A stretch of DNA of 40,149 nt. Source: Catenulispora sp. GTDB lineage: Bacteria > Actinomycetota > Actinomycetes > Streptomycetales > Catenulisporaceae. The stretch is taken from the NCBI GenBank assembly GCA_013362315.1, contig JABFWL010000084.1:1-40149 (forward strand), given 5' to 3'. The notes under the pieces were generated by a model, which had not been told where the DNA came from, did no database searches, and saw nothing but the letters and a program-made list of their open reading frames with translations. The translations under genes and the position numbers were made by a program. Of this stretch, positions 1 through 40,149 are shown piece after piece; positions within the stretch are counted from its first letter, which is position 1, and each line of letters starts with the position of its first letter.

Positions 1-1
1 C

Positions 2-178
2 AGCACGCGGGAGTTCATCGCCTTCTGGCTCTCCGAGGGCTGCGTGCTCGCTGGGATGAACGTGAACGTTTGGGACGTGACTGACCCGATCAAGGCTCTG
101 ATCAGGTCGCGGGCCGTCGTCGACCCGGACGGCCTCGCCGATCCCGGCGTGGCACTGGAGTCGCTGCTGCCGGGCTGA
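2..178 (+). CDS. Ferredoxin/rubredoxin-type NAD(P)H reductase, C-terminal end only (partial)
   Basis: The window opens inside this gene; 58 residues and a TGA stop are visible. The segment reads FWLSEGCVLAGMNVNVWDVT followed by a DPIKALI motif, which is typical of the C-terminal reductase domain (Reductase_C) of FAD-dependent ferredoxin reductases serving cytochromes P450 and Rieske oxygenases. That domain follows the FAD and NADH Rossmann folds, which lie outside the window. The family transfers electrons from NAD(P)H through FAD to a small iron-sulfur protein. The partner cannot be seen here. The family call is fairly safe from this motif; the electron acceptor is not known. Confidence 0.8.
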   Translation, partial: STREFIAFWLSEGCVLAGMNVNVWDVTDPIKALIRSRAVVDPDGLADPGVALESLLPG

Positions 179-372
179 CCGGCGTCATAGCTTATGGCGC
201 TGGCGCCGGTCGGGTCGGTCGCCGAGATCCGGCGGTTGCTGCGCGGCGCAAGCACTGGGCTGCCCAGCGGCGAAGCCGTGGCCCGAGCCCTCAGTGAGCC
301 ACCCCCTGGCCGCCGATGAGCTAACGACGATGTGCCCGCATGCCGACGCCGCTGTGGGCCGTGAGCGAGAGC

Positions 373-1713
373 TCACTGTTCCCGCGCGCTGACCGCCCGC
401 GGCTCGGCGACCGCAGCCGGGCCGATCCGCGCGCTGATCACGTACGAGACCACTACCGCCACGATCACCAGCGGCGTCAGCGCCAAGGCGTCGGAAGGGA
501 ACAGCAGTGCGGGCAGCAGCACGGAGGTCATCGGCAGCCCCAGCATCGCCACGGCCATCGCCCCGATGCCCATCGCGGCACCGGCGATCATCGGCAGTCC
601 GGGCAGGTGGGACATCGCGATCCCGCCGGCTGCGCCGATGTAGAGGCTGGGGAACACCGGGCCGCCGCGGAAGCAGCTGAGCGAGAGCGTATAGGCCGCG
701 GACTTGAACAGCACCACCAGCACCAGCGCGCCGGCCGTCCAGCCGGCCGCGTCGTCGATCAGCGAGGGCAATCCCGTCTGTCCGGAGAACAGCACCTCGG
801 AGGTACCGCGGCCCGTGCTCTCGGCGAAGGCGATCGCGCAGCCGGCCACGGCCAGGCCGACCAGCGGTGTCAGGATGAGCATGCGCCGCTCGACCAGCGG
901 TTGCAGCGCCAGGGACACGCGGCGCACGATGGTGCCGGCCAGTGCGGCTCCGAGGCCGATGACCAGCGCCCACAGCAGCTCGTAGCCGGTGGGTGTGGTG
1001 AACGCCGGGGCGCCGGGGATGCTCAGGGAGAAGGTGCCGTACCCGGTCCAGTCGTCCAAGCCCACGAAGATCAGCGCGCCGACGCCGGCCGCCAGCAGGC
1101 CCGGCACCAGGATCACGCCCAGCATGGGGCCGCCGAGCCCGGCGGTCTCCATGATCAGGAACGCCCCGACGACCGGCGAGCCCAGCAGCGTGGCGATCGC
1201 GGCGAAGGCCCCGGCGGCGGCGACCGCGGCGACCGCACGGTCCGGGGCACCGCGCTTGACCAGCCGCACCGCCAGCGCGCCCAGCCCGCTGCCGACGGCG
1301 ATCAAGGGCGCCTCCGGGCCGAGCACCGCGCCGACCGCGAGCGTGACGAACGATGCCACGGCGATGCCGAACAGGTCGACCGGCCGAACCGTGCCCGCCG
1401 GCTTGAACCCCTCAGCCGGTTGGTGTCCGGAGGTCCCCGGCAGGAACCTGATGCTGCAGGCGACCACCACCCCGCCGACGAACAGCGGGATCAGCGGCCA
1501 CCACACCGGCGTCTTGGACCACAGGTCGCCCGGGAGTGTCGTGAAGATGGAAGTCTGAGCCGAGGCGACCGCCTTGAGGTAGAAGTAGGCCACGATGGAC
1601 ACCACCACCCCGACAGCGGCGGCCATCACCAGCAGCGCCACGTAGACGCGGGACTTCAGCAGGTCGGCGGAGTTCGGGGCGGACGAGCGTCCAGAGGCAG
1701 CCGATTCGGTCAT
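373..1713 (-). CDS. ClC-family chloride channel / Cl-/H+ antiporter
   Basis: This 446-residue protein has about ten hydrophobic segments and the ClC signature elements. GPEAP at residues 132-136 matches the GxEGP motif and carries the gating glutamate (E134). A second acidic residue in LIMET (E189) sits about where the proton-path glutamate of antiporters lies. GGPVFPS lies in the C-terminal half. The N-terminal GSGIP chloride-selectivity motif is replaced by GTSGH, so ion selectivity may differ. There are no CBS domains. The protein acts in the cytoplasmic membrane. The ATG at 1711-1713 starts 36 bases after the stop of the upstream GAP-family gene, so the two may be cotranscribed. Glutamate decarboxylase lies 1.5 kb away; in E. 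coli ClC antiporters support decarboxylase-based acid resistance (known for that system, inferred here). Confidence 0.9.
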   Translation of the reverse strand: MTESAASGRSSAPNSADLLKSRVYVALLVMAAAVGVVVSIVAYFYLKAVASAQTSIFTTLPGDLWSKTPVWWPLIPLFVGGVVVACSIRFLPGTSGHQPAEGFKPAGTVRPVDLFGIAVASFVTLAVGAVLGPEAPLIAVGSGLGALAVRLVKRGAPDRAVAAVAAAGAFAAIATLLGSPVVGAFLIMETAGLGGPMLGVILVPGLLAAGVGALIFVGLDDWTGYGTFSLSIPGAPAFTTPTGYELLWALVIGLGAALAGTIVRRVSLALQPLVERRMLILTPLVGLAVAGCAIAFAESTGRGTSEVLFSGQTGLPSLIDDAAGWTAGALVLVVLFKSAAYTLSLSCFRGGPVFPSLYIGAAGGIAMSHLPGLPMIAGAAMGIGAMAVAMLGLPMTSVLLPALLFPSDALALTPLVIVAVVVSYVISARIGPAAVAEPRAVSAREQ

Positions 1714-1749
1714 AGGCGCATGTTAGTGGCCATATACCCGCATCGATGG

Positions 1750-2391
1750 TTATACCAGCCCGACGATTCCGTTGATGACGAAGTACGTGCCCACGATCGC
1801 GGCCGCGCTCAGGCTGATGACACGACCGTGCCGCGCCAGCCACTCGTTGACCGCCCGCAAAGCCGCGGCGGCCCGCTCCGGGGCGATCGCGAAGTACACG
1901 ATCGGCAGCTCGGCCATCAGCAGCACGATCGCCGCGAGCACGATCACGTCGAACACCACAGCGGCCTGATCGGGGTGGCCCTTGGCGATCGAGTGCAAAG
2001 AGGCCAGGTAGAAAGGCGACGGTGATCCCAGGACGATGCCCAAGCCCACGACGACGAGCAGGCGCATCTCACGCTCTTCGGGCTTCTTCTTCAGTTTCGG
2101 CGCACGGGGCGGGCGCCGGGCGACGTACAGCCCGAACCCGAGGATGACCAGTCCGATGACCAGGTCGATGGCCGGCGGCACCGTCGGGTGCTTGCTGCTG
2201 TCGTCCACGCTGGTGGTCTTCAGGACCTCCACCACGGCGAAGCCCACGCCCAAGGTGATCGTGGCCGCCGTGATCAGGAACACCGTGGCGTTGCGCAGGG
2301 GGTGCTTCATGCCGAGCAAGCCGGCGACGATCAGCAGCGTCGACGGCGAGAAGGCGGCGGCCAGCGCCGAAGGGATCGCCTCCCAGAGCAC
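1750..2391 (-). CDS. GAP-family (Sap/SfLAP-like) six-helix membrane protein
   Basis: The protein is about 213 residues with six predicted membrane segments and a basic cytosolic loop (KKKPEERE) between helices 3 and 4. The pattern IPSALAAAFSPSTLLIVAGL at the N-terminus and GSPSPFYLASL in the middle is characteristic of the GAP/Sap family. Its mycobacterial members help export glycolipids (sulfolipid-1-addressing protein). The substrate here is unknown. I prefer the GTG at 2389-2391, because GGAAG lies about eight bases upstream and the first membrane helix follows directly. The frame also opens at a GTG at 2430, which would add 13 residues. The gene lies just upstream of the ClC gene on the same strand. 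Confidence 0.8.
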   Translation of the reverse strand: MLWEAIPSALAAAFSPSTLLIVAGLLGMKHPLRNATVFLITAATITLGVGFAVVEVLKTTSVDDSSKHPTVPPAIDLVIGLVILGFGLYVARRPPRAPKLKKKPEEREMRLLVVVGLGIVLGSPSPFYLASLHSIAKGHPDQAAVVFDVIVLAAIVLLMAELPIVYFAIAPERAAAALRAVNEWLARHGRVISLSAAAIVGTYFVINGIVGLV

Positions 2392-2517
2392 GGTGATCGT
2401 CTTCCACGGTTCGGCCGGCGGACAAACCACCCGAGCGCCTCACTGCTCCGACCGGGTGAAGGCGTCGTCGACCGCACGGACGGGGCATGCGACCGGCCCG
2501 GATAAAGGGTGTGATTC

Positions 2518-3285
2518 ATGCTGATGAACAGTGATGGCCAGACCTGCCGCGCAGCCCGGGATTCCCGCTGGCACCGCAAACACCGGCGCCCGGCCCCGAC
2601 CGGCCGGGAGACCTGGTGGGCACCCCGCGACCGAAGCTGGTGGATCGGGGTCCTGTTCGCGATCGGATCCGCGCTGTTCACGCTCGGCGTCGTGCCCGCC
2701 TACGCGACCGCGGTGGGGTTCCAGGCCGACAGTCTCACCTTCTTCGCCGGGTCGGTCTTCTTCACCTCGGCCGGGTTCCTGCAGTACCGGGAAGCGGTCG
2801 ACGCGGTCCCGACCCGCCTGCGCCACGGCCGCCGCGTCCTGGTCTTCCTGCCGGGCCGCGCCGACTGGCAGGCGACGGCCTGGCAGTCGGTCGGGACGCT
2901 GGCCTTCAACGTCAGCACGGGGGTGGCCGTCGGCGCCACCATCGGCTCGCAGACGTATCGGCACCACGTCTGGCGGCCGGACGCAGTGGGCTCTGCCTGC
3001 TTCCTCGTCGCCAGCACGCTGGCCTGGCACGAGGCCTGCCACGGCTGGGTCGCGTGGCGGCCCCGGTCGGTCGCGTGGTGGATCACGCTGGCGAACCTGG
3101 CGGGCTCGGTCGCCTTCGGCGTGTCCGCCGTCGCGGCGTTCGTGCGGCCCGGAACGGCCGACCTGCTCAGCGCCCCGGCCACCAACCTCGGGACGCTGAT
3201 CGGCGCGGTGCTGTTCCTCCTCGGCGCCGTCCTGCTCCTGGTCGAGCGGAACGACGCCGAGGGCGGACCGCCGCGACCTCAGTGA
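2518..3285 (+). CDS. YrhK-like integral membrane protein
   Basis: This 255-residue protein has a basic N-terminus of about 40 residues and then five or six hydrophobic segments. The WWIGVLFAIGSALFTLGVV stretch, with a later FAGSVFFTSAGFLQ segment, resembles the YrhK domain found in small actinobacterial membrane proteins. No function is established for that family. Two in-frame ATGs (2518 and 2524) are possible; AGGGTG lies just upstream. The gene converges on the glutamate decarboxylase gene and their stop codons overlap tail to tail by seven bases (3279-3285), so the two cannot evolve their ends independently. Confidence 0.7.
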   Translation: MLMNSDGQTCRAARDSRWHRKHRRPAPTGRETWWAPRDRSWWIGVLFAIGSALFTLGVVPAYATAVGFQADSLTFFAGSVFFTSAGFLQYREAVDAVPTRLRHGRRVLVFLPGRADWQATAWQSVGTLAFNVSTGVAVGATIGSQTYRHHVWRPDAVGSACFLVASTLAWHEACHGWVAWRPRSVAWWITLANLAGSVAFGVSAVAAFVRPGTADLLSAPATNLGTLIGAVLFLLGAVLLLVERNDAEGGPPRPQ

Positions 3286-4688
3286 TGGAAACCGTCTTGC
3301 TGCGGCGCCACCGACGCCCCCTGCTCCCCCGCCGCCTGGAGCCGCTTGACCTCGCGCTCGATGTCGTCGCCGAGGAGCGCCAGCTTGTCGTATCCAATCC
3401 CGTGCCGGACCAGGACACGCTGGATCACCGTTTCCTGGCGGTCCGCCGGCAGCGGGTACGCCGGAACCTGCCAGCCGCGCGTGCGCAGCCGGTCAGTCAG
3501 GTCGTACAGCGTGAACCCGGCGTTGTCCGGGTCCTTCAGCTTCCAGCTCACCGCCGGCAGGGCCCCCTCGCCGTCGTACACGAGCTCGAACGGCCCCATC
3601 TGCGCGATTCTGCGCCCGAGGGCCTGCCCGGCCTGCGACGCGACTTCGTAGATCTTCGTGTAACCCTCCCTGCCGTACCGCAGAAAATTGAAGTACTGCG
3701 CGATGACCTGGCCGCCGGGCCGCGAGAAGTTCAGCGCGAGCGTGGGCATGTCGCCGCCGAGGTAGCTCACCCGGAACACCAGGTCCTCCGGCAGCAGATC
3801 CGGGGTCCGCCACACCACCCACCCCACGCCCAGGGGCGCCATGCCGTACTTGTGGCCCGAGGCGTTGATCGAGGCCACCCGCGGCACCCGGAAGTCCCAC
3901 TCCAGGTACGGCTGCAGGAAGGGCGCGACGAACCCGCCACTGGCCGCGTCCACGTGCAGCGGGATGTCCAGGCCGGTGTCCTTCTGGATCGCGTCGAGCT
4001 CGGCGGCGAGCTCCTTGATCGGCTCGTAGTCGCAGGTGTAGGTGACCCCCAGGATACCGACGACGCCGATCGTGTTCTCGTCGACCACCGCCCGCAACTG
4101 CTCCGGCCGCAGCCCGGTGGCATCGGGCAGCACCGGAACCTGGCGCAGCTCGACGTCGAAGTACCGGCCGAACTTCTCCCAGCACACCTGCACCGGCCCG
4201 CACACCAGGTTCGGCCGGTCCGCGGGCTTGCCGGCGGCCTTGCGCGCCGCCCGCCAGCGCCACTTCAACGCCAGCCCGGCGAGCATCGCGGCCTCTGAGG
4301 ACCCGGTCGTCGAGGTGCCGGCGGTCGGACCGGGCGGCGCGTTCCACAGGTCGGCCAGGATGTGCACACACCGGTTCTCGATCTCCGCGGTCTGCGGGTA
4401 CTCATCCTTGTCGACCATGTTCTTGTCGATGCACACGGCCATCAGCTCATGCGCCTGGTAGTCCAGGAACGTCGAACAGAATGTCGCCAGATTCTGCGAC
4501 GCGTTCCCGTCCAGCGCGAGCTCGTCCAGGATGAGATCGCGCACCGAGTCCGACGGCGACTGGTGCTTCGGCATCCGCTTCTTGGGAAGATCGTGACTGG
4601 CCAGCGCCGTGCTGTAGCAGTCTTGGACGACGTCCGCGCCGTCGGTGTCGACCTCGTGCAGGGCAGCCACCAGCCCGCCTCCTTCCAT
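3279..4688 (-). CDS. gadB: Glutamate decarboxylase
   Basis: This 469-residue PLP enzyme converts glutamate to GABA and CO2, consuming a proton. Its length matches E. coli GadB (466). HVDAAS (D247) holds the pyridine nitrogen of PLP and SINASGHKYG (K280) supplies the Schiff-base lysine. The N-terminal block YSTALASHDLPKKRMP and the LDGNASQNLATF block are hallmark GAD sequences, which supports the ATG at 4688. The C-terminus ends in HH, as in GadB, where a C-terminal histidine takes part in pH gating. No GadC-type glutamate/GABA antiporter is visible in the window. A ClC transporter lies nearby, so a role in acid or osmotic stress is a reasonable inference. Confidence 0.95.
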   Translation of the reverse strand: MEGGGLVAALHEVDTDGADVVQDCYSTALASHDLPKKRMPKHQSPSDSVRDLILDELALDGNASQNLATFCSTFLDYQAHELMAVCIDKNMVDKDEYPQTAEIENRCVHILADLWNAPPGPTAGTSTTGSSEAAMLAGLALKWRWRAARKAAGKPADRPNLVCGPVQVCWEKFGRYFDVELRQVPVLPDATGLRPEQLRAVVDENTIGVVGILGVTYTCDYEPIKELAAELDAIQKDTGLDIPLHVDAASGGFVAPFLQPYLEWDFRVPRVASINASGHKYGMAPLGVGWVVWRTPDLLPEDLVFRVSYLGGDMPTLALNFSRPGGQVIAQYFNFLRYGREGYTKIYEVASQAGQALGRRIAQMGPFELVYDGEGALPAVSWKLKDPDNAGFTLYDLTDRLRTRGWQVPAYPLPADRQETVIQRVLVRHGIGYDKLALLGDDIEREVKRLQAAGEQGASVAPQQDGFHH

Positions 4689-4810
4689 CAGATGCCAACA
4701 CCCTGGGCGCTACCCTCAGACTCCCGGGCGAAATCCTGACATTCAGGTGAAAACACCATCAGGTCGGCGGTGGTGTCGCCCCGGCGAAGGTTGTCGGACC
4801 AGGCGTGGCG

Positions 4811-5911
4811 CTACTGTGCAGCGAGCACGGTCAGGCAGGTCGGTACTATCCGCGCGTCGGTGGTCTTTTGGAAGCCCGGCAGATGGGCGATCAGGGGTCG
4901 ATCGTCCCCGGGGTCGAAGTCCGGCTCGAACTGGCACGGCTGCTGACCCACGACCGATTCGCGGGGCACGACGATCGCGCCGCCCCCAGGACGCAGGATC
5001 GTCGTCTCGAGCTCGTCGCTTTCCAGCACGAAGCCGATGAACGACGCAGATCCGTCGCTGTGCACCACCGGGGTGTCCCCGCCCCGAAGGTTGGGGGCCT
5101 TGGCGGGGGACAGTCCCGCCGGCGCGGAACGCACGGTGACCACCTCGGCAGGCAGCCACATACGGTCGTTGGTGACCAGGTACGACCAGAACAGCAGCAA
5201 CACGGCCGGCATGAGTATGAAGACTTCCGGTTTGAAGCGCGACAGGCCGTCGACCGCGTCGCCCGGCACCTTGAACAGCAGCTGCCGCCGGCGCCACGAC
5301 GCCTCCGGCGATCCCGACGCCCGGCCTCGCCGAAAGATGCGGTCGCTGAGGAGGTACAGGAGATTGAAGGCGGCGTAGCGCAAAGCCCCATAGATCACCA
5401 GCGACCAGGCCAGCGATCGCACGATGTCGACCGGCCCCCAGCTGTTGTTCGACCCGTCGAGGATCTGCTCGGGATACAGCGTCCCGACGGAGATGGCGAA
5501 CACCACCACCAGGATGCTGAACGCGCCCCAACGCCAGCGCCCCGGCCCCACCCGCCGCGACGACGTAGCGGCGGATCCGGAACCCGGACCGTCAACGGCC
5601 GGATGGAACGCAGCTGCCAGTCGCGGCCAGAAGACGCGACAGAAGAGATACGCCGCCGAGGCGGTGCCGAACACGCCGATGAACCGAATGAACGTGCCCA
5701 GGAACAACGCCTGTACGTCCAGGGTCCGCACAAGCAGCAGCATCGTCCCGGAGTCACCTTGGCTCATCAGGTAGATCCGCATCGCGCCGATCGTGATGGG
5801 CACCAGGCCGAAGAAGAGAGCAAGGAGCTCGAGGATGTCCTTCCGGGCACCGTCACCAACCCCGCCTTGGACCGCTTCCTGATCATCAGCCAAGCGTTCG
5901 GGCTCGGTCAT
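4811..5911 (-). CDS. Unrecognised multi-pass membrane protein
   Basis: About 366 residues from the ATG at 5909-5911 (MTEPERLADD). The frame is open 39 codons further upstream, but that part has poor coding character and overlaps an ABC-transporter remnant. Five hydrophobic segments are visible: around LLALFFGLVPITIGAM, a second FLGTFIRFIGVFGTASAAYL, then FSILVVVFAISVGTLY, a fourth near LVIYGALRYAAF, and VFILMPAVLLLFWSYLVT. A soluble C-terminal domain of about 120 residues follows, rich in valine and acidic residues. I do not recognise a family. The gene reads toward the glutamate decarboxylase gene on the same strand, with about 120 bases between them. Confidence 0.7.
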   Translation of the reverse strand: MTEPERLADDQEAVQGGVGDGARKDILELLALFFGLVPITIGAMRIYLMSQGDSGTMLLLVRTLDVQALFLGTFIRFIGVFGTASAAYLFCRVFWPRLAAAFHPAVDGPGSGSAATSSRRVGPGRWRWGAFSILVVVFAISVGTLYPEQILDGSNNSWGPVDIVRSLAWSLVIYGALRYAAFNLLYLLSDRIFRRGRASGSPEASWRRRQLLFKVPGDAVDGLSRFKPEVFILMPAVLLLFWSYLVTNDRMWLPAEVVTVRSAPAGLSPAKAPNLRGGDTPVVHSDGSASFIGFVLESDELETTILRPGGGAIVVPRESVVGQQPCQFEPDFDPGDDRPLIAHLPGFQKTTDARIVPTCLTVLAAQ

Positions 5912-5933
5912 GCGTATCCCCCGGCGCGTCGTA

Positions 5934-6227
5934 TCAGGCGTCTGAGCCGATATTGTACGAGCGCAAGCCGATCGAGGGTTGCCGGCGCCGCTGCCCGCCG
6001 GAAAGCTGCCGGATCCGTTTGTCCGCATGCTCAGTCAGGCCGATCATCGCGATCAGCTCCTCGACATCCCACGGACGACTGGCCCCGGGGCTGGAGTACG
6101 GCGCGTAGTAGCGGCCGAGGTTCGCGAGCAGCTCGCGAACCCGCCATTTACTGTGGTCGCGCCACGATTGCAGCACAATGCCGATCCGCGCCCGCCAGGC
6201 CTGCGCGCCGTGCGCCGGATCGACAGG
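5934..6227 (-). pseudogene. Remnant of a DrrA-type ABC transporter ATPase
   Basis: The minus-strand frame reads ARIGIVLQSWRDHSKWRVRE, then LGRYYAPYS, and ends in the ABC signature IRQLSGGQRRR. This is the middle of a drug-exporter ATPase (Q-loop region through the signature motif). The Walker A end is missing upstream and the Walker B, D- and H-loops are missing downstream. After the signature the reading frame turns into unrelated sequence and stops. There is no start codon at the homology boundary. The fragment lies in the same frame immediately behind the bestrophin stop codon. It is a dead, doubly truncated gene piece. Confidence 0.75.
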
Positions 6228-6254
6228 GCTCGTGGAACCGTTCGTCGACCGGCC

Positions 6255-7196
6255 TTACCAGAGGTATCCGTCGACCGGCTCGGGCTTCGCAGGGCGCTGC
6301 GAGATCCCGACCAGCTCGAGGAGATCGCGTTCGAGGTTGGTGGCCAAGGCGGTGATCGGCACGTCCTGGGTGCGGTTGGCGAACGGTTCCTCAATGGAGG
6401 CACCGGTGCGTTCGACCATCCGGAAGAACAGCGCGATCAGCAGCGCGGAGGGGATGATGAGCCACCGGTAGGCGGGCAGGGCGCTGATCACGGCGAAGGG
6501 GAACACGGCGATGTAGCAGTGCACGAACAGGCGGCTGACGAAGTCGTGCGGGCGCGGGATCGGCGTGATGCTCATCCTTTCGGCCAGGGCCTGCTGGGTG
6601 GACAGCCCGGCCAGGGCGGTCTCCATCTGGAAGTTGTCCAGGCCACTCAGGATGCCGGCGGAATAGCCGCGGAAGATGGCCTGGCTCTGCAGGCGGGCCA
6701 GGGCGGTCGGCCGGTTGTCCGCCTCGAGCACCACGGCCGCCTCATCGGCCGGCAGCAGGCGCTCGAGTTCGGCCGACGGGTCCTGGCCGCGCAGCTCGCG
6801 GGCGAGGCTGTGCGCCCAGGCGGCCTGACGGTTGGCGAGGTCGCGCTGCCAGTCGTGGACGGTGTCAGCGTCGACGGCCGGATCGGCGAGCTTGGCGTCG
6901 GTGATGGTCCGGGCGACGCGGATCAGGGTGCGGGACTGGCCGGTGAGGTTGGCCCAGATGGTGCTCGCCTCCCACCAGCGCTGATAGGCGGTGTTGGCGC
7001 GGAAGGCGAGCAAGATGGCAAGGGCGGTGCCCAGGACGGTCGCGAGCAGCGAGGGCAGCGCGAGCCAGTGGACGCCGGCACGGTCGATCAGGAGGTAGGC
7101 CGCCAGGCTGCTCCCGGCGGCGAGCAGGAGGTCGAACCAGACGAATGGCAGCGTCCTGCGTACGGTGAAGGATTCCTTGACGATCACCTCGGTCAT
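6255..7196 (-). CDS. Bestrophin-family anion channel (UPF0187/RFP-TM)
   Basis: This 313-residue protein matches bacterial bestrophins in length. Recognisable elements are the N-terminal first helix, the FRANTAYQRWWEASTIWANL block after helix 2, conserved in this family, the PIPRPHDFV segment, and the two C-terminal helices around FAVISALPAYRWLIIPSALL. Bacterial members form pentameric channels; several are cation- rather than anion-selective. The ATG at 7194-7196 (MTEVIVKESF) fits the family N-terminus. The frame is open much further upstream, but that sequence is not bestrophin-like. Its own region faces the SpoIIE gene across about 500 bases. Confidence 0.88.
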   Translation of the reverse strand: MTEVIVKESFTVRRTLPFVWFDLLLAAGSSLAAYLLIDRAGVHWLALPSLLATVLGTALAILLAFRANTAYQRWWEASTIWANLTGQSRTLIRVARTITDAKLADPAVDADTVHDWQRDLANRQAAWAHSLARELRGQDPSAELERLLPADEAAVVLEADNRPTALARLQSQAIFRGYSAGILSGLDNFQMETALAGLSTQQALAERMSITPIPRPHDFVSRLFVHCYIAVFPFAVISALPAYRWLIIPSALLIALFFRMVERTGASIEEPFANRTQDVPITALATNLERDLLELVGISQRPAKPEPVDGYLW

Positions 7197-7693
7197 CCTA
7201 GGCGCAGGTACCGCGGTTGATCCACGAAATGCCGCTTTCCAAGCAGACGCACTGTATGGGCAAGCGGCGGCCTGACGGAATGCGATGTCCGGCCACACCT
7301 GGGCCTGAACATCCCAGGTGGTGAACCACCACTCCTCCTCTCGAGGAGTCCCATACCCCCCGTTCGCGCGCGCCGGAGTGCCCGGCACCAACCCCACGAG
7401 CGACACACACCAGCGCGATAAGAAGACAGACTGAGCGAACTGACGCCCCACGCAGCACCATCTTGAACTTTCGCCTCCCCCGTACCAACAGCATGGCCAG
7501 GACAGCCCGCGCGCGAAGACGACCTCAAGGGCTTGATCGTGCGGAGAGGGCGGCCAGCCGTCTCTGTGTGGCGCGGGGTCGCGTCGGGTCTGCCCGGTTC
7601 GCGGTTGACCCGTTTGGGCGAATGCCAGAGGGGTGGAATGGCGGACGCTGCCGGAGGCCGGATCCTGGGTTGAGGGGCGCATTCCTCAGCGGC
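7197..7693. other. Long divergent intergenic region
   Basis: Nearly 500 bases separate the divergent bestrophin and phosphatase genes. Open frames exist in several phases, but none carries recognisable protein sequence or a convincing start with a ribosome binding site. The stretch around 7320-7400 is rich in short C/T runs. It probably carries the promoters of both flanking genes; I cannot identify them. Confidence 0.4.
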
Positions 7694-8959
7694 GTGACAG
7701 GAGCGGCGGTGGCATCGCGGGTTGATCATGCGGCTCTGTTCGCCGCCACACCCAGCCCCTATCTGGTACTGGGTCCGGACCTGGTGATCGTCGATGTGAA
7801 TCAGGCATATCTCCAGGCCACCGGTCGCACCCGGGAAGACCTGCTCGGCAGGTACATCTTCGAGGCGTTCCCGGACAACCCCACCGATCCGCAGGCCGAC
7901 GGTGTCCGCAATCTCGAGGCTTCGCTGCACCGCGTCCTGACCGGCCGCTGCCCGGACACCATGGCGGTGCAGAAGTACGACATCCCGGTGGTGACCAGGC
8001 CTGGAGAGTTCGAGGAGCGCTGGTGGTCTCCGGTGAACACCCCGGTCTTGGGCGCGGACGGGCACGTCGCGTACATCATTCACCGGGTCGAGGACGTCAC
8101 GGCGTTCGTCAAAGCCCACCGAGCCGCTCACTCCGCCGGCATCCAGGCCGACGGGACTGTGGATGAGGCCGAGGCGCTGGAGGCGGAACTGTATGCGCGG
8201 GCGCGGGAGCTGCAACGGCTGAACGAGGAGCTACGGCAGGCGCACACCCGCGAGCGCAAGGTCGCTCTCGCCTTGCAAGAAGCCATGCTTCACGCCCCCG
8301 ACCTGGCCCATCACCGCGATGTCGCGGTGCGCTACCTGCCCGCGATCGGCTCGCTCAACGTCTGCGGCGACTGGTACGACGTCGTCGACCTCCTGCCCGA
8401 CCGGCTCGCCGTCGCGGTCGGCGACGTCATCGGCCACGGCCTTGAAGCCGCGGCCGTGATGGGCATGCTCCGCAGCGCCCTGTCGGCGGCGACCCGCGCG
8501 CTGGAGCATCCGGCGCAGGCCTTGGGGGTCCTCGGCTTGTACGCCCGATCCGTCGAGGGCGCTTTGGGGACCACCGCCGTCACGGCGGCCATCGACACCC
8601 GCAGCCACCTGATCACCTACAGCAGTGCCGGCCACCCGCCGCCGGTGCTGGTCCACCCCGACGGCGCCTGTGAGCTGCTGGACCAGGCCACCGACCCGCC
8701 GCTAGGAGCCCGCGAGCAGCACGTTCCCCGTCCCCAGGCCAGCTTGCTCTACAAGCCGGGAGGCGCTCTCGTGTTCTATACCGACGGCCTGATCGAGCGC
8801 CGGGGTGAGGACATCGACGTCGGCCTACGCCGCCTGACCGGTGTCCTCAGCTCGTGCGCCCAACTAGGCGCAGAGCAACTGGCCGACGCGATCCTTGCGC
8901 GCCTCGACGTAGCCAGCGGCGGCCGGGACGACATCGCCGTGGTCGTCGTCCGACTCTGA
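7694..8959 (+). CDS. PAS-domain SpoIIE/RsbU-type serine phosphatase
   Basis: About 421 residues from the GTG at 7694. A PAS sensor domain covers roughly residues 10-130 (FAATPSPYLVLGPDLVIVD, then VNTPVLGADGHVAYIIHRVE). A helical linker (about 150-200, with ELQRLNEELRQAHTRERKVA) leads into a PP2C-like SpoIIE domain. Metal-binding elements are visible: GDWYDVV, GDVIGHG and the terminal GRDDIAVVVV. Such proteins dephosphorylate anti-sigma-factor antagonists and so release alternative sigma factors in response to a signal sensed by PAS. No antagonist or RsbW-like kinase gene is present nearby, so its partner lies elsewhere. The open frame extends 77 codons upstream, but that part looks non-coding. 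Confidence 0.85.
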   Translation: MTGAAVASRVDHAALFAATPSPYLVLGPDLVIVDVNQAYLQATGRTREDLLGRYIFEAFPDNPTDPQADGVRNLEASLHRVLTGRCPDTMAVQKYDIPVVTRPGEFEERWWSPVNTPVLGADGHVAYIIHRVEDVTAFVKAHRAAHSAGIQADGTVDEAEALEAELYARARELQRLNEELRQAHTRERKVALALQEAMLHAPDLAHHRDVAVRYLPAIGSLNVCGDWYDVVDLLPDRLAVAVGDVIGHGLEAAAVMGMLRSALSAATRALEHPAQALGVLGLYARSVEGALGTTAVTAAIDTRSHLITYSSAGHPPPVLVHPDGACELLDQATDPPLGAREQHVPRPQASLLYKPGGALVFYTDGLIERRGEDIDVGLRRLTGVLSSCAQLGAEQLADAILARLDVASGGRDDIAVVVVRL

Positions 8960-9223
8960 CCACCGCTCACGCCGAAGGCATCGCCACCCAGCACCGAGCC
9001 GCCGAACACGACGAACTCGCCGGACCGGGCCCGCTGCCCGAGACGGTCGGCGAGCATCACCGTCTGCATCGCCGCGGACGATGCGGACCCGCTCGTCGAC
9101 GACCGCTTGACGGGTCCGCAGGCGCCGCAGCCGCGCGAGATTCCGACAGGGATGCCTGACGAAAAACGGGTAAAGGATCCCGCCGCAGCGGGTGGCCGGA
9201 ATCTCAGCGAACGGAGTTGTGCC

Positions 9224-9649
9224 ATGCCCCTCATTCAACGAATCGCCGATGTACTGCGCTTCGGGCACAGGACCCCACACCCTGACGAGCACAGCGAGCT
9301 GAACCTTCACCAGCAGCTGGACAGACTCGCCGACAGTCGCTCCGTTGTAGAAAGCGATCTGGCTCGCGAACAGCGGCTCGCTGACCGGCTGGAGGCCGAA
9401 GGCAAGAAGGCGATAGCCGCAGGAGCCGACAACAAGGCGCAGGCGCTAGCCGATCGGCGCGACACGGTGCTGGCCCGGATCAACGAACTCCGAGCCGCCC
9501 ACCGAACGCTATCGGACGCCATAACACAACGAGCCACGGCGCAGACCAACGTGCGGAACCAGCAGTTTCCGGCCGACGAGTCAAACCATGCCGTCGCCGA
9601 AGCGGAACAGCACGAGAAGCACGGGACTCCCAGAGAAGTCCACACGTGA
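9224..9649 (+). CDS. Small coiled-coil protein, PspA/IM30-like
   Basis: This protein has 141 residues from the ATG at 9224, which follows GGAG at about the right distance. Residues 25-110 are almost entirely helical with heptad-like spacing (LNLHQQLDRLADS onward) and are rich in A, E, R and Q. The pattern AGADNKAQALADRRDTVLAR resembles the second helix of PspA/IM30 proteins, but the protein is much shorter than PspA (about 220). The tail is hydrophilic. There is no signal peptide or membrane segment. A cytosolic membrane-stress role is only a guess from the resemblance. Confidence 0.6.
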   Translation: MPLIQRIADVLRFGHRTPHPDEHSELNLHQQLDRLADSRSVVESDLAREQRLADRLEAEGKKAIAAGADNKAQALADRRDTVLARINELRAAHRTLSDAITQRATAQTNVRNQQFPADESNHAVAEAEQHEKHGTPREVHT

Positions 9650-9789
9650 GCTAGGCGTGCGCCCAGAAGTCGATGCTACTGACATAGGTGGACATCACCG
9701 GCAATAGGGGAATGCCACCTACAGCGTGACGGCCTACCGAGCCACGATTATTCGAACTCTGATTAAGTTTTCGCCGAAGGGATCCGAGG

Positions 9790-11652
9790 GTGCGGTCCAG
9801 GCTCAAGAAAGCCCTGCGGAGATGGGCGGTCGCAGCGTCCGCGTTCGCGGTGACGGCTACCGGGCTGGTCGGCGTGACGGCGGCACCCGCGCATGCGGCG
9901 ACCTCGATGGATCTGGCCTATGTGGCGGATTACTCCAACGACGTGCGTGTGCTGGACATGGCCACCGGCGTGATCGTCGGCTCGATTCCGCTGGGAGACA
10001 GACCAAGACTGGTCGTGGCGAGCCCGGACAAGCGCAGCGTTTACGCACTTCGCGAAAGCCTCGTCGCCAACAACGACGACGCGATCTTGGTCATCGACAC
10101 AGCCACCGACACGGTCACGCGCACCGTCGGAGTCTGCCGCCGACCCATGGCCGCGACGATGAAGCCGAACAGCACCGAACTCTGGATCAGCTGTTACTCC
10201 GGTGACATCTCGGTGTTCGACACCGTGACCGAGACGGTCACCAGGACGATCGACACGGGAGTGCCGGACCTGGGCATCCGCCTGTTGTTCAACGCCGACG
10301 GCTCCATCGCCTACTCGACGTTCGATGCCGACGTCTACCACTATTCCAACGGCGTCGTGGCCATCAACACCACTACCGGCGCGGCCACCACCGTCGTCGT
10401 CGTCGACAACACACTCGACACAGAGCTACTTCTCAGCCCGGACGCGTCCACCATCCTCGTCTCACACTGGAATTCCCAAACGCTCGAAGTGATCGACACC
10501 GCCAGCGACACCGTCACCTCCACGATCCCCATGGGCGGAGGCCCTCGCGAGGGAGTTCTCAACCCGGCCGGCACCGCCGCCTACTACTGCGTCGACGAGA
10601 CTCATCTCGCCGTCGTGGACCTGGCCAGCAGGTCGATCGTCAGGACGATGACGACACCCTGTCAGGGTTCGCCGACGTTCGCCCCCGACCAGAACACGCT
10701 GTACGTCGTCTCATACCAGGGCCTGTCGGTGGTCGACATCCGCACCGGGACGGTCACCGCCACCACCAGGCTCGGAAGCACGCTCGAGGCCCCGACGGGG
10801 TCAATCGCGTTCGTCCAGACCGCGCTCGCCCCGACGGTGGCCGCGGTCAGCCCCGCGCAGGGGATCGGCGGCGCCAAGGTCGTCATCACCGGCGGCCCGT
10901 TCATCGGCGGCGGCAGTGTCACCGCTGTCACGTTCGGCGGCGTCCCGGCCGCCGAATTCACCGTCGACTCCGAAACCCAGATCACGGCCACCGTTCCGGC
11001 GCAGAGCGTCCGCACCGTCGACGTCACCGTCACCGACGATAACGGCACCAGCGCAGTCGCACCGTCCGACCGGTACACCTACGTCCTGCCCCCGCCGACC
11101 ATCAGCTCTCTGTCTCCGAACAGCGGCGTGTCCAGCGGCGGCACCACGGTCGTCATCACCGGCACCGATTTCGCCACGGCCAAGTCGGTGTACTTCGGGG
11201 GGACGGCAGCCTCCTCGTTCACCGTCGACTCCGACACCCAGATCACAGCGGTGACCAGGGCCCAGCACAACGGCACCGTGCCCGTGACGGTCACCAACTC
11301 CGCCGGAGTCAGCACGGCCGTCCAGGACTTCACGTTCTTCTCGCCCGTGCCGGCGGTGACCGGACTCTCCCCGTCCTCGGGCACCTCCGCCGGAGGCACC
11401 ACGGTCACGATCACCGGCATCCGGTTCACCGGCACGTTCCGCGTGATGTTCGGCGGCGTGGCGGTGCCGTACACGCTGAACTCTGATTCGCAGATCACCG
11501 TCGTCGCCCCGGCGTGGTCCTCGCTCATGACACCCGCGTCGGGGACGACGCCGCCGGGATCGGTCGGCGTCGTCGACGTGCAGGTCACCACGGACGTCGA
11601 TACCAGCGTGACCAGTTCGGCCGATTACTATGATTATCTAGCGGGCGCTTAG
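9790..11652 (+). CDS. Secreted YVTN beta-propeller protein with three IPT/TIG domains
   Basis: This 620-residue protein starts at the GTG at 9790; AAGGGA lies about eight bases upstream. A signal peptide (basic start, hydrophobic core, APAHA cleavage site near residue 36) is followed by a seven-bladed YVTN/lactonase-type propeller to about residue 340, with repeated VIDTATDTVT-like blades. Three IPT/TIG immunoglobulin-like domains follow, each opening with a PTxxxxSPxxG pattern and containing a VxFGG motif. Such proteins are extracellular binding or scaffold proteins; no enzymatic residues are obvious. The gene converges on an NDH-2 remnant, and the two frames overlap by a few bases at 11649-11652. 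Confidence 0.85.
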   Translation: MRSRLKKALRRWAVAASAFAVTATGLVGVTAAPAHAATSMDLAYVADYSNDVRVLDMATGVIVGSIPLGDRPRLVVASPDKRSVYALRESLVANNDDAILVIDTATDTVTRTVGVCRRPMAATMKPNSTELWISCYSGDISVFDTVTETVTRTIDTGVPDLGIRLLFNADGSIAYSTFDADVYHYSNGVVAINTTTGAATTVVVVDNTLDTELLLSPDASTILVSHWNSQTLEVIDTASDTVTSTIPMGGGPREGVLNPAGTAAYYCVDETHLAVVDLASRSIVRTMTTPCQGSPTFAPDQNTLYVVSYQGLSVVDIRTGTVTATTRLGSTLEAPTGSIAFVQTALAPTVAAVSPAQGIGGAKVVITGGPFIGGGSVTAVTFGGVPAAEFTVDSETQITATVPAQSVRTVDVTVTDDNGTSAVAPSDRYTYVLPPPTISSLSPNSGVSSGGTTVVITGTDFATAKSVYFGGTAASSFTVDSDTQITAVTRAQHNGTVPVTVTNSAGVSTAVQDFTFFSPVPAVTGLSPSSGTSAGGTTVTITGIRFTGTFRVMFGGVAVPYTLNSDSQITVVAPAWSSLMTPASGTTPPGSVGVVDVQVTTDVDTSVTSSADYYDYLAGA

Positions 11653-12146
11653 GGCGTATCTGAGAAGTACTGCGGTAGGTCGGTGTGGTTGTCCACGACC
11701 GGGGTGGCGGCGTTGCCGGCGGTCCAGACGATCAGTGCCGAGTCGAACTCCTCCCCGTCGGAGAGCACCACGTGGCCGTCCACGGCGGACAGGAGCTGCG
11801 TGTCCAGATGCACGCGCCCGCCGTGGCGTTCCAGGAAGCGCACGACCCACCTCCCTGGTTTGTCGCGGACCTCGGGCAGGATGCGGCCGCGGGCCTGCAC
11901 CAGGTGGAAGGACAGTTCGTCGCGGCTCAGCTCCGGATATCGCTTCAGCATCGCGTTCGCCAGCGATAGCAGTTCTGCGAATCCCTCGACCCCGGCGAAT
12001 CCGCCACCCACGAACGTCACCGTCATCAGCCGCTGCCGTGCGAGGCCCGGCGGTAAAGATGCCGCCTGGTCGAAGGCGGTCATCAGCCGGTCGCGGATGG
12101 CCACGGCCTCCTCTACATGCTTCAGGCCGATCGCCTCAGGTGATGT
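11649..12146 (-). pseudogene. Remnant of a type II NADH dehydrogenase (NDH-2)
   Basis: The frame reads SPEAIGLKHVEEAVAIRDRL, then TVTFVGGGFAGVEGFAEL, and later LIVWTAGNAATPVV. These are the middle parts of an NDH-2/FAD-dependent pyridine-nucleotide oxidoreductase, including the NADH-binding GGGFAGVE Rossmann motif. The N-terminal FAD-binding third and the C-terminal membrane-anchoring third are absent, and no start codon fits the left boundary. About 165 residues remain of a normal length near 400-450. It is a doubly truncated pseudogene. Its intact state would transfer electrons from NADH to quinone. Confidence 0.8.
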
Positions 12147-12168
12147 GACGCGCGGCGCACTCGCGACG

Positions 12169-12195
12169 CGTCACAGACCGCCCGCGAACCCGGTC
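12169..12195 (+). promoter_or_regulatory. ECF41-like promoter in front of the flavoprotein gene
   Basis: CGTCACA at 12169-12175 and GGTC at 12192-12195 are separated by exactly 16 bases, 34 bases before the flavoprotein ATG. The published ECF41 consensus is about TGTCACA-N16-CGTC, so this differs at one base in each box. A near copy with the same spacing stands in front of the ferritin-like gene at 13961, and an ECF41 sigma factor is encoded 3.4 kb downstream. The assignment is inferred from this match. Confidence 0.5.
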
Positions 12196-12229
12196 TTCAT
12201 GGGTGACACACCGAACGATCGGAGTAACC

Positions 12230-13960
12230 ATGGCCGCCATCGAACGTCAAATCTCCACCACCGTGCTGGTCATCGGCACTGGCGGCGCCGGCTTGCGCGC
12301 CGCGATCGAGCTGGCTGAGGCGGGCGTGGACGTCCTCGCGGTCGGCAAACGCGCCAAGGCCGACGCCCACACCTCCCTCGCCGCCGGCGGCATCAACGCC
12401 GCCCTGGCGACGATGGATCCCGAGGACAGCTGGCAGCAGCACGCCGCCGACACGCTCAAGGAGAGCTACCTGCTCGGCGATCCGCGCACCGCCGAGATCG
12501 TCGCCCGGGGGGCCGCCCGCGGCATCGAAGACCTGGAACGCTACGGCATGGCCTTCGCCCGCGAGGCGGACGGACGCATCTCCCAGCGTTTCTTCGGCGC
12601 GCACAAGTACCGGCGCACCGCCTTCGCCGGCGACTACACAGGGCTGGAGATCCAGCGGGCCCTGCTGCGGCGCACCGAGCAGTTGCACATTCCGACGCTC
12701 GACGACGTGTACGTCACCCGCCTGCTGACCCACGACGGCGCCGTCTTCGGCGCGTACGGATTCGGCCTGACGGACGGCACCCGGTACCTGATCCATGCCG
12801 ACGCCGTGATCCTCGCCGCCGGCGGCCACACCCGGATCTGGCGGCGCACGTCGTCGCGGCGCGATGAGAACACCGGCGACTCCTTCCGCCTGGCGGTGGA
12901 AGCCGGGGCCCGGCTCCGGGATCCGGAGCTGGTGCAGTTCCACCCTTCCGGCATCATCGAGCCGGAGAATGCGGCTGGCACGTTGGTCAGCGAGGCGGCA
13001 CGCGGCGAGGGTGGCATCCTGCTCAACGGGCTGGGAGAGCGGTTCATGCAGCGCTATGACCCGCAGCGCATGGAGCTGTCCACCCGTGACCGGGTCGCCC
13101 TGGCCTCATATACGGAGATCAAGCAGGGCCGCGGCACGCCGCACGGCGGGGTGTGGCTCGACGTCTCCCACCTTCCCCGGCAGACCATCATGAGCAGGCT
13201 GCCGCGGGTCTACCAGACCCTGATGGACCTGCAGATGCTGGACATCACCCGGGAGCCGATCGAGGTCGCGCCCACCGCGCACTACTCCATGGGCGGGGTC
13301 TGGGTACGTCCCGAGGACCACAGCACCGATGTGCGTGGCCTGTACGCGATCGGCGAGGCCTCCAGCGGCCTGCACGGGGCGAACCGCCTCGGCGGCAACA
13401 GCCTGATCGAGCTGCTGGTCTACGGCCGGCTCACCGGCCAGGCGGCCGCCGCCTACTCCCGGTCGCTGACCGCGCAGCCGCGCTCGGCAGTGGCGCCGGC
13501 CCAGGCCCGGGCCGAGATCGACGGGCTCCTGGCCGCGGACGGACCCGAGAACGTCCGGGCGCTGCAACGCGCCGTCCGCGACACCATGACCGAACACGCC
13601 GGCGTCGTCCGCGACGAAAACGGACTACGCCAGGGGCTGGCGGACCTGGAGCAGATCGAGAAGCGGATGGAGCACGTCGGGATCCACCCCGACATCGCCG
13701 GCTACCAGGACCTCGCGCACGCCTTCGACCTGAAGTCGGCGGCGCTGGCCGCCCGCGCGACGCTGGAGGCGGCGCTCGAACGCCGGGAGACCCGCGGCTG
13801 CCACAACCGCGCCGACTACCCGGCCCTCGACCCCGCATTCCAGGTCAACCTGGTGTGGTCGCCGACCGCGGGCGTCACCCGGGAGCCGGTCGCCGCCATC
13901 CCAGAGGAGATCGCCTCCCTCATGGAGGAGGTCTCCACCGAGGGCAAGCTCGCCGAATAG
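12230..13960 (+). CDS. FrdA/SdhA-type flavoprotein oxidoreductase
   Basis: This 576-residue protein starts at the ATG at 12230 with GGAG just upstream. The FAD-binding VLVIGTGGAGLRAAIELAEA lies at residues 12-31. AHTSLAAGGIN contains H47, at the position of the histidine that binds FAD covalently in SdhA/FrdA; L-aspartate oxidases lack it. Substrate-site elements follow: QFHPSG, ELSTRDRVALAS, and HYSMGG, then NRLGGNSLIELLVYGR, which closes the FAD site. The C-terminal helical domain ends in an ETRGCHNRADYP block. The family interconverts succinate and fumarate or oxidises aspartate. No iron-sulfur or membrane-anchor subunit is adjacent, so a solitary soluble enzyme is likely. L-aspartate oxidase is the main alternative. 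Confidence 0.85.
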   Translation: MAAIERQISTTVLVIGTGGAGLRAAIELAEAGVDVLAVGKRAKADAHTSLAAGGINAALATMDPEDSWQQHAADTLKESYLLGDPRTAEIVARGAARGIEDLERYGMAFAREADGRISQRFFGAHKYRRTAFAGDYTGLEIQRALLRRTEQLHIPTLDDVYVTRLLTHDGAVFGAYGFGLTDGTRYLIHADAVILAAGGHTRIWRRTSSRRDENTGDSFRLAVEAGARLRDPELVQFHPSGIIEPENAAGTLVSEAARGEGGILLNGLGERFMQRYDPQRMELSTRDRVALASYTEIKQGRGTPHGGVWLDVSHLPRQTIMSRLPRVYQTLMDLQMLDITREPIEVAPTAHYSMGGVWVRPEDHSTDVRGLYAIGEASSGLHGANRLGGNSLIELLVYGRLTGQAAAAYSRSLTAQPRSAVAPAQARAEIDGLLAADGPENVRALQRAVRDTMTEHAGVVRDENGLRQGLADLEQIEKRMEHVGIHPDIAGYQDLAHAFDLKSAALAARATLEAALERRETRGCHNRADYPALDPAFQVNLVWSPTAGVTREPVAAIPEEIASLMEEVSTEGKLAE

Positions 13961-13987
13961 CGTCACAAACGGCGGCCCTGCCCGGTC
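13961..13987 (+). promoter_or_regulatory. ECF41-like promoter in front of the ferritin-like gene
   Basis: CGTCACA at 13961-13967 begins the base after the flavoprotein stop codon; GGTC follows at 13984-13987 after a 16-base spacer. Both boxes and the spacing are identical to the site at 12169, while the spacers differ, which argues for selection on the boxes. The start codon of the ferritin-like gene is 40 bases downstream of the second box. Confidence 0.5.
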
Positions 13988-14027
13988 TGAGCTGACGACA
14001 CCCGCCAACGAAGACCAGGAGGCCGCC

Positions 14028-15074
14028 ATGGACGCGCACGACAAGCCCGCCATCACCACGCTCGAAGACCTGCGTCAGCACCTGCAATGGGCCATCGAGC
14101 TGGAGCACGCCACCATTCCCCCTTATATGTGCGCGCTGTACTCGCTGGACAAAGACCGCAACCCCGAAGCCGCGCAGGTGGTCGGGACCGTGCTGGCCGA
14201 GGAGATGCTGCACCTCGCGCTGGCTGCGAACCTGCTGAACGCCGTCGGCGGCGCGCCGAAGCTCGACGCCCCGAAGCTGCTGCCGCCCTACCCGCATCCG
14301 CTCCCCCACGGCGACCGTTCCATCGAGATCGACCTGGTCCCCTTCGGCCCGCAGGCTCTCGACCTGTTCCTGCGCATCGAGCAGCCGGCCAGCGCTGACG
14401 CACCGCCGCAGGCCGACGGCTACCAGACCATCGGGCAGTTCTACGCCGCGATCGAAGCCGGTCTGCGTTGGCTGTGTGACGAGCTGGGCGAACCCGCGGT
14501 GTTCTGCGGCGCTCCAGATCGGCAGATCGGCGAGATGCACCTGCATGGCGGAGGCGGCACTGTCATCCCGGTCCACGACTTGAAGACTGCATTGGCCGCA
14601 CTGGCAGAGATCGTGGAACAGGGCGAGGGCGCGGCACGGACCGCTGTTTGGGACGGCGACGTGGACGTGTTCCACCCCGAGCGCGAGGAAGTCGCCCACT
14701 TCTACCGTTTCCAAGAACTGCGGCTCGGCCGCCGCTACCAGGCTGGCGACACCCCGCAGTCCGGGCCGACCGGCGAGCCGATCGCGGTCGACCTCGACGG
14801 CGTACAGCCGATGCGGCCGAATCCGCGCACCGCCGACTATCCGGAAGGCAGCGCCATCCGGATCGCCCAAGAGGAGTTCAACCAGACCTACAGCCTCCTG
14901 CTATACCAGCTGGAACAGGCCTTCAACGGCAGCCCCGGCGAGATGAAGCAGGCCGTGCGCGCCATGTTCCAGCTGCGAGCACAGGCCACGGCTCTCATGG
15001 CCATGCCCACCGGCGACGGTCATACCTCCGCCGGCCCGACGTTCGAATACGTGCCCGCCGAGGCCAGGAACTGA
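14028..15074 (+). CDS. Ferritin-like domain protein (VioB/RebD-related, PF12902-like)
   Basis: This 348-residue protein starts at the ATG at 14028 behind a strong AGGAGG. The first helices carry the di-iron-type pattern: IELEHATIPPYMCALYSL, then AEEMLHLALAANLLNAVGG. This pattern defines the ferritin-like domain of iminophenyl-pyruvate dimer synthases (VioB, RebD) and many stand-alone relatives. A third set, EVAHFYRFQEL, is also family-typical, as is a closing helix with EEFNQTYSLLLYQLEQAFNG. The reaction of stand-alone members is not known; iron or heme-oxygen chemistry is likely. It sits between the flavoprotein and the sigma-factor genes and has its own ECF41-like promoter. Confidence 0.8.
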   Translation: MDAHDKPAITTLEDLRQHLQWAIELEHATIPPYMCALYSLDKDRNPEAAQVVGTVLAEEMLHLALAANLLNAVGGAPKLDAPKLLPPYPHPLPHGDRSIEIDLVPFGPQALDLFLRIEQPASADAPPQADGYQTIGQFYAAIEAGLRWLCDELGEPAVFCGAPDRQIGEMHLHGGGGTVIPVHDLKTALAALAEIVEQGEGAARTAVWDGDVDVFHPEREEVAHFYRFQELRLGRRYQAGDTPQSGPTGEPIAVDLDGVQPMRPNPRTADYPEGSAIRIAQEEFNQTYSLLLYQLEQAFNGSPGEMKQAVRAMFQLRAQATALMAMPTGDGHTSAGPTFEYVPAEARN

Positions 15075-15091
15075 CGCGCGGCCGCGGCCGT

Positions 15092-15481
15092 GTGCGCCCC
15101 GGGGATGAGGATGTGTTCCTCCGGCTCGCTGAAGCGGGCCGGACCTCGGATGCTGCCGCCCTGCGGCGGGTCCTGACCCCGGACGTCGTCGCGATCTGTG
15201 ACAGCGGCGGGCTGATCCCGGAGCTGGCCGAGCCCGTATGCGGGGTGGACGACGTCGCCATGCTCCTGCTGGCCCTGATCGGCGGCCGGCCGGACACCGA
15301 GCTGGCCATCGCGAACGTTAACGGCCGACCGGGTCTGGTGCTGCGCCGTGCCGGAAAGGCCGTCGCGGTGCTGGCCGCACCGACGGAGGGCGCACGGATC
15401 GGAACGCTGTGGATCGTGCTCAACCCGGCCAAGCTGCCCCGGTGGCACTGCGGTGACCACCGCGAGAGCCACATCACGTAG
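15092..15481 (+). CDS. Free-standing SnoaL-like domain resembling the ECF41 sigma C-terminus
   Basis: 129 residues from the GTG at 15092, 17 bases after the ferritin-like stop. The sequence FLRLAEAGRTSDAAALRRVL leads into DVVAICDSGG and ends WIVLNPAKLPRW. This is the cone-shaped SnoaL/NTF2-like fold found at the C-terminus of ECF41 (SigJ-type) sigma factors, including their NPxKL motif. No sigma region 2 or 4 is encoded upstream. It matches the family C-terminal motif better than the intact sigma factor 90 bases downstream does. It could be the leftover end of a second ECF41 factor, or a functional free regulatory domain. Coding character and the clean start near the previous gene favour a translated protein. 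Confidence 0.65.
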   Translation: MRPGDEDVFLRLAEAGRTSDAAALRRVLTPDVVAICDSGGLIPELAEPVCGVDDVAMLLLALIGGRPDTELAIANVNGRPGLVLRRAGKAVAVLAAPTEGARIGTLWIVLNPAKLPRWHCGDHRESHIT

Positions 15482-15570
15482 TCACACAGCGGCCCGAAGT
15501 TGGTGGGAACAGCGCGCTTGGCTCAGGATGAGATGGTGCACACCGCAAGCGATCAGACAGCAGGCCTTCG

Positions 15571-16476
15571 GTGACTGATTCCGGCCTGGACGCCGAGCCG
15601 GGCAGCCCCGAGGAACTGGAGCAGGCCGCGGCGGTGTTCACCAGCGTGCGGCCGCGCCTGTTCGGGATCGCGTACCGCATGCTCAGCAGCGCCACCGAAG
15701 CCGAAGACCTCGTTCAGGAAGTCTGGCTGCGCTGGCAGACCACCGATCGCAGCAAGGTGGTCAACCCGGCGGCGTTCCTGGCCACGGCCACGACCCGGCT
15801 GGCCATCAACGAACTGCAGTCCGCACGGGTGCGGCGCGAGACGTACGTCGGGCCGTGGCTGCCCGAGCCGGTCGACACCAGCGCGGATCCCTACCTCGGC
15901 GCCGAGCGGGGCGAGGCGCTGGAGTTCGCGGCGCTGCTGCTGATGGAGAAGCTGACCCCGAACGAACGCGCCGCATATGTGCTGCGGGAAGCCTTCGACT
16001 ACTCCTACGCCGAAATCGCGGACATCGTGCAGTCGACCGAGCCCGCGGTGCGGCAGCTGGTGAGCAGGGCCCGCAAGCACATGACCAGCGAACGGCACAC
16101 CCCAGTGACCGCCGCCGCCCAGCAGGAGCTGCTGACCGCGTTCCTCAACGCCGCCCGCACCGGCGATATGGCCGCGTTGGAACAGCTCTTCGCGGCCGAC
16201 GTCACCAGCCTGTCCGATGGCAACGGCCGACACCAGGTCGCCCGCCGGGCAGTGGTCGGCGCGCAGGCGGTCGCGAAGTTCCTGACGGCGATGTCCTGGT
16301 TCTGGGAGGGCGTCGAGACGCGGCTCACGACCATGAACGGGCAGACCTGCGCCGTCCTGGTGGCGGGCGGCACCGTGTACGGCCTGCTCGCGATCGACGC
16401 CTCGGACGACGGCATCGCGAAGGTGCTGTGGATGGTCAACCCGGAGAAGAACGCGGAGGTCTCCATCCCCGTCTGA
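15571..16476 (+). CDS. sigJ: ECF41-group (SigJ-type) RNA polymerase sigma factor
   Basis: This 301-residue protein starts at the GTG at 15571. Sigma region 2 covers about residues 25-95 (FGIAYRMLSSATEAEDLVQE followed by VWLRWQ). Region 4 covers about 125-180 (NERAAYVLREAFDYSYAEIA and a helix-turn-helix ending RARKHM). A fused SnoaL-like domain of about 120 residues completes the protein. ECF41 factors lack an anti-sigma partner and are controlled by this fused domain. Here the conserved DGGGK motif is DGNGR and the NPDKL-like motif is NPEKN, so control may be altered. The gene normally sits beside its target oxidoreductase; the gene in that place (16615) is broken. Confidence 0.88.
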   Translation: MTDSGLDAEPGSPEELEQAAAVFTSVRPRLFGIAYRMLSSATEAEDLVQEVWLRWQTTDRSKVVNPAAFLATATTRLAINELQSARVRRETYVGPWLPEPVDTSADPYLGAERGEALEFAALLLMEKLTPNERAAYVLREAFDYSYAEIADIVQSTEPAVRQLVSRARKHMTSERHTPVTAAAQQELLTAFLNAARTGDMAALEQLFAADVTSLSDGNGRHQVARRAVVGAQAVAKFLTAMSWFWEGVETRLTTMNGQTCAVLVAGGTVYGLLAIDASDDGIAKVLWMVNPEKNAEVSIPV

Positions 16477-16614
16477 CCGGCCGGCCGTCTGATCCGCTCC
16501 CGGCATCGCCGTCGCCGAGAACGCCCCAACTTCTCGACGACGGCGCGCCTGTATATCCCCTGGCAGGTACTGAGCCACATCGTCCAGCCCGGTGTCGCGA
16601 CAGTCGCTCCAGAC

Positions 16615-16983
16615 ATGAAGATGGCAGTCATCGGCGGCACCGGCCTGATCGGCTCGCAGGTTGTCGAGCTCTTGAGGGCGCAGGGGCACGACGCCGCGCC
16701 GCACGCCACCTCCACCGGCCTGGACCTGTTGAGCGGCCGCGGCCTGCCAGAGGCGGTCACCGGGGCCGAGGTCGTGGTCAACCTGACCAACTCACCCACC
16801 TTCGACGACGCCTCGCCCGCGTTCTTCCAGACCACGATGGGCAACCTGCTGGACGCCGCGAAGACCGCCGGCACCGGCCATGTGGTCATCCTCTCCGTCG
16901 TCGGTGTCGACCAGGTACCCGACCTGGTCTAATACCGCGCGAAGGTGCTGCAGGAGGATCTCCTCAAGGCCGGAGGCCTGCGG
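16615..16983 (+). pseudogene. NmrA-like NAD(P)-binding SDR, inactivated by a nonsense mutation and truncation
   Basis: The frame opens MKMAVIGGTGLIGSQVVELL, the NAD(P) site of an atypical SDR (NmrA/SDR_a5-like), and runs to VVGVDQVPDLV before a TAA at 16930-16932. The same frame then continues YRAKVLQEDLLKAGG, which is the family sequence (normally xYYRAKxxxE). A single TAC-to-TAA change therefore explains the stop. About 17 codons later homology ends where transposase sequence begins on the other strand. Intact relatives are about 250-290 residues. ECF41 sigma genes are usually paired with such an oxidoreductase, so this is probably the sigma factor's former target gene. Confidence 0.85.
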
Positions 16984-16984
16984 C

Positions 16985-18310
<1,326 letters not shown>

Positions 18311-18364
18311 ATATCCCCTCCCGGGCGGCAAGGGGGGACGCCGCATGCGGCGTCCCCCGTCTCG

Positions 18365-19051
18365 CTACATGTGGATTACATCCGGATTGCCGGTGTTCCA
18401 CCACCACTTCCCGTCGATGTAACCGTTCTCGTAGTTGTAGAAGTAGTACGCGCCGCTGTCCTGGTCGACGCGATAGCCGTAGTTGGCGAATGCTTGTGAA
18501 ATGAAGTGCTTTGAGTTCGGCTCCTGGTCGGTGTAGCCGCAGCCCTCGTAATGGTCGTCATGCGCGCTCGCGACGACGAAGTACCCGACGTTCATGTCAT
18601 AGCTTCGGTCGTTGGACTTGGCGTACGGCCGAAAGTGCATGCTGTCGGGTATCGAACAGCCACTCGCCTGTTTGAGCCCGCCGGTCTGGTACATGGTTCC
18701 ACTGACGTAGCCGTGTTCGATCCCCCCGCCCGCGGCGAACCCGACTCTGGGCCCGAGGTAAATCAGAGCGCTTATGCTCGCGTTCCCGGTGAAGAAGAGA
18801 TTGATGGCCCAGTCGACGTTCGTCGCCCATCCGTCGCCGTTGAGGCCGAGCGTGCGCGAGCTCGTGTGGTAGTCGTAGTTGTCGAAATAGTCGCCGCCTC
18901 CCCCGAGGTTCACCGCGGTCCAGTTGTCGCGTGGCGCGGCGTTCGCGGGAGCGGCGGTGGTGGTGACCAGCATGGACGAAACGAGCGCAGCCAGAGAGAG
19001 GAAGAGCGCGGCTCGGAACCCCGGCTTCGACGCGTTCACGTTTGTTTTCAC
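18365..19051 (-). CDS. Secreted protein of unknown function
   Basis: This protein has 228 residues from the GTG at 19049-19051, chosen because AAGGAG lies about nine bases upstream. The frame is open well upstream but loses coding character there. A Sec signal peptide (FRAALFLSLAALVSSMLV) ends in ANA before APRDNW. The mature part is rich in Y, W, G and N and probably all-beta: LGGGGDYFDNYDYHTSS near the start, YFYNYENGYIDGKWWW near the end. Two cysteines may pair. I do not recognise the fold. It is the second of three exported-protein genes on this strand. Confidence 0.7.
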   Translation of the reverse strand: MKTNVNASKPGFRAALFLSLAALVSSMLVTTTAAPANAAPRDNWTAVNLGGGGDYFDNYDYHTSSRTLGLNGDGWATNVDWAINLFFTGNASISALIYLGPRVGFAAGGGIEHGYVSGTMYQTGGLKQASGCSIPDSMHFRPYAKSNDRSYDMNVGYFVVASAHDDHYEGCGYTDQEPNSKHFISQAFANYGYRVDQDSGAYYFYNYENGYIDGKWWWNTGNPDVIHM

Positions 19052-19113
19052 CGTCGTGATCTCCTTCTTAGGGTGATCCTGGAATAGGGAAACGCTGATC
19101 GAACGTCGCCGAA

Positions 19114-19686
19114 TCAGTCTTCCGCCGGCGACGGCCACACATATCCAGGAGGAGCAATGAATTTTGCGTGGGACCCGGGCGTGAAGAGAGGCTGGAGGCC
19201 GACGACGGTTCCCGACCCTTCTTCGATGAACACCACAACCCCGGGAGCGTTGTCCACTCGCACCGGTGACACTTCGGCGCGATAGCCCTTCGCCGAAGCA
19301 ATCTCCGCGGCCCCGAACACTATGGATGGATGATTGGCCGGGATCGTGATGGGTGCGCTCATCGTCAACCGCACGGCGATGCCGATGCCGACGCCGTTGC
19401 CGTGCTGCCACGGCACTGCTGTCGCGTTGGATACCGTCACGTGCTGACCGGTCATGAGCCCGGAGACGAACGCATCGTTAAGCGCGACGCTGACCGCGCT
19501 GTTCTGCTGCGCCACCGTCAGTGGTGCAGTCCCGAGACCCTGCGGCTTGGTGAGCGCACTCGCAGTCGCCGGCGCGGACGGCTGATCCGTCGTCTGCGCC
19601 ACCGCATAGGTTGCGGAACCGATCAGAATAGTTACGCCCGCTGCCATCAGGACGGCCCCTGCAACGTGACGTATGGAGAATGACAT
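19114..19686 (-). CDS. Exported protein of unknown function
   Basis: This protein has 190 residues from the ATG at 19684-19686 with GGAGG close upstream. A signal sequence or N-terminal anchor (VAGAVLMAAGVTILIGSATY) is followed by a T/S/P/A-rich linker and a domain of about 130 residues containing GIGIAVRLTMSAPITIPANH. No cysteines occur in the mature part. I find no family. Spacing to the next gene downstream (18365) is about 60 bases, so a common transcript is likely. Confidence 0.65.
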   Translation of the reverse strand: MSFSIRHVAGAVLMAAGVTILIGSATYAVAQTTDQPSAPATASALTKPQGLGTAPLTVAQQNSAVSVALNDAFVSGLMTGQHVTVSNATAVPWQHGNGVGIGIAVRLTMSAPITIPANHPSIVFGAAEIASAKGYRAEVSPVRVDNAPGVVVFIEEGSGTVVGLQPLFTPGSHAKFIAPPGYVWPSPAED

Positions 19687-19746
19687 GGCTGCCTCCGCAT
19701 CGTTGCGCCAGTGTCTGTGGTGCCATTCTTCCGGCGCGTGCGGCAG

Positions 19747-20061
19747 TCAGGTAGATGGACTTTGGGGCATTGCCCTAAAGGGCAGCCCCGGTTCCATTTC
19801 GGCTGAGCCGAAAAGAACACTGAAAGCCACTATCCCGACCTGGAGGCGCGACTCGACTCCCAGCCTGGCCATCAGGGCCGATACGTGCAGTTTTACGGTG
19901 CGCAACGATCGGCCGGTCTCTCGCGCGATGGCGGCGTTGCTCATCCCTTGGGCGAGGCATACGAACACAGCTCGCTGTTGCTCGCTAAGCAACGGGACGC
20001 GCGTGCGCGCCAACTCCAGCCACCGAAAGCCGGGCGGCAAGAAATTGTCACTCACGGACAT
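19747..20061 (-). CDS. Short GerE/LuxR-type DNA-binding regulator
   Basis: This protein is about 104 residues from the ATG at 20059-20061 (MSVSDNFLPP); an upstream GTG at 20067 is possible. The protein is essentially one LuxR-type helix-turn-helix: LSEQQRAVFVCLAQGMSNAA, then RSLRTVKLHVSALMARLGV. There is no receiver or ligand-binding domain, as in GerE. Its start overlaps the stop of the membrane-protein gene upstream by ten bases, so translation is probably coupled. The exported-protein genes that follow on the same strand are its likely targets (inferred from order). Confidence 0.75.
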   Translation of the reverse strand: MSVSDNFLPPGFRWLELARTRVPLLSEQQRAVFVCLAQGMSNAAIARETGRSLRTVKLHVSALMARLGVESRLQVGIVAFSVLFGSAEMEPGLPFRAMPQSPST

Positions 20062-21176
20062 GAGCACACATCTTTTGTGAGGTCAGATGGTTTGCTCACG
20101 CGTAACGAATCACCGGCAAGCAGGAGTGTGGCCAGATCAGTGGAACTGCCAGCCGCGTCCAAGGTCACGAGAGTCCTGTCGACCCGCAGAACGGCCTGAG
20201 GCCAGCACACATGATCGATATTCTCACACTGCGCAGTCGGTTTCGCTATCGCCCCGGATCGAGAGAAACCGTCGCTGGAAAGGTGGACGTCTATCCATCG
20301 CAATCGCGACGCTGATGACGGGGGGAGACCGGTAACGTCGCCAGATGAGGGGGGCGGACTCGCGGACGCGGGCGCCGTCGCTGGTGACGGTCCGCCGGGT
20401 TCACCTTGCTGACCGTCTGGAACCACACGGATATTCAAGCGGTCGCGGGGTGACAGCGGGTCGAAGGCGACCCTATCGATATGCCATCCGGTTAAGCGCG
20501 GAGTGAGTAGCTCTACCCGGAGTTCGGCAAAGCTGCTCCGATCCTCACTGCGCTGCCATGCATTGCTCAATGGCACCATCGCGACAACTGCGGCTACCAC
20601 GAGTACCACGACCGACAGGATCGCGATCCGCCGTGTCTTCTCAGTCGCGGCAAGCATGCTCAGCACATACGCGGTGGCCATGAGCACCACCAGCAGCCAT
20701 ATCGGCGGCGTGACCGGTATGAGCCTGAACTCGAAGGGCTGAAGCAACACAACGGTGAAGGTCGCCAACAGTGCGACAGTCGCAGCCGTCGAGACTGAGA
20801 TTCGACGATCGCGAGCGGTGAGCCGCCGCGCCAGGAACCACGCCCCGACAGCGGCGAGGAGGGTCGCCGCTGCAAGTGCCAAGAAGGTTTCGCGTGTGGC
20901 TCGTGCCCTGAACGGATAACACCATCCCTGATCACTCGAGGCGTCCGCGAGAAGCCGCTGTCCGTAGGTATAACAGTGGTGGTCCGCCGTAGCCGCCTTA
21001 GACCACACAGCCGCGCATAGCAGCCCGGCGCATGCGCCAAGCAGCCCAGCAATGACTAGGCGAGTGGCTGCTGGACGCTTCGCGGCCGCAGTCCCCAGCA
21101 TCAACATCCGTGCCCCCGTGAACAGCGATCGAAGCTTCTTCGAAGCGAGCTGCGTCACAGACGTTAGCGCAAACAC
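20052..21176 (-). CDS. Membrane protein with five helices and an extracytoplasmic C-terminal domain
   Basis: This protein has up to 374 residues from a GTG at 21176; internal starts near residue 24 are possible. Hydrophobic segments lie near residues 41-58, 99-116, 128-148, 155-175 and 188-205. The remaining 165 residues are polar, with a proline/serine linker and three cysteines near the end (AQCENIDHVCWPQ and the terminal CSCP). An N-proximal loop holds another cysteine pair (HHCYTYG and GWCYPF). I recognise no family. Translational overlap with the GerE-like gene suggests a membrane sensor or partner for that regulator; this is inference. Confidence 0.6.
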   Translation of the reverse strand: MFALTSVTQLASKKLRSLFTGARMLMLGTAAAKRPAATRLVIAGLLGACAGLLCAAVWSKAATADHHCYTYGQRLLADASSDQGWCYPFRARATRETFLALAAATLLAAVGAWFLARRLTARDRRISVSTAATVALLATFTVVLLQPFEFRLIPVTPPIWLLVVLMATAYVLSMLAATEKTRRIAILSVVVLVVAAVVAMVPLSNAWQRSEDRSSFAELRVELLTPRLTGWHIDRVAFDPLSPRDRLNIRVVPDGQQGEPGGPSPATAPASASPPPSSGDVTGLPPSSASRLRWIDVHLSSDGFSRSGAIAKPTAQCENIDHVCWPQAVLRVDRTLVTLDAAGSSTDLATLLLAGDSLRVSKPSDLTKDVCSCP

Positions 21177-21186
21177 TGGCCGTATG

Positions 21187-21552
21187 TCAGTACTCTGCTT
21201 TATCAGACTCTGGCGTACGTCCTGCTGGTCGGCGAGTCCGCTGCTTCAGGGGGTGGTGATGGCTTGGATGTGAGCGCTTGCCGAACGGGCCTTCACCGGT
21301 GACTGCCATGTCCATGGCGGCGTGGCCTTCCATGGAGCCGGCGACGCCGCGGTCGGCCTGTTCACGGGCTTCGTGCAGCAGATGTGACTTCAGGAAGCGG
21401 CGGAACAGCACCGCCGGCACCACGATCATGATCGGGCCGCCGATGAACTCGGCGAGAGTGAACTGCCAGCCCAGCAGCAGCCACAGGATGATGCCGAGCT
21501 CGATCACCAGGTTCGTGAAGCCGATCTCGAAGGCCATCGCAGGCGAGCTCCG
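21187..21552 (-). pseudogene. Remnant of a DUF318/ArsP-like permease
   Basis: The frame reads SSPAMAFEIGFTNLVIELG, then GWQFTLAEFIGGPIMIVV and EQADRGVAGSMEGHAAMDM. These blocks belong to the middle of predicted permeases of the DUF318/ArsP type (eight or more helices, over 300 residues). Only about 90 residues remain, followed by about 30 unrelated residues. The part before SSPAM is replaced by the methyltransferase stop codon in the same frame. It is a gene fragment, not a working transporter. Confidence 0.75.
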
Positions 21553-22266
21553 TTATGGATCTTTTCGGCCTCGTGGATCATAGGGTGCCGCCTGATCAGA
21601 GTCACCCTGATCGCCGGTGACCGGCCCCTGCTTGGTCGCGGTGCCCAGAATGTGGCGCAACGGCGGTGACCACGCAGTCGGCGCGAATCCGAAGTCCTCG
21701 GCCTTCTCGACGACGAAGCCGGCGGACCGGAGTGTCGACAGCGTGTCCCGGTTCGGGTGGCAACCCGCGGCCTGGCGCCTCCACACCGGGGTGACCACGT
21801 CCTGCAGCAGCCCGACGATCCTGAACCTGGAACGTACGTGCTCGTAGAAGCGGACCTGCCCGCCGGCGCGCAAGACCCGCCGCACCTCGGCCAAGGCGTG
21901 CATCGGGTGCGGAACCGAGCACAGCACCAGCGACAGAACCACGGCGTCGACCGACGCCTCCCCCAGCGGCGGGGCGTCGGCGTGTCCGGCCATGACGGTG
22001 ATCGGCACCGGCGCGTCGGCTGCGGCTCGCTCAGCAGCCGCGCGCAGGACCGCGTCAGGCTCGATCGCGACCACCTCAGTGACTTCGCGCGGATAGTGCG
22101 CGAAGTTGAGGCCGTTGCCGGCACCGATCTCCGCGACGCGCCCCGAGAGCCCGGCCAGCAGGCGCCCGCGATGTTCGGCGGCTCCGCGTCGCTCCGCCGT
22201 GGTGGAGACGTCGATATAGAAGCGCGCGAACCGCGGGTGCTGGAACCTCGCAAGGTCCTCGCCCAT
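21553..22266 (-). CDS. Class I SAM-dependent methyltransferase
   Basis: This 237-residue protein starts at the ATG at 22264-22266. Motif I is VAEIGAGNGLNFAHYP (about residues 43-58), the acidic residue after strand 2 is in VVAIEPD, and motif post-I/II regions are seen in ASVDAVVLSLVLCSV and LRAGGQVRFYEHV. The pattern is closest to UbiE/phosphatidylethanolamine-N-methyltransferase-like proteins of actinobacteria. The substrate cannot be told. The last 20 or so residues (GDQGDSDQAA onward) are low-complexity and may derive from the junction with the permease scrap that follows in frame. Confidence 0.85.
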   Translation of the reverse strand: MGEDLARFQHPRFARFYIDVSTTAERRGAAEHRGRLLAGLSGRVAEIGAGNGLNFAHYPREVTEVVAIEPDAVLRAAAERAAADAPVPITVMAGHADAPPLGEASVDAVVLSLVLCSVPHPMHALAEVRRVLRAGGQVRFYEHVRSRFRIVGLLQDVVTPVWRRQAAGCHPNRDTLSTLRSAGFVVEKAEDFGFAPTAWSPPLRHILGTATKQGPVTGDQGDSDQAAPYDPRGRKDP

Positions 22267-22706
22267 GGCGGCCCACCTTTCATCTGCAGGAGACGACTAT
22301 GCCTGTGCGCGTGTCGCACTCACGCTGGATGGATCATGTCGGCTATTTTCCTGTCTTATTGCCGTGGATGTGATGATCCATCGGCCCGGACGGGTGATGG
22401 CGGCCTCCGGCGGTGGTCGCGACCGCGCTCCTGGCGGTCATGATGCCCACCTGTCACCAGGAATCGGCAACTCACGGCGGTGAATCGCACCTGCTCACCG
22501 TGCTCGTGATCACCGGGCAAAGCGGCCTCACGTCACCGGACTCCCTCGGCAGCGCCACGTCCCGCGTGGAGTCTGAGCGCTGTCACCACCTGGCTCCAGG
22601 GCCCGGTCCGGCCGTTCGCGTGGACCTCGCAGTGGCTGAGGACCTGACGACCACCGGTTCCCGCTCGGGCACCGGTGCTGGAAGCGTTGCCGTGACGATC
22701 GTTTCT
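22267..22706. other. Intergenic stretch with a 10-bp inverted repeat
   Basis: No convincing gene is visible over 440 bases. GATGGATCAT (22328-22337) is matched by ATGATCCATC (22373-22382), a perfect 10-bp inverted repeat. Its 35-base spacer is much more A/T-rich than the surroundings and contains CTATTTTCCTGTCTTATTG. This lies about 60 bases upstream of the methyltransferase start and looks like a promoter flanked by operator half-sites. The rest (22390-22700) has open frames without protein-like sequence. Confidence 0.4.
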
Positions 22707-23015
22707 TCAACTACGCGCCGCCTGGTCGGCAACACCCCGCTGTCGCGGATCGCAGCACCGAATGATCGGCATCTCCGGCTGCGCCTGGCGACATCGACCG
22801 TGGTGGTCGTCGAAGAGGACGAACTCGTTGAAGTCCTTGAGGTACCAGTGGTTGTGGGACTCCACCATGACGAACCACTCGGGATGGTCGGCCGGTGCGC
22901 CGACGACCAGGTCGGCGTCGCCGACGTTGGGTGACAGGAAGTCGAACCGCGGCAGCCGGCACTGCTCGGTGACGATCGCGAGACCCGCAGCGAATCTCGG
23001 CCTGAACGGTTGTTC
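22707..23015 (-). pseudogene. Unidentified coding remnant
   Basis: Directly behind the TetR stop, in the same frame, about 65 codons read like genuine protein with strong G/C third positions: RLPRFDFLSPNVGDADLVVG, then PEWFVMVESHNHWYLKDFNE. No start codon with a ribosome binding site exists at its left edge. Coding character fades before a TGA at 22707-22709. I cannot name the family. It looks like an internal piece of a lost gene rather than a read-through extension of the regulator. Confidence 0.4.
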
Positions 23016-23591
23016 TCATGCGCCGGGCGGCCGTAGCCCGTCCAGCGTCACCGCCACCAGCCGGGCGACCGCCGCCTTCGATCGCAACGATCCCGCCGCG
23101 GTCAGCGCGGCCAGGCAGTACGCGGCGAGCTCTTCCGGCACCACGTCATCCCGGACGTCGCCGGAGGCTGCTGCGTCTCGCACCAGTTCGGCGACGAAGC
23201 CGGTCAGGTGTGCCTCGGCCTTGGCCAGGTGGCCACCGCGGTGCATCGCCGACGCCATCTCCGCGTGACCTGAGCGGTTCCCGGACAGCTCGGCGTACGC
23301 GCGCAGCACCGCGGCCAGGCGCTCCCGTGGACCTTGAGTGCGTTCGCCGATCTCGGCCAATCGGTGCAGGTGCTCGCCGATCTGCCGCTCGTGCCAGGCG
23401 GCCAGGATCGACTCGATGTCCGGAAAGTACTTGTACAGCGTGGCCCGGCCGATGCCGCTCTCCTTGGCGATCTGCGACATCGTCACGCCGGTCAGACCGT
23501 GCTCGGCGACCAGCGCCGCGGTGGCATCGAGGGTGGCCTCGCGGACCGCATCCCGGTGCGCGGCGATCGTCTCGTTCCAGATCTTCGGCAT
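23016..23591 (-). CDS. TetR-family transcriptional regulator
   Basis: This protein has 191 residues from the ATG at 23589-23591 (MPKIWNETIAAHRD). The N-terminal helix-turn-helix is textbook: ATAALVAEHGLTGVTMSQIA, then ESGIGRATLYKYFPDIESIL. A helical ligand-binding domain follows with GRATL/YKYF spacing normal for the family. It is transcribed divergently from the ABC-exporter operon at 23701 with about 110 bases between the starts. It is therefore the probable repressor of that operon and of itself. Ligand unknown. Confidence 0.9.
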   Translation of the reverse strand: MPKIWNETIAAHRDAVREATLDATAALVAEHGLTGVTMSQIAKESGIGRATLYKYFPDIESILAAWHERQIGEHLHRLAEIGERTQGPRERLAAVLRAYAELSGNRSGHAEMASAMHRGGHLAKAEAHLTGFVAELVRDAAASGDVRDDVVPEELAAYCLAALTAAGSLRSKAAVARLVAVTLDGLRPPGA

Positions 23592-23629
23592 GTATCCATG
23601 ATATACGCTGTGACCTTGACTGATACATG
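23589..23629. promoter_or_regulatory. Inverted repeat in the tetR/ABC-exporter divergent promoter
   Basis: CATGTATC (23589-23596) and GATACATG (23622-23629) form a perfect 8-bp inverted repeat. The left arm contains the tetR start codon. A/T-rich promoter-like sequence (TGATATAC) and a TTGAC lie between the arms, and a TTGACA follows at 23635. The position fits an operator for the TetR protein, though the 25-base spacing between arms is longer than most TetR sites. Confidence 0.4.
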
Positions 23630-23700
23630 TCGAGTTGACAGCGACACTATGTCTCGAAAAACTGGAGACCTCTCCTCCTTCGAGACCCCATGGAGCGCTC

Positions 23701-23868
23701 ATGTCCCAGTTGCCCTCTCACACCGACTCCGGCACGGAGTCGTCCGAACCGGCGATCGTCCCCGGTTCGCGGCGCCGCCGGCTGACGGTCACGGCCGTGG
23801 TCGTCGGCCTGCTCGTGCTGTTCGTGGTCCTGCACCTGACCGGCGTGGTCGGCGGGGAGAGCCACTGA
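23701..23868 (+). CDS. Small single-helix membrane protein of an ABC-exporter operon
   Basis: This protein has 55 residues from the ATG at 23701, with GGAG about seven bases upstream. A polar, Ser/Glu-rich N-terminus leads into RRRR and a single hydrophobic helix (LTVTAVVVGLLVLFVVLHLT). Its TGA overlaps the ATG of the ATPase gene (TGATG at 23866-23870), so the two are translationally coupled. Similar tiny membrane proteins commonly precede this type of ABC operon in actinomycetes. They may help assemble or position the transporter; no function is proven. Confidence 0.65.
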   Translation: MSQLPSHTDSGTESSEPAIVPGSRRRRLTVTAVVVGLLVLFVVLHLTGVVGGESH

Positions 23869-24800
23869 TGATCGAGGCGGTCGCACTTTCCAAGCGCTAC
23901 GGGTCGGTCAAGGCGGTCGACGGCCTGTCGTTCACCGTCCCATCCGGCCAGGTGACCGGCTTCCTCGGCCCTAACGGAGCCGGCAAATCCACCACGATGC
24001 GGATGATCCTCGGCTTGGATGCGCCGAGCGCCGGCTCGGTCACCGTCAACGGTCGCCCCTACACCGGCTATCGCCGGCCGCTGCGCGAGGTCGGGGCGCT
24101 GCTGGACGCCAAGGCGGTGGCCGGCGGCCGCAGCTCCCGCAACCACCTGCGCTGGCTGGCCCTGTCCAACGGCATCCCGACATCGCGTGTGGACGATGTC
24201 CTCCGCCAGGTCGGCTTGGCCTCGGCTGCGAACAAGCTGGTCGGCGGCTTCTCGCTCGGCATGGCCCAGCGCCTCGGGATCGCCGCCGCACTGCTCGGCG
24301 ACCCACCGGTGCTGATGTTCGACGAACCGGTCAACGGCCTGGATCCCGAAGGCATCGCCTGGATCCGCTCGCTGCTGAAGGCGCTGGCTGCCGAAGGCCG
24401 CACCGTCCTCCTGTCCAGCCATCTGATGAGCGAGATGGCGCTCACAGCTGACCGGCTGGTCATCATCGGGCGCGGCACGCTCATCGCCGAGACCACGGTC
24501 GCCGCACTGATCGCCGAGGGCACAGGGAACTACATTCGGGTGCGCTCCGAGGCGCCCGACGAGCTCAAAAGCCTGCTCTTGGCTCGTGGCGCGAAGGTCG
24601 AGACAGAAGCCGACGGCGCCCTGCGCGTGACCGGAACCACGCTGGACGTCGTCGGCGGCATCGCCCGCGACCGAGGCCTCGGACTGCTGGAGCTGGCCGC
24701 ACACCAGATGTCGCTGGAGGAGCGTTACATGGAGCTCACCGCCGACGCCACCGAATACGCCACCGACACCGCGCCGCTCGCAGCGCTGACCGGTAAGTGA
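23868..24800 (+). CDS. ABC-2 exporter, ATP-binding subunit
   Basis: This 310-residue protein carries Walker A GPNGAGKST (about residues 33-41), a signature in the variant form FSLGMAQRL, and Walker B VLMFDEPVNGLD followed by the switch histidine in LLSSHLMSEM. The FSLGM signature is usual in drug/bacitracin-type ABC-2 ATPases. A C-terminal extension of about 90 residues has the accessory fold seen in that group. It works at the inner face of the membrane with the permease encoded ten bases downstream. Substrate unknown; antibiotic or lipid export under TetR control is likely. Confidence 0.93.
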   Translation: MIEAVALSKRYGSVKAVDGLSFTVPSGQVTGFLGPNGAGKSTTMRMILGLDAPSAGSVTVNGRPYTGYRRPLREVGALLDAKAVAGGRSSRNHLRWLALSNGIPTSRVDDVLRQVGLASAANKLVGGFSLGMAQRLGIAAALLGDPPVLMFDEPVNGLDPEGIAWIRSLLKALAAEGRTVLLSSHLMSEMALTADRLVIIGRGTLIAETTVAALIAEGTGNYIRVRSEAPDELKSLLLARGAKVETEADGALRVTGTTLDVVGGIARDRGLGLLELAAHQMSLEERYMELTADATEYATDTAPLAALTGK

Positions 24801-24810
24801 GGGCCCGGCC

Positions 24811-25632
24811 ATGACCGTCCTGTCCACCACGACGATCCCCTCCCCCGCCGAGCGCTCCCGCGGCGAGTTCACCGACGTCGTGTGTGCGGAGTTCGCCAAG
24901 CTGCGCACCGTACGCTCCACCTACTGGACGCTGCTGATCGCCTTCGCCTCCAACATCGGCTTCGCGGCCCTGGCCGCCGCTGTCATAGCGCCGAAGCTCA
25001 GCACGCACGATCGCGCGCAGGTCGACGTCGTCCAACTCGCCCTGGCCGGCATCCACCTGTCCCAGATCGCCTACGGCGTCCTCGGCGCGCTGATCATCAC
25101 CGGCGAGTACGGCAGCGGCATGATCCGCACGACGTTCGCCGTCGTCCCGCGCCGCCGCACCCTGCTCGCCGCCAAAGCCCTGGTGTTCGCCGCGGTCGCG
25201 CTCATCACGTCCACGGTCTCCACGCTCCTCGCCTACCTGACGTTCCTAGCCTCCTTGCCTGCAAACACTCTGTCCGGGACGTCATTTTCGAGTTCGGGCG
25301 TCTTGCGAGCGGTACTCGGCGGTGGCCTGTATCTGACAGTTCTCGGCCTGATCGGGTTCGGCCTCGGCGTGGTCCTGCGCTCCTCGGCAGGGGCGATCGC
25401 GACGCTGTTCGGGCTGCTGTTCGTGCCACCGCTGCTGCTGGACCTCCTCCCGGGAAGTTGGAAGACCGACGTCGGCCCCTACATCCCCATGCAGGCGGGC
25501 GAGCAGATCTTCGTGGCCGTCTCTCACGAGGCGGCGGCGCTGGCACCGTGGACCGGCTTTGCAGCGTTCTGTCTTTATGCCGTCGCCGCGCTTCTGGGCG
25601 GCTTCCTGCTGATCAACCGGCGCGACGCGTAG
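24811..25632 (+). CDS. ABC-2 exporter, permease subunit
   Basis: This 273-residue protein begins with a soluble N-terminus (FTDVVCAEFAKLRTVRSTYW), the usual ABC-2 lead-in. It then has six membrane segments, among them LLIAFASNIGFAALAAAVI, the segment around YGVLGALIITGEYGSGMIRT, and YLTVLGLIGFGLGVVL. The GEYGSGMIRTTF loop is the conserved coupling segment of this permease group. It ends in LLINRRDA, also family-typical. With the ATPase it should form a dimeric exporter of two ATPases and two permeases. Confidence 0.9.
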   Translation: MTVLSTTTIPSPAERSRGEFTDVVCAEFAKLRTVRSTYWTLLIAFASNIGFAALAAAVIAPKLSTHDRAQVDVVQLALAGIHLSQIAYGVLGALIITGEYGSGMIRTTFAVVPRRRTLLAAKALVFAAVALITSTVSTLLAYLTFLASLPANTLSGTSFSSSGVLRAVLGGGLYLTVLGLIGFGLGVVLRSSAGAIATLFGLLFVPPLLLDLLPGSWKTDVGPYIPMQAGEQIFVAVSHEAAALAPWTGFAAFCLYAVAALLGGFLLINRRDA

Positions 25633-25673
25633 AAGAACGAGCGCCACACCGAGATCATCCCGTTGCGGCACGA

Positions 25674-25943
25674 TCAACGCAACAGGGTTCTAAGACACGT
25701 CCTAGTAGCGATGGCAGCGTGAGATGGGGCTGGTGGACCATAGCAGTAGGCATCCTCCCTCGTCTTCAGAGTTCCAGTTCTTCCAGCCCGGGCGGCGATG
25801 ATGGCCTCGAACCATTCGCGCTCCGCCGGGGTGACATCCGGGCAGCCGCGACCTTCCTCACAGCCGTAGATATCTTGTTCGGCACTCAACGCGCCCGCGC
25901 CCGCTTCGAAGGCGATGAGGCGGATATCCACGATTGGGGGCAC
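25674..25943 (-). CDS. Possible small protein of unknown function
   Basis: An 89-residue frame from a GTG at 25941-25943, divergent from the MarR gene with only 29 bases between starts. Residues 1-65 look protein-like (VTPAEREWFEAIIAARAG). The C-terminal 20 residues look like read-through of non-coding sequence. There is no ribosome binding site, so it would have to be leaderless. It may be a real small gene, a fragment, or chance. Confidence 0.3.
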   Translation of the reverse strand: MPPIVDIRLIAFEAGAGALSAEQDIYGCEEGRGCPDVTPAEREWFEAIIAARAGRTGTLKTREDAYCYGPPAPSHAAIATRTCLRTLLR

Positions 25944-25955
25944 TTCGAATTCAAA
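25944..25955. promoter_or_regulatory. Palindromic operator candidate upstream of marR
   Basis: TTCGAATTCAAA has TT-N-GAATTC-N-AA symmetry around an EcoRI-like core, 17 bases before the MarR start. MarR proteins commonly bind short palindromes of this kind overlapping their own promoter. It also lies directly in front of the possible divergent gene. Confidence 0.4.
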
Positions 25956-25972
25956 GCAAGTAGGATCATGGG

Positions 25973-26479
25973 GTGGATGACGCGACGCCCGGCCTGAACT
26001 CGGAGCAACTCGGTGCGTACTTCGCCCTGATGGAGGTCAGCAGCCTTCTCCAATACGCGGTGGACGAGCATCTGCGCGCCGAGGGCGATCTCAGCTACGT
26101 GCAGTTCCAGATCCTGGCCCGCCTGGTGGACTCCCCGGAGGGCCGGCTGCGGATGACCGATCTGGCCGACGGCGTCGTCTACAGCCGCAGCGGTCTCACC
26201 TACCAGGCGGGGCTGTTGGACAAGCGCGGCCTGATCACCCGCTCGCCCTCGCGGGATGACGAGCGGAGCGTCATCGTGGCTGTCACGGATGCCGGCCGGG
26301 CCCTGGTCGCCCGCGTGCTTCCCGAGCACGCCGATCGCGTCCGGCAGCTGCTGTTCGATCCCATGTCCGGGGCAGACCTCGCCGCCCTCAGCGCCGTTCT
26401 CGGCCGGGTCCGCACCCATATGCGCGCCGCGCCGCCGCGCTCTGCCAAGCCTCGCGCCGGCCGCAACCGCACCGACTGA
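25973..26479 (+). CDS. MarR-family transcriptional regulator
   Basis: This 168-residue protein starts at the GTG at 25973. The winged helix is clear: RMTDLADGVVYSRSGLTYQA, then LLDKRGLITRSPSRDDERSV, whose DDERS lies in the wing. Helices on both sides make the dimerisation region (LLQYAVDEHLRAEGDLSYVQ). The C-terminal 20 residues are basic. It is followed after 16 bases by the XRE regulator gene on the same strand, so the two form one unit. Its own upstream palindrome suggests autoregulation; the ligand is unknown. Confidence 0.88.
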   Translation: MDDATPGLNSEQLGAYFALMEVSSLLQYAVDEHLRAEGDLSYVQFQILARLVDSPEGRLRMTDLADGVVYSRSGLTYQAGLLDKRGLITRSPSRDDERSVIVAVTDAGRALVARVLPEHADRVRQLLFDPMSGADLAALSAVLGRVRTHMRAAPPRSAKPRAGRNRTD

Positions 26480-26495
26480 AGGGGCGGACGAGGCG

Positions 26496-27341
26496 ATGGA
26501 TCGGGCGCTGATGGCGGATTTCCTGCGGGCCCGCCGCGCGGCGCTGCAACCGGAGGACGTCGGCCTGCCCCGCGGCACCCGGCGTCGTGCCGGCGGGCTG
26601 CGCCGCGAGGAGGTCGCGATGCTGGCCGGCATGTCGGCCGACTACTACAGCCGGATCGAGCAGCAGCGCGGTCCGATCCCCTCCGAGCAGATGCTCACCG
26701 CACTCGCGCGGGGGTTGAAACTCAGCCCGAGTGAACGCGAGCACCTGTTCGCCCTCGGCGGGCATTCGGCGCCGCGACGTGTCCTGCGCGACGAGCGCGT
26801 CAGTCCCGCCATGCAGCGCATCGTCGAGCGCCTGCAGGACACGCCGGCGATCGTGTTCTCCCAGTTCGGCGAGGCGTTGCTGCAGACCCGCGGAGCGGTC
26901 GCGCTCTTCGGCGACTACACCCGTTTCAGCGGGATGTCCCGCTACTTGGTCTACCGCTGGTTCACCGACCCCGCGCAACGAGCCATCTATCCGCCCGAAG
27001 ATCATGAGCTGCGCGGCCGGGTCTTCACCGTAGACCTGCGGGCGGTGTACACGGCCGATCCCGCGGGCACGGCCGGCGAGATCGTCGAAGCGCTGCTGGC
27101 GGTCAGTCCCGAGTTCGCCGAGGTCTGGCGGCGGCACGAGGTGGACGTGACCCACCACCGCGAGCTCAAGCGCTACCTGCATCCGGAGCTCGGCGAGTTG
27201 GAGATGTACAGCTGGCGGCTGATGGATCCCGATGAGAACCAGGACTTGCTGGTCTTCATGGCCGCGTCCGGTTCCCCGTCCGAGGAGAAGCTTCAGCGCC
27301 TGACCGTCGCGGACGGCGGCGATGCCGGGGCGATGATCTGA
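26496..27341 (+). CDS. XRE-family regulator with MmyB-like ligand-binding domain
   Basis: This 281-residue protein starts at the ATG at 26496 with GAGG nearby. The N-terminal helix-turn-helix is characteristic: PRGTRRRAGGLRREEVAMLA, then MSADYYSRIEQQRGPIPSEQ. From residue 95 onward a PAS-like MmyB/MLTR domain follows (YLVYRWFTDPAQRAIYP and a C-terminal MYSWRLMDPDENQDLLVF). This family is very common in actinomycetes and usually controls an adjacent oxidoreductase gene; the enzyme at 27616 is the natural candidate. Known MmyB domains bind fatty-acid-like ligands. Confidence 0.9.
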   Translation: MDRALMADFLRARRAALQPEDVGLPRGTRRRAGGLRREEVAMLAGMSADYYSRIEQQRGPIPSEQMLTALARGLKLSPSEREHLFALGGHSAPRRVLRDERVSPAMQRIVERLQDTPAIVFSQFGEALLQTRGAVALFGDYTRFSGMSRYLVYRWFTDPAQRAIYPPEDHELRGRVFTVDLRAVYTADPAGTAGEIVEALLAVSPEFAEVWRRHEVDVTHHRELKRYLHPELGELEMYSWRLMDPDENQDLLVFMAASGSPSEEKLQRLTVADGGDAGAMI

Positions 27342-27400
27342 GCGTCCGTCTCGGCGGTCTTCCCCCACCGGTACGGCTGGCCGCCCGCCTTCCGGGTCGG

Positions 27401-27429
27401 TTGTCCACGGACAAGTTGTCCGTGGACAA
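27401..27429. promoter_or_regulatory. Two adjacent perfect palindromes (nested operator)
   Basis: TTGTCCACGGACAA (27401-27414) and TTGTCCGTGGACAA (27416-27429) are separated by one G. Each is a 6+2+6 palindrome, and the second is also the exact reverse complement of the first, so the whole 29 bases is one inverted repeat built from two. This is the usual look of a TetR-type operator bound by two dimers. It lies between the XRE gene and the oxidoreductase gene; no regulator gene adjoins it on this side. Confidence 0.6.
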
Positions 27430-27535
27430 GGTGACCCTTCATCCGGTTCCCGGCGCGCGCCACGCTTGATCCGTCGGACAAGGGCCGCCGCAGGCGACCA
27501 GCTCGCGGCGCCCGCAGGCCACCGGCGCGACAGTT

Positions 27536-27587
27536 TGCTTCAGGTTCGAAGCATGCTATGGTTCCCATGTGCTTCGAAATCGAAGCA
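27536..27587 (+). promoter_or_regulatory. Promoter with two identical-format operators for the oxidoreductase gene
   Basis: TGCTTC-N6-GAAGCA occurs twice, at 27536-27553 and 27570-27587, with centres 34 bases apart. The second site is extended to a perfect 28-base palindrome at 27565-27592 with 13-base arms (CCATGTGCTTCGA on the left). Between them is a -10-like TATGGT (27557-27562); TTGCTT (27535-27540) is a candidate -35. The oxidoreductase ATG is 28 bases beyond the second site. A dimeric repressor bound to both would cover the promoter. Confidence 0.6.
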
Positions 27588-27615
27588 CATGGAGGAGAAG
27601 AGAAGAGGGTTCGTG

Positions 27616-28605
27616 ATGAAGGCAGTGCGTTTCCACGAGTACGGCGATCCGGACGTCCTGCGGTACGAGGACGTCGAGCAGCCCGTCCCCGGCGCCGGCC
27701 AGGTGCTGATCCGGGTGGCCGCGACGTCGTTCAACGGGGTCGACGGCAACATCCGCGCCGGCTTCATGCAGGACCCGATCCCGGTGACGCTCCCGCACAC
27801 CCCGGGCATCGACGTGTCCGGCACGATCGCCGCGCTCGGCGCGGGCGTCGAGGGCGTCGAGGGCGTCGAGGGCGTCGAGGGCGTCGAGGGCGTCAAGGGT
27901 TTCGAGGTCGGTGACCGAGTCGTCGGGTTCCTGCCGATGGCAGAGGACGGCGCGGCTGCGGAGTACGTCGTGGCCCCGGCCGACATCCTCGCGTCGGCGC
28001 CCACGAAGGTCGCCCTGGCCGACGCCGCGGCGCTGCCGGCCGTCGGACTCACCGCATGGCAGGCGCTGTTCGACCACGCGAAGCTCACCACCGGCCAGCG
28101 CGTGCTGATCAACGGCGCGGGCGGGGCGGTCGGCGGCTACGCCGTGCAGCTGGCTAAGAACGCCGGTGCGCATGTCATCGCGACGGCAAGCCCGCGCAGC
28201 GGCGACCGGGTCAAGGCCGCCGGCGCGGACGAGGTCATCGACCACACCACCACCGCGGTGATCGCGGTGACGACCCCGGTCGACGTGGTGCTCAACCTCG
28301 CGCCGATCGAACCGGCGCAGCTGGCCGCACTGCTCAACCTGATCCAGCCCGGTGGCGTCCTGGTGAACACCACCGTGTGGATGCCCGCGCCCAGCGACGA
28401 GCAGCGTGGCGTGCGCGGCATCGACCTGTTCGTCCGCAGCGACGCGCAGCAGCTGGCGCACCTGGTGGAGCTGATCGACCGCGACGAACTGCGCGTCGAG
28501 GTCGCCCGGCGGGTCCCGCTGGCCGACCTGCCGGCCCTGCACGCCGACGCCGCCGCCGGCAACCTGCCCAGCGGCAAAGTCGTCGTCCTCGCGCCCGACG
28601 CCTGA
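27616..28605 (+). CDS. NADP-dependent quinone-oxidoreductase-like enzyme (zinc-independent MDR)
   Basis: This 329-residue protein starts at the ATG at 27616 (MKAVRFHEYGDPDVLRYEDV). It has an N-terminal GroES-like domain and a Rossmann domain with the NADPH motif GAGGAVGGYAVQLA. No catalytic zinc ligands are seen, as in quinone oxidoreductase (QOR) relatives. It reduces quinones or enones with NADPH. A loop in the GroES domain is expanded by five exact Gly-Val-Glu repeats. The gene has a palindrome-framed promoter and is followed 32 bases later by a cupin gene, likely cotranscribed. Confidence 0.9.
   Translation: MKAVRFHEYGDPDVLRYEDVEQPVPGAGQVLIRVAATSFNGVDGNIRAGFMQDPIPVTLPHTPGIDVSGTIAALGAGVEGVEGVEGVEGVEGVKGFEVGDRVVGFLPMAEDGAAAEYVVAPADILASAPTKVALADAAALPAVGLTAWQALFDHAKLTTGQRVLINGAGGAVGGYAVQLAKNAGAHVIATASPRSGDRVKAAGADEVIDHTTTAVIAVTTPVDVVLNLAPIEPAQLAALLNLIQPGGVLVNTTVWMPAPSDEQRGVRGIDLFVRSDAQQLAHLVELIDRDELRVEVARRVPLADLPALHADAAAGNLPSGKVVVLAPDA
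27844..27897 (+). repeat. In-frame 9-bp minisatellite (GVE repeats) within the oxidoreductase gene
   Basis: GGCGTCGAG is repeated five times without a change (27844-27888), followed by GGCGTCAAG and a degenerate GGTTTCGAG. It encodes five Gly-Val-Glu units, then GVK and GFE, in a surface loop. Identical codons across copies point to recent slippage rather than old duplication. Copy number changes keep the frame. Confidence 0.95.
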
Positions 28606-28637
28606 TGACATCCTGACCGACGCGAGGAGAACCCGCG

Positions 28638-29138
28638 ATGATCCCCAATGACGATCCGTCCCGTTCGCTGACCGTGGCGAACCCCGACGACCCGAGTACG
28701 ACGTACATCTCCCTGGTGGGCAACACCTACGCCATGCTGATCACCGGCGAGCAGACCGACGGCCGGTACTGCCTGATCGACATGCGCGTCCCCGACGGCG
28801 GCGGTCCGCCGCCCCACCGGCACGACTTCGAGGAGATGTTCACGATCCTCGAAGGCGAGATCGAGTTCACCTTCCGCGGCGAGAAGCACACCGTCCACGC
28901 CGGATCCACGATCAACGTCCCGGCCAACGCGCCACACAACTTCCGCAACGTCTCCGGCGCCCCGGCCCGCATGCTCTGCATGTGCACCCCCGCCGGCCAG
29001 GACGAGTACTTCCTGCGCATCGGTGATGTCGTCGCAGGCAAGGACGCGCCACCGCCGCAGCTGTCGCAGGAGGAGCTTGCACAGCGCCGCCGCCTCGCGG
29101 GCGAGCTGGCCGAGACCTACCGAAGCGCGTTCCTGTAG
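28638..29138 (+). CDS. Cupin-domain protein
   Basis: This 166-residue protein starts at the ATG at 28638 behind GAGGAG. It is a single cupin barrel: motif 1 is PPHRHDFEEMFTILEGEIEF (metal ligands H60, H62, E66) and motif 2 is NVPANAPHNFRN (H100). It would bind a divalent metal. The closest style is that of small actinobacterial cupins cotranscribed with oxidoreductases. A dioxygenase, isomerase or ligand sensor is possible; no substrate can be read from the sequence. Confidence 0.88.
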   Translation: MIPNDDPSRSLTVANPDDPSTTYISLVGNTYAMLITGEQTDGRYCLIDMRVPDGGGPPPHRHDFEEMFTILEGEIEFTFRGEKHTVHAGSTINVPANAPHNFRNVSGAPARMLCMCTPAGQDEYFLRIGDVVAGKDAPPPQLSQEELAQRRRLAGELAETYRSAFL

Positions 29139-29364
29139 CTCAGGTGCCCAATCGGGGTGGCGGACTCCGATTGGTTCCAGCGGCTCGACGAGTCCCTCGC
29201 GCTGCTGGCGGCCGGCCTCCCGCTGTAGCGGCGGGCCTGCGGTGCGGCCGGTCAGCCGGGCAGGCCGAGGTTGCGGACGAGTCGTGTCCGACCTGCAGGA
29301 TCCGTTGACAACCTCTTCTGTATCGGACCGGTCTTCCTTTCGTTCGCCCGCGCCGCGGCGCGGG

Positions 29365-30621
29365 TCAGAGGTTTGATGCGGACTTGACGCGGGGAGCCGG
29401 GGGGACCGTACGCCGCACGCGGGAGCGCACCGGGTACGCGACTTGCAGGAGCGGGCCGGTCATGGCGGTGGTCACCACGGCCATGGCGACCATGAGGGAG
29501 TACAAACGGCCATCCAGGTAGTGCAGCTGCAGGCCGATGCCGAGGATGATCAGCTCGGTCAGGCCGCGCGTGTTCATCAGGATCCCGACGGTCGCGGACT
29601 GCCGCGCGGGCAGGCGCGCGAAGCGGGCGCCGAGGTAGCCGCCGAGGATCTTGCCGCCGATCGCCACCACCAGGATCAGGCCGAGGTCGGCCATGCCGGA
29701 CCAGCCGACCGTCCGCAGGTTGACATTCAGGCCCGCCATCACGAAATAGATCGGCATCAGCAGGGTGTTGCCGACCACACCCGTGCGCTCCGCGATCCGC
29801 TCGCGCAGCGGTTCGGCGACCGTGCGCGGGAAGACGACGCCGGCGAGGAACGCGCCGAAGATGAAGTCCAGCCCGCACCACTGTGTCACCGCGCCCGACA
29901 CCAGGACGAGCACGAACACCGCGACCAGGATGCCGGTCGGCGTCTCCTGGCCGCGGTGGCGCCCGGCCAGCCGGGCAAGTGCGGGCCGCACACCGAGCAG
30001 CAGGACCGCGACATAGGGAACCGCCACGAGCAGGCGCCAGCCGCTCTGATGGTCGGTGCCGGCCAGGACGAGCGCCAGGACCGTCCACACGGCCACGTCC
30101 CCGATCGCCGCGGCGGTCAGCGCGACGCCGGCCACCGCGGTGTCGCGCATCTTGTCCTCGGCCAGAATCCGCGCCAACACCGGGAACGCGGTCATGGACA
30201 TCGCCACGCCGAAGAACAGGATGAAGCCGGTCCGACCGATCTGCGCGTGGCCGGTCTTGTACAGCACGGTGGCCAGCAGACAGCCCAAGCCCAGCGGCAG
30301 TGCCATCGCGCCCGCCGCGGCCCCGGCGGCCTTGCGGCTGTCACCGCGCAGGGCCCGGTGGTCCGTCTCGAGCCCGACCAGGAACATGAACAGCGCGACC
30401 CCGAGGCCGGCCAGGGCGCTGAGCAAGGGCCGGACGTCCATCGGGATCAGGTGCCGACCCACCGAGGCCGGCACCGCCGTGGGGCCGAGCAGGATCCCGA
30501 GCAGGATCTCGCCGATGACCGCCGGCTGGCCGAGCCGGCGCGCGAGCTGGCCCAACGTGTAGGCCGCGGTGAGGATCAGGGCTATGTCGAACAGGAGCGT
30601 GTAGGTCTGCTGGTTGTTCAT
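29365..30621 (-). CDS. Kef/NhaP-type cation:proton antiporter (CPA2)
   Basis: This 418-residue protein starts at the ATG at 30619-30621, four bases after the stop of the kinase gene (coupled). About twelve membrane helices are visible. CPA2 hallmarks include LARRLGQPAVIGEILLGILL in helix 2-3, AVAGVALTAAAIGDVAVWTV with the ion-binding aspartate, FGAFLAGVVFP, and the late ATVGILMNTRGLTELIIL motif. There are no C-terminal TrkA-N (RCK) domains. It exchanges K+ or Na+ for protons. At the end of a biosynthetic cluster it could also export or protect against a cation-binding product (inference). Confidence 0.9.
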   Translation of the reverse strand: MNNQQTYTLLFDIALILTAAYTLGQLARRLGQPAVIGEILLGILLGPTAVPASVGRHLIPMDVRPLLSALAGLGVALFMFLVGLETDHRALRGDSRKAAGAAAGAMALPLGLGCLLATVLYKTGHAQIGRTGFILFFGVAMSMTAFPVLARILAEDKMRDTAVAGVALTAAAIGDVAVWTVLALVLAGTDHQSGWRLLVAVPYVAVLLLGVRPALARLAGRHRGQETPTGILVAVFVLVLVSGAVTQWCGLDFIFGAFLAGVVFPRTVAEPLRERIAERTGVVGNTLLMPIYFVMAGLNVNLRTVGWSGMADLGLILVVAIGGKILGGYLGARFARLPARQSATVGILMNTRGLTELIILGIGLQLHYLDGRLYSLMVAMAVVTTAMTGPLLQVAYPVRSRVRRTVPPAPRVKSASNL

Positions 30622-30625
30622 GCGA

Positions 30626-31633
30626 TCACCACTCCGCGGTCGCGGCGGGCACAGCGCCGGGGGCCAGGTGGCCGGCCAGGCGGCGAGCGATGTCGGCGCC
30701 GTAGCTCCCAGCGAACCTCTCCACGAACTGCTCGGGCCGCAGTTCGTACCCCTGACCGCCGAGGGCCTCGATGGCCTCGGCGGCCAGCGCGCAGCCGACC
30801 CGGGCCGCGTCGGCCAGGTCGAAGCCCCAGGACCAGGCCGCCAGGAAGCCGGCGCGGAACGCGTCTCCCCCGCCCGTCGGGTCGACGACCGTGGCCGGGA
30901 CCGCCGGGATCTCCAGCGTCTCGCGGCCCGCCTGCTCGATGCGGACACCCCCCGCCCCGAGCGTGGTCACCCAGGTGCCGACCCGCTCCAGAACCTCGTC
31001 CCGCGACCAGCCGGTGCTGCGGCACAGCAGCTCCTTCTCATATTCGTTGCCGAACAGGTACGCCGCGCCGTCGACGAGTTCCCGGATATCCGCCCCCGCC
31101 ATACGCGCCAGTTGTTGCGAGGGATCGGCCGCGACCGGCACTCCGAGCGACCGGCAGGCCCGGGTGTGCCGCACCATCGCCGCCGGGTCGTCCGCGGCCA
31201 CGACGACCAGGTCCGGCGCGCCGCAGTCGGCGACCACCAGACCCAGGTCGATGTCCGCGGCCTCGGTCATGGCCCCGGCGTAGAACGTGGCTATCTGGTT
31301 CTCGCGGCAATCGGTCGTGCACACGAACCTGGCCGTGTGCCGTTCGGCCGACACCCGCACAGCCGTGGTGTCCACGCCCCGCTCCTCGAGCAGGCGCCGG
31401 TACTCGGCGAAGTCGGCACCCACCGCGCCCACCAGGATCGAGTCCGCGCCGAGGCTGCCGAGGCCGTAGCAGATGTTCGCCCCGACGCCGCCGCGGCGGA
31501 TCTGGAGGTCGTCCGCCAGGAACGACAGCGAGATCCGATCGAGGCTCTCGGGGACCAGGTAGTCGGTGAAGCTCTTGGCGAAGACCATGAGGTGATCCGT
31601 CGCGATGGATCCGCACACCATCACACGGGGCAT
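30626..31633 (-). CDS. adoK: PfkB-family kinase, mycobacterial adenosine-kinase-like
   Basis: This 335-residue protein starts at the ATG at 31631-31633. It follows mycobacterial AdoK closely: GSIATDHLMVFAKSFTDYL at the start, the GGVGANICYGLGSLG loop, DPSQQLARMAGADIRELVDG, and the PfkB signature DPTGGGDAFRAGF with catalytic base D257. AdoK phosphorylates adenosine to AMP; other PfkB members act on ribosides or sugars. The gene lies within the biosynthetic cluster strand and is coupled to the antiporter. A product-modifying or nucleoside-salvage role is possible. Confidence 0.85.
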   Translation of the reverse strand: MPRVMVCGSIATDHLMVFAKSFTDYLVPESLDRISLSFLADDLQIRRGGVGANICYGLGSLGADSILVGAVGADFAEYRRLLEERGVDTTAVRVSAERHTARFVCTTDCRENQIATFYAGAMTEAADIDLGLVVADCGAPDLVVVAADDPAAMVRHTRACRSLGVPVAADPSQQLARMAGADIRELVDGAAYLFGNEYEKELLCRSTGWSRDEVLERVGTWVTTLGAGGVRIEQAGRETLEIPAVPATVVDPTGGGDAFRAGFLAAWSWGFDLADAARVGCALAAEAIEALGGQGYELRPEQFVERFAGSYGADIARRLAGHLAPGAVPAATAEW

Positions 31634-31644
31634 GTCACGCTCCC

Positions 31645-31690
31645 ATCCGGCACGGATCCGGGCGCGAAGAGATGACCTGTCATGCCGGAT
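31645..31690. promoter_or_regulatory. Nested inverted repeats upstream of the kinase gene
   Basis: ATCCGGCA (31645-31652) and TGCCGGAT (31683-31690) are perfect inverted arms around 30 bases that themselves contain ATGACCTGTCAT, a 5+2+5 palindrome at 31672-31683. They begin 11 bases upstream of the kinase start, so they lie in its leader or promoter. They may be an operator or a leader-RNA hairpin. The rest of the gap to 31911 shows only weak frames. Confidence 0.35.
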
Positions 31691-31911
31691 TCCCCTTACT
31701 CCGAGGGCGAATGTAGGAATGCTGGCTAACCTCGTGATCGCCGCTGGTCAGCCCAGGTCCGGCAGGGTCGCGAGGTGAAGCAGGTGCTGAAGGCATTGGT
31801 CCAGGGCCAGTCGGCGGGGATGCGCAGGATCGCAAGCCAAAGGCACCTTTCGCATCTCAGGCCCCGAACCCATAGCTCATTCGCTGAGTACCGGAGGGTA
31901 ACTGAGCGGGG

Positions 31912-32673
31912 TCACAGGGTGAGCGTCTGCCCGCCGTCCACGACGATCGTCTGGCCACGGATCCACCGCGCGTCCTGCGAGCACAGGAAGGCGATGACCT
32001 TGGCCAGGTCGTCGGGCCGCCCGGTGCGCCCCGCGAGCTGACGGTCCAGCGCCTCCCTCGCCTCGGGCACCTGCGCCTTGCGGACCGTCTCGGCGGACTC
32101 GGTCTCCACCAGGCCGCCGCAGACGACATTGACGTTGACCAGCGGCGCCAGCTCGACGGCCAGAGAGCGGCCCAGGGACTCGATGGCCGCCTTGCACGCG
32201 CCCAGCGCACCGTATCCGTCCAGGTGGTAACGGCTGCCCAGGCTGGACACCAGGACGATCGAGCCCTCGTCGCCGGCCATCGCGCGGTGCGCCTCGTTGC
32301 AGGCCAGCAGGGTGGCGGTCAGGTTCGCGCCGACCACGTGGTCCCAGTGGAAGGGCTGCAGGTCGGCCAGCGGCTTGAAGAAGGCGGCGGCCGCGTTGTT
32401 GACGTAGAAGTCCAGGTAGCCCCACCGGCTGCCGACGGTGTCGAAGATCCGTCTGATGTCATCCGGGGCACCGAGGTCGGCCCGGACGGTCAGGCACTTG
32501 CGCCCCAGCTCCTCGATGCTTCTGGCCACCTCCTCAGCGGCGCCCTGCCGCCGCAGATACGTGATGGCCACATCGGCCCCGCACGCGGCCAGCCGCAGCG
32601 CGGTCGCCCGGCCGATGCCGCGGGACCCGCCGGTCACGATGGCGACCTTGTCCCGGAAGTCGTAAGTGCTCAT
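31912..32673 (-). CDS. SDR-family enoyl-ACP reductase of FabL type
   Basis: This 253-residue protein starts at the ATG at 32671-32673. It has the Rossmann motif VTGGSRGIGRA (residues 13-23) and NNAAA. The active site is Y154 and K161 separated by six residues (YGALGACK). That Y-X6-K spacing marks enoyl-ACP reductases (FabI/FabL), whereas ordinary SDRs have Y-X3-K. The pattern SSLGSRYHLDGYGALGACKA resembles Bacillus FabL. It would reduce a trans-2-enoyl-ACP with NADPH. In a trans-AT polyketide cluster it could act as a trans enoyl reductase or as a resistant FabI substitute. Confidence 0.82.
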   Translation of the reverse strand: MSTYDFRDKVAIVTGGSRGIGRATALRLAACGADVAITYLRRQGAAEEVARSIEELGRKCLTVRADLGAPDDIRRIFDTVGSRWGYLDFYVNNAAAAFFKPLADLQPFHWDHVVGANLTATLLACNEAHRAMAGDEGSIVLVSSLGSRYHLDGYGALGACKAAIESLGRSLAVELAPLVNVNVVCGGLVETESAETVRKAQVPEAREALDRQLAGRTGRPDDLAKVIAFLCSQDARWIRGQTIVVDGGQTLTL

Positions 32674-32743
32674 GGTTCTCCCCCGCTCCTCGTCAGGTCC
32701 GCCCCGGACCCGGCCCGGGATTCGTCACTTCGCGCCAGCACCA

Positions 32744-32783
32744 ACCGCCGAACGAGCCCACGGCAATGGGCTCGTTCGGCGGT
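32744..32783. terminator. Strong 16-bp hairpin between the HTH gene and the SDR gene
   Basis: ACCGCCGAACGAGCCC (32744-32759) is exactly reversed at 32768-32783, with an 8-base loop. A perfect GC-rich stem of this length, 60-100 bases behind the HTH stop on the minus strand, is best read as a transcription terminator (there is no clear U-tract). It would separate the HTH/zinc-protein transcript from the SDR gene. Confidence 0.75.
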
Positions 32784-32841
32784 GGGGGTGCCGGTCCGTC
32801 ACGCCTGGAGCGTGCGCCGGGTACCGTCAATCAACGATCGA

Positions 32842-33054
32842 TCACGCCCGGTCAGAGCTGTGCGGGCGAACACTTGCGCCGACGACGAGCCGCATCAGCT
32901 CATCGAGGTCGTACAAAGCCTTCTGCGGCGAGCCGAAACGGTTGATCTTGCCTCGGCTCGCCCACTTCCTGATGGTCCCGTCGGACACTCCGGCCGCCAT
33001 GGCCGCGAGTTCGGTGGAGACGAGTCGTCGTTTCATTTCCGCGGTCCTGTCCAT
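32842..33054 (-). CDS. Small helix-turn-helix (excisionase/MerR-like) protein
   Basis: This 70-residue protein starts at the ATG at 33052-33054 after a G-rich GGGGGAT. It is a single winged-helix of MerR/excisionase type: STELAAMAAGVSDGTIRKWA, then SRGKINRFGSPQKALYDLDE. Such HTH_17 proteins bind DNA in phage and mobile elements or act as partner regulators. It lies 67 bases behind the cysteine-rich gene and is probably cotranscribed with it. Three 20-bp direct repeats upstream of that partner are plausible binding sites. Confidence 0.78.
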   Translation of the reverse strand: MDRTAEMKRRLVSTELAAMAAGVSDGTIRKWASRGKINRFGSPQKALYDLDELMRLVVGASVRPHSSDRA

Positions 33055-33121
33055 ACCAATCCCCCCCGGCTAAAGGTGTCCGCCTATCCGGCGATTCGCG
33101 GTGAACGAAAAATCCGGACGG

Positions 33122-33775
33122 TCATCGGGCGGCCTGCAGCCGTCCATAAAGATGTAGCCATTGATTTGCGTGCCAGACATGTCCGGCGGTACAGCGCACT
33201 TCAAACCCCCCGCCCCTAGGGGATTGCCCGGCGAAAAGCCGGGAGTCGCACCCGGGCTCGACGCAGGGACCGATCTCGGACCGCTGCGGACCGAGATCAG
33301 CGATCCGCTGCACCTGGAAGACCAGTCCGCACACTTCATCCGCGAAGTCCCCGGCCGCGGCATGGGCCAGGAGCCAGTCCAGGTGCCGCAGCAGAAACGA
33401 GGTCAGGGCGCGGCAGTCGCATTTCGCCGGCTTGCGCGCCGGCCTCTCGTCGATCACCAGCGCCGACCAGGACGAAAGGAACTCCATGATCTTGGACCGC
33501 CCCGCACTGGCGTCTTCGTCGATCTTTATCCCCTCGCGGTTGCACCGGCCCCCTATCTGCTGGAACGGGACCCGGCGCGAGGGAAGCATCGCCTCCATCA
33601 AGCCGTGGTGGATCTTGGGAAGAGCTCTCAGCCCGGACCCGACCCGGACATAGCAGGGGTGGCAGAGCCGGATGTACCGGTCCGCCCCGCCGATGACCGG
33701 TTGGCGACCATCGCATTGGCCGCCGGTACAGGCCGCGCTTCTCAGTGCCGGAACATCAGTAGGCATAGGACACAT
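33122..33775 (-). CDS. Cysteine-rich, zinc-finger-like protein of actinobacterial type
   Basis: This protein has 217 residues from the ATG at 33773-33775. N-terminal CTGGQC, CHPC and later CDCRAL provide possible metal ligands, and near the C-terminus CVEPGC plus CTAGHVWHANQW form a second zinc-ribbon-like set. The middle is helical (LTSFLLRHLDWLLAHAAAGD, then DFADEVCGLV). Proteins with this layout occur in many actinomycetes together with a small HTH protein, as here; their role is unknown. Three iterons lie a few bases upstream of its start, so it is the first gene of the pair. Confidence 0.7.
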   Translation of the reverse strand: MCPMPTDVPALRSAACTGGQCDGRQPVIGGADRYIRLCHPCYVRVGSGLRALPKIHHGLMEAMLPSRRVPFQQIGGRCNREGIKIDEDASAGRSKIMEFLSSWSALVIDERPARKPAKCDCRALTSFLLRHLDWLLAHAAAGDFADEVCGLVFQVQRIADLGPQRSEIGPCVEPGCDSRLFAGQSPRGGGFEVRCTAGHVWHANQWLHLYGRLQAAR

Positions 33776-33780
33776 CCCCC

Positions 33781-33840
33781 CTCTTTCCTACCGAATCAGA
33801 GCCTTTCCTACTAGATCAGAGCCTTTCCTATTGGATCAGA
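33781..33840 (-). repeat. Three 20-bp tandem direct repeats (iterons)
   Basis: Three head-to-tail units of exactly 20 bp end in the shared block ATCAGA and contain CTTTCCTA; on the minus strand each reads TCTGAT, four variable bases, TAGGAAAG. They begin six bases upstream of the cysteine-rich gene's start codon. Constant length with a variable centre is typical of protein-binding iterons. The following 160 bases are clearly A/T-richer and probably hold the promoter. Confidence 0.85.
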
Positions 33841-34005
33841 GTATTGATTCACTGCCTGAGCCTACTCCACCCGCACAAAGCGTGCAAGGTGCGGCATTTC
33901 CCAGCATAGGTACCGAACATTTCGGATGTCGCGGGGCGCGGTGTCGTATTGGATCTCTTTTATTTCAACCCTCTGAAGCTCTTATCACAACGCCCTCACA
34001 GCGGC
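33841..34005. other. A/T-rich intergenic segment behind the CarB-like gene
   Basis: This 165-base segment between the CarB-like stop and the iterons is visibly lower in GC than its neighbours (TATTGGATCTCTTTTATTTC). It contains no gene. It probably carries the promoter of the cysteine-rich/HTH pair and the end of the polyketide-synthase transcript. Confidence 0.4.
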
Positions 34006-36951
34006 TCACGGCGGCCTCGAGTCCCTTCTATATCTATCTCCGCCTTCACCACCGGCCGACACGCACAGTTCCACGGGCTGGACGTCCACCTCGCCGCGGA
34101 TCGCGGCCTCGATCCCCTGTACCGCCGCGGCCAGAGCATCGATCGTCGCCAGGTACGGCACACCGCGCTTGACAGCTGCGGCGTGCAGCGTCGGGCCGTC
34201 CCACGTCGACTCCCGGCCGCCCCGTCCGGCGGACACGGTGTTCACGATCAGGTCCACCTCGCCGTCCCGGATCCGGTCCACGACACCGGGTTCCCGGTCG
34301 GTCTCGACGCCGACACCGTGGCGCCGCAGGACCGAGGCGGTCTCCGCGGTCGCCCGGATCTCGAAGCCCAGGTTGGCCAGCTTCTTGAGCGGGAAGACCG
34401 CGGCCCGCTTGTCCCGGTCCGCGATCGAGGCAAGCACCCGCCCGCCGAGCGGCAGCGGCCCGTGCGCCGCCGCCCGCGCCCTGGCGTATGCCGCGGCGAA
34501 GCTCGCACCGACGCCCATGACCTCGCCCGCGAACCGCACTCGCGGCCCGAAGGCGGTGTCGGTTCCCCAGCCGCCTGGGCCGGGAAAGCCGTCGAGCGGG
34601 AACACCGTCTCGCGCACCGCCACCGGGGCGTCCGAGCGAGGCTGCCCGTGGTCGCCGGCGGCCGGTAACAGTCCGGCGGCCCGCAGGCTCTCGATCTCCT
34701 CCCCCAGCATGATCCTTGCCGCGGCGCCGGCCAGCGGCGTCCGAGTGGCGTTGGAAAGAAACGGCAGGGTCCGGGATGCGCCCGGGTTCACCTCGAGGAC
34801 ATAGAGCGTTCCGGCGCGGAGGGCGAAACGTACGTTGAACAGGCCTCGTAGACCACTCTTCTCGGCGATCACCTCGACGGCGGCTCGGGCCCGGTCCATA
34901 TCGTCGCGGCCCACGGTCACCGGTGGTGCGGTGCACACGGGCCGGCCGAAGCGATCACCGACCGGGCCGATGTGCTCCGTCACTCCGCCGACGAACAGTT
35001 CGCGGCCGTCGTACAGCGCGTCGACGTCGAACTCGACCGAGTTCTCCAGGAATGGTTCGATCAGCACCTGTCCGCGTTCCCGGTCTGCCAGGCACGGTGC
35101 GAGCGCCTCCACGTCAAGGACGATCTCGGCATCGTCGACGCCGAACACGTCCGGCGGCCGTACCGACACCGGGTAGCCGAACCGCGCAGCGATCCGCGCC
35201 GCCTCGGGCCGGGAGCGGGCCGTGCCATACCTCGCCACGGCGTACCCCGCGGCGGTGAGAACGGTTTCGATCTCGGTCCGGTCCACAGCGGTCTGCAAGG
35301 CCGCGAACGAGGCGCCCGCGATCGGGACGCCGAACTCCTCCAACAGCCCGGCCATGCCGAGCGCCTCCCGCCCGCCCAGCTGGACGATCGCACCCGCCAC
35401 CGATCCGGCACGCCGCTCGGCGTCGACGACATCGAGCACGTGCTCCGCGGTCAGTGCCCCGAGGTAGCAGCGGTCGGCCGAAACCAGATGCGGATCGCAG
35501 CCCACTGCCACGGTCCGGTAGCCCGCCCCGGCCAGTGCGGACGCGGCCTGCGCGCAGGCGTGGTCGAAATGTTGCCCCCGATCGCCGCCGTCCGCCCCGG
35601 AGCCCACGTTGAACACGGTCGGCCGCGGGTCGGCCGCCGTATCGGGCCCCGGTTCGCGCGGTGCCGGGCCGTAGGTCGCGTACAGGTACGGGGGGTACCC
35701 CCGGAGCCGAGATGCGCAGGCGTCCACCCGATGGAATGCGGGCCGAACACCCAGCTGCCGGCGCAGCTCGCGGATCTCCCGCTCGCTGCCGGCGCGCACC
35801 CGGGCGATCCGGGCGTCGGAGAATCCGGCGGCCTTGAGGTCCCTCAGCGTGCGGGGATCCAGGGACCGGACACCGGCGGGCCGTCCGGACCGGATCTCCG
35901 ATTCCCAGATCGGTGTCGGGAACCAGGGGTCTGAGTCGCGAGAACGCCGTGCCCTCCGCAGCGCCTCCTGGAACGACCGCCCGACAGCGATGCCCCCGTC
36001 CGCGCCGGATCCGTAGGGAGTCAGGGGCCGCACCCGTACCACGACATGACCGGGCGACGGCTCGTGGAACACGTGGGCCCGGTCCGCGCCGCAGCCGGTC
36101 AACTCGGCCAGGGTGTACCCCAGGGCCAGCTCGGCGGCGATCCGCGCGAGCGGAACGCCGAGGGCCATGGAGGCGATGGCCGAGGAGCCGTCCTCGGCCG
36201 GATTCATCCCGACCACCGCCATCCGCCCGGTGCCCGGTTCGATCGCGAACCGGACGGTGCAACCGCCGTCGTTCACCCCGGCCGCGCGCGCGATCTGCAC
36301 GGCGGCGAGGCGCATAAGCCGGTATTGCCGGCCGCTGAGGGTCAGCGCGGGCGCGATCTCGACACCGTCCAGGCCGTCACCGTCGGCGGATTCGAATCTC
36401 TCGATCGAGCACACCATGACCTCGTCCACGCGGTCGCGGAGCACGCGCAGATCGAACTCCCGCCAGCCGGCGCCGACGCCGCGGCCCCGGCCGTGGTCGT
36501 CGCCGAGTTCGAGCCCGAGTTCGACACTCAGCCCGAGCCCGAGCCCGCCGACGATCCGCCGGATCCGCTCGCCGTCCGCCGCGACCCCGATGGTGGCGAT
36601 CGTGGCGCCGATCAGCTCGACCCCGTGCTCGTCCAGCAGGCCCGCCTCGTCCAGCGTGACGGCCGCGCCGAGCCCGGCCGGTCCGCCCACGGTGGCCAGC
36701 CAGGCATCGGGCCGCTCGATCTCGATCACCCGCGCGACGGCCTCAGGCGTGACCGGCTCGGGGTAGGTCGCGTCGGCGGAATCGGCCATCACCGTCGCCG
36801 GGTCGGGGTTGACCAGGACGACCCGGACTCCCTGGCGTCGCAGCGCCCGGCACGCCTGGACACCGGCCTGGTCGAACTCCCGGCCCCGCCCGGCCTGGAC
36901 CGGACCGGACCCGGTGACCAGGACGGACGAGATGTCGGCTCGCCTGGGCAT
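34006..36951 (-). CDS. Divergent stand-alone carbamoyl-phosphate-synthetase large-subunit-like protein (CarB-like)
   Basis: This 981-residue protein has the full CarB order: pre-ATP-grasp 1 (SSVLVTGSGPVQAGRGREFD, residue 8 on), ATP-grasp 1 to about 285, oligomerisation helices (AAGFSDARIARVRAGSEREI, 374-393), pre-ATP-grasp 2 (about 445), ATP-grasp 2 (about 560-760) and an MGS-like allosteric domain (from about 835, ending in VNTVSAGRGG and AAVKRG). True CarB is about 1070-1110. About 45 residues with the glycine loop are missing near residues 140-160. EMNPR is GMNPA at 248-252 and the metal-ligand Gln is Arg at 234; in the second half the same Gln is Arg (708) and EVNPR is EVNPG (720-724). 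No carA lies nearby. The ATG starts one base after the polyketide-synthase stop, so translation is coupled. Confidence 0.88.
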   Translation of the reverse strand: MPRRADISSVLVTGSGPVQAGRGREFDQAGVQACRALRRQGVRVVLVNPDPATVMADSADATYPEPVTPEAVARVIEIERPDAWLATVGGPAGLGAAVTLDEAGLLDEHGVELIGATIATIGVAADGERIRRIVGGLGLGLSVELGLELGDDHGRGRGVGAGWREFDLRVLRDRVDEVMVCSIERFESADGDGLDGVEIAPALTLSGRQYRLMRLAAVQIARAAGVNDGGCTVRFAIEPGTGRMAVVGMNPAEDGSSAIASMALGVPLARIAAELALGYTLAELTGCGADRAHVFHEPSPGHVVVRVRPLTPYGSGADGGIAVGRSFQEALRRARRSRDSDPWFPTPIWESEIRSGRPAGVRSLDPRTLRDLKAAGFSDARIARVRAGSEREIRELRRQLGVRPAFHRVDACASRLRGYPPYLYATYGPAPREPGPDTAADPRPTVFNVGSGADGGDRGQHFDHACAQAASALAGAGYRTVAVGCDPHLVSADRCYLGALTAEHVLDVVDAERRAGSVAGAIVQLGGREALGMAGLLEEFGVPIAGASFAALQTAVDRTEIETVLTAAGYAVARYGTARSRPEAARIAARFGYPVSVRPPDVFGVDDAEIVLDVEALAPCLADRERGQVLIEPFLENSVEFDVDALYDGRELFVGGVTEHIGPVGDRFGRPVCTAPPVTVGRDDMDRARAAVEVIAEKSGLRGLFNVRFALRAGTLYVLEVNPGASRTLPFLSNATRTPLAGAAARIMLGEEIESLRAAGLLPAAGDHGQPRSDAPVAVRETVFPLDGFPGPGGWGTDTAFGPRVRFAGEVMGVGASFAAAYARARAAAHGPLPLGGRVLASIADRDKRAAVFPLKKLANLGFEIRATAETASVLRRHGVGVETDREPGVVDRIRDGEVDLIVNTVSAGRGGRESTWDGPTLHAAAVKRGVPYLATIDALAAAVQGIEAAIRGEVDVQPVELCVSAGGEGGDRYRRDSRPP

Positions 36952-36952
36952 G

Positions 36953-39900
36953 CTAGGCGTCCAGAACCGGCAGCAGCGCCTTGACCACTTGGCTCAGCGT
37001 CGGCTCCTGCAGCATGTTGAGGTGGTCGTTGTCCAGCTCCACCAGCTGCATCTCGGTGCCGAAGTACTCGTGCCAGGGAGTGACGTAGTCGTAGTCCTTC
37101 ATGATGTTCGACGGCGGCCAGTAGATCGCGCTCGACTTGCCGGTGAAGCCGTCGAGCGCCTTGAAGAACAGGACGTCCGAGGCGTCGAAGTAGCGCATCT
37201 TGTACATCTGGTACAGGCCGGCCGAGTGGTCCGCGCAGACCGTTCCGCCACGGAGGAAGTGGTAGATGTCCTCGACCGCGATGCGCTTGTTCCCGCGCTC
37301 CTTGGCGATCCAGGCCAGTTCAAGGAGCAGCAGCTCACGCGGCAGGTGCTCGAGTTCCTCCTGGCGGATCGCCAGCTGGGGGTTGGCTTCCAGGTCGAGG
37401 AAGACGTTCGCCATGTAGAAGGGGATGAAGTCGTAGTCGTAGGTCTCCTTGTGCAGATCGAAGACCTTCTGCGTAGCCGGGTAGGTGTCGAACAGAACCA
37501 GGTGTTTGATGGTCTCGCCGGCTTCGTGGAGCCGGCGGGCCAGCTCGATCGCGGTGAGCCCGCCGAAGGAGTACCCGCCGATGACGTAGGGCCCATGCGG
37601 CTGTACCGCGCGGATGCAGGACAGGTAGGTGTCGAGCATGTCGTCCATCCGCTGCGGCATCGAGACGCCGTCGGTCCCCCGCGTCTGGAACGCGTAGACG
37701 GGATAGTCGGGCCCGAGCCCGACACTCAGGTTGGCCAGCGACGCCGCGTAGCCGTCCGCTCCCGGCACCCAGAACGAGGTCTGCTTGGAACCGACGCCGT
37801 TGAGCGGCACGATCTCCGGCGGCAACCGGTCCGGCAGCTCCCGCTGCTTCGGCCGGGCCGGGCGATGCGTCCGCGTGCTCGGCGGCGGGACCACGGCCGG
37901 GCGTTCCGTTCGGGGACGCGCCGGCTCAGGTACGGGAACGCCGCCGGAGACCAGCGTCCCAATGTAAGCCGCGAGGCGACGGACCGTGGGGTGGTCGGCG
38001 AGTGCCGCGAACGGCACCCGGCTGCCGTAGATCTGCTGAAGCGCCTGGGTGATGCCGACGCTGAGCAGCGAGTCGACTCCGAGTTCCCGGAAGGGGCGGT
38101 CGGGGTCGATGTCCTCCTCGGGGATCCTCAGCCGCTCGCTGAACAGCTCCAGGATCCGGTAGTACTCGTCCGAGTCGTCCGACGGCGCTGCCTCCACGAC
38201 GGGTGCGACGGGTGCGACAGCCGCGGCAGGTTCGACGAGCTCGGTGAGTCCGGCGGCGAACGGGCGCGCGGTGTGCACCGGGGTCTGCTTCCGGGTCGGC
38301 GCCTGGAACCAGAATCGGTCGAGGGCGAAGGGATAGGTGGGCAGCGGCACCCGAGCCGGGCTGCCCTCGGCCGCCGGCCACTGGTCGACGCCGAATCCGC
38401 CGACCCAAGCCGCGGCCAACACCCGTGGGTCGTCTTCGCCCTCGGACGGCGCCGTGCGGGCCGGCCCGGGCCGGGGACTGCCGCGGAACACGGGTTCCTC
38501 GTAGACGCCGCTGTCGCACGCCGACCGCAACCGCTCGCGCAGCACCTCCAGGCTCGGCGCCACGACGGCCAGCCGCTCGGCGAACTCCTCTCGGCCCTCG
38601 CGCAGGGTGAACGCGACATCGTCGGCGCGGAGGGGGGCCGCGGACCCGCGCTCGCGGTCCTCGAGCCACGCCAGGAAGTTCCGGACGGTGCGATCCAACG
38701 CGGTCGCGGTCTTGGCGGAGAACAGGAACACCCGGTCTCCAGGCGCCTCGTCCTCCCGCACGACAGAGCGTGGGCTCTCCTCGACGACCACGTGCGCGTT
38801 CACACCGCCGAATCCGAATGCGCTCACGCCGCCACGACGCGGCGCGGGCCTGCCGTCGGCTCCGGCCGGCTCCGGCCAGGGCACTGTCCGGTCGGCGATG
38901 AAGAAGGGCCCGCCCTCCAGGTCCACATAGGGATTGAGGGCTTGGAAATGCGCCATCCCGGGGATGGTCCGGTGGCCGAGCGAGAGCACCAGCTTGATCA
39001 GACCGGCCATACCCGAGGCCGGTTCCAGATGCCCTACGTTGGTCTTGGCCGAGCCCAGACCGGTGCGCGGCTCGGTCGGCACGGCGGCGCCCCGTTCGCG
39101 ATACAGCCGGCGGAACGCCTGCTTGATGCCGCTCACCTCGACCGGATCGCCGAGCTCAGTGGCGGTGCCGTGCATCTCGAGGTAGCCGATGGTTCCCGGG
39201 TCGACGGCGGCGTCGCGGACCGCGTCCACGATGACGTCGGCTTGCGCCTCCGCCCGCGGTGCCGTCAGCGAAGCGGCACGGCCGCCGTGGTTCACCGCGC
39301 TACCCCGGAGCACGGCATACACATGGTCCCCGTCAGAGCGCGCCTTGTTCAGGGGCTTGAGCACCAGCACGCCGGCCCCCTCGCCCTTGACGAACCCGTT
39401 CGCGTCGCGGTCCAGGGTGCGGGTCGCCCCGTCCGCCGACATGACGCCGAGCAGCGCATCGGCCACCGCCGAGTACGGCGCCAGGTTCAGCCCGATGCCG
39501 CCGGCCACGGCCACTTCGCTCTCGCCCTCGCGCAGCGAGCGGATCGCCCGGTGTACGGCGACCAGCGAACTGGAGCAGGCGGTGTTGACCGGCTCGCTGG
39601 GCCCCCGCAGGTCGAGCAGATAGGAGATCCGGTTGAGGGCGATCGCGTGCTCATTGCCGAGGCCGGCATAGGTGTCGTAGACGCCAGCCTCGTGCAGGAG
39701 GTGCTGGTAGTCGCTGAACTGGATGCCGGCGAACAGCCCGACCCGGCGTCCGGCCAGGTGCGAGGGTCGGTGTCCGGCGTCCTCCAGCGCCGCCCACACC
39801 AGTTGCAGCAGGATCCGCTGCTGCGGATCCATCATCGCGGCCTCGGCGGCGGTGATCCCGAAGAAGGCCGCGTCGAAGGCGTCCACATCGTCGATGAAGC

Positions 39901-40149
39901 CGCCCCAGCGCAGCGCCGACTGCTGATCCGGCGGCAGCACGCCTGCCTGCTCGCGCCAGTCCCACCGGTCGGCCGGGACCTCGGTCACGAGGTTGCGGCA
40001 GTCCCGCAGGTTCTCCCAGTAGCGGAGCCGGTCCGCCGATCCCGGGAACCGGGCGCTCATGCCGATGACGGCGATCGGCTCCGGACCGCCCGGCGGCGGC
40101 GTCAGATCGTCCAGCGCGGTGGGCTGAGGTTCCAGCGCGGTGGGCTGAG
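36953..40149 (-). CDS. Trans-AT polyketide synthase, terminal KS-ACP-TE module (partial, 5' end outside window)
   Basis: 1064 residues are visible up to the TAG at 36953-36955. A proline-rich linker leads to a ketosynthase (about 25-455): active cysteine C191 in VNTACSSS, H326 in EMHGTATELGD, H373 in KTNVGHLEPASG. The post-KS segment ends in LPTYPFALDRFWF, with no acyltransferase, dehydratase or ketoreductase domain. This is the mark of trans-AT synthases, which receive extender units from a separate AT. An ACP follows (S693 in ELGVDSLLSV), then a type I thioesterase with S860 (GGYSFGG), D887 (LFDTYPA) and H1042 (NDHLNML). It releases the finished chain. The CarB-like gene is coupled downstream. 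Upstream modules lie beyond the window. Confidence 0.93.
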   Translation of the reverse strand, partial: QPTALEPQPTALDDLTPPPGGPEPIAVIGMSARFPGSADRLRYWENLRDCRNLVTEVPADRWDWREQAGVLPPDQQSALRWGGFIDDVDAFDAAFFGITAAEAAMMDPQQRILLQLVWAALEDAGHRPSHLAGRRVGLFAGIQFSDYQHLLHEAGVYDTYAGLGNEHAIALNRISYLLDLRGPSEPVNTACSSSLVAVHRAIRSLREGESEVAVAGGIGLNLAPYSAVADALLGVMSADGATRTLDRDANGFVKGEGAGVLVLKPLNKARSDGDHVYAVLRGSAVNHGGRAASLTAPRAEAQADVIVDAVRDAAVDPGTIGYLEMHGTATELGDPVEVSGIKQAFRRLYRERGAAVPTEPRTGLGSAKTNVGHLEPASGMAGLIKLVLSLGHRTIPGMAHFQALNPYVDLEGGPFFIADRTVPWPEPAGADGRPAPRRGGVSAFGFGGVNAHVVVEESPRSVVREDEAPGDRVFLFSAKTATALDRTVRNFLAWLEDRERGSAAPLRADDVAFTLREGREEFAERLAVVAPSLEVLRERLRSACDSGVYEEPVFRGSPRPGPARTAPSEGEDDPRVLAAAWVGGFGVDQWPAAEGSPARVPLPTYPFALDRFWFQAPTRKQTPVHTARPFAAGLTELVEPAAAVAPVAPVVEAAPSDDSDEYYRILELFSERLRIPEEDIDPDRPFRELGVDSLLSVGITQALQQIYGSRVPFAALADHPTVRRLAAYIGTLVSGGVPVPEPARPRTERPAVVPPPSTRTHRPARPKQRELPDRLPPEIVPLNGVGSKQTSFWVPGADGYAASLANLSVGLGPDYPVYAFQTRGTDGVSMPQRMDDMLDTYLSCIRAVQPHGPYVIGGYSFGGLTAIELARRLHEAGETIKHLVLFDTYPATQKVFDLHKETYDYDFIPFYMANVFLDLEANPQLAIRQEELEHLPRELLLLELAWIAKERGNKRIAVEDIYHFLRGGTVCADHSAGLYQMYKMRYFDASDVLFFKALDGFTGKSSAIYWPPSNIMKDYDYVTPWHEYFGTEMQLVELDNDHLNMLQEPTLSQVVKALLPVLDA
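40111..40149 (-). repeat. 21-bp-period direct repeat in the polyketide-synthase linker
   Basis: CCAGCGCGGTGGGCTGAG occurs at 40111-40128 and again at 40132-40149, at the very edge of the window. Read on the coding strand it encodes QPTALEP followed by QPTAL, a seven-residue Pro/Thr/Ala linker repeat before the ketosynthase. More copies may follow beyond the edge. Confidence 0.85.

Follow-up and report, generated by a model that had tools for sequence, protein, structure and literature searches.

Working from left to right through the cluster, we see that the central part of the window—the whole stretch of Catenulispora DNA analysed here, 40,149 nucleotides long—holds genes for an SdhA/FrdA-like FAD flavoprotein, a ferritin-like protein and an ECF41 sigma factor, with a small additional frame, here called orphC, between the last two (Table 1). 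The set is bordered on one side by the remains of a FAD/NADH-dehydrogenase-like (NDH) gene and on the other by a pseudogene of an NmrA/SDR oxidoreductase; orphC and these two relics, all parts of one conserved gene set, are additions to the list of elements drawn up in an earlier, sequence-only reading of the window. Towards the far end (34006–40060, minus strand), inspection by eye picks out a carbamoyl-phosphate-synthase-large-subunit-like gene beside a ketosynthase-like (polyketide synthase) gene that is cut by the contig end.

Table 1. Features of the cluster in the window and related features in other genomes (window positions unless a locus or contig is named)
Feature	Position	Strand	Basis or remark
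NDH-like gene, fragment	11673–12185	−	residues 111–280 of 449; cut off at P1
P1, predicted ECF41-type promoter of the flavoprotein gene	12169–12195	+	motif; matrix rank 2; orthologous sites
SdhA/FrdA-like FAD flavoprotein gene	12230–13960	+	576 aa; PF00890 2e-84; PF02910 4e-18
P2, predicted ECF41-type promoter of the ferritin-like gene	13961–13987	+	motif; matrix rank 1; orthologous sites
Ferritin-like protein gene, related to the VioB ferritin-like region	14028–15074	+	348 aa; PF12902 4e-65
orphC, free-standing ECF41 C-terminal (SnoaL/NTF2-like) domain	15092–15481	+	GTG start
ECF41 sigma factor gene	15571–16476	+	301 aa; TIGR02957; PRK09636; WLPEP linker; C-terminal extension
NmrA/SDR oxidoreductase pseudogene, usual ECF41 partner type	16615–16974	+	stop at 16930; 3′ half absent
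orphC counterparts	L055 8236–7883; L057 3610–3176; L220 5917–6279
Streptomyces islands	G390:C9:138360–227357; G138:C64:50111–102834; G146:C27:14213–71300		24–28 ECF41-type promoters

The closest NCBIfam models for the flavoprotein are TfrA and SdhA (scores below their cut-offs), and among solved chains it comes closest to subunit A of succinate dehydrogenase (PDB: 7d6v; 1e-109). The genes adjacent to it encode no Fe–S or membrane/anchor subunit; it stands alone, and the locus does not have the composition of a succinate dehydrogenase or fumarate reductase locus. Assignment as an L-aspartate oxidase was rejected, that model scoring below the SdhA/FrdA types, with all of them under their curated cut-offs. 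The ferritin-like protein gives a weak match to the VioB model, has a solved relative in 3hl1 (‘Ferritin like protein’; 3e-15) and contains the PF12902 domain, which denotes a fold family only.

Each of these genes is preceded by a copy of CGTCACA-N16-GGTC, located 34 nt (P1) and 40 nt (P2) before the respective ATG codons; the boxes and spacing are identical and the spacer sequences differ, exactly as the sequence-only reading had described. The first base of P2 directly follows the flavoprotein stop codon. P1 and P2 are the only matches in the window, with 0.32 expected by chance (spacers 14–18), and 3 of 100 shuffles of the window also reach two; the excess is thus modest when judged by window statistics alone. 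A scoring matrix derived from 187 non-redundant Streptomyces sites, the window sites not being included, ranks P2 first and P1 second in the window, the two scoring 28.6 and 28.0 bits and the next-best position 9.0. With both boxes left out of the matrix, the spacer and downstream bases still place both sites in approximately the top 0.01% of window positions. As a purine stands 10 nt after the −10 element, transcription would probably start at about 12205 (a G, 10 nt past GGTC) for P1 and at about 13997 for P2. Set against the published ECF41 promoter, TGTCACA-N16-CGTC (Wecke et al. 2012, PMC3426412), with a tolerance of one nucleotide in the spacer, the −35 element CGTCACA and the 16-nt spacer fit; the −10 is GGTC. 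The first base of the −35 is C instead of T, as it is in 11% of the sites in the Streptomyces islands described below.

The claim that the window has a single ECF sigma gene, and that it belongs to ECF41, was borne out: only the 301-residue product qualifies, and it scores above the curated cut-offs of both TIGR02957 (325.7; cut-off 323.25) and PRK09636, SigJ (279.7; cut-off 271). Sigma-70 regions 2 and 4 are present (PF04542 and PF08281), WLPEP is found in the linker between them, and the protein matches the SigJ structure 5xe7 (5e-46). The C-terminal extension includes a SnoaL-like domain of approximately 100 residues (SnoaL_2, 4e-4), in which the characteristic motifs are present but divergent (DGNGR, and an eroded NPEKN). 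No classical anti-sigma gene lies beside the sigma gene, orphC being its neighbour on one side; on the other is the SDR gene—a pseudogene here, intact in relatives—as is usual for ECF41. A promoter of the same type directly before the sigma or SDR gene of the window was considered and discarded, as there is only a −35-like AGTCACA at 15480 with no fitting −10. The genome from which the window derives (G000; assembly 82% complete) has approximately eight ECF41-type genes.

The SDR pseudogene corresponds to residues 1–120 of the 246 of a Catenulispora orthologue (72% identity) and has no ECF41 promoter upstream; orthologues at L055 and L057 do have one. The NDH fragment is 85% identical to its L055 orthologue, and in relatives the gene is intact and promoter-bearing. 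Because two genes of the regulon, the FAD oxidoreductase and the SDR, are truncated or interrupted, the cluster in the window is undergoing reduction. Elsewhere in the same genome, a GGTC-type ECF41 promoter precedes an intact NmrA/SDR gene at a contig end (L213, G000:C752, 5558–4747, minus strand), beyond which a close ECF41 paralogue may lie. The possibility that the cluster is plasmid-borne was rejected: matches are fragmentary, and the best is to an 11.9 Mb Nonomuraea replicon that is filed as a plasmid and lacks the motif.

Of the 14 Catenulisporaceae genomes, exactly five contain an orthologue of the flavoprotein, and in all five there is an adjacent ECF41 gene together with the promoter; a P1 equivalent is thus present in each of the four genomes other than that of the window. 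In G009, G005 and G008 the same genes recur in other orders and orientations, nearly every one behind its own YGTCACA-N16-[GT]GTC, and in G004, which represents another genus, the flavoprotein and sigma genes form a bare divergent pair. Eight of the 16 genome-wide matches in G009 fall within 7.6 kb. Three Catenulispora orthologues of the ferritin-like gene have a P2-type site 39–49 nt upstream, and 9 of 14 Streptomyces orthologues have one no more than 200 nt away. Across these relatives one type of promoter precedes flavoprotein, ferritin-like, SDR, FAD-oxidoreductase and cupin genes. G005 also has an unlinked GGTC-type site ahead of a cupin gene (L217:6346–6800); given this site, the regulon may extend beyond the cluster.

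When 84,980 species genomes were scanned with a flavoprotein alignment, 80 loci were returned. In 57 of the 59 that come from Streptomyces and other actinomycetes, a site lies 33–44 nt before the ATG (mode 35; 34 in the window), and the two exceptions have no ECF41 gene nearby. The other 21 orthologues, from Microbacteriaceae/Micrococcaceae (Paeniglutamicibacter and similar), encode proteins of 81–84% identity and have neither the site nor an ECF41 gene; they constitute a natural negative control.

The Streptomyces loci allow the anatomy of the promoter to be examined. Sites with [GT]GTC number 392 at a spacer of 16, as compared with one at 15, eight at 17 and one at 18, and a reversed control pattern finds two sites in the same loci, as against 394. 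At the 16-nt spacing CGTC is found at only six sites, as against the 392 with [GT]GTC, and for this reason we take the −10 of this subgroup to be [GT]GTC, usually with a C before it: a subgroup variant, to judge from these counts, that differs from the published CGTC. Downstream of the −10 come A/T-rich bases and then the purine mentioned above. In G000 itself, CGTC is the −10 box of sites that lie at or close to other ECF41 genes (contigs C608, C44 and C328).

Three Streptomyces genomes have most of their matches (28 of 40, 24 of 35 and 26 of 43) concentrated in a single segment, of 89, 53 and 57 kb, respectively—regions that we refer to as ‘islands’. Rough gene calls for the G138 island give, as promoter-linked or neighbouring genes, LtrA, cytochrome b, two OsmC proteins, ferredoxin, FAD oxidoreductase, SDRs, carboxymuconolactone decarboxylase, cupin, the flavoprotein, DUF427, hydrolases, pyruvate dehydrogenase E1, WhiB, YceI, the ferritin-like protein and ECF41 genes. 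A site lies within 400 nt of 17 of 20 NDH, 42 of 56 SDR and 19 of 22 cupin orthologues; in randomly chosen stretches of these loci the figure is 7%. Other products of the islands are regulators of the LuxR, TetR and WhiB types, and several ECF41 genes are present in each island, so that a one-to-one pairing of factors with promoter sets is uncertain there. The SCO71xx region of Streptomyces coelicolor (SCO7099–SCO7112) may be that species’ version of the island. Papers on acid shock and iModulons mention several sigma genes in SCO7099–SCO7112, and RIViT-seq in S. coelicolor found no targets for trimmed SCO7099 (PMC9205884).

We consider it probable, with good confidence in the explanation as a whole, that the window carries a reduced copy of this larger, conserved multi-promoter ECF41 regulon. 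The number of sites—two in the window, eight in 7.6 kb of G009 and 24–28 per Streptomyces island—does not describe a single-target system, and the ECF41 class probably controls far more than one gene. The sequence-only reading had proposed a small redox/iron regulon unlike the oxidoreductase genes with which ECF41 factors are commonly paired. This holds in part. The gene content of the islands points to redox chemistry and respiration as the common theme; a specific iron role finds no support, PF12902 being a fold family that also takes in VioB; the regulon is large in relatives; and the ancestral set does contain oxidoreductase genes of the usual kind, among them an NmrA-type SDR, an FAD oxidoreductase and, in Streptomyces, carboxymuconolactone decarboxylase.

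The orphC product has no sigma domains; it matches only positions 146–279 of TIGR02957 (3e-20), and by profile comparison residues 176–297 of SigJ (2e-10). Its predicted model (pLDDT 88.6) has SigG1 and SigJ among its top PDB matches, such that sequence and predicted fold both indicate a SigJ-type C-terminal domain. We rejected an ordinary SnoaL enzyme, the best profile being the ECF41 C-terminal part and a tree placing orphC with ECF41-derived partners. The domain is kept in all four Catenulispora clusters, at a different position each time, with an open frame and conserved DSGG and NP(D/A)KL motifs. In Streptomyces spinosisporus one free-standing domain lies directly behind its own ECF41-type promoter.

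Streptomyces islands encode a second ECF41-like protein (33 sequences, L103–L157; e.g. L103:15264–16103) that is probably a relative of orphC. WLPEP, which 51 of 54 canonical factors have, is found in none of the 33; region 2.3/2.4 is largely absent, the region 4 helix VRQLVSRAR has become AEPADRAR, Pfam detects sigma regions in only 10 of 28, and a predicted model falls to pLDDT 35–50 in the region 4 helix-turn-helix. NPDKL is present in all 33. In a tree of C-terminal domains, the free-standing domains and the Streptomyces partners form one clade apart from canonical domains (support 0.94–0.98), and 25 of 42 full-length loci hold both a canonical factor and a partner. The sigma factors of the four orphC-bearing Catenulispora clusters read NPEKN, NPAKN, NPEKN and NPDKI at this motif, and those of G004 and G013, which lack orphC, read NPDKL and NPEKL; an association of motif erosion with orphC is suggestive, the cases being few and related. 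As an analogy for the Streptomyces partner, with no homology claimed, we offer PhyR, which mimics a sigma factor in the general stress response of alphaproteobacteria: the partner would be a sigma-like protein that, having no promoter recognition, regulates a sigma system. PhyR differs in possessing a receiver domain and in having an anti-sigma factor as its target.

Turning to mechanism, we think it probable that P1 and P2 are recognized by a holoenzyme containing the ECF41 factor of the window or a very close paralogue, as parts of a reduced multi-promoter regulon; that both genes have ECF41-type promoters used by the local factor, as first suggested from the window, now draws good support from conservation, fixed geometry and co-occurrence. 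Transcription from P1 would yield the flavoprotein message and from P2 that of the ferritin-like protein. The gaps between the ferritin-like gene, orphC and the sigma gene are 17 nt and 89 nt, and a simple scan found no plus-strand terminator between these genes; as the sigma gene has no fitting site of its own, we prefer the reading that P2 continues through orphC into it, which would produce positive autoregulation. The regulon as a whole would serve in redox stress, and the orphC product, we propose, might act in trans on the sigma factor with the eroded C-terminal motif. Our first guess is that it does so as an anti-sigma-like regulator, since in known ECF41 factors the C-terminal extension both touches the linker and has a restraining effect (PMC8999054). 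Joining these observations, we tentatively suggest—as a possibility that we hold well short of conviction—that ECF41 regulation has been split in two: the partner, having lost promoter recognition in Streptomyces and been pared down to a bare C-terminal domain in Catenulispora, would retain the NPDKL motif that has eroded in the active sigma factor, and would work in trans as a sensor, or as an anti-sigma factor or co-activator, of a large redox regulon that includes itself.

The main rival to reading by the local factor is crosstalk, in which P1 and P2 are real ECF41-type promoters used mainly by another ECF41 paralogue, the local factor being one of several with overlapping specificity. The eight or so ECF41-type genes of the incompletely assembled genome speak for it, as do the multiple ECF41 genes in each Streptomyces island, paralogues of 72% and 77% identity in G005 and G013 that both lie beside GGTC-type promoters, and the second GGTC-type site before the SDR gene at L213. 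We nonetheless judge it unlikely, as the sites near the ECF41 genes on C608, C44 and C328 have CGTC and not GGTC, and every family genome with the flavoprotein (5/5) keeps such an ECF41 gene adjacent. That the motif is instead a transcription factor operator, or the promoter of a different ECF group, is very improbable: regulators of the LuxR, TetR and WhiB types are indeed encoded in the islands, yet the element has an asymmetric two-box form, an exact 16-nt spacing, a fixed orientation and a fixed distance to the start codon, fits the published ECF41 promoter and co-occurs with ECF41 genes. Chance matches in GC-rich DNA, to which the shuffled windows and the 17 genome-wide occurrences of the bare motif (assembly 82% complete) would lend some colour, are refuted by conservation and can be set aside with near certainty: orthologous positions in dozens of genomes carry the motif with differing spacers, the reversed pattern is almost absent from the same loci, and the bases outside the boxes also score highly.

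A separate question is whether orphC is no more than what is left, as a pseudogene, of a second ECF41 gene stripped of its sigma domains. The decay of two neighbours in the window (SDR and NDH) and the existence of longer Streptomyces paralogues with degenerate sigma parts make this a possibility to be taken seriously, albeit one that we doubt; an open frame with DSGG and NP(D/A)KL maintained at four positions in four Catenulispora clusters, the S. spinosisporus copy behind its own promoter and the confidently predicted fold all argue against it.

The sigma factor shares its architecture, WLPEP linker and SnoaL-like C-terminal extension with Ecf41Bli, Ecf41Rsp and Mycobacterium tuberculosis SigJ, and the system as a whole shares with published ECF41 examples and their COE target promoters the TGTCACA-type −35, 16-nt spacer, nearby oxidoreductase/epimerase genes and lack of a classical anti-sigma gene (PMC3426412). 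ECF41 factors are described there as generally controlling a single gene or operon (Wecke et al. 2012); here, by contrast, we see many separate target promoters, a [GT]GTC −10 instead of CGTC, targets that include an SdhA-like flavoprotein and a ferritin-like protein, and an extra free-standing C-terminal domain. In Sinorhizobium meliloti, the ECF41 factor RpoE9 likewise has an oxidoreductase-type target next to it, with a promoter motif that matches, but this is its only target (PMC6180224). The nearest solved fold to orphC is that of the SnoaL-like C-terminal domain of SigG1, an ECF56 factor of Streptomyces tsukubaensis (PMC7730460; PDB: 7qh5); SigG1 belongs to another ECF group, with another regulon, and its domain is fused, not separate.

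ECF41 is a large and poorly understood group—373 proteins in the 2012 census—that has been described in terms of control over one gene next door. The islands, in which identical promoters number up to 28, would instead represent a dense regulon, the likely function of which is redox and respiratory rewiring, and offer a route to the signal; a free-standing domain that bears NPDKL would, in addition, provide a way into the mechanism by which the fused domain exerts control over the sigma factor, a question that goes back to 2012.

Follow-up and report, generated by a model that had tools for sequence, protein, structure and literature searches.

Introduction

Carbamoylated natural products are thought to use the general, unstable cellular pool of carbamoyl phosphate. 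The sources of this compound and its use in the O- and N-carbamoylation of antibiotics have been reviewed (PMC6022934), and an in vitro assay of GdmN, a carbamoyltransferase of the class treated here, lists carbamoyl phosphate, ATP and Mg but names no partner protein (PMC9633730). In Pantoea, insertion into carB abolished an antibiotic whose gene cluster contains a NodU/CmcH carbamoyltransferase (PMC4010436), and carB can therefore limit products of this kind. An Eleftheria terrae plasmid (NZ_CP106953) carries trans-AT-type polyketide synthase (PKS) genes together with a carbamoyltransferase 52% identical to the one described below, but no CarB-like gene among the genes listed in its incomplete gene table. 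In the open-licence literature searched, we found no carbamoylated polyketide cluster described with a CarB-like protein.

Here we analyse such a gene in a Catenulispora sp. The window, i.e. the whole stretch of 40,149 nucleotides under study, is the entire contig C218; the assembly to which it belongs comprises 7.97 Mb in 770 contigs and is 82% complete. Compared to the CarB proteins of E. coli and actinobacteria, the encoded protein has the same domain order and is homologous over its whole length, but it lacks 57, 51 and 12 residues, is altered at both catalytic sites and has no CarA partner. The extra carAB genes of the genomes G039, G060 and G135 (inferred for G016) resemble the locus in that carB lies near a CmcH/NodU-type carbamoyltransferase; they are, however, intact pairs and belong to GDSL-type clusters rather than to a PKS cluster. 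Likewise, the congener G007 holds a diverged CarB adjoining a carbamoyltransferase; of this CarB, however, only the tail of the second ATP-grasp domain and the MGS part exist, and its neighbour is a diaminobutyrate-type N-transcarbamylase.

Results and Discussion

A CarB-like gene directly downstream of a polyketide synthase

The features at the right end of the window and on the contig that very likely continues it (C417, see below) are:

34006..36951, minus strand: CarB-like ORF, 981 aa, ATG at 36951, terminal gene of the operon
36952..36952, minus strand: single intergenic base (C) between the PKS TAG and the CarB-like ATG, read from the sequence
36953..40147, minus strand: last PKS module with KS, RhiE-like linker, ACP and thioesterase (Pfam), open at the window end and going on in C417
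40112..40149, plus strand: 17-base element, present twice within a 21-base tandem repeat (ALEPQPT in the protein linker), located where the contig ends
C417:13982..15757, same strand as the PKS: CmcH/NodU-type O-carbamoyltransferase (PF02543 and PF16861)

The PKS stop codon TAG ends at position 36953, and the CarB-like ATG follows one base on, on the same strand. Hereby, ORF coordinates and domains agree with the preliminary description, which had placed the gene immediately behind a trans-AT synthase ending in a thioesterase. The 1-base gap suggests that the two genes may be translationally coupled; inspection of the sequence upstream of the ATG reveals no obvious ribosome-binding site. Leftward, the gene is followed by a 1.3-kb gap and then by unrelated genes of the window. 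Elsewhere in the window, ARAGORN calls a tRNA-Gly(CCC) at 26282..26374, inside a MarR-like ORF (25973..26479), which is probably a false call.

With a GC content of 0.77/0.55/0.87 at the three codon positions and zero stops, the CarB-like ORF gives a strong coding signal and is therefore not a chance reading frame. Models of the carbamoyl-phosphate synthetase (CPS) large subunit match the protein over its whole length, in three pieces; its TIGR01369 score of 578 bits lies below the cut-off of 1027 bits, while the NF003671 match lies above its cut-off. The Pfam domains found (CPS pre-ATP-grasp, CPS ATP-grasp and MGS) fall into the full large-subunit order of pre-ATP-grasp, ATP-grasp, pre-ATP-grasp, ATP-grasp and MGS. 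Sequence identity amounts to 47–49% with actinobacterial CarB and to 39% with E. coli CarB, and by its sequence the protein is a descendant of an actinobacterial CarB.

No carA-like gene is present in the window, as previously noted, and the matches in the genome are confined to contig C512 and two weak glutamine-amidotransferase-like places. The sole carA above the cut-off, that on C512, lies beside a canonical carB start, of which the first 103 residues are encoded before the contig end breaks the gene. The remaining carB, from residue 375, is found on C757, where a contig end again breaks the gene; this piece and the CarB of a congener share 96% identity. Thus, a search for a second carB, which the preliminary description had proposed, leads to ordinary carA and carB genes elsewhere in the genome; the cell therefore has its own CPS, and the gene in the window is an extra copy.

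Cluster context

The last PKS ORF, in which a domain search finds no AT domain, is open at the window end. The 21-base in-frame tandem repeat in the PKS linker at 40112..40149 probably explains why the assembly broke here. Contig C417 (32.4 kb) starts with the final 10 bases of the 21-base repeat, a join preserves the PKS reading frame, and the 17-base element is found nowhere else in the genome. We consider the join of the window with C417 very likely.

On C417, where all genes described here share one strand, the PKS continues with modules that contain KS, DH, KR, ER-like, methyltransferase and ACP domains. No AT domain occurs among the domain hits in any PKS module examined on the window and C417, and the label “trans-AT” is therefore right; a free-standing AT gene was not seen on C417, and the upstream part of the cluster lies on other contigs. 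The contig also encodes an FkbH-like protein, an acyl-CoA dehydrogenase, an ACP, a 3-hydroxyacyl-CoA dehydrogenase and an O-methyltransferase, a set which, from family knowledge, we take to be typical of methoxymalonyl-ACP formation. Further genes code for a KAS III-like protein, an FAD enzyme and a SnoaL-like protein; the KAS III-like gene (C417, L044, 8054..9016) sits within the methoxymalonyl gene set.

The carbamoyltransferase that the earlier reading had suggested looking for upstream is indeed encoded on C417; once the contigs are joined, it precedes the CarB-like start by about 17 kb. Hereby, the gene order is PKS, SnoaL, carbamoyltransferase, FAD enzyme, methoxymalonyl genes, PKS with thioesterase, CarB-like gene. 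Since a CmcH/NodU-type carbamoyltransferase is encoded, we predict carbamoylation of the product, and from its genes the cluster is predicted to make a carbamoylated, methoxylated trans-AT polyketide. Operon junction and cluster context on C417 agree with the proposal that the CarB-like gene is part of the cluster of the product pathway.

This context, together with the one-base operon junction, speaks against a chance neighbour without a role in the pathway. For such a neighbour one may cite that the gene is the terminal one of its operon, with the 1.3-kb gap beyond, and that its pairing with a PKS was not seen to be conserved; we regard it as a slim possibility.

Catalytic residues and domains

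The protein was aligned with E. coli CarB, whose numbering is used here, and with 22 complete actinobacterial CarB proteins. All catalytic columns listed below are invariant across these 22, and for the catalytic roles of the residues we presume what is established for E. coli CPS. The domains are:

36589..36933, minus strand: N-half pre-ATP-grasp domain, aa 7-121 (PF25596), keeping 54 of 76 CarB-invariant residues
36103..36468, minus strand: remnant of the first (carboxyphosphate) ATP-grasp domain, aa 162-283, with 57 residues deleted just upstream
35278..35631, minus strand: C-half pre-ATP-grasp domain, about aa 441-558 (alignment)
34465..35277, minus strand: second (carbamoyl-phosphate) ATP-grasp domain, about aa 559-829 (alignment)
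34150..34398, minus strand: MGS-like allosteric domain, aa 852-934 (PF02142), the best kept, with 27 of 36 invariant residues

The 57-residue gap removes R129, R169 and the glycine loop of the first ATP-grasp domain, which further carries the changes Q285->R, E299->G, R303->A and R306->G. Of the carboxyphosphate site (R129, R169, glycine loop, E215, H243, Q285, E299, N301 and R303), only E215 and N301 are kept, and the domain is left without its Mg/ATP ligands. In the second ATP-grasp domain R715, E761, N827, E841, N843 and R848 are kept, whereas the glycine loop has changed from GGR to GVD (G722 and R723 are gone) and H788->R, Q829->R and R845->G are found. The oligomerisation region has suffered deletions of 51 and 12 residues. 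An intact second synthetase is ruled out by the loss of catalytic residues at both sites. Judged from the sequence, this protein cannot work as an ordinary synthetase, because both ATP-grasp sites are damaged and a CarA partner is missing.

Retention of CarB-invariant residues is uneven: 67 of 158 are kept in the first and 74 of 119 in the second ATP-grasp domain, 18 of 38 in the oligomerisation region and 39 of 79 in the C-half pre-ATP-grasp domain. The N-half pre-ATP-grasp and MGS domains together keep 81/112, compared to 141/277 for both ATP-grasp domains (Fisher p about 1e-4, with the grouping chosen post hoc). A predicted structure, based on three relatives only, is of middling confidence (pLDDT 67, pTM 0.48), and its unsure parts include the deletion site and the altered catalytic loops 602-606 and 663-670.

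Selection or decay

When neutral evolution was simulated from a congener carB to the same protein identity, 2–16 stops arose, in most cases 5–16, while none is observed in the CarB-like ORF. Its length differences are whole codons, and the frame is open throughout. A branch codon model rejects omega = 1 for the CarB-like lineage (2dlnL 176), with saturated dS and a differing composition that render the omega value itself unreliable. Divergence in the ATP-grasp and oligomerisation parts is nearly the same at codon position 1 as at position 2, and GC is raised at both positions of the ORF, a pattern that looks like relaxed selection. A fair reading of these sequence data is that selection maintained the protein over much of its past, with catalysis under relaxed constraint.

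Extra CarB genes in other genomes

Extra CarB genes were sought in 191 distinct genomes, 99 from the order and 98 from the class. Genes cut by a contig end were set aside, as was one bin that looks mixed (G163). Considering the best seven candidates per genome, at least six of the 191 genomes have an extra CarB, seen or inferred, with the window included. Every resolvable extra CarB locus among the 191 genomes lies near a non-housekeeping carbamoyltransferase. The loci outside the window are:

L062 1974..9871 (G039): extra carAB and carbamoyltransferase
L077 7457..11949 with L087 319..2157 (G060): extra carAB and carbamoyltransferase
L082 11641..16090 with L083 2412..4250 (G135): extra carAB and carbamoyltransferase
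L096 1..199 (G016:C35): contig start inside carA, at the same place and in the same cluster type as in G060 and G135
L060 8817..10740 (G007:C2): CarB remnant and transcarbamylase

In G039, G060 and G135 an intact extra carAB lies 1.5–4.4 kb from a CmcH/NodU-type carbamoyltransferase, the pair of G135 being assigned by its sequence start and similarity, without a separate Pfam run. The extra pairs are 77–99.5% identical by DNA to the housekeeping copies; for G039 and G060 the value is 99.4–99.5% over 4381 bases, as if a recent duplication or conversion had occurred. In G016, which is rated complete, no ordinary CarB was found, and two near-identical carAB copies have probably collapsed in the assembly. 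G016, G060 and G135 share one cluster type and are thus not independent. CmcH-type carbamoyltransferase loci (PF16861) number about 108 in the 99 genomes of the order, i.e. about 1.1 per genome, and the expected nearness within 20 kb, a limit set post hoc, is roughly 0.5–1.5% per extra copy. An extra CarB is nevertheless optional, since carAB is absent at five loci of the cluster type of G016, G060 and G135 (G087, G011, G047, G008 and G002) and the Eleftheria cluster has no listed CarB-like gene.

The remnant of G007 comprises 312 aa (C2:743816-744754) and starts 55 bases downstream of a transcarbamylase that carries RWQTTG and HDLP, motifs of diaminobutyrate transcarbamylases (PMC6022934); genes of the PALP and ornithine-cyclodeaminase families lie upstream in the same run. 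It is shorter than the CarB-like protein, and the equivalents of E841 and N843 are gone. The two proteins share Q829R, K891R and G976E and group together (bootstrap 90); both branches are long, and the grouping may reflect long-branch attraction. That they form one pseudoenzyme lineage serving secondary-metabolite carbamoyltransferases, e.g. by docking housekeeping CarAB or by holding carbamoyl phosphate, we consider rather doubtful.

The preliminary description had proposed searching other genomes for the same order of KS, ACP, thioesterase and CarB-like gene. Scans of the genome contigs for exact 8-residue matches, which diverged orthologs may escape, returned no relative of the CarB-like protein or of the thioesterase part; as no ortholog was found, the pairing with polyketide synthases is unproven. 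The pattern that recurs is one of extra CarB genes with carbamoyltransferases rather than with PKS.

Two sets of candidates were rejected. The second carB of G163 (G163:C59 and G163:C77; L088 and L085) is probably not an extra copy, as both genes lie in pyrimidine gene sets, which suggests that this bin mixes two organisms. Plasmid matches are plain carB where annotated (Tsukamurella, in a pyr operon, and Rhizobium); the Methylobacterium record is unannotated, and the Eleftheria record does not appear among the plasmid matches listed for the CarB-like protein.

Possible functions of the CarB-like protein

We tentatively favour a recruited CarB paralog which is now a non-catalytic accessory (pseudoenzyme) of carbamoylation. 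Hereby, an extra actinobacterial CarB copy would have been recruited into the cluster of a carbamoylated, methoxylated trans-AT polyketide, where a CmcH/NodU-type carbamoyltransferase would consume carbamoyl phosphate. That a carbamoylating cluster contains a CarB paralog points to recruitment for the supply of carbamoyl phosphate. Both ATP-grasp sites would later have eroded, with the N-terminal pre-ATP-grasp and the allosteric domain best retained; the present role might be, e.g., binding of housekeeping CarAB or of the carbamoyltransferase, thereby steering or regulating the use of carbamoyl phosphate. As both active sites are lost, the copy would no longer make carbamoyl phosphate, and a non-catalytic accessory is hence favoured. 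The reading builds on past selection on the protein, on the cluster context seen through the very likely join and on the extra CarB genes that recur near carbamoyltransferases; that the protein still functions, that it does so without catalysis and which partner it has are what we infer from these. Against an accessory role counts that no other polyketide-type examples were found in the 191 genomes. Moreover, no partner is strictly needed, because the GdmN assay lists none and the Eleftheria cluster has no listed CarB-like gene.

The main rival, which we regard as unlikely but serious, holds that the gene is the remnant of a once-working extra carB that fell idle once housekeeping CarAB sufficed and is now decaying, its frame being open by chance or through polar or translation effects. 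The relaxed-looking ATP-grasp and oligomerisation parts, the large deletions, the raised GC1 and GC2 and the loss of carA agree with such decay, as does the copy in G007, which is even shorter and has lost further catalytic positions. However, 981 codons without a stop, the rejection of neutrality by the branch codon model and the domain-wise uneven retention argue against it.

Alternatively, the second ATP-grasp domain could activate or ligate another substrate of the pathway, which we judge improbable. This domain is the better kept of the two and retains the six residues from R715 to R848 named above, but it has lost the metal ligand Q829, R845, H788 and the glycine loop, and the pathway does not obviously require a ligation step beyond those encoded. 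Of the preliminary proposal that a repurposed ATP-grasp enzyme acts on the chain, repurposing is thus in line with the lost synthetase residues, while action on the chain is disfavoured by the loss of metal ligand and arginine in the second site.

Still less probable is a dedicated supplier of carbamoyl phosphate, which would work on free carbamate via the second half or in complex with housekeeping CarA: the intact carAB pairs beside carbamoyltransferases in G039, G060 and G135 illustrate that supply genes exist, yet here the first site is dead, the second damaged and an own CarA absent. Finally, the self-resistance copy against a CarB-targeting product that had been considered would fit a location inside the cluster with an ordinary carB elsewhere, but is highly improbable, since a replacement for CarB must catalyse and, by its residues, this protein has lost both catalytic sites and could serve as a decoy only.

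Conclusions

Extra CarB genes beside carbamoyltransferases, be they intact or worn down, indicate that some producers may secure a dedicated supply of carbamoyl phosphate. If true, a non-catalytic relative of CarB would mean that a central metabolic enzyme has been put to unusual use.
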